This document shows, piece by piece, positions 1 through 25,873 of a stretch of DNA of 25,873 bases. The stretch comes from a virus. The stretch is taken from positions 1-25,873 of the IMG/VR virus record IMGVR_UViG_3300008218_000042; one strand, written 5' to 3'. Numbering within the stretch: position 1 is the stretch's first letter; every line of letters begins with the position of its first letter. The notes under the pieces are model-generated. The model was given only the letters and a program-made list of their open reading frames with translations. It was not told the origin of the DNA and ran no database searches. The position numbers and the translations under genes are program-made.

Positions 1-1
1 G

Positions 2-667
2 CGCGCCGAAGTCCAGCGGGCGATGCGGGAGATGGAGCAGGGTATCCAGCAGTACAAGGAGCGCGTCGAGCCGCTGGATCGCTATTTCCAGATGGCGGAC
101 AAGCACGGCGTGAAGCTGGAAGCGGCCTTGGAGCGCTACGTCAACATGGAGACGATGCTGGCGCAGGACCCTGTGCGCGGGTTTACCGAGGTCGCGCGAA
201 ACATGGGTCTGTCGCCTCAGCAGGTCGCGCAGATGCTCATGGGCCAGCAGCCCGGCAAGGGAGATGCGCGAGATACTGAAATCAACCAGCTTCGCCAACA
301 GGTTCAGCAGTTGCAGCAGGGGTACGGACAAGTCCAGCAGTCCTTCCAGCAGCAGCGCGAGCAGGCGGTGATGTCCGAAATCGACAAGTTCGCGGCGGAA
401 CATCCCCGTTTTGAAGAACTGGCCGACGAAATGGCGCGGATGTTGTCCACTGGCTATGCCGAGGACATGCCTGACGCCTACGAGAAAGCCGACCGGCTTC
501 GCCCGGCCCCGGCCCCGCAGCAAGAAACGGCTGCACCATCGCCACCGGCTCAAACCCGACCGGCGAAATCCCTGACAGGCGCACCTAGCCCCGGCTCAAA
601 CCCGGCGACAAGGCGTGCCCCGTCGAAGTCACCTCGGGAGGCCCTTGCACGGGCCTTCGGGGCTTAA
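2..667 (+). CDS. Scaffold-like capsid assembly protein (C-terminal part, 5' end outside window)
   Basis: The reading frame is open from base 2, so the gene begins left of the window; the ATG at 23 is only the first internal Met. The visible ~220 residues are highly charged and rich in Gln and Glu. A likely coiled coil (about residues 85-125 from Met23) contains the run QLRQQVQQLQQGYGQVQQ. It is followed by a short helical segment and a Pro/Ala/Ser-rich basic tail. No transmembrane or enzymatic motif is seen. Position directly before the major capsid gene, plus this composition, fits an internal scaffolding protein that guides procapsid assembly and is then removed. The function is inferred from context and composition, not from a diagnostic motif. 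A short inverted repeat overlaps the last codons. Confidence 0.65.
   Translation, partial: RAEVQRAMREMEQGIQQYKERVEPLDRYFQMADKHGVKLEAALERYVNMETMLAQDPVRGFTEVARNMGLSPQQVAQMLMGQQPGKGDARDTEINQLRQQVQQLQQGYGQVQQSFQQQREQAVMSEIDKFAAEHPRFEELADEMARMLSTGYAEDMPDAYEKADRLRPAPAPQQETAAPSPPAQTRPAKSLTGAPSPGSNPATRRAPSKSPREALARAFGA
639..656 (+). promoter_or_regulatory. Short stem-loop at the scaffold/capsid gene junction
   Basis: AGGCCC (639-644) and GGGCCT (651-656) form a perfect 6-bp inverted repeat around a 6-base loop. It ends a few bases before the scaffold stop codon and about 35 bases before the capsid ATG. No T-run follows, so it is not a classic terminator. It could protect or tune the capsid mRNA, or be chance in GC-rich DNA. 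Confidence 0.3.
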
Positions 668-691
668 CCTCTCTCTCAAGGAGCGTCACAC

Positions 692-1699
692 ATGACGATC
701 ACCGACACGGAAGCGCTGCAAGAGCGCTTTTCGCTGGCGCTTGAGGACAGGTCGTCGGGCTACGTCGACCTGGTCTCCGATGCCAACGTGGTTCTTTCCC
801 TTCTCCGTGACAACGGCGGGTGGAAGACCTATCAAGGCCCAACGATCCGCGAGCGGCTGATGTACCAGCTGCACGGGTCGTATGTCCGCTATTCGGGCTT
901 CGAGTACCTTACGCCGGTTCACGCCGAAATCATCAGCGACGCAGAGTTCGTGCCGAAACAATCGGCCGTGGTCTTCTCGCTGTCGATGGAAGAAATCCTC
1001 GCCAACTCCGGTTCCGACGCCCAGCTTTTGGATGTCTTCGCGACCCATATGGAAGCGGCGGAGATGGAGCTGGAGAACAAGGTCACCGAGGACATCCACT
1101 CGGACGGCACCGCCGACGGCGGGCGGCAAATCGGCGGGATGCAACTGATCCTGCCCGATGACCCGACCACCGGCACCTATGGCGGGATCAGCCGGGCCAA
1201 CGTCGCGGCATGGCGGCCCAACAGCTACGATGTGTCGTCCTATTCGTGGGACTTCACCTCGGAAACCGCGATCAACGCCTCTTCCGTTCATGCGATCTAT
1301 TCGCAGGTCATGCGGGAGACGTCGAAGGGTAAGAAGGGGCCGAACATCATTTTGGCCTCGGAAAGCCACTACGGCGCGTTTGAGGCGGCCCTGCAGGCGA
1401 TTCAGCGGGTCACCAATGGCGGCGGCGAGGGGAAGCTGGGCTTCCCCAGCCTGAAGTTCTACGGCGGCGGGCGCAATCTCGACGTCGTGCTGGAAGGCGG
1501 TATCGGGTCCTACATGCCCGACGACGTGACCTACGTGCTCGACACGAAGTCGCTATGTATGCGCTACCACCCGCAGCGGAACTTCTCGAAGATGGGCGGC
1601 AAGCAGCGCCCGATCAACCAAGACGCAATCGTGCAGCAGATCGGGTTCATGGGCGAGATGACCATGCGCGATCCGCAGCACATGTCGAAACTCTATTGA
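692..1699 (+). CDS. Major capsid protein
   Basis: This 335-residue protein has the length and make-up of a podovirus major capsid protein. The N-terminal part (about residues 8-60, including KTYQGPTIRERLMYQ) and the central GGRQIGGMQ...GGISRAN region match my memory of capsid proteins from phages of Rhizobiales and Rhodobacterales. An HK97-like fold is inferred from that family, not read from the sequence. There is no signal peptide or membrane segment. The ATG at 692 is preceded by AAGGAG. The gene sits between the scaffold-like gene and a small capsid-associated gene, the usual head-module order. It would form the icosahedral shell around the DNA. Confidence 0.9.
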   Translation: MTITDTEALQERFSLALEDRSSGYVDLVSDANVVLSLLRDNGGWKTYQGPTIRERLMYQLHGSYVRYSGFEYLTPVHAEIISDAEFVPKQSAVVFSLSMEEILANSGSDAQLLDVFATHMEAAEMELENKVTEDIHSDGTADGGRQIGGMQLILPDDPTTGTYGGISRANVAAWRPNSYDVSSYSWDFTSETAINASSVHAIYSQVMRETSKGKKGPNIILASESHYGAFEAALQAIQRVTNGGGEGKLGFPSLKFYGGGRNLDVVLEGGIGSYMPDDVTYVLDTKSLCMRYHPQRNFSKMGGKQRPINQDAIVQQIGFMGEMTMRDPQHMSKLY

Positions 1700-1712
1700 G
1701 GAGGGTGATGCG

Positions 1713-2201
1713 ATGAGCGGACCCGGAGCAGGCATTGCGTTCGACAAGACGTTCACGGCACGGGAGCGCTCCCCGCGCTTCCCGCCGTTTCGTCTCGGGC
1801 AACGCATGGAAGGCGAAGACGGCAAAGAATACGTGTACGTCCAAGCCGATGGCGCGATCACGGGGGCAGGGTATGTCGCTGTGATCGACGAGAACGGTCA
1901 GGCCGCGATGGCGACCAACACGACTGCGGTCTACGGCCAGCAGATCGGTGTGGCCAGCGTGGCGTTTGCCGATGACGAGTACGGTTGGCTGCAGGTGTTC
2001 GGCACGGCCAACATCCGCGTGGCGGCAAGCTGTGCGGCCAATGTGCCGATCACGTCGACCACCACGGGCGGCCAGCTGGACGATGCGGCAGGCGCCGGCA
2101 CCAAGACCATCACCGGTGCGGTCCTGACCACGGCGAATGGCGGCACGGCTGGCACGGCCGAAGGCGTCCTGACCTACCCCACGGTCGGCGCCACCAACTA
2201 A
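1713..2201 (+). CDS. Small capsid-associated (decoration-like) protein
   Basis: This 162-residue protein follows the major capsid gene after 13 bases. Its start at ATG 1713 is chosen over the out-of-frame ATG at 1708 because of the GAGGAGG ribosome site just upstream. The sequence is rich in Ala, Gly, Thr and Val in short alternating beta-type stretches with a small-residue C-terminus. It has no membrane segment or catalytic motif. Many phages place a head decoration or stabilising protein here, and the composition suits one. I do not recognise a specific family, so the role rests on position and composition. Confidence 0.6.
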   Translation: MSGPGAGIAFDKTFTARERSPRFPPFRLGQRMEGEDGKEYVYVQADGAITGAGYVAVIDENGQAAMATNTTAVYGQQIGVASVAFADDEYGWLQVFGTANIRVAASCAANVPITSTTTGGQLDDAAGAGTKTITGAVLTTANGGTAGTAEGVLTYPTVGATN

Positions 2202-2207
2202 CGGACA

Positions 2208-2230
2208 GGCGGGGCTGTCACGGCCCCGCC
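2208..2230 (+). terminator. Strong GC hairpin between capsid module and next late gene
   Basis: GGCGGGGC (2208-2215) pairs perfectly with GCCCCGCC (2223-2230) around a 7-base loop, starting 7 bases after the stop of the decoration-like gene. The following bases are ACCCCCTTGCATTT, so there is no proper T-run. It may be a partial terminator or an RNA-stabilising hairpin that keeps capsid mRNA more abundant than downstream late mRNA. Full termination is unlikely because the late operon continues. Confidence 0.5.
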
Positions 2231-2265
2231 ACCCCCTTGCATTTCCCTCAGAAGGAACACGACCG

Positions 2266-2937
2266 ATGAACGAAGCCGACCGCAATCTGTCGGTGCGCTT
2301 TTGGCTGCACCCCAAGGAAAACCCCCGCAAGTCGAAAGAGGCCGGGCGACCGATCTACGACGAGGTGGAAATGGTCAGCATCATGGCCCCCGGCAACACC
2401 AAGACGGAGTTCACCGGCCGCGCTCACAGTATGCATTACGATGCCAACGAGCAGCGCCAGCGCACCTATGCCGAGCGCTTTGCCGAGCATTATTCCCAGT
2501 TCAAGGCCGGGCTGGAAGAGCAGGTGCAGGGCACGCCCCTGAGCGAAGCTGCCTTCCTGTCGGTCGGGCAGCGCGCGGAGATGCGGGCCAAGCAGATCAA
2601 GACCGTGGAGCAGCTGGCCGCAATGTCGGACCGCGATATTCAGAAGATGGGCATGGGCTTTCGCAAGCACGTCGACGCGGCGCGCGCCTATCTCGACACC
2701 GCCAACGGCACCTCCGTCATGACCAAGGAAATCGAGGAACTGCGCCGTCAGATCGCGGCGTTGCAGGCGTCCGGCCCGGCTGTGCAAGCCCCGGAGCCTG
2801 AGACGGACCAGTTCGACCAGATGGCCGACGAGGACCTGAAGAACATGCTGACGGATGCAGGGGTCACCGTAGACAACCGCTGGGGGCGCAAGCGTCTTCT
2901 AGAGGAAACCCGTTCGCTGGCGCGTGAAGCCGCCTGA
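2266..2937 (+). CDS. Conserved phage virion-region protein of unknown function
   Basis: This 223-residue protein starts at an ATG preceded by AAGGAAC. Its TGA overlaps the ATG of the next gene (TGATG), indicating translational coupling. Residues 1-60 look beta-rich; residues 65-140 are charged and probably helical. A short coiled coil follows (about 149-168, KEIEELRRQIAALQA). The C-terminal 35 residues (DEDLKNMLTDAGVTVDNRWG) resemble the small SAP/HeH-like helix-extended-helix modules seen at the ends of some phage proteins. Similar proteins occur between capsid and adaptor genes in related podoviruses, as far as I recall. The function is unknown; a head-completion or nucleic-acid-binding role is only a guess. 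Confidence 0.7.
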   Translation: MNEADRNLSVRFWLHPKENPRKSKEAGRPIYDEVEMVSIMAPGNTKTEFTGRAHSMHYDANEQRQRTYAERFAEHYSQFKAGLEEQVQGTPLSEAAFLSVGQRAEMRAKQIKTVEQLAAMSDRDIQKMGMGFRKHVDAARAYLDTANGTSVMTKEIEELRRQIAALQASGPAVQAPEPETDQFDQMADEDLKNMLTDAGVTVDNRWGRKRLLEETRSLAREAA

Positions 2938-3632
2938 TGGCACGCACCGCGTTGCAGATCGTCCGGGCAGCGGCGACCAAGCTGGGCATTGACCAGCCGG
3001 ACGTCCTGTTCACGGCGACGGACCGCACCGAGATCGAACTGCGCCAAGCGCTGATCGAGGCATCGGACAAGATCCTGCACATGCACGACTGGCAGGCCCT
3101 GCGGACGGTTGTAACGCATGACGGAGACGGCAGCACGACGCAATTCGCGTTGCCGTCCGACTATATCCGGATGCCTAAGGATGCGCGCGTCTGGTCGACC
3201 AAATGGCAGCTGACGCTGCATCACATCACGCCCGAAGAATGGCTGAACCTGGACGTTCGTGAGTTCGAGCTGGCCCGCGGGACATGGACGATCTACGGCG
3301 GCAACTTCGTCTACAAGCCCGCGCTGGATGCCGACGAAGACGCCAAGTTCTGGTACATCAGCCGGAATGTGGTTCTGGGGTCGGATCAGGTCGCCAAGGA
3401 AGAGTTCAGCGCCGACGACGACACCTACAAGCTGGACGACCGCGTGCTTGAATTGGTGCTGGTCTGGGTCTGGCGCCAGCAGAAGGGTCTGGATTACGCG
3501 GAAGAGATGCAGACGGCCGAATATGCCGTGTCCCGCGCCATGGCCCGCGACGGCGGCGCCCGCATCCTGACGCAATCCTCCCGGTCCGGCTACAATGCCG
3601 AAACCGCCTATCCGATCCGGGTCGAGCCGTGA
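2937..3632 (+). CDS. Head-tail adaptor protein (P22 gp4 / T7 gp11-like position)
   Basis: This 231-residue protein begins with helices bearing a pattern typical of podovirus adaptors (ALIEASDKILHMHDWQALR at about residues 38-56). It continues with a beta segment including FALPSDYIRMPKDARVW, and ends with a helix-rich part (VLELVLVWVWRQQKGLDYAE). The L-P-x-D-Y-x-R-M motif after a Trp-containing helix is a feature I associate with adaptor proteins that dock below the portal. The start overlaps the previous stop as TGATG. The stop overlaps the possible GTG start of the next gene. The adaptor would connect portal and tail after packaging. The assignment rests on remembered family patterns and gene order. 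Confidence 0.7.
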   Translation: MARTALQIVRAAATKLGIDQPDVLFTATDRTEIELRQALIEASDKILHMHDWQALRTVVTHDGDGSTTQFALPSDYIRMPKDARVWSTKWQLTLHHITPEEWLNLDVREFELARGTWTIYGGNFVYKPALDADEDAKFWYISRNVVLGSDQVAKEEFSADDDTYKLDDRVLELVLVWVWRQQKGLDYAEEMQTAEYAVSRAMARDGGARILTQSSRSGYNAETAYPIRVEP

Positions 3633-5485
3633 GACGCCCCATGCGCCGAAAGCAGGCGCAGACGATCAGCCTTCCCGCACCGACCCTCGGACTGGTGGAG
3701 AACCAGCCCGTGGCGGACAAGTCGGCAATGGGTGCGGAATGGCTGGAAAACTGGCTCCCCACGCAGCGCGGCCTGAAGATGCGCGGCGGGACGGTGCGAA
3801 CCTCCTTCATCGCGTCCGCCGTGAAGAAGCTGTTCCAGTTCGACGACGGCACCGGAGACCCGCGGTTCTTCGCCTCGTCGGCATCGCAGATATTCGACAT
3901 CTCGGACACGGCCACGGCGGCGGTCAACCGCAACGCGACCGCGCTGGTCTGGCGGCAGGGGCGATGGGGCCGCAATACCTGGGGCAAACTCGAACGCCCG
4001 GTTGCCTCGGGCTTCACGAGCGGTGATTGGGCGGTCCAGCAGGTAGGGACCTCGGGCGGGGACTTCCTGGTCGCGGTCAACGGGGCCGACACGGCGCAGA
4101 TTTACGACGGGACGTGGAACCCACTGACGGATGAGGCGATCAACGACCTTGCATTCGTGCAGATGGGCGCGGCCTTCGCTGTCGGGGAGACCGTAACCGG
4201 CGGGACCTCGGGGGCGACGGCTGAAATCCTCGGGTTTACCCAAAAGGCTACCCTGTCGGGAACGCTGAAGCTTGGCGCGATTACAGGAACGTTCGAGGAC
4301 GGCGAGATGCTGACCTCGGCCAGCGGGCAGGCGGTCGCAAGCGGCACCACGTCGGAAGCGTCAGCGATCACTCTGACGGGGGTCGACACGTCCACCCTGC
4401 GCCATGTCTGGTTGTATCAGAACCGGCTGTTTTTCGTGCAGAGCAACAGCTTGCGCGTGTGGTTCCTGCCTGCGGGCGCGGTCGGGGGCGCTGCGCAGGA
4501 CATATCTCTGGCTGGCGTGTTCCGGCGCGGCGGCAAGATACTCTTCGGCACGACGTGGAGCCTCGATAGCGGGGACGGGCTGGACGACAAATGCCTGTTC
4601 GTCACGGACCAAGGCGAGGTGGCCGTCTACAGCGGCACAAACCCCGCTGAGGCGGGCAATTGGTCATTTGAGGGCCGGTACGACATCGGGCGGCCTCTGG
4701 GACGTGACGCGGCCATACAGGCGGGCGGTGACGTGCTCATTGCCACGGATGACGGCATTGTCCCGATGAACGTGGCAATCAGCAAGGACCCGTCGCGGTT
4801 GTCGCTGGACGCGATATCACGACCGATCAAGATCACATGGGACGACGAGTCCCGCCGCGCGGGTGGCAACGTGGCGCTGGTGAAGTGGACTCAGGGCGAC
4901 CTGATGCTGTCGGTCTTTCCCGAGGCGGAACGGATGCTGACAGCCAACCTCGAAACTGGGGCATGGGCGATCCAGTCGGGATGGGCCGCAGATTGCGCAG
5001 GCATCTACAACGGGGCCTTGTTCGGGGGCCGATCCAACGGTGTGGTCTACAAGTTCGATACCGGCGGCACGGATGACGGCGCGCCCTTCACGGCCAAGCT
5101 TTGCTATCCGTTCCTCGATATGGGCGTCCCCGCTGACTACAAGGTGGCGCAGATGATGCGCGGCGCGTTCTTCGCCGACGACGCATTCGGGGCCCGCTAC
5201 AGCGTCTCCGTGGATTACAACGTGCGCTTCCCCATCGCGCCAGCTGCAGCGCCCTCCAGCCCCGTTCAGATGGTCTGGGGGACGGGTGTCTGGGGCGTCA
5301 ACGACTGGGCCGGGGCAACGGTGGGCGACGCCCGCCTCGGCGTGGTCGACAGGTGGGAGAGCGTCAGCGGCGCAGGTTATGCCATCGCGCCCATGGTGCA
5401 GATCACATCGGGCGGAACGACAAAACTGCCGGTGGAGCTGGTGCGACTGGATATCCTTGCAGAAGCGGGCGGCCGGGCGTCTTGA
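3629..5485 (+). CDS. Tail protein, P22 gp10-like packaged-DNA stabilisation family
   Basis: This 618-residue, beta-rich protein has the features of the large tail-hub or DNA-stabilisation proteins of podoviruses. It has an N-terminal NWLPTQRGLKMRGGTVRTS motif (residues about 42-60), a TSGDWAVQQ...GGDFLVAVNGAD repeat unit, then HVWLYQNRLFFVQ and LFGTTWSLDSGDGLDD, as in beta-propeller-type hub proteins. The start is uncertain. GTG 3629 overlaps the upstream stop, while ATG 3641 is four codons later; neither has a strong ribosome site. The stop overlaps a TTG start for the next gene (TTGA). The protein would form part of the short tail that plugs the portal. The gp10 label is by position and remembered similarity. 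Confidence 0.7.
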   Translation: MRRPMRRKQAQTISLPAPTLGLVENQPVADKSAMGAEWLENWLPTQRGLKMRGGTVRTSFIASAVKKLFQFDDGTGDPRFFASSASQIFDISDTATAAVNRNATALVWRQGRWGRNTWGKLERPVASGFTSGDWAVQQVGTSGGDFLVAVNGADTAQIYDGTWNPLTDEAINDLAFVQMGAAFAVGETVTGGTSGATAEILGFTQKATLSGTLKLGAITGTFEDGEMLTSASGQAVASGTTSEASAITLTGVDTSTLRHVWLYQNRLFFVQSNSLRVWFLPAGAVGGAAQDISLAGVFRRGGKILFGTTWSLDSGDGLDDKCLFVTDQGEVAVYSGTNPAEAGNWSFEGRYDIGRPLGRDAAIQAGGDVLIATDDGIVPMNVAISKDPSRLSLDAISRPIKITWDDESRRAGGNVALVKWTQGDLMLSVFPEAERMLTANLETGAWAIQSGWAADCAGIYNGALFGGRSNGVVYKFDTGGTDDGAPFTAKLCYPFLDMGVPADYKVAQMMRGAFFADDAFGARYSVSVDYNVRFPIAPAAAPSSPVQMVWGTGVWGVNDWAGATVGDARLGVVDRWESVSGAGYAIAPMVQITSGGTTKLPVELVRLDILAEAGGRAS

Positions 5486-5901
5486 GGCTGGAATGGGGCC
5501 GCGAGGCGCTGGCCGTCCCCGCGGCGATGGAAATGCTGGGTTTCGACAGGGACTTTGGCCCCTGCATCACGGCTTGCGTTCTGGACCGGACCAACCGCGT
5601 CGCGGCTGTTCTGGTGTTTCACAACTACGCCCCGGAGGCCGGGGTCATCGAAGTCTCGGCCGCTGCGGAGAGCGCGGCTTGGGCGCAGCGCGGCATTCTG
5701 CGTGAGGCGTTCGGATACGTGTTCGCGCATTGCCAGATGGCGGTGGCGCGGTGCGCGGAAAGCAACACGCGCGTGCGTCGTCTCTGGGCGGCGTTCGGCG
5801 CGGACGAGGTCGTCATTCCCCGCCTTCGGGGCCGCGATGAAGCCGAGTGCATCCTGACATTAACGGACGACGCATGGCGCCTGTCCAGATTTGCGAGGTA
5901 A
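5482..5901 (+). CDS. GNAT-like acetyltransferase-fold phage protein
   Basis: The 140-residue protein starts at TTG 5482, which overlaps the previous stop as TTGA; the open frame extends further upstream only over the preceding gene. The pattern ITACVLDRTNRVAAVLVFHN, then a beta strand ending VIEVSAAAES, a helix with REAFGYVF, and finally ESNTRVRRLWAAFGADE is the order of strands and helices in GNAT folds. The last motif resembles the Asn plus GF/FGA end of that fold. Related podoviruses carry a GNAT-like gene between tail hub and internal proteins, as I recall. Whether it is an active acetyltransferase or a structural derivative cannot be told: no clear acetyl-CoA loop (R/Q-x-x-G-x-G/A) is visible. 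Confidence 0.65.
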   Translation: MRLEWGREALAVPAAMEMLGFDRDFGPCITACVLDRTNRVAAVLVFHNYAPEAGVIEVSAAAESAAWAQRGILREAFGYVFAHCQMAVARCAESNTRVRRLWAAFGADEVVIPRLRGRDEAECILTLTDDAWRLSRFAR

Positions 5902-5904
5902 CCG

Positions 5905-7236
5905 ATGGGTAAGAGCAGTCCCCCCCGCCCGCCTGATCCGCAGGAAACGGCCGGGGCGCAAACGGCGAACAACATCGGCACCTCCGTGGCGAACGCATGG
6001 CTGGGGAACGTCAATCAGGTCACGCCCTACGGCGACCTGACCTACAGCCAGACCGGGACCTTCCAGTATACCGACCCGAACACGGGCGAAGTGTACGACA
6101 TCCCCAATTTCACGGCCACGCAAACGCTGTCGCCGGAGATGCAGGCGATCTTCGACCAGCAGACGCGCGCGCAAAGCAACCTTGCCACGATGGGCGCGGA
6201 CCAGTCCGCCCGCCTCATGGATCACCTGTCTACGAACCTCAACTTCGACGACCTGCCCGAAGGCGGATCGGCTGCGAACCTCGAGCGCGGCCCCATGGTC
6301 ATGAACGTCCCCAGCCAAGCGGACGAAATTCAGACCTCTATCGATCCGCGCACCGGGCAGCTTGTGCGCAACGTCGACCAGCAGAGCTATCAGCAGGACT
6401 TCGCGGACGTGGGCGGCCCGACGCGGACCTACGGCACGGACTTCTCGGAGGACAGGCGCCGGGTGGAGGACGCGATCTATTCGCGGATGAACCCGCAGCT
6501 CGAGCGCGACCGGGAGAACCTGCGTTCGTCCCTTGTCAGTCAAGGCATCCGGGAAGGATCGACGGCCTACGACCGCGCCATGAACCGGTTCGGGGAACAG
6601 TCGAACGATGCCCGCATGGGGGCGATCCTCGCGGGCGGTCAGGAACAGTCGCGCATGGCGGGGCTTGAGCGTGACCGGGCCGGGTTCGAGAACGCAGCGC
6701 AGTCCCAAGCCTACCAGCAGGCGATGGGTCGCGCGGGCTTCACCAACGATGCACGGTTCCGGCAGCTGCAATCCGACATCATGGGCGGGCAGTTTGCCAA
6801 CCAGGCCACAGGGCAAGCCTTCAGCCAGGACCTCGGGGCGGGGCAGTTCAGAAACGCGGCTATCGGCCAGCAATTCCAGCAGAACCTTGCATCCGGCAGC
6901 TTCGCCAATTCGGCCCAGAACCAGGGCTTCAACCAGTCCCTGACGACGCAGGACCGCATGGACCGCGACAGGGCGATTGCACGAGATGAGACGCTGACCC
7001 TGCGCAACCAGCCGATCAACGAAATCGCGGCGCTTCTCGGCACAGGGCAGGTGACGCAACCCAACTTCGTCAGCACGCAGATGCCGTCCATCCCGACCGT
7101 GGATCGTGCGGGGCTGGAGCAGCAAAACTATGCCAGCCGCTTGAACGCCTATAACCAGCGGCAGGCGACCATGGGCGGCATATTCGGCACCTTGGGCAAT
7201 GTCGCGGCGGCTGGTATCGGTGGAGGGTTCTTCTGA
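5905..7236 (+). CDS. Internal virion / DNA-ejection-type protein with 18-residue tandem repeats
   Basis: This 443-residue protein starts at ATG 5905, three bases after the previous stop, with GAGGT upstream. It opens with a Pro-rich segment (SSPPRPPDPQE), then TANNIGTSVANAWLGNVNQV and PYGDLTYSQTG, a start I associate with podovirus internal proteins. Residues about 195-260 are charged helix. Residues 261-346 contain five imperfect copies of an 18-residue unit (listed separately). The last 50 residues end in a Gly-rich hydrophobic tail (GNVAAAGIGGGFF). The stop overlaps the transglycosylase start (TGATG). With the next two genes it likely forms the ejection set that enters the host envelope. 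The function is inferred from position and composition. Confidence 0.65.
   Translation: MGKSSPPRPPDPQETAGAQTANNIGTSVANAWLGNVNQVTPYGDLTYSQTGTFQYTDPNTGEVYDIPNFTATQTLSPEMQAIFDQQTRAQSNLATMGADQSARLMDHLSTNLNFDDLPEGGSAANLERGPMVMNVPSQADEIQTSIDPRTGQLVRNVDQQSYQQDFADVGGPTRTYGTDFSEDRRRVEDAIYSRMNPQLERDRENLRSSLVSQGIREGSTAYDRAMNRFGEQSNDARMGAILAGGQEQSRMAGLERDRAGFENAAQSQAYQQAMGRAGFTNDARFRQLQSDIMGGQFANQATGQAFSQDLGAGQFRNAAIGQQFQQNLASGSFANSAQNQGFNQSLTTQDRMDRDRAIARDETLTLRNQPINEIAALLGTGQVTQPNFVSTQMPSIPTVDRAGLEQQNYASRLNAYNQRQATMGGIFGTLGNVAAAGIGGGFF
6685..6942 (+). repeat. Five imperfect 54-bp (18-residue) coding repeats
   Basis: Within the internal protein, residues 261-346 read as four full 18-residue units and one shorter unit, each starting F-x-N: FENAAQSQAYQQAMGRAG, FTNDARFRQLQSDIMGGQ, FANQATGQAFSQDLGAGQ, FRNAAIGQQFQQNLASGS and FANSAQNQGFNQSL. 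The shared pattern is roughly F-x-N-x-A-x-x-Q-x-F/Y/L-x-Q/S-x-L/M. Eighteen residues equal five turns of an alpha helix, so the same face would be presented in every unit. The DNA copies have diverged, so this is an old repeat. Confidence 0.8.
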
Positions 7237-9587
7237 TGGCCGGATTCATCTTTGGCGGCGATACGGGCGTCAGCTACGAAACCCTCCAGCGGCGCCGTAA
7301 ACTGGCCGAGCAATTGATGAGCCGGAAGGGCGCACCGCGCAACGTGGCCGAAGGGCTGGGTCAAGCCGCGGAAAGCATCATGGGCGGTCTGATTGCGCGC
7401 CGGACGAACAAGCAGGATGACGCGGCGGCGAAGCAAGCCGATAGCATTTTCGCGGATGCACTCGGTGGCGCTTTAACCGGCGGCGGTGGCTACAGCGCCC
7501 CGTCGTCGACGACGTTCAGCACGTCTGGCGGGTCAAACGCAGCCCGCAACGCGGCCATGGCTGCGAATGGTGGCCCTACCAATGCAGCCGCGGCGGCCAT
7601 GGACTTCAGCACCGTCGAACAGCAGTATGGCCTCCCGTCGGGGTATCTTGCCCGTACCGCTCAGATTGAAAGCAGCGGCAACCCGCGCGCGCAAAACCCG
7701 AACAGCTCGGCTGGTGGTCTGTTTCAGTTTATCGACAGCACGGCGAAGCAATATGGCTTGGCGGATCGGTTCGACCCGGCCCAGGCAACAGATGCGGCAG
7801 CGCGCCTTGCCCGTGACAACGCATCGACCCTGCGGCGGGTTCTTGGCCGCGATCCGACCGCGGCTGAATTGTACCTTGCGCATCAGCAGGGCGGCGGCGG
7901 AGCGGCGAAGTTGCTGGGCAATCCGAACGCCCGCGCGGTCGATATCGTTGGCGCCGACGCAGTGCGGCTGAACGGCGGCAATGCCAATATGACGGCTGCG
8001 GAATTTGCGGGGAAATGGCTGAACAAGTTCGGAACGCCACGTGGGGGCCCTTCCGGCAAGAGCGAGCCCATCAGCAACCTGTCGTATCGCCCCGGCCAGA
8101 ACATTGTCGCCGATGCCGTCCAGAGCGGGCCTGCCATGCGCAGCACGCCCGGTCAGCAGGCGGACATCATGCCCGCGATGCAGGGCGGTGGCAGCGCGTC
8201 CAACCTTCAGGGCGGCGCGGGACAAGATCAGGTGCGAATGTCCAGCATGAACGCCCCGCAGCAATTCAACCCGCAGGCATCGGGGCAGGCGGCAGGCCCG
8301 GCTATTGCGCAGGCGCTCCTGTCCACGGGGCAATTCGGCGGACAGGGCCGGTCCCCCACGCAGCAGGGGCAAATGATGCAGCGCCCCGGCATCCAGCAGA
8401 TCGCACAGGCCATGGGGAACCCCTATATCCAGCGCGACCCCGGCAGGATGGCCGTGCTTCAGGCACTCTTGCAACAGCAGTTGGCGGCGAGCCAGCCGAT
8501 GTCCGAAATGGACCGCATCCAGCTTGAGCAAGAGCGTCTGCGCCTTCAGCAAATGCAGAACCCGACGCGTGAACCGATCACCGTGGGTGGCGTGCTGGTC
8601 GACCCCGAAACCTACGAGCCGTTGTTCGATAGCAGGCAGCAGAACGAGGGCGGGTTTACCCTCTCGCCCGGTCAGCAGCGGTTCGACGCACAAGGCAACC
8701 CCATTGCATCGGGCGGAGCGGAGCCCGGGTACGCCGCAGTGTCCCCCGAGGAAGCGCAGGCGCTCGGTCTGCCCGAAGGGGCTTATCAACGTGCGCCAGA
8801 CGGACGGATCGTGGCAATCGGGGGGGGCGGCACGAATGTGACCGTCAACAACAATCCCGCCGGAAGCCCGATGCCGGGGCTTTCCAAGCTCGGGGAGGGG
8901 ATGACGTATCTCTACAACCCGGATGGCACCGTGAAGATGGACGAACAGGGCGTCCCCTTGTCCGCCCCGATCCCGGGCACCGACACGGCACGCGACCGAG
9001 AAAATGAAGCGCGCTCCAGAGCCGCAGCGCAAGAACAGCGCCAGAAATATGCGGATGTCGTGCTGACGGATATCGGCCGCGCAAAGTCAAATCTCACGGG
9101 CGGACGCGCGCAACCGATCACAGGCATGGCGGGCTCCATCGCTGCGCAAGTTCCGGGGTCCGAGGCGACAGATACCCGCGCATTGGTGGAGACGGTCAAG
9201 GCGAATATCGGCTTCGACCGCCTGCAAGAAATGCGGGACGCCAGCCCAACCGGCGGCGCGCTGGGGCAGGTGACGGAGCGCGAACTGGCGACGCTGCAAG
9301 CAGTCCTAGGCAACCTGGAGTTCAACCAGTCGAAGGAACAGCTCCTCGCAAACCTCACGCGGTTGGAAGAGACATATCTGGATATCGTCCACGGACGCGG
9401 GAACTGGTCGCGGGGTGAAGATGGCAACATCGCTTTCGGAGGCCGGACCGCACAGAGCAGCGACAACGCGGCGGGTGACTTCGATGTGAATTCGGACACT
9501 CCGCCGCCCTTCCTTAGCCGGGAAGACGCTGAATTGTGGCCTTACGGCACACCTGAAGAACGTGCCGCAATAGCGGGGGTTTACTGA
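7236..9587 (+). CDS. Internal virion protein with lytic transglycosylase (SLT-type) domain
   Basis: This is a 783-residue protein. Residues about 122-175 form a recognisable transglycosylase core: a start typical of SLT domains (QQYGLPSGYLARTAQIESSG, with the probable catalytic Glu at 145), then GGLFQFIDSTAKQYG. Later helices include AELYLAHQQGGGGAAKLL and FAGKWLNKFG to about residue 270. Residues 280-480 are Gln/Gly/Met-rich and low in complexity. The C-terminal third is charged and helical. T7 gp16 and similar ejection proteins carry such a domain to open peptidoglycan locally during DNA entry. Start and stop overlap the neighbours as TGATG, so the three internal proteins are probably made in a fixed ratio. 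Confidence 0.85.
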   Translation: MAGFIFGGDTGVSYETLQRRRKLAEQLMSRKGAPRNVAEGLGQAAESIMGGLIARRTNKQDDAAAKQADSIFADALGGALTGGGGYSAPSSTTFSTSGGSNAARNAAMAANGGPTNAAAAAMDFSTVEQQYGLPSGYLARTAQIESSGNPRAQNPNSSAGGLFQFIDSTAKQYGLADRFDPAQATDAAARLARDNASTLRRVLGRDPTAAELYLAHQQGGGGAAKLLGNPNARAVDIVGADAVRLNGGNANMTAAEFAGKWLNKFGTPRGGPSGKSEPISNLSYRPGQNIVADAVQSGPAMRSTPGQQADIMPAMQGGGSASNLQGGAGQDQVRMSSMNAPQQFNPQASGQAAGPAIAQALLSTGQFGGQGRSPTQQGQMMQRPGIQQIAQAMGNPYIQRDPGRMAVLQALLQQQLAASQPMSEMDRIQLEQERLRLQQMQNPTREPITVGGVLVDPETYEPLFDSRQQNEGGFTLSPGQQRFDAQGNPIASGGAEPGYAAVSPEEAQALGLPEGAYQRAPDGRIVAIGGGGTNVTVNNNPAGSPMPGLSKLGEGMTYLYNPDGTVKMDEQGVPLSAPIPGTDTARDRENEARSRAAAQEQRQKYADVVLTDIGRAKSNLTGGRAQPITGMAGSIAAQVPGSEATDTRALVETVKANIGFDRLQEMRDASPTGGALGQVTERELATLQAVLGNLEFNQSKEQLLANLTRLEETYLDIVHGRGNWSRGEDGNIAFGGRTAQSSDNAAGDFDVNSDTPPPFLSREDAELWPYGTPEERAAIAGVY

Positions 9588-11104
9588 TGAGCGCAGATGC
9601 CGTCCGCGCCCGCCTTGCCATGAAAAAACGCATGGCAGAAAGGCAAGCCCCCAAACCCATTGGCCAGCGCATCCGCGAAAACGTCTTTGGCGACGACGAC
9701 CCCAACACCCAGAACACGGGGGAGCGGATCGGATCGGCGCTGAACAAAGCAGGCGAAGCGCTGACGTTCGGATTGATCGGTGACGAAGCTTCCGGCGCAG
9801 CGGCGGCGCTTATTCCCGGCGGGATGGGTTACGAGGAACGCCGTGACTTCGAGCGCCAGCAAGAGGAAGTCCTAGAACGGGACAGCCCCATGCTAGCGCT
9901 CGGCGCCGACGTGGGGGGCTCTGTGTTGGGCGCAGCGCTGCCTGTCGGGGCCATTGGTACGCTTGGCAGGGGCGCGGGCTTGATGCCGCGCCTAGGCGCT
10001 TCTGTGGGAATAGGAGCGGCAGGCGGGGCGACCTATGGCGCGATGGAAGGCGAGGGCCAGCAGGACAGGATTGACGAGGGCCAAAAAGGTGCGGCTTGGG
10101 GCGGCGCCATGGGGGCAGCGGCGGTGCCAGTCGGCGGAGCAGTCCAGCGCATTGCGGATAGTCTGGTCGGCACCAAGGCCATCCGCGCCGGGGCGCGGAA
10201 TGCTCCCACATCCGAAGAACTGCGCGCGGCCGGAAATGCGGCTTACAAACAGATCGATGAAGCTGGGGTCCAAATAAAGCCCGAGGCGTTCGACAATGCC
10301 CAATCGAAAATTCTCGACAGCCTTCGGACCCGGACCGGATACGACGAACTTCCGGGGCCGGGGAGCCTCACGCCGAACGCTGGCAGGGTCATGGAAATCA
10401 TGCGGCAGTCGTCAGATCAGATGGCTTCCGACCCGACATCGGCACTACCGTTCCGGTCCCTCGACCAAATGCGGAGGCAGGCAGGCGCGGCCGCTGGCAA
10501 TGTGACCAATCGCCAGGATAGCGCCGCAGGGTCTGTGGTGATCGAGGGTCTGGACGAATTCATGCAGTCCATCGGGGCCGATGACGTGGTGGCGGGCGAT
10601 GTGACGGCGCTTAAGGAGGCGATCCCGAAGGCGCGGGACCTGTGGTCGCGCATGTCGCGCAGTCAGCTGATCGATGACGCCATGGCGCAGGAAGGTAACT
10701 ACCTGTCGGGCGGGTCTAGCGCGATCCGCAACCAGTTTGCCAAAATCCTGCGCAACCCCCGCTTGTCGCGTGGCTTTTCCGATGCCGAGAAAAAGGCCAT
10801 GCAGCGCGTGGTGCAAGGCACGATGCCTGAGCAGGTGATGAACCTGATGGGCGGGGGATTGGGGCAACTGACCCAAATTGGCGCGGGGTTCGGCATCGGG
10901 GGTCTTCCTGGCGCGGCTCTTGGCGCAGGGGCCGCAGCTTTGTCGCGGAAGGGGTCTGAGGCCATAACGGCACGCAATGCGGAAATTGCCCGGGCCTTGA
11001 TCGCGAACGGGCAAATGCGCGGTGGTCTTCCGGTGGCTAGCGAGGCGAACCGGATGATGGCTGAGGCGCTAATGCGTCGAACTGGGGTGGCGGTCCCTCA
11101 GTAG
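9587..11104 (+). CDS. Internal virion / DNA-ejection protein with Gly-rich hydrophobic stretches
   Basis: This 505-residue protein is coupled to the transglycosylase gene (TGATG). It has a basic N-terminus. Long Ala/Gly-rich hydrophobic stretches lie at about residues 101-150 and 167-187, and a third near the C-terminus (LGQLTQIGAGFGIGGLPGAALGAG). The part between about residues 200 and 400 is charged and helical. Such stretches could enter or span membranes, as expected for proteins ejected with phage DNA. No enzyme motif is seen. The last 68 bases are overlapped by an antisense gene. The role is inferred from composition and order; I do not recognise a named family. Confidence 0.65.
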   Translation: MSADAVRARLAMKKRMAERQAPKPIGQRIRENVFGDDDPNTQNTGERIGSALNKAGEALTFGLIGDEASGAAAALIPGGMGYEERRDFERQQEEVLERDSPMLALGADVGGSVLGAALPVGAIGTLGRGAGLMPRLGASVGIGAAGGATYGAMEGEGQQDRIDEGQKGAAWGGAMGAAAVPVGGAVQRIADSLVGTKAIRAGARNAPTSEELRAAGNAAYKQIDEAGVQIKPEAFDNAQSKILDSLRTRTGYDELPGPGSLTPNAGRVMEIMRQSSDQMASDPTSALPFRSLDQMRRQAGAAAGNVTNRQDSAAGSVVIEGLDEFMQSIGADDVVAGDVTALKEAIPKARDLWSRMSRSQLIDDAMAQEGNYLSGGSSAIRNQFAKILRNPRLSRGFSDAEKKAMQRVVQGTMPEQVMNLMGGGLGQLTQIGAGFGIGGLPGAALGAGAAALSRKGSEAITARNAEIARALIANGQMRGGLPVASEANRMMAEALMRRTGVAVPQ

Positions 11105-11267
11105 ACCAGAGCGACGCCATCAGAAGAACCAAGGGACAGATCATCGCGAGGTAGGCGGCCCAAGGCCCACGATAACCATCTCTGTTGAGGGTCCACGCCC
11201 CCCACGCGAATGAGAAGGTTATGAGATTCCCGCCAAACACGGCGAAGATCGTATCGGCAAAAGTCAT
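11037..11267 (-). CDS. Small two-helix membrane protein, antisense within the late block
   Basis: This 76-residue protein on the minus strand has two clear hydrophobic segments (about residues 5-27, rich in Phe and Trp, and 36-55, AAYLAMICPLVLLMASLW). They are joined by the short polar turn NRDGYRG and followed by a Pro-rich soluble tail. It overlaps the last 68 bases of the ejection-protein gene and fills most of the gap before the tail-fibre gene. No strong ribosome site precedes the ATG, which lowers confidence. A possible sigma70-type promoter lies just upstream. An opposite-strand gene with its own promoter in a late operon looks like a moron. The function is unknown; holin or superinfection exclusion are possibilities only. 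Confidence 0.55.
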   Translation of the reverse strand: MTFADTIFAVFGGNLITFSFAWGAWTLNRDGYRGPWAAYLAMICPLVLLMASLWSTEGPPPQFDALAPQPSSGSPR

Positions 11268-11303
11268 CCGCGCATCCGATCAAACTGCCGCTGTGCGTAT
11301 GGA

Positions 11304-11332
11304 ATTAGCAGAAATCTACCCATGCCGTTCAA
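11304..11332 (-). promoter_or_regulatory. Possible sigma70-type promoter for the antisense membrane gene
   Basis: Read on the minus strand, TTGAAC (11327-11332) is followed after exactly 17 bases by GCTAAT (11304-11309). Each hexamer matches four of six consensus bases. The -10 lies about 37 bases before the ATG at 11267. This is suggestive but not strong, since such pairs occur by chance. Confidence 0.35.
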
Positions 11333-11371
11333 CGTCGGCATTCCCCACCCCACTGTCAAGGAGAACGCACC

Positions 11372-12148
11372 ATGCCCAGAGCAGATGGTGTCTATGCGCT
11401 GCCGCCGGAATACCGCGCCGCGACCGGATCGACAGCGACGGCAAACCAGCACAACAGCCCCTTGGAAGACCTCGCGTTCGACAACAACTCGGCCCGCCCC
11501 ATCACCGCTGGGGGCACGGGAGCGCTGACGGCCGCCGATGCCAGAACGAACCTCGGGCTGGAAATCGGGACGGACGTGCAAGCCTACGCCGCGCGGCTGA
11601 CGGAGATTGTGGACCTTGCGACCATTGACCCGCTGACGTCCATCACGGGTCTGGAAACAGACGCCAACCAGATGCTCTATACCACCGGAGCGGATGTCTA
11701 CGCGACCACCGCGCTGACCGCCTTCGCGCGCACGCTCCTGGATGACACGACAGCAACCGAAGCCCGGACAACGCTGGGGGCCTTTGCCACGGCAGGCGGA
11801 ACCTTCACGGGGCCGATCAAGACCAAGGAGCTGCGGGAGACCGCCGTTCAGCTTTCCGGAACAAGCGTAACGGCAGACCTCGAGCTTGGCACTTACTTCT
11901 ACATCACGACGACCGGCAACACGACGATCAATTTCGGTAATCCTGCCCCGAGCGGCACCGTATCCGCGCTTACGCTGGAAATCACCGCAGGCGGCGACCA
12001 CACGCTGACATGGCCCGGGACGGTAAAATGGCCCCGGGGGATCGAACCGCCCGCCGGAGAAAACGGGGATGTCGACGTCTATACGTTCGTCACCAGAGAT
12101 CAGGGCACGACATGGCGCGGCGCGTTGGCGATGGGTGACAGCAAGTGA
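11372..12148 (+). CDS. Tail-fibre-type protein with adaptor-like N-terminus
   Basis: The 258-residue protein starts at ATG 11372 after a good ribosome site (AAGGAGAACGCACC). Residues 1-63 carry a module shared with the tailspike at 12557 (MPR, then QHNSPLEDL, ARP and GGTG), which may anchor both proteins to the tail. GGTG followed by A-x-x-A-R-x-x-L-G-L is common at the start of phage fibres. Two further copies of the T-x-x-A-R-x-x-L-G type motif appear in the middle. The C-terminal 100 residues are beta-rich (LELGTYFYITTTGNTTINFG) and resemble fibre tip or knob folds. The stop overlaps the next start (GTGA). It probably contributes to host binding. Confidence 0.75.
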   Translation: MPRADGVYALPPEYRAATGSTATANQHNSPLEDLAFDNNSARPITAGGTGALTAADARTNLGLEIGTDVQAYAARLTEIVDLATIDPLTSITGLETDANQMLYTTGADVYATTALTAFARTLLDDTTATEARTTLGAFATAGGTFTGPIKTKELRETAVQLSGTSVTADLELGTYFYITTTGNTTINFGNPAPSGTVSALTLEITAGGDHTLTWPGTVKWPRGIEPPAGENGDVDVYTFVTRDQGTTWRGALAMGDSK

Positions 12149-12519
12149 CCGTCGCGCGCCTTATGCTCTCCGCCGTTGGCGATGAAGTTTACGGCAGGTC
12201 CGAATGGAACCAGTCCGGAACATTCGTCGTGCCCGCCAACGTCACGAGCATATCCGTTATCTGCGGTGCGGGGACAGACTTCGGCGAACAAGACTTTGCA
12301 AACGACGTCGATGTCACCGCGGGCCAGACATTCGCCGTAACTGTCGGTACGAGCATGGGCTCCACAACCTCTTTCGGCGCGCTTGCAAGCGTGACCGTCG
12401 ACGACCCGGATACCACTGACATTACCATACTTTGGCCCGGACGTTTGAGGCAATGGCCCGACAGCATCGGCGGCGCGCTCGTCGACGACGAAGTCTACCA
12501 GAACGGCGTACTACAGTAA
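12145..12519 (+). CDS. Small tail-fibre accessory protein
   Basis: This 124-residue protein begins at GTG 12145, overlapping the previous stop by four bases (GTGA). The segment WNQSGTFVVPANVTSISVIC resembles the strand pattern of Gly-rich fibre-tip domains (F-x-x-S-G-T-F-x-V-P-A-x-V-T). The rest is beta-rich and acidic, ending GGALVDDEVYQNGVLQ. It has no membrane segment. Lying between two fibre-type genes and coupled to the first, it may be a fibre tip, a second fibre subunit or an assembly helper. The Gly-rich region usual in the complete tip domain is missing, so it may be a reduced version. Confidence 0.6.
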   Translation: MTVARLMLSAVGDEVYGRSEWNQSGTFVVPANVTSISVICGAGTDFGEQDFANDVDVTAGQTFAVTVGTSMGSTTSFGALASVTVDDPDTTDITILWPGRLRQWPDSIGGALVDDEVYQNGVLQ

Positions 12520-12556
12520 CGCCACCCTCCCCACATTGCTATCTTAGGAGACGCTC

Positions 12557-14632
12557 ATGCCCCGAGTTGCGGATGAGTATTCGCTTCCTGCGTCCTATCA
12601 GGCGACGGATGACGGCCTCGCTACGCCTGCCCAGCACAATGAGCCGCTGGAGGATATCGCCGCGGACCTGAACGCCCCACGGCCTGTTTCGAAAGGGGGG
12701 ACCGGCGGCACCAGTTCCAAAACGGCCCGCGGAACCCTGCGTGTGGCATTCGGCGTGCAGACCTACGACGACCTCGATACGCTGACTTACGATGAAGCCG
12801 ACGTCGGCGGCTTGGTGCATGTCGCGGAATCCGGGGCAATCCTTCGCGTCTTGGCGTCCGGGGCCGGGGATGGCGACTTCGCCGGTTCGGGCGACATGTT
12901 CCTGAATGTCGAGAAGACCAGCGGGCGGTATCTGATTTCGCACTTCAACCCCGATGGGACCAACGCGAAAGTCGCGCTGAAACGGGCTGTGGAACTCCTG
13001 CAATCCGGCGACAGGCTGGTGATCGATACCCCTTTGACTGTCGCCTACTCGGAATGGACCGACGTTCCGAAGATCCCCGACGGGGCCACCATCGACTTCC
13101 GCGCGCCGATCACGCACCAGACGTTCGGCGTCCCCTGCATGTGGCACGAAACCACGGCGAGCGGCACGAACATCACGATCAACAACGCGCACATCATCTA
13201 TGATGACACTGCGCCCACGACGCGGCCGGACATCCAGAACGACTTCTACGACAACACGTTCAAGAACTCGGGCTATTCCAACCGCGCCCAAACCGCCATG
13301 CTGTTCTTCCGGGGCGGCACCGTTTCTCTGAACGGACTGACGCGCATCGAAGCCGCGGACTTCAGCGCAGCGGACAAGCTTGTCCCGCGCTGCGTCGTGA
13401 TGCTGAAAGGCCCGGATGGCGAGAACGGGCGGTGCTTCTTGGAGCGGTACTACTTCGACGGCACGCTCTTCGGCATTGTCGGGACCGGGTTCGACTTCTT
13501 CGAGATCGGAGGCGGCTTCTCGGATCGCTGGTCGCAGCTTGATACGTCGGTTTACACTTGGGAAGCCCCGGCGCACGTCTGGTACTTTACCCCGGACACA
13601 TCTGGCGATTACGTCCTGAAAATCGGGCCGTGTTTCGACCAAGGGACGGAGGTCGGCACGCCCTACGTTACTGGCGCGACGTCCTACAAGTGCACGACCC
13701 GTTCCGCGGCGTGCCAGATCGGCCCGCTGTATTCCCGTCGCAGCCAAGGCATCGCCGACCTGGAGGTCAGCAAGGGGCACCTTCTCGGCGGCGCATGGGA
13801 TGGCAGCGCATCTTCGCAGGCCGATATGGGTGGAGGAAAGGCGCTGCGGATCGCGGACTTCAACGATGGCGGGTCGGAAGACGCGGACCTTGGCCGCTGG
13901 GACCTCATTATGCCCAGCGATTACAACGACTATGTGCAGTTGGACGCCACGCGGTGCCGCGCGCATTTCTCGGTCACGCTGACGGGCAACACGCAAGACA
14001 CGCCGATATTGCAGGGTGTCATGAACCGCTGCCTGATCGGCATGAACATCGAAGCGGACCAGGCGCAGGCCACGGCGTTCCCGGTTGCGGCGCGGATCGA
14101 CAGCGGCGGGTCCAACAACCACATCGACATCATGACGAACGCGCCGTTCTGGTCCGCGCTTCGGGTTATCTCACAAGTCAAGACCACCAGCACCGGCAAC
14201 AGCGCGATTATCCGCCACGCCCAGACGGGTTCCACACGTCGGCTGGGCCAGTATTGCGAGCGGGCGGAGATGTTCGTGACGGAGCTTCTGGCAGCCGTCA
14301 GCGGGGCAACCGTTACCACGGGCACGCTGGTGCCGAAGGGGGGGCATGTCATGGGGCTTTCCGCGCGGGTGGTGACGTCTCTCGGCACGACAAGCGGCTT
14401 GACGGGATTCACTGTCGGGACTGCATCCGACGCCGACCTCTACGGCACGGCGAACGCCATCACGGCCAACGGGGGCACCGAGGACAACGACTGGACCGCA
14501 GACGGCGGCGGCTGGCAAGCGGCGAACTTGGCTGTGCAGCTTACGGCGGTCGGTGGCGACTTCGACGGGACCGGCGATGTGCAGGTGTCGGCGCATTACA
14601 CCATGTCTTCGCGCAACAACGACCTGATCTGA
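12557..14632 (+). CDS. Tailspike / receptor-binding protein
   Basis: This 691-residue protein starts at ATG 12557 after TAGGAGA. Residues 1-63 repeat the N-terminal module of the fibre gene at 11372 (MPR, QHNEPLEDI, PRP, GGTG). Residues about 140-500 look like a beta-helix: an entry segment (AVELLQSGDRLVIDTPLTVA), then many short strands with Asn and Gly turns. The last 120 residues (from TLVPKGGHVMGLSARV through VQVSAHY) match a C-terminal domain I recall on many alphaproteobacterial phage fibres. Such proteins bind, and often cut, surface polysaccharide. No catalytic residues can be assigned by eye, so enzyme activity is open. Confidence 0.8.
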   Translation: MPRVADEYSLPASYQATDDGLATPAQHNEPLEDIAADLNAPRPVSKGGTGGTSSKTARGTLRVAFGVQTYDDLDTLTYDEADVGGLVHVAESGAILRVLASGAGDGDFAGSGDMFLNVEKTSGRYLISHFNPDGTNAKVALKRAVELLQSGDRLVIDTPLTVAYSEWTDVPKIPDGATIDFRAPITHQTFGVPCMWHETTASGTNITINNAHIIYDDTAPTTRPDIQNDFYDNTFKNSGYSNRAQTAMLFFRGGTVSLNGLTRIEAADFSAADKLVPRCVVMLKGPDGENGRCFLERYYFDGTLFGIVGTGFDFFEIGGGFSDRWSQLDTSVYTWEAPAHVWYFTPDTSGDYVLKIGPCFDQGTEVGTPYVTGATSYKCTTRSAACQIGPLYSRRSQGIADLEVSKGHLLGGAWDGSASSQADMGGGKALRIADFNDGGSEDADLGRWDLIMPSDYNDYVQLDATRCRAHFSVTLTGNTQDTPILQGVMNRCLIGMNIEADQAQATAFPVAARIDSGGSNNHIDIMTNAPFWSALRVISQVKTTSTGNSAIIRHAQTGSTRRLGQYCERAEMFVTELLAAVSGATVTTGTLVPKGGHVMGLSARVVTSLGTTSGLTGFTVGTASDADLYGTANAITANGGTEDNDWTADGGGWQAANLAVQLTAVGGDFDGTGDVQVSAHYTMSSRNNDLI

Positions 14633-14635
14633 ACG

Positions 14636-14899
14636 ATGGACTTACTGAAAGATTGGTGGGGCGTCGGCGCGGCCGTTGTGGCGGTTATCATGGCCTACGC
14701 CGGGTTCAAATCCACGACGACGAGCAAGATCGACAGTCTGGAGCGCAGGATGAGCAAGGCAGAAGCGGACATTGAAATGCTCGAACGTTCGGGCGTCGAC
14801 AACGCCGTCACCCTTGGCATCATCCAGACCACGCTGACGCAGATCAAAGAAGGCATAGACGGCCTTCGCGAAGAGATGCGCACCAAAGCCGACAAGTAG
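14636..14899 (+). CDS. Small membrane-anchored coiled-coil protein, lysis-cassette candidate
   Basis: This 87-residue protein starts three bases after the tailspike stop. Residues about 7-23 form one hydrophobic helix (WWGVGAAVVAVIMAYAG). The remainder is a charged helix with heptad-like spacing (KIDSLERRMSKAEADIEMLE, later IKEGIDGLREEMRTK), probably a coiled coil. Membrane anchor plus coiled coil, directly before the endolysin, suits a holin partner, XhlA-like protein or short inner-membrane spanin. It also resembles DUF2730-type phage proteins. The family cannot be decided by reading alone. Confidence 0.65.
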   Translation: MDLLKDWWGVGAAVVAVIMAYAGFKSTTTSKIDSLERRMSKAEADIEMLERSGVDNAVTLGIIQTTLTQIKEGIDGLREEMRTKADK

Positions 14900-14968
14900 A
14901 CACCCCCGACATTCCACCCGACCACACCCCGCCCCGGCGGGCCTGACGTGCTGCACAGGAGGCAGATC

Positions 14969-15703
14969 ATGGACCCACGCGCAAAGCCGCTGCTCGACTT
15001 CATCGCCATTCCCGAGTCCCGAGGCGAATACAACATCGTCTGGGGCGGCATCGCCCGCCATGACCGTCCGCCCGCGCCCTTGGTCGAGATGACCATCGGA
15101 GAGGTGCTGGACTGGCAAGACAGCATCGATAGCAAATACATGAGCGAAGCCGCTGGCCGGTATCAGATCATGGAAGATACGTTGCGGGACATCTACAAGC
15201 CCGCCGGGTTCACTCGCAATGATCGGTTCGATGAAGCCACCCAGGATGCGCTCGGGTTCTATTTGCTGAAACGCCGCGGCTGGGACGATTACATCGCGGG
15301 CCGGATCGGGGCGTTGGCTTTCGCCAATTCGCTGGCGAAGGAATGGGCCAGCCTGCCGGTCGTGAGCGGGGCTAAGAAGGGCCGCAGCTATTACGGCGAG
15401 GACGGCCTGAACAAGTCCCACGTGAGCGTCAGCGCTTTTCTGGATGCCGTTGCCGCTGCGAAGCAGCCTGCCGCCCCAGCGCCCGCTCAGAGGCCCCCAG
15501 AACTAGTTGTCCAGCCGAGCAAGGTCCCCACCCGGAAGGTCGCCGCTGCCGGGATCGGCGGCATCGTGACGGCGCTTAGTGTCGCCGTGGTGAACCACTA
15601 CCTTCCCGGCATGGGGGACGAGATCGGCCCCGAGGTGGCAGGGCTGATCGTGGCCGCTGGCGCTACCGTGGCCGGGTGGTTCACCCGCGACCGCGCCGTC
15701 TGA
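14969..15703 (+). CDS. Endolysin, lambda R-like (GH104 type), with C-terminal membrane hairpin
   Basis: The start is ATG 14969, six bases after a perfect AGGAGG; the in-frame GTG at 14948 lies before that site. Residues 1-165 follow the lambda endolysin pattern. LLDFIAIPESRGEYN carries the probable catalytic Glu16, AAGRYQIM corresponds to lambda GAGRYQLL, and WASLPV to lambda WASLPG. Such enzymes cleave peptidoglycan glycan strands as lytic transglycosylases. After a Pro/Ala linker (about 165-187), residues 191-209 and 220-238 form two hydrophobic helices separated by a short turn, ending in FTRDRAV. This hairpin looks like a small holin fused to the enzyme. There is no N-terminal signal sequence. 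Confidence 0.85.
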   Translation: MDPRAKPLLDFIAIPESRGEYNIVWGGIARHDRPPAPLVEMTIGEVLDWQDSIDSKYMSEAAGRYQIMEDTLRDIYKPAGFTRNDRFDEATQDALGFYLLKRRGWDDYIAGRIGALAFANSLAKEWASLPVVSGAKKGRSYYGEDGLNKSHVSVSAFLDAVAAAKQPAAPAPAQRPPELVVQPSKVPTRKVAAAGIGGIVTALSVAVVNHYLPGMGDEIGPEVAGLIVAAGATVAGWFTRDRAV

Positions 15704-15704
15704 C

Positions 15705-15908
15705 ATGCGGGGCGTCTGGCAGGCTGTCGAAGCCTTGTCGTGGCGCACTCACTACCTATTGCGCGGTCGGCGCTGCGCCTGGTGCGCGTGGGCTTACTGG
15801 CACCGGGACAAGCCGTTCTGGGCCGTGTTCTGCGCCGTGATGAACCGGATTGATCGCGGGCATTGCAGGCGATCAGCCGAGTGGTGGGAGAGGCGCCCGC
15901 CCGTGTGA
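15705..15908 (+). CDS. Small Trp/Arg/Cys-rich protein downstream of the endolysin
   Basis: This 67-residue open frame starts at ATG 15705, one base after the endolysin stop codon, and ends before the late terminator. It is basic and rich in Trp, Arg and Cys (CAWCAWAYWHRDKPFWAVFC), with the two C-x-x-C-like Cys pairs and a short aromatic segment. There is no typical signal peptide or lipobox, so it does not look like a spanin. Its tight spacing and place in the lysis end of the operon support it as a real gene; no family is recognised. Confidence 0.5.
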   Translation: MRGVWQAVEALSWRTHYLLRGRRCAWCAWAYWHRDKPFWAVFCAVMNRIDRGHCRRSAEWWERRPPV

Positions 15909-15942
15909 ACCCCATTCCCGGCCACCTGCCTCGGGATGCACT

Positions 15943-15977
15943 GCCCCGCTCTCGGTTCGCCGGGGCGGGGCGCTTTT
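15943..15977 (+). terminator. Rho-independent terminator of the late operon
   Basis: GCCCCGC (15943-15949) pairs with GCGGGGC (15965-15971), with an overlapping alternative pairing to 15961-15966, followed by GCTTTTG. It lies 35 bases after the last rightward gene and just before the leftward transcription unit arrives. This is the natural end of the late transcript. Confidence 0.7.
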
Positions 15978-16265
15978 GTGGGGTAGAGCGCGGGCCGGGC
16001 GCTACTCCGGCTATGTCGCCTTGAACCATTGCACGCCCGGTCTGCCCTTCCCCGTCACTTGGTTCGCTGTCTCTGGCGCAGTCCGAAGTGCGTTGACGTT
16101 TTTCAGGTCCAGTGAAGGCAGGCGGTCGGCGACTTGTGCTCAGTGCTTTCCGCTTTCAGCACCGCCGCGCTCTGGTGAGCCGATCCCCGGTGCCTAACGC
16201 CGATGCCTCGACGCGACAGTGATCCGGCGCCTATCGGCTCGCCAGAAGGCGGTTCCGCGTTGATG
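15978..16265. other. Convergence zone without a clear intact gene
   Basis: About 290 bases lie between the late terminator and the hairpin beside the tRNA gene. No frame here has a start codon with a ribosome site and protein-like sequence. One minus-strand frame at 16011-16139 looks partly protein-like and is described separately. Rightward and leftward transcription meet here. Confidence 0.5.
16011..16139 (-). pseudogene. Possible C-terminal gene remnant
   Basis: On the minus strand a 42-codon frame runs from just after a stop (16140-16142) to TAG at 16011. It has no ATG, GTG or TTG near its beginning. It reads plausibly as the end of a protein (ADRLPSLDLKNVNAL, then GKGRPGVQWFKAT). It may be the tail of a broken gene whose upstream part is out of frame, or chance. 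It lies downstream of the tRNA in the same orientation. Confidence 0.25.
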
Positions 16266-16283
16266 GGCAGCCGCGGCCCTGCC
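16266..16283 (-). terminator. Weak hairpin downstream of the tRNA
   Basis: GGCAG and CTGCC form a 5-bp stem around an 8-base GC-rich loop, starting 7 bases after the encoded CCA of the leftward tRNA. No T-run follows. It could help end or process the tRNA transcript, but evidence is thin. Confidence 0.3.
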
Positions 16284-16289
16284 GATTCT

Positions 16290-16365
16290 TGGTGCTGGTC
16301 CGTGGACTTGAACCCCGCGCATCCTGATTACAAATCAGGCGCTCTACCTGATGAGCTAGACCAGC
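16290..16365 (-). tRNA. tRNA-Thr (anticodon TGT), CCA encoded
   Basis: The 76-base minus-strand gene folds as a complete tRNA. The acceptor stem GCTGGTC/GACCAGC is perfect over 7 bp. The D stem is GCTC/GAGC with GG in the loop. The anticodon stem is CCTGA/TCAGG with loop TTTGTAA, giving anticodon TGT for Thr codon ACA. The T loop is TTCAAGT. The discriminator base A is followed by an encoded CCA. The T stem CGGGG/CCACG has one G-A mismatch. It lies wholly between phage genes at the end of the leftward unit, so it looks phage-borne. ACA is generally a rare Thr codon in GC-rich genomes, which suggests a translation-support role (inference). Confidence 0.9.
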
Positions 16366-16542
16366 AATGTGAGCGCGAAGTCCCCGCATTCTGGGTTGCG
16401 GTCTGGCGTTGCTTCTTCCTAGTCGGGTCTTGCCGGTCCCCGTCGGGATTCTCGGCAGGGGTCCGCTAGGTAAGAGGGACCGGGCTAACCGTCGCCCGCG
16501 CTCCCGTCCACCTTACCCCATTCCCCGCCGCGTGGGAATCCC
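16366..16542. other. Non-coding spacer with small inverted repeats
   Basis: These 177 bases separate the tRNA from the leftmost leftward protein gene. They include the inverted repeat ATTCCC (16520-16525) / GGGAAT (16534-16539) just after that gene's stop and several GC-rich partial repeats. I see no convincing coding frame and no second tRNA. Confidence 0.4.
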
Positions 16543-16746
16543 CTACGGCGCGGTGATCTCTGGGAAGAGTCCGTCGATCACGTTGATCCGGTCTTGCATC
16601 CCGTCAATGATGTGCTGCTGTGCATTCCACCATGGCTCGGGCATACTGTCCGCATTCTCGAGCGCTCGCTGACAGAAGTCCCTGCGCTCGACCGCAGCCC
16701 TCCGCCACCTCTTTGCCTTCTCGATACGCTCCGCTTCGGTGATCAT
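16543..16746 (-). CDS. Small helical protein of unknown function
   Basis: This 67-residue minus-strand protein is charged and mostly helical (ERIEKAKRWRRAAVERRDFC, then WWNAQQHIIDGMQDRINVID). AGAGGAG lies at good distance before ATG 16746, which supports it as a real gene. It is the last protein gene of the leftward block before the tRNA. I recognise no family or catalytic motif. Confidence 0.65.
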   Translation of the reverse strand: MITEAERIEKAKRWRRAAVERRDFCQRALENADSMPEPWWNAQQHIIDGMQDRINVIDGLFPEITAP

Positions 16747-16813
16747 TCCCGTTTCTCCTCTGCGCTATCCTACCCCATGGCGGGGCTGCTGTGAATCCTC
16801 TACATGCCGCCCC

Positions 16814-17023
16814 ATGCCCCTCGTCACCTGGATCACCTGCCACTGCGGCCATGAGACCCGTATCCCGTTCAGCGAGTGGGACCGCGAGGTCATCCTGCCT
16901 CGTGCTCGGTGTAGCCGCTGCGGGGCCCGTGGAGCGGCTGACCTGCGCCATGGGCACGTCTCCGAGGCCAATGCGGCGGAGGGAAGCCGAGTGCAGGGCG
17001 ACGGGCCGGTCAGGGACGGGTAG
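16814..17023 (+). CDS. Small zinc-ribbon protein
   Basis: This 69-residue plus-strand frame reads like a treble-clef or zinc-ribbon protein. C9-H10-C11 (TCHCGHETRIPFSEWD) and the later C33-x-x-C36 (RCSRCGARGAADLRHG) would bind one zinc ion. RCSRCGARGAADLR is a pattern I associate with small alphaproteobacterial zinc-ribbon proteins. The start is uncertain: ATG 16814 has no strong ribosome site, and the frame is open further upstream over the neighbouring gene. It faces rightward inside a leftward block and diverges from the gene ending at 16746. The function is unknown. Confidence 0.55.
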   Translation: MPLVTWITCHCGHETRIPFSEWDREVILPRARCSRCGARGAADLRHGHVSEANAAEGSRVQGDGPVRDG

Positions 17024-17036
17024 AGGGCGTTGGGGA

Positions 17037-17270
17037 TTACATGTCGCTGGTATCTTCGCCCATAAGGCTTAGAATGTCTTTCGCGGCGTGGTATTTGCTG
17101 GAATGAATCGTGCTTTGAAGCTGCATTGCTTCAGAAAGGGCAGCATTCTCTGACGTCATGCTGTGCCCTCGCAAGATCGGGTCGCCCAGCACCCCAGCAC
17201 TGCACTCGTCCATGTTGACCCGGGCGTATTCCCTGATCATGGCGACAATTTCTTCGCGTGTTTCCGCCAT
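17037..17270 (-). CDS. Small protein of unknown function
   Basis: This 77-residue minus-strand protein begins at ATG 17270 behind AAGGAAA. It is acidic and mostly helical (MAETREEIVAMIREYARVN, later SSKYHAAKDILSLMGED), with a less regular centre (VLGDPILRGHS). No membrane segment, Cys pair or catalytic motif stands out. It is convergent with the zinc-ribbon gene that ends 13 bases away. I do not recognise a family. Confidence 0.65.
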   Translation of the reverse strand: MAETREEIVAMIREYARVNMDECSAGVLGDPILRGHSMTSENAALSEAMQLQSTIHSSKYHAAKDILSLMGEDTSDM

Positions 17271-17289
17271 CTCTGTTTCCTTAAGTGAG

Positions 17290-17415
17290 CTAGGGGTGGG
17301 GGCGAAAAATGAGCCAGAGGTTAAGCGCTAGGACGGCCACGGCCATCCATCGTAAAGGCTCTGCCACCAGCAACACTCCAGCTATGGCAGCAAGCGGATA
17401 ATATGGCCTATCCAT
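17290..17415 (-). CDS. 41-residue single or double-pass membrane protein
   Basis: This very short gene starts at ATG 17415 behind GGAGAGACGAGG and ends at TAG 17290. The protein has a short polar start (MDRPYYP) and then two hydrophobic stretches: LAAIAGVLLVA, and MAVAVLALNLWLIF after PLRW. It ends RPHP. The ribosome site, the fit between neighbouring genes and the membrane character make it believable despite its size. It could be a small holin-like or envelope-modifying peptide; nothing more can be said. Confidence 0.6.
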   Translation of the reverse strand: MDRPYYPLAAIAGVLLVAEPLRWMAVAVLALNLWLIFRPHP

Positions 17416-17451
17416 CCTCGTCTCTCCTATGGGCGGCGAAGGCCGCGGGGG

Positions 17452-17640
17452 TTAGCGAAGGTAATCGAACAGGCCATCAACGGCGTCGGCTGGTATGATT
17501 ACGCTCTCTGGCATATCCTCGGAGGCTTCAACGTCAGGGCGCCAGCCGTTTGGAGTGGTCCAGATCTCCACGTCAAGCGATCCATCGCCGCGCTTCCCGG
17601 CGCGAACGTGTTCGGTGATCTCAGTCATTCGGTAGGCCAT
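17452..17640 (-). CDS. Small acidic protein of unknown function
   Basis: This 62-residue protein starts at ATG 17640, six bases after GAGGAG, which favours this start over the internal Met at 17628. It looks like a small beta plus helix domain (SLDVEIWTTPNGWRP, then SVIIPADAVDGLFDYLR). The ending resembles other short phage proteins with a beta hairpin followed by one helix. No motif gives a function. It lies in a run of small leftward genes each with its own ribosome site. Confidence 0.65.
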   Translation of the reverse strand: MAYRMTEITEHVRAGKRGDGSLDVEIWTTPNGWRPDVEASEDMPESVIIPADAVDGLFDYLR

Positions 17641-17662
17641 CGTCGTCTCCTCTATAGGTGGG

Positions 17663-17884
17663 CTAGGGGGTGGGGTTGCACTTGGGGCAGGGAAGGCCGC
17701 GCTTGCATTCGCTGGTTGGCCGCTCTTGAACGATTTGCCCGGTATTATAGCCGCACCGAAAGCACTCGCATTCGATCATCGGTTGACCGTCCGGGAAGCT
17801 GCCAGCGTCGATCACCCGCATCAACCTACGCGGCTTCTGGCGCGGTGGCTTCGTCTCTGGAAACAGGTCAGCGGTGCGTGCCAT
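17663..17884 (-). CDS. Small Cys-rich (probable zinc-binding) protein
   Basis: This 73-residue protein starts at ATG 17884 behind AGGAGAG. The N-terminus is basic (PPRQKPRRLMRVIDAG). Six cysteines follow in two groups: C39-x-C41-x-x-C44 (IECECFRCGYNTG) and C60 with C66-x-x-C69 (LPCPKCNP). This is a plausible zinc-binding fold. The first group resembles Cys motifs of other small phage proteins that read E-C-x-x-C-G. The role is unknown; nucleic-acid or protein binding is possible. Confidence 0.65.
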   Translation of the reverse strand: MARTADLFPETKPPRQKPRRLMRVIDAGSFPDGQPMIECECFRCGYNTGQIVQERPTSECKRGLPCPKCNPTP

Positions 17885-17927
17885 CGCCTCTCTCCTGATA
17901 TCTTACGAACGGGTGCCCATAGGGGCG

Positions 17928-18200
17928 TCAGCTCATCGGGCCACGCTTGACCATGATGCGTGCGAATTCGTCGGGCGAGACAATGCGCCCGGTAGCGGTC
18001 TCGATGATGATCTCGCCGCTGCCGATTGAGCCTGTTCCGTGAAGCCCACCCTTCCCGCGCCCGCCGCAGGTTCGGCAGTTTGTTCCATTGTCGCGGACTC
18101 CATAGCCGCCGCAACTCGGGCAGCGCCGAAAATCGAACTCTGGCTTGCGCGCCTCATCGGCCATCTGTTCATCGCGATCCGCGCCTCTCATCGGTATCAT
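17928..18200 (-). CDS. Small protein with DnaJ-type zinc motif
   Basis: This 90-residue protein contains CPSCGGYG (residues 27-34) and CRTCGGRG (42-49), the C-x-x-C-x-G-x-G pair of DnaJ-like zinc ribbons. The C-terminal part (SGEIIIETATGRIVSPDEFARIMVKRG) looks like a strand-helix unit. ATG 18200 sits 8 bases behind GAGAGAGG; Met at 18191 and 18164 are other possible starts. Without a J domain it is not a co-chaperone in itself. Phages often carry such short zinc-ribbon proteins of unknown role. Confidence 0.7.
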   Translation of the reverse strand: MIPMRGADRDEQMADEARKPEFDFRRCPSCGGYGVRDNGTNCRTCGGRGKGGLHGTGSIGSGEIIIETATGRIVSPDEFARIMVKRGPMS

Positions 18201-18261
18201 CCCGTCATCCTCTCTCTCCGATAATATCCCGCACGGGGCAGCGCCCGCGTGTCAGGGGTGG

Positions 18262-18630
18262 TCAGTTGGCTAGGTCGTCGGGGTGGATGCCGAACAGGTC
18301 GGCCACGCCTTTACGCATCGAATTTTTGGCCCGCTCGATTTGGGCGCGTAGAGTAGCGGCTCGTGCCTCGGCCTCAGACGCGCCGCTCTGTCGCATGGCT
18401 TCGGCGGCGTCGAGAACCTCGTCTGTCATGTAACCAAGATCGCCAGCGCCGCTCAACGAGTAGCCAATCAACTGCGCGAATTGCTCGCGATCCTCACGAC
18501 TGAAATCCAAGCCGGCGATCTGGTTCAAGTCGATCCCGCCGTTGTCTAGCAGGTGCTGGACGATAGCGTTCGGTTTGAAGCGAACGACGCCGCGTTCGTC
18601 TTCATAAAGCGGCTGAATTGGCTGTGTCAT
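18262..18630 (-). CDS. Conserved phage protein of unknown function
   Basis: This 122-residue protein starts at ATG 18630 after GGGAGTAAGC. The segment VVRFKPNAIVQHLLDNGGID, then DREQFAQLIGYSLSGAGDLGYM, matches a small phage protein seen in many temperate phages, as I recall (F-x-x-N-x-I-V-x-x-L-L-D-x-G-G-I-D and Q-x-x-Q-L-I-G-Y-S). A helical stretch follows (EAEARAATLRAQIERAKNSM) before a short end (DLFGIHPDDLAN). The family is of unknown function. It is transcribed divergently from the integrase. Confidence 0.75.
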   Translation of the reverse strand: MTQPIQPLYEDERGVVRFKPNAIVQHLLDNGGIDLNQIAGLDFSREDREQFAQLIGYSLSGAGDLGYMTDEVLDAAEAMRQSGASEAEARAATLRAQIERAKNSMRKGVADLFGIHPDDLAN

Positions 18631-18650
18631 AGCTTACTCCCAATATTTCT

Positions 18651-18779
18651 CTAACGGGTCGCTGGTGAAGCTGTCTCTGTGGGGGTGTCGGTGCGCGCCG
18701 CCCGCACCACAATTATGGCCATAAACGGAAGGATGGCCAGCGCAGAAAGGGAAAATAGCGGAAGAATCTGCGTTGGCAC
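18651..18779 (-). CDS. Possible 42-residue membrane peptide upstream of the integrase
   Basis: A minus-strand frame starting at GTG 18779 encodes a short N-terminus, a strong hydrophobic segment (LFSLSALAILPFMAIIVV) and a polar tail (TDTPTETASPATR). It ends 21 bases before the gene at 18262-18630. The hydrophobic core looks real, but no ribosome site precedes the GTG and it lies inside the region expected to hold the integrase promoter. I keep it as a low-confidence candidate. Confidence 0.25.
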   Translation of the reverse strand: MPTQILPLFSLSALAILPFMAIIVVRAARTDTPTETASPATR

Positions 18780-18801
18780 GGAAGCGGAACGGCGATAGAA
18801 C
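18774..18801 (+). promoter_or_regulatory. Weak candidate promoter for the integrase
   Basis: TTGGCA (18774-18779) is followed after 16 bases by ATAGAA, about 50 bases before the integrase ATG at 18852. The -35 fits well and the -10 poorly. The 221-base gap between the divergent genes (18631-18851) should hold promoters for both directions, but nothing stronger is visible. Confidence 0.25.
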
Positions 18802-18851
18802 GACCGGGCAACTGACGTTCGTAGAGCGAACGGTTTCCCAACGGATCGCGA

Positions 18852-19793
18852 ATGGCCTCGATACGAAAGCACGGCAAGGGGTGGCAGGCGCAAATCGCCA
18901 AGGCGGGCGTCCGTCGATCCCGGAAATTCCCCACGAAGCGCGAGGCGCAGGACTGGGCGGCGCGGGAAGAACACTTGATCAGCGAAGGGGCGGGGCGATA
19001 CGGCCCCGGCACGCTGGCCGATCTGTTCCGGCGCTACGCGAAAGAGGTCAGCCCCCAGAAGCGCGGGGCCAGATACGAACAGCTGCGCCTGGAACGCATC
19101 GCGAAGGACCCGCTGGGCGCCATCGCCGTGAAGGACGCGCGGCCCGGCGACTTCGCGGACTGGCGGGACCGGCGGCTGACAGAGGTCAAGCCCGCCTCCG
19201 TCTTGCGCGAGATGCAGATTCTTTCGGCCGTGATGATCCGGGCGCAGAAGGAATGGGGCGTCATCCCCACGAACCCGTTGCGTGACGTTCAGCGACCCAA
19301 GCCGCCGCCGCATCGGGACCGGCGCGTGTCGGCAGACGAGATTGCCATGCTGCGCGCCGCGGCGCGGTCGCCTGCGGAGCGCATGGCGGTGATGTCGTTC
19401 GAGTTCGCCATTGAGACGGGAATGCGGCAGGGCGAAATTGCCCGCTTGCGACGTGCGGACATAACCGATTCCGTCGCGCGCCTGACGCAGACCAAGAACG
19501 GGCACCCGCGCGATGTGCCTTTGTCTTCGGCGGCGCTGGCGATCCTGGCGCAGCTTCCCGACGATCTTTTCGGGCTGGAAGCCGCGTCTATCGATGTGCA
19601 TTTCCGTCGCGTGCGGGACCGAACCCCCATCGAGAACCTGACGTACCACGACAGCAGGCATGAAGCGATCACACGCATGGCGCGGAAGCTGGACGTTCTG
19701 GCCTTGGCACGGGTGGTTGGGCATAGGGATGTGCGCCAATTGTCTATCTATTACAACGAAAGCGCCGCCGATCTAGCGAAGCGACTTGGTTAG
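18852..19793 (+). CDS. int: Tyrosine-type site-specific integrase
   Basis: This 313-residue protein shows the full active-site set of tyrosine recombinases: R192 (ETGMRQGEIARLR), K215 (TKNG), H266 and R269 (YHDSRHEA), H291 (VVGHRDV) and the probable nucleophile Y300 (LSIYYN). The N-terminal part (ASIRKHGKGWQAQIAKAGVR) is the short arm-binding domain of many phage integrases, followed by a SAM-like core-binding part (about 50-145). It would integrate and excise the phage genome. It faces rightward inside the leftward block, and its 3' end overlaps the excisionase-like gene by 21 bases tail to tail. No strong ribosome site precedes ATG 18852, so expression may be low. Confidence 0.93.
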   Translation: MASIRKHGKGWQAQIAKAGVRRSRKFPTKREAQDWAAREEHLISEGAGRYGPGTLADLFRRYAKEVSPQKRGARYEQLRLERIAKDPLGAIAVKDARPGDFADWRDRRLTEVKPASVLREMQILSAVMIRAQKEWGVIPTNPLRDVQRPKPPPHRDRRVSADEIAMLRAAARSPAERMAVMSFEFAIETGMRQGEIARLRRADITDSVARLTQTKNGHPRDVPLSSAALAILAQLPDDLFGLEAASIDVHFRRVRDRTPIENLTYHDSRHEAITRMARKLDVLALARVVGHRDVRQLSIYYNESAADLAKRLG

Positions 19794-20039
19794 TTCGTCC
19801 GGCAGGGCCTCGGGGTCGAACGCCATCTTGTGTCCGACGCGCCGGAAGGGCAGCTTGCCGGCCTTGGCATGGGCGCGCACTGTCTTCGTGGTCACGCCGT
19901 AGTGCCGGGCCACGTCTTCGGTGGTCCAGGCGTCACGCGGCTCGTCTTCGATCCGGCTGGCAATGCGCAAGAGGACTTCCTGCATGGCGTCCATCTGGCG
20001 CTTCATTGCCTCCAGCTCGGGCAGGTTGAATTCTCCCAT
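19773..20039 (-). CDS. Excisionase-like HTH DNA-binding protein
   Basis: The 88-residue protein has a helical N-terminus (LEAMKRQMDAMQEVLLRIASR) and an HTH_17 / MerR-like winged helix at about residues 38-80 (WTTEDVARHYGVTTKTVRAH, then KLPFRRVGHKMAFDPEAL). This is the fold of phage excisionases and small recombination-directionality factors. It starts at ATG 20039 behind AAGGAAGGGG, and its 3' end overlaps the integrase end by 21 bases. Direct partnership with the integrase is an inference from fold and position; a transcription regulator is the alternative. Confidence 0.75.
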   Translation of the reverse strand: MGEFNLPELEAMKRQMDAMQEVLLRIASRIEDEPRDAWTTEDVARHYGVTTKTVRAHAKAGKLPFRRVGHKMAFDPEALPDELTKSLR

Positions 20040-20042
20040 GTC

Positions 20043-20375
20043 CTACGCCCCTTCCTTGCGGATCGCGACGGCGATGCGAGCGCTGTCTGTGTTGCCGTCA
20101 AAGCTCTTGACGTAGGTCGCAGCCCACTTGCAGGCGGCATCGTGGAAGCTGTCTGCGATTTTAGCGCACCGCTCCCGTTCCTCCCTCACCATCTCCTACA
20201 CAATGGGGGAGGCGGCTCGCGCAAACCCTAGCCATTTCGCTTGCGTTTCCGGCGCTTCTTCTCGGAACCTCGCCAAGGTTCTCCGTCGCGCCGTAGCGGG
20301 CATGTTGACCCGGCGTGCATCTTCAGCCCACATAGCAACGGCCATGGCCTCGTAATGGTTCGTCTCGTCACTCAT
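20043..20375 (-). pseudogene. Small early gene split by an in-frame TAG
   Basis: A continuous minus-strand frame runs from ATG 20375 (behind AAGGAG) to TAG 20043, broken only by TAG at 20196-20198. Part 1 (20196-20375, 59 residues) ends WLGFARAASPIV. After the TAG and one GAG codon, part 2 (20192 to 20043, 49 residues) begins at an ATG and reads MVREERERCAKIADSF. The string REERERCAKIAD is common inside single phage proteins, which suggests one ancestral protein of about 110 residues. Part 2 has no properly spaced ribosome site; GGAG directly abuts its ATG. Reinitiation, readthrough, a nonsense mutation or a sequencing error are all possible. Confidence 0.6.
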
Positions 20376-20733
20376 GGTCGGCTCCTTTGTTCGCCAGCCG
20401 GATCAGTACGTCGGCATGGCAAGGTCGATCGAGGGGGCACCAGCAGCACAGGTCGCGGCCCCGTAGTTCGGGCAGGCCTCGACGGATCACGACTCGCTTG
20501 GCTGACATGCTCTCGCGTGTCTGGCCTTGAGGAATGCCCCAATCTTCGCCACGCAACCATCCTGCGAAGGCATCGACGGCAGCCCCGCGTCCATCGCCGT
20601 AGCCCACTTCGGCGGCAGCGCGAAAATCAAACGGGTTTCCCCATTTGGTTGGCCGCGCCACCACGACGGCCCCCTCGGGCTTGCACCAGCCCTTCGTGCG
20701 GCGAAGCTGGATGCGGCGGGGGGTGTCACTCAT
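20368..20733 (-). CDS. DUF4326 family protein
   Basis: The 121-residue protein has the hallmarks of DUF4326. RRIQLRRTKGWCKPEGAVVV and the motif RPTKWGNP (27-34) are near the start, and LRGRDLCCWCPLDRPCHADV is near the end. The family is widespread in phages and has no established biochemical role; the Cys/His set suggests metal binding. The start is ATG 20733 (MSDTP), behind AAGGAC; longer frames upstream cover the neighbouring gene. The stop overlaps the next start by 8 bases. It is one of the more confidently named early genes. Confidence 0.85.
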   Translation of the reverse strand: MSDTPRRIQLRRTKGWCKPEGAVVVARPTKWGNPFDFRAAAEVGYGDGRGAAVDAFAGWLRGEDWGIPQGQTRESMSAKRVVIRRGLPELRGRDLCCWCPLDRPCHADVLIRLANKGADHE

Positions 20734-20890
20734 GGCGGGGGTCCTTACAGTGCAGGGGGCAAAGCTCGGAGACGAAGAATATAAACCCTTCGAGCGTTGG
20801 GCGTCCTTTGCCGTGGTGGTTGTCCATCCGGGGGCAGGCGCATCCGGCTTCGACGGCTTCGGGACTGCCGGGATTGGGTATCTTATCCAT
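20726..20890 (-). CDS. Small Cys-rich phage protein
   Basis: This 54-residue protein starts at ATG 20890 behind GGAGGACC. GSPEAVEAGCACPRMDNHHG (C17, C19) and the end ELCPLHCKDPRHE (C44, C48) form a plausible zinc knuckle. The G-S-x-E-A-V-x-x-G-C-x-C-P pattern followed by D-N-x-H-G is one I recall from many small phage proteins of unknown function. Its 3' end shares a 15-base sequence with the end of the upstream gene, which also encodes DPRH. The stop overlaps the DUF4326 start. Confidence 0.7.
   Translation of the reverse strand: MDKIPNPGSPEAVEAGCACPRMDNHHGKGRPTLEGFIFFVSELCPLHCKDPRHE
20731..20745. repeat. Direct repeat copy 1 at a gene junction
   Basis: CATGGCGGGGGTCCT occurs here and again at 20888-20902. 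In each case the minus strand encodes the DPRH tail of one protein and carries the ATG of the next gene in another frame. Confidence 0.8.
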
Positions 20891-21635
20891 GGCGGGGGTC
20901 CTCCAAGCAGTAGGGGCATTTGCGCACATGCATATAACCAAAGGTTCCGGTGTCGTATTCCTTACCGCTGCCTCCACATTTTCTACAGACCTTTGACGTG
21001 TCCGCCCCTACCCCATCCCCGTCGGGCGGGGTGGGCTGGGATCGCACAACATCGTTGATACGGTCGAAAAGATCGGCATGAAGGTGTGGGTCTTCCGTGA
21101 CCGTGATGCCTTCATCATCGCCGATAAGACAGCAGTCTCGCACTTCTCGCAATAGGCCCCGCGCCTCCCGTAGCTGGGCCTCGGCGGCGTCGGCTCGGGC
21201 GTTCGCATCCTTGGTCTTCTGCACATGAAGCCGGGCCTTGTCAGACCAGAAACGCCACAGGCTGCCGGCCTCGGAATAACCAGCCTCGATTTCCTGTGCA
21301 TCGATCGCGGCTTCAAGTTCTGCCACGCGGCCGGCGCAGGAGAAATCGCAGTCGGCCACCGCAAAATCCCGCTCTGCATCCTTTTCGTGATCGTGCGCCG
21401 TCATCAGCCAACCCGGTTCGGGGTGCCAGTCGGTCGAACCCCACCAGATGCGCTTGGGCGTCGCGGTGCGAACGGCAGTCTCGCCGCGCCAGTTCGTGTA
21501 TCGGAACGTCAGTGCTTTCGCGTAGTCCATCTCCACCTCCTTCGGTGTATCGGTCATGTCGGGCACTCGGATCACGTCGTCTTCCACGAACGCGCGGAAT
21601 AGGGGATCATCATCTGGCCGGGGTGTATCGGTCAT
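20883..21635 (-). CDS. Phage protein with N-terminal beta domain, coiled coil and C-terminal zinc ribbon
   Basis: The frame allows three starts. ATG 21635 (250 residues) overlaps the upstream stop as ATGA. ATG 21557 is an in-frame copy of the same MTDTP start. ATG 21530 has the best ribosome site (AAGGAGGTGGAG). Residues from about 38 (LTFRYTNWRGETAVRT, then IWWGSTDWHPEPGWLM and AERDFAVADC) match a small domain I recall from phage proteins, with the pattern F-R-Y-x-N-W-x-G-E. Then comes a charged helix, and at the end a zinc ribbon (KVCRKCGGSGKEYDTG, CPYC). The function is unknown. It may be a fusion of three modules. Confidence 0.7.
   Translation of the reverse strand: MTDTPRPDDDPLFRAFVEDDVIRVPDMTDTPKEVEMDYAKALTFRYTNWRGETAVRTATPKRIWWGSTDWHPEPGWLMTAHDHEKDAERDFAVADCDFSCAGRVAELEAAIDAQEIEAGYSEAGSLWRFWSDKARLHVQKTKDANARADAAEAQLREARGLLREVRDCCLIGDDEGITVTEDPHLHADLFDRINDVVRSQPTPPDGDGVGADTSKVCRKCGGSGKEYDTGTFGYMHVRKCPYCLEDPRHG
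20888..20902. repeat. Direct repeat copy 2 at a gene junction
   Basis: This is identical over 15 bases to 20731-20745 and lies at the same relative position, at the end of one gene and the start of the next. Confidence 0.8.
21544..21558. repeat. Direct repeat at internal start (MTDTP)
   Basis: GGTGTATCGGTCATG here is repeated exactly at 21622-21636, 78 bases away. On the minus strand each copy encodes Met-Thr-Asp-Thr-Pro at a possible start of the same reading frame. Confidence 0.75.
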
Positions 21636-21636
21636 G
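21622..21636. repeat. Direct repeat at outer start (MTDTP)
   Basis: This second exact copy of GGTGTATCGGTCATG contains the outer start codon, which overlaps the stop of the upstream small membrane-protein gene. Confidence 0.75.
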
Positions 21637-21835
21637 GTCGCCACCCGTGCAGCCAAGCTGTGATAAGGGCGATGGTGGCAACCGTGACAACCATCGCGGC
21701 GATGAGCGCGACCCACAGCCACGGCGGCGCCGGTTCGTATTGGCACCCATCGGTATCGAGGCGGCAGTCCGGGTTTGAGCATGTGCCGTCAGCCTCGAAC
21801 CAGTAGGGGCACAGTCGCGTCTCTCGGTCGATCAT
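21632..21835 (-). CDS. Small Cys-rich membrane protein
   Basis: The 67-residue protein starts at ATG 21835 behind GGAGAC. Residues 1-37 hold four cysteines (C9, C19, C24, C31) in RLCPYWFEADGTCSNPDCR, followed by one membrane helix (about 39-61, WLWVALIAAMVVTVATIALI) and a short basic end. A Cys-rich domain before a membrane anchor is seen in several small phage proteins. The stop overlaps the next gene's outer start (ATGA). It lies directly after an intrinsic terminator-like hairpin, so its expression may be limited. Confidence 0.65.
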   Translation of the reverse strand: MIDRETRLCPYWFEADGTCSNPDCRLDTDGCQYEPAPPWLWVALIAAMVVTVATIALITAWLHGWRP

Positions 21836-21849
21836 GTGCGTGTCTCCGA

Positions 21850-21886
21850 AAAGGCGGGGGACAGCGGGACGTGAGCCGTCCCCCGC
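21850..21886 (-). terminator. Terminator-like hairpin inside the early operon
   Basis: GTCCCCCGC (21878-21886) and GCGGGGGAC (21854-21862) form a perfect 9-bp stem around a 15-base loop. On the minus strand it is followed by CTTTTCGG. It lies 51 bases beyond the end of the gene at 21939 and just before the ribosome site of the gene starting at 21835. It should stop part of the leftward transcription at this point and may be an attenuator or an antitermination target. Confidence 0.65.
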
Positions 21887-21938
21887 AATGGTCCGCCAGC
21901 CAGGGAGGAACGAAACCGGCGGAATGGGGTGGGGTGGG

Positions 21939-22325
21939 TCATGGCGTCAGCGTCCCGAAATGGGCGTAGACGAGCCATTGTGTTCGACGGATCGCGTCAT
22001 AGAGTTCGCGGTCCTCGATCTTGTCTTCGTGCCGGTGGCAGCCGTCGCATCCATGGTATCCCCAGAAGTCATGAGGCTTTTGGCCCATGCCAGCGGTCGC
22101 GCGGCGGCGGGAGTGGCAGAGGACGGCGGGGCCGTTCGTGCACCATTCGCTGCGCATCTGGCAGTCCCGCCCACGGGCAAAGGCGCGAAGGGTTTCGGAA
22201 ACGAACATCACTTCCTTGGTCGGGTTGAACTCGGTGCGCTTCGGCTTGTTGCTCTTGGCGCGGGGCTTGGCGGTGCGGGCCAGTTGCGACGTGCCGGAGG
22301 CGAGGGGCGTCTTGCGGGTCAGCAT
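21939..22325 (-). CDS. DUF1364-type putative nuclease
   Basis: The 128-residue protein has a basic N-terminal tail (about 1-40) and then a compact Cys/His core: RGRDCQMRSEWC (C55, C62), VLCHSRR (C70, H71), and GYHGCDGCHRHEDKIEDRE (C93, C96, H97, H99, D101). The order matches DUF1364 proteins of phages, which I recall as HNH-like or metal-binding putative nucleases (R-G-x-x-C, then A-H, G-M-G-x-K and C-x-x-C-H). The ATG lies inside the end of the upstream gene (ATGCTGA). The activity is untested by sequence alone. Confidence 0.75.
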   Translation of the reverse strand: MLTRKTPLASGTSQLARTAKPRAKSNKPKRTEFNPTKEVMFVSETLRAFARGRDCQMRSEWCTNGPAVLCHSRRRATAGMGQKPHDFWGYHGCDGCHRHEDKIEDRELYDAIRRTQWLVYAHFGTLTP

Positions 22326-22582
22326 TGCGCACCCCCGTGCACCCGGACGACTTTCATCACGTCGCCGCGCCGGACCTTGCCGCGGAACTGGAACTTCTTT
22401 CGGGAGGGCCAGTAATCCAACCGCTGGCCGTTCACGTCGCGGGACCAGTGAAATTCGGTGTGCTTCGTCCAGCCGCCGTCGTCGGCGCTCTCGGCATCTG
22501 CCTTGAAGCGGGCACGGTCGGCGTCAAACTTCTCTTTGCTGTGTTCCTTGAGGGCATCCCATATCGGGTCACGGTTGTTCAT
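22319..22582 (-). CDS. Small conserved phage protein of unknown function
   Basis: This 87-residue protein starts at ATG 22582 (MNNRDPIWDALKEH) behind GGAGGG, overlapping the upstream stop as ATGA. A charged helix (HSKEKFDADRARFKAD) leads to a beta segment (WTKHTEFHWSRDVNGQRLDY, then WPSRKKFQFRGKVRRGDV). The W-T-x-H-T-x-x-H-W pattern and the W-P-S-R-x-K-x-x-x-R-G stretch are familiar to me from small phage proteins of unknown role. The stop overlaps the DUF1364-type gene. Confidence 0.7.
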   Translation of the reverse strand: MNNRDPIWDALKEHSKEKFDADRARFKADAESADDGGWTKHTEFHWSRDVNGQRLDYWPSRKKFQFRGKVRRGDVMKVVRVHGGAQC

Positions 22583-23085
22583 GCCGCCGCCCTCCGCAGG
22601 TCTTCCGGGGCCACGCCGATCTGCGCTGCGATCCATTCCAAAATGGCGGTCTTCGATGCCTGAAATTGCTCGGCGCCCATTGCACGGTAGGATTGGCTCA
22701 GGGGCGTCCAGACGGTCACGACGGGGCCGGTGACGCGGCCAAGGGCGTATCCCTCTGCCTTCGCCTCGGCGGCTACCAGCGCGGCCTTCACGCGGCCGGC
22801 TGCCGCCTTGCTCCCGCAGTCGATAACTGTGGTGGTCGAATAGCCTGTGGCGATCAGGGCGTGCTTGCGCAAGGTCTCAGGCGTCTCGGACCACGGCATC
22901 ATTGCAAGATGCTCAGGCAGGTTTGCCCATGCGTCCTTCACCCATGCAAACTGGTGCTTGTGCGTGGCTGGGCTGCGCATCCGTTCGATGGACACGATGA
23001 CCGCCTCGCCTTCGTCAAGATCGGGCGACTGGTTCGTCAGCAGGCGCAGAACGCCGTCCTGCCAGCGGGCGCGATATTCGGTCAT
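22579..23085 (-). CDS. Conserved phage protein of unknown function
   Basis: The 168-residue protein starts at ATG 23085 behind a strong AAGGAGGTC site, overlapping the TGA end of the interrupted gene upstream (ATGA). The central part (HKHQFAWVKDAWANLPE, then ETLRKHALIATGYSTTTVID) and the end (PLSQSYRAMGAEQFQASKTA) match a protein found beside DUF1364-type genes in several phages, as I recall. A pattern of H-x-x-F-A-x-x-x-x-A-W-x-N-L-P-E is characteristic. The function is unknown; a link to recombination is suggested only by position next to exonuclease and annealing genes. Confidence 0.75.
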   Translation of the reverse strand: MTEYRARWQDGVLRLLTNQSPDLDEGEAVIVSIERMRSPATHKHQFAWVKDAWANLPEHLAMMPWSETPETLRKHALIATGYSTTTVIDCGSKAAAGRVKAALVAAEAKAEGYALGRVTGPVVTVWTPLSQSYRAMGAEQFQASKTAILEWIAAQIGVAPEDLRRAAA

Positions 23086-23252
23086 GCTGCGACCTCCTTC
23101 CTCAAGGTATCGGCAATCTGTTTTGCGGCTTCCCGCACGGTCTCGTCTCACTTGGCGTCGATGCCGAGGGTTCCCCACGCTTGGCGCAGGGCTTCCTCGC
23201 TTGTGGAGCGGGCCAGCCGTAGGATTACGAAGGCGCGGCCCGCCGGGGTCAT
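23082..23252 (-). pseudogene. Small early gene interrupted by an in-frame TGA
   Basis: The frame from ATG 23252 to TGA 23082 would encode 55 residues if TGA 23148-23150 were a sense codon. Part 1 (34 residues) reads MTPAGRAFVILRLARSTSEE to LGIDAK; after the TGA the frame continues DETVREAAKQIADTLRKEVA. Both ends are coupled to neighbours by ATGA overlaps: the start overlaps the exonuclease stop, and the end overlaps the ATG of the gene at 22579. That shows the intact unit once spanned the whole stretch. The C-terminal part is a clean helix. Nonsense mutation, sequencing error or readthrough are possible. Confidence 0.65.
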
Positions 23253-23857
23253 GCGGCTTCCTTCGTCCGAAGCTTGGCGATCACGGCATCCACGTCGGCC
23301 AAGAAGGCTTCGACAGCGGCGGCGATCTCCGCTTGCAGCTTGGCATCCGCTTCTACGCGCTGGATGCTGACCTGAAGGTCGTCGGGAAGGTCAGGGTTAA
23401 AGCTGACAAAATCGCACCAGCCGCGCCCCGTGCAGGCCATCTGCCATTGCATCTGCAAAACGTAGCCGCGTTTGATGTCGCCCCCGGTCAGCACCCGAAT
23501 GTGTTCGGTCGGCTGCGGACACTTGATCTCGACCAGACCGTCATCCCCAACCAGCCCGTCAGGTGATGCTCCGCTCATGGCGATGGATGGGTGCGGGATG
23601 AAGCCCGTTTCCTCGACCATCAATCCGGTCTGCATCGTGTAGACCGCGCGCGCCTGGGGTTCGGTATCGGTGCCGTGCTGCATCGCCGCGCTGACGTGCA
23701 TCTCGGTCGGACGCCCCGTCAGGCGTTCGCAGACCAGCTGGGACCGATAGTTCTGATAACCGGCAGTGGTCGCCTTCATCATCACGTCTCCGATCCGGGA
23801 CGCGGTGACGCGGCCAAGGCGTTCTTCCAGCCATTCCTGTGTGCCCTGTTCAGCCAT
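23249..23857 (-). CDS. YqaJ / lambda-type exonuclease
   Basis: The 202-residue protein starts at ATG 23857 behind GGGAGGAAG. EWLEERLGRVTASRIGDVM opens the fold. SPDG (D100) and LVEIKCP (E110, K112) form the D...E-x-K active site of lambda-type exonucleases; the HGTDTEP motif (E66) and LQMQWQM follow the family order. The enzyme would digest 5' ends of double-stranded DNA to leave 3' single strands for its partner annealing protein, which is encoded just upstream with an 8-base overlap. Length is normal for YqaJ proteins. Confidence 0.9.
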   Translation of the reverse strand: MAEQGTQEWLEERLGRVTASRIGDVMMKATTAGYQNYRSQLVCERLTGRPTEMHVSAAMQHGTDTEPQARAVYTMQTGLMVEETGFIPHPSIAMSGASPDGLVGDDGLVEIKCPQPTEHIRVLTGGDIKRGYVLQMQWQMACTGRGWCDFVSFNPDLPDDLQVSIQRVEADAKLQAEIAAAVEAFLADVDAVIAKLRTKEAA

Positions 23858-24593
23858 TGGCTTCCTCCCGGCGCTTGATGTTGATTTCAAGGTTATTCTT
23901 GACCTTGGCGAAGGACGCGGCGGGAAGATCGGTGAGGTCCGTGATGCGTTCGGCTTTACAGACGACCTCTGCGGGCAAGCCCGCCCGTTCGATCATGTCG
24001 CGAAGTTCCCGGTATTGGCTTTCGGTGATGGTTTCGCCCCGGCCGGCTGCCTGGCCGTCGTCGTCGGTGTCATCGCCAAGAGATAAGCCAAGAATTGCCT
24101 GCGCCGTGTAACGCTGGCCGTAGGTCTGGGTAGAGCCGACAGCTTGCACCGCGTTCTTGCTGCCGCTGTTGTCGGCGGGAAGGTCAATGCTTGTGCTTTC
24201 GCTGTGCCCGTCTTTGTGCATCAGCTTGGCAGTGACGACGATCTTGTTCCCGCTGGTGTCGATGGCGAAAGTCAAAGCCAAACCGTTTTCCGACAGGATC
24301 GGACGGGTGTGGCTGATGATATCCTTGAGTGTGGCATACGGCTTATTGTTGTGGCCCTTGCCGTTCAGGGGGATCGTCGGGAACTGCGCCGATGCGCAAG
24401 CAAAGGCGGACGCAAATGCAGCCTTTGCCTGCGCAGTTTCGTGACGCTCCTTCATGTCGAGCATCTTCTCGAGCTTCGCGAGGTCCGACTGCGGATCCAT
24501 GGCGATGCGTTCGATCATCGATATCATTGGGTCGTGGGGAGCGATGTTCTCTGTGGGCATCTGCTCTACGCGTGTTGCGAGTTCAGCGTTCAT
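23850..24593 (-). CDS. erf: ERF-family single-strand annealing protein
   Basis: This 247-residue protein starts at ATG 24593 behind GGAGGAC, overlapping the upstream stop as ATGA. Residues about 60-170 are the ERF core: FPTIPLNGKG...YATLKDI (71-92), then GSTQTYGQRYTAQAILGLS (153-171). After that comes an acidic stretch (GDDTDDDGQ) and a variable helical tail. ERF proteins form rings on single-stranded DNA and drive annealing in phage recombination. Together with the downstream exonuclease this is a two-component recombination system. Confidence 0.88.
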   Translation of the reverse strand: MNAELATRVEQMPTENIAPHDPMISMIERIAMDPQSDLAKLEKMLDMKERHETAQAKAAFASAFACASAQFPTIPLNGKGHNNKPYATLKDIISHTRPILSENGLALTFAIDTSGNKIVVTAKLMHKDGHSESTSIDLPADNSGSKNAVQAVGSTQTYGQRYTAQAILGLSLGDDTDDDGQAAGRGETITESQYRELRDMIERAGLPAEVVCKAERITDLTDLPAASFAKVKNNLEINIKRREEANG

Positions 24594-25192
24594 GCGGGTT
24601 GTCCTCCAAAGTTGGTTTTGGCGTACTCGCCGTGGCGCTCGATGGCGGCGGCGTCATAGGCTCGCGCGGCCTCGATCTCGGTGGGGAAGCTGCCGATGTA
24701 CCGGCTTTGGCTTGGCGCACCGCTGCATTGGGCGATCCACTTGTGGTAGCGAGGTTCGTAGCTGACCCCGCAATACTTGCTGCGCCCGCCTCGGCTGGCT
24801 GCGTTGTGGCCGTTCTGGGCTCGTGTAGCTTCGCGGAGATTGGCGATGCGGTTGTCAGAAGGATCGCCGTTCGCGTGGTCGACGAGGCGGGGCCAGTAGC
24901 CATGGTGGATAGCAAAGGCGACCCTGTGTGCTTGGACGCGCCGCCCCATCAGTTTCCCGAACCTACGACCAGTTTTGTCGGAAGCGGTGAACGCCTCGGT
25001 GTCCGCGTCTCGGGCGTTCCACATCTTCGCGGCGACTTCGCGAGGACGCTTGGCGCTGTCCGCGAACATGCTGGCCGGACGAGGCCGCCAGAAGAGCTTT
25101 CCGGTCCCGGGATCATACCGCAGCAACTCGCGCAGGACGGAGATGGCGGGCAGGTGGCGTTCCTGTTCTTCGATCTTGGTGACTGCGGTCAT
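24590..25192 (-). CDS. HNH homing endonuclease with C-terminal AP2 domain
   Basis: The 200-residue protein has an N-terminal segment (ISVLRELLRYDPGTGKLFWR) typical of HNH homing endonucleases. The HNH core covers about 88-127 (AHRVAFAIHHGYWP, then LVDHANGDPSDNRIANLREA), and an AP2-type DNA-binding domain covers about 139-195 (SKYCGVSYEPRYHKW, RYIGSFPTEIEAARAYD). ATG 25192 is preceded by GGAG and overlaps the upstream stop (ATGA); the end overlaps the ERF start (ATGA). It is a selfish element placed in the early operon. Such enzymes cut DNA lacking the insert to spread by repair. Confidence 0.9.
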   Translation of the reverse strand: MTAVTKIEEQERHLPAISVLRELLRYDPGTGKLFWRPRPASMFADSAKRPREVAAKMWNARDADTEAFTASDKTGRRFGKLMGRRVQAHRVAFAIHHGYWPRLVDHANGDPSDNRIANLREATRAQNGHNAASRGGRSKYCGVSYEPRYHKWIAQCSGAPSQSRYIGSFPTEIEAARAYDAAAIERHGEYAKTNFGGQPA

Positions 25193-25416
25193 CGTGCATA
25201 CTCCATCATGGCCCCGGCATCGGAGCCGTAGGCGTGGACAAGGGCGGCGTCGTGGGATGCGCTGGCGAGGGCGTGGGCGATCATGCCGCCGATAAAGGCC
25301 AGCATGAGGGCAGCCACGATGCCGAGAAACGACAGCCAGGGCAGGGCGAAGGCATCACGGTCGGGCAGGGCCTCAAAACAGTGGGCGGACCGGCCGGGGT
25401 CGGTGGGGCGGGTCAT
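25189..25416 (-). CDS. Small membrane protein
   Basis: This 75-residue protein has a polar N-terminus, one hydrophobic helix at about 26-48 (PWLSFLGIVAALMLAFIGGM), and a His/Ala-rich C-terminal tail (HALASASHDAALVHAYGSDA). Start and stop both overlap neighbours as ATGA, which supports it as a real gene. The ribosome site is weak (GGTGA). The function is unknown; early small membrane proteins in phages often act on host division or exclusion. Confidence 0.6.
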   Translation of the reverse strand: MTRPTDPGRSAHCFEALPDRDAFALPWLSFLGIVAALMLAFIGGMIAHALASASHDAALVHAYGSDAGAMMEYAR

Positions 25417-25598
25417 GTGTCACCGCCCACGGTAATAGTCCCAAGGAGCGTGTGGCCCTGAAACTGCTCGGACAGCTTGATGTCCAAGAGCCGCAGCGCC
25501 TGCTGGGCTTTCGCCACGCTCTCGATGGTGACAGTCTCGGCCTTGGGGTCGCTGCCTGTGGCTTGCAGCGCGGCCTCTAAGATCGGCATCAGGTCCAT
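25413..25598 (-). CDS. Small helical phage protein
   Basis: This 61-residue protein is best started at ATG 25598 (MDLMPILEAALQATG) behind GAGGTGG; the longer frame from 25619 would overlap the preceding gene. The middle is a helix with spaced Leu (TIESVAKAQQALRLLDIKLS) and the end is short and beta-like (HTLLGTITVGG). It contains no Cys or catalytic motif. The stop overlaps the next start (ATGA). The function is unknown. Confidence 0.6.
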   Translation of the reverse strand: MDLMPILEAALQATGSDPKAETVTIESVAKAQQALRLLDIKLSEQFQGHTLLGTITVGGDT

Positions 25599-25599
25599 G

Positions 25600-25815
25600 C
25601 TATGCCACCTCACGCGCATGTGCCACCGTGGAGCCTTCCTCAGCCATCTGGCGGGCGAGGGCGGTTGCAGGGGGCAGGGCTGCGTCGAAGACGGCCGGCG
25701 CGTCGGTCTTCGCGTCTTCCAGCGCGCGCATCACGTCGGTCAGGGTGGCTTCGGGGTTGGCCTCGATGAACGCCGAGACGGTGGCGTTGACGGCTTGGTT
25801 CAGTTCGGTCTGCAT
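25600..25815 (-). CDS. Small helical phage protein
   Basis: This 71-residue protein is acidic and helical (NQAVNATVSAFIEANPEAT, then DVMRALEDAKTDAPAVFDAA). ATG 25815 has a weak AGAAGA-type ribosome site. The TAG stop is one base before the next ATG. No known domain is seen; it lies at the right end of the window in the leftward block, whose first genes lie outside. Confidence 0.6.
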   Translation of the reverse strand: MQTELNQAVNATVSAFIEANPEATLTDVMRALEDAKTDAPAVFDAALPPATALARQMAEEGSTVAHAREVA

Positions 25816-25873
25816 GGTCAGTCTTCTTTCGCCTTGTCCTAGGTGGGTTCAGGTGGGGGAGAGGCAGAAAGCC

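Follow-up and report, generated by a model that had tools for sequence, protein, structure and literature searches.

We analyzed a window of 25,873 bases, a virus contig whose early operon contains a small gene interrupted by an in-frame TGA codon. On balance, this gene is probably a nonsense-broken, dispensable recombination accessory gene, and the ninB-like gene that follows it appears to be kept translated by its own ribosome-binding site. By profile comparison, the family to which it belongs corresponds to the C-terminal tail domain of phage single-strand annealing proteins (SSAPs) of the ERF and Rad52-like types, encoded here as a protein of its own.

Genomic Context of the Interrupted Gene

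The window represents a temperate phage of alphaproteobacteria and encodes, among other proteins, an integrase, a major head protein, and an endolysin. Its structural genes have no near relative in the phage collection. A complete tRNA-Thr(tgt) gene (16290–16365, minus strand), a possible component of the attachment site, occupies a region with few genes that separates the lysis genes from the integrase (18852–19793, plus strand). L220, a contig extending the window, encodes pentapeptide-like (ADLSGADLRGADL) repeats and, alongside, carries short DNA repeats that are nearly identical to one another and form a long array (2386–3030 and 3356–3943).

The early operon lies on the minus strand and is of the ERF/YqaJ/NinB recombination type: an ERF gene is followed by a YqaJ exonuclease gene, the small gene, a ninB-like gene and further small genes. 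The ERF single-strand annealing protein (23850–24593; PF04404, E = 2.6e-16) is intact and lacks the tail domain described below (best value in the tail comparison, E = 5.4). The preceding YqaJ-type exonuclease (23249–23857; PF09588, E = 1.6e-26) is intact as well. The next gene (22579–23085) encodes an intact NinB-like protein of 168 amino acids which matches phrog_15346 (E = 2.2e-58) and, weakly, phrog_319 (E = 1.5e-4), the family of the NinB/Orf recombination mediator; a Pfam search of this protein gave no match to PF05772 (NinB). Homologues of it are present in Paracoccus phages.

The small gene (23082–23252, minus strand) starts with ATG at 23252–23250, meets a TGA at codon 35 (23150–23148), and is closed by a second TGA at 23084–23082, so that the frame comprises 55 sense codons, or 57 codons with the internal and final stops. 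Its start codon overlaps the exonuclease stop (23251–23249) and its end overlaps the ATG of the ninB-like gene (23085–23083), in both cases as ATGA. The original prediction of a coupled 55-codon gene with a single in-frame TGA and functional neighbors was accurate to the base in the record: both joints are present, and the exonuclease and the NinB-like protein are intact. Codons 1–34 (23151–23252) specify the expected truncated product MTPAGRAFVILRLARSTSEEALRQAWGTLGIDAK. The post-stop half (23085–23147) consists of 21 open codons, DETVREAAKQIADTLRKEVAA, with an in-frame GTG at 23138–23136, 9 nt after the TGA. This half also contains a Shine–Dalgarno-like sequence, AAGGAGGT (23092–23099), with a spacing of about 7 nt to the ninB-like ATG.

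Intact Homologues Read across the Stop Position

Direct searches with the read-through protein returned only an identical contig among viral contigs, and the phage collection gave no useful match. A search of genomes of the Rhodobacter family detected two homologues, in L207 and L208. Each precedes a ninB-type gene within a recombination gene cluster, extends across the stop position, and has overlapping joints. Profile searches added homologues in L010 (Sulfitobacter phage pCB2047-A), L216, L223/L226, and L221. The intact genes of L207, L208, L216, and L010 all adjoin recombination genes and read across the stop position. The gene order of L221 is the same as that of the window (ERF, YqaJ, small gene, NinB), with 148/241 identical residues in ERF (61%) and 152/201 in YqaJ (76%), and its small gene (L221:3001–3156) is intact and encodes 51 amino acids.

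Homologues are 51–62 residues in length or longer, and none contains an internal stop. At the position of the TGA, Arg is found in five of the six distinct sequences (L207, L208, L010, L221, and L223/L226) and Ile in the sixth (L216); neither Trp nor a stop occurs there in any of them. A search through the stop had been proposed as a check of the original prediction, and it yielded intact homologues rather than proteins that end naturally at residue 34. In pCB2047-A, the stand-alone gene (L010:1954–2121, about 22579–22746 of the record) is unannotated and lies between SUAG_00043 and SUAG_00044; it has a possible GTG start that overlaps the preceding gene. No homologues of the family turned up in 385 genomes searched at class level, suggesting that the family is either rare or confined to Rhodobacterales-like hosts and the phages of such hosts.

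Several other candidates were rejected. In the closest NinB relatives, the small genes that precede ninB (Shpa gp36, Pkon1 p12, L004/L022, L015, L016, L018, L019, and L092) were considered as homologues ending near residue 34. They were dropped because their alignment with the window gene is poor (20–27% for the four that were aligned), as against the end-to-end matches of L207, L208, L216, and L221. A candidate in L209 (E = 0.0088) sits in a 755-residue frame and was not accepted as a family member. Pfam matches of the read-through protein to Ribosomal_L14e and GP120 were below the cut-offs and were taken as chance, and a match to phrog_9106 (E = 0.0098 with Trp at the stop, 0.058 with X) was not used.

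The Family Resembles the Tail Domain of Phage SSAPs

A profile of the stand-alone proteins, built without the window sequence, matched the extreme C-termini of longer proteins in L224 (E = 8.4e-10), L217 (3.3e-7), L027 (3.6e-7), L006 (3.4e-6), and L207 (2.8e-4). Pfam analysis classified these tail-bearing proteins as ERF (L224, L217, L006, and L207) or Rad52-like (L027). The structural model of the L221 orthologue (pLDDT 94.8) is a three-helix bundle with helices at residues 3–14, 19–28, 31–34, and 37–50. In a viral fold library, it was matched best by a recombinase of the RecT type (TMq 0.91, rmsd 0.8, probability 1.00), and further ssDNA-annealing, RecT, and ERF proteins came lower in the list; with a query of this small size, all Foldseek E-values stayed above 0.1. 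A Foldseek search of the PDB with the same model gave no match at E ≤ 0.001. We found no Pfam or PHROG entry for the family.

The window gene and all of its stand-alone homologues are separate genes that lack a fused annealing domain, and the ERF protein of the window, like most of the partner SSAPs, has no tail. L207, a prophage-like locus, has both forms (2340–3083, minus strand): a tail-fused ERF and a stand-alone tail gene. Because fused and stand-alone tails occur together there, simple complementation of a tail-less SSAP by the small protein does not follow from this pattern.

Both Halves Belong to One Gene

To examine the two sides of the TGA separately, we used a profile of four stand-alone homologues from which the window was left out. 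Among 27,508 ORFs taken from the fetched loci, it found codons 1–34 at E = 1.8e-6, and the score rose from 31.5 bits to 39.6 once the 21 post-stop codons were added. This score was reached with 37 of 5000 shuffled tails and with 2 of 5000 stop-free stretches drawn at random from this phage. With a three-sequence profile, 59 of 5000 shuffles scored as well as the post-stop half; a wider profile that included the SSAP tails gave a weaker result (242/5000 shuffles and 14/5000 random stretches). Judged by these controls, the similarity of the post-stop half to the family tail appears to be real but modest.

Codon usage was scored with a model trained on the phage's own genes. The post-stop half scored 8.26, close to the coding mean of 8.03 (sd 4.72), whereas noncoding control frames had a mean of –9.50 and none exceeded it. 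These values and the profile match of codons 1–34 bear out the original view that the sequence looks coding on both sides of the TGA, and we conclude that the small ORF and the frame behind it are one gene interrupted by a stop.

The two halves have not been conserved equally. The first half scores normally in the family profile (33.3 bits), whereas the tail half adds only 6.8 bits, the least in the family, as compared with 11.3–22.4 in intact members. It keeps the D, V, R, and AAK of the family tail. By these scores the tail is still recognizable and coding-like, yet loosened, and is the most diverged of the family. Such divergence bears on the claim that the broken state must be recent: the retained codon usage and frame are in line with it, but an older break or a mosaic junction would fit the diverged tail too.

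Reading the TGA as Trp, as had been suggested, is disfavored by the residues seen at this position in the homologues and by the profile, which gives 38.6 bits with Trp, 39.6 with a neutral X, and 42.8 with Arg.

A Probable Broken Accessory Gene and Its Alternatives

An intact gene of this family would encode a three-helix protein of about 50–60 residues, that is, an SSAP tail domain made separately beside ninB. By analogy with Red-beta, such a protein is probably a helper that connects the annealing protein, the exonuclease, or SSB at recombination intermediates. In the window, the TGA would end translation between the second and third helices. On the L221 model, codons 1–34 would provide helices 1 and 2 and the post-stop half helix 3; since the stop separates them, the 34-residue product should not fold into the bundle, and we infer that the gene is probably inactive. 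The strong ribosome-binding site of the ninB-like gene, AAGGAGGT, sits inside the dead half, so the NinB-like protein should still be translated and the polar effect should be small. Given little polarity, loss of the helper could well be tolerable to the phage. The fully coding-like codon usage behind the stop, in a frame that runs to the exact ATGA joint, speaks against a broken gene, as it is unexpected if the gene died long ago.

A rival explanation, to be taken seriously although we regard it as unlikely, is that the stop is a scar of illegitimate recombination and not a point mutation: the first half would derive from the ERF/YqaJ block and the second from a foreign ninB cassette. The NinB-like protein of the window (22579–23085) has no meaningful alignment with that of L221 (3153–3542) despite 61–76% identity in ERF and YqaJ, indicating that a cassette has been exchanged between the exonuclease and ninB. 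DNA similarity to Paracoccus phages begins 11–22 nt ahead of the ninB-like ATG, the slot before ninB is occupied in relatives by many unrelated small genes, and a post-stop half that is the least family-like tail and yet fully coding-like would suit such a junction. On the other hand, this half fits the family tail better than all but the 37 shuffled tails and 2 random stretches counted above, and comparison with 10 stand-in genes revealed no single donor tail beyond what multiple testing allows (best p = 0.018). The slot itself is hypervariable: in L005, L006, L015, L016, L018, L019, L022, and L092 it carries different, probably helical proteins of 55–70 residues.

The TGA might also be a minority variant in the consensus or an error that arose in sequencing or assembly. 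The gene would then be intact in the phage, which would explain why it shows the codon usage, the frame, and the two coupled ends of a living gene. We consider this quite improbable. The same base is present in a second contig, IMGVR_UViG_3300025300_000361, with 100% identity along 4825 bp, although the two assemblies may have reads in common; the surrounding genes are free of errors; and the divergence of the tail exceeds what one error explains. When strain variants carrying a different codon at the TGA were sought with a back-translated query, only this identical contig was returned.

Functional readthrough, or a stop followed by a restart at the GTG behind it, appears very improbable. Either process would yield some of the complete protein, or else a split helix 3, and hence a low dosage of a needed protein, and the open, coding-like frame with a GTG so close to the TGA is compatible with both. 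UGA readthrough normally inserts Trp. The usual family residue is Arg instead, no relative has a stop at this codon, and the RNA structure downstream is ordinary (z = –1.4), with no stimulatory structure found. TGA is moreover the commonest stop of this phage, ending 17 of 21 genes, and none of the 21 genes examined contains an in-frame TGA. The only tRNA in the window, whose record is incomplete, is the tRNA-Thr(tgt), and no suppressor tRNA was detected there. Global recoding of TGA is excluded for practical purposes, and the earlier idea that the stop is tolerated through readthrough has gained no positive evidence. Slimmer still is the chance of a more specific version, in which the stand-alone tail serves the annealing protein, the exonuclease, and SSB as a trans-acting interaction module, its dosage being kept low by a leaky UGA or a restart that gives a two-piece or rare full-length product.

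Hardly any credence can be given to a complete and functional 34-residue protein followed by an intergenic leader for ninB, which would account for the position of the ninB ribosome-binding site in the post-stop stretch but is opposed by homologues that are all at least 51 amino acids long, by a third helix that forms part of the predicted bundle, and by coding-like codon usage past the stop.

Implications and Comparison with Known Systems

An internal stop is by itself an ordinary kind of phage gene decay. Of more interest is a by-product of the analysis, a family that is unnamed in PHROG and Pfam and that appears to encode the C-terminal tail of SSAPs separately beside ninB. If this tail works in trans, tail and annealing core would be exchangeable modules, and the damaged copy suggests that at least one phage can do without the tail module.

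The interrupted gene shares with phage TGA recoding an in-frame TGA inside a coding frame. It differs in being a single case in a phage that uses TGA as a regular stop and shows no suppressor tRNA in the window. As with lambda Orf/NinB, a NinB gene adjoins the small gene in the operon; the small gene itself is not NinB, however, and the NinB-like protein of the window matches NinB only remotely.

In lambda, the C-terminal domain of Red-beta is a three-helix bundle to which both lambda exonuclease and SSB bind, and its fold is reported to be similar to that of lambda Orf (PMC8303780). The Red-beta tail (residues 193–261) and the predicted fold of the intact family have in common a three-helix bundle beside exonuclease and Orf/NinB functions. 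Unlike this general arrangement, the sequences do not match, and the Red-beta tail was absent from the matches of the PDB fold search.

The small protein can also be compared with the tails of ERF (PF04404) and Rad52-like (PF04098) SSAPs. It differs from them in coming from a separate gene, and in the window translation would stop at codon 35, ahead of helix 3; what is left, a 34-residue product, lacks the complete, uninterrupted three-helix domain that is modeled for the intact family. Otherwise the two agree: the profile match extends over nearly the whole small protein (E down to 8.4e-10), both are predicted helical bundles, and both occur in the same type of operon.
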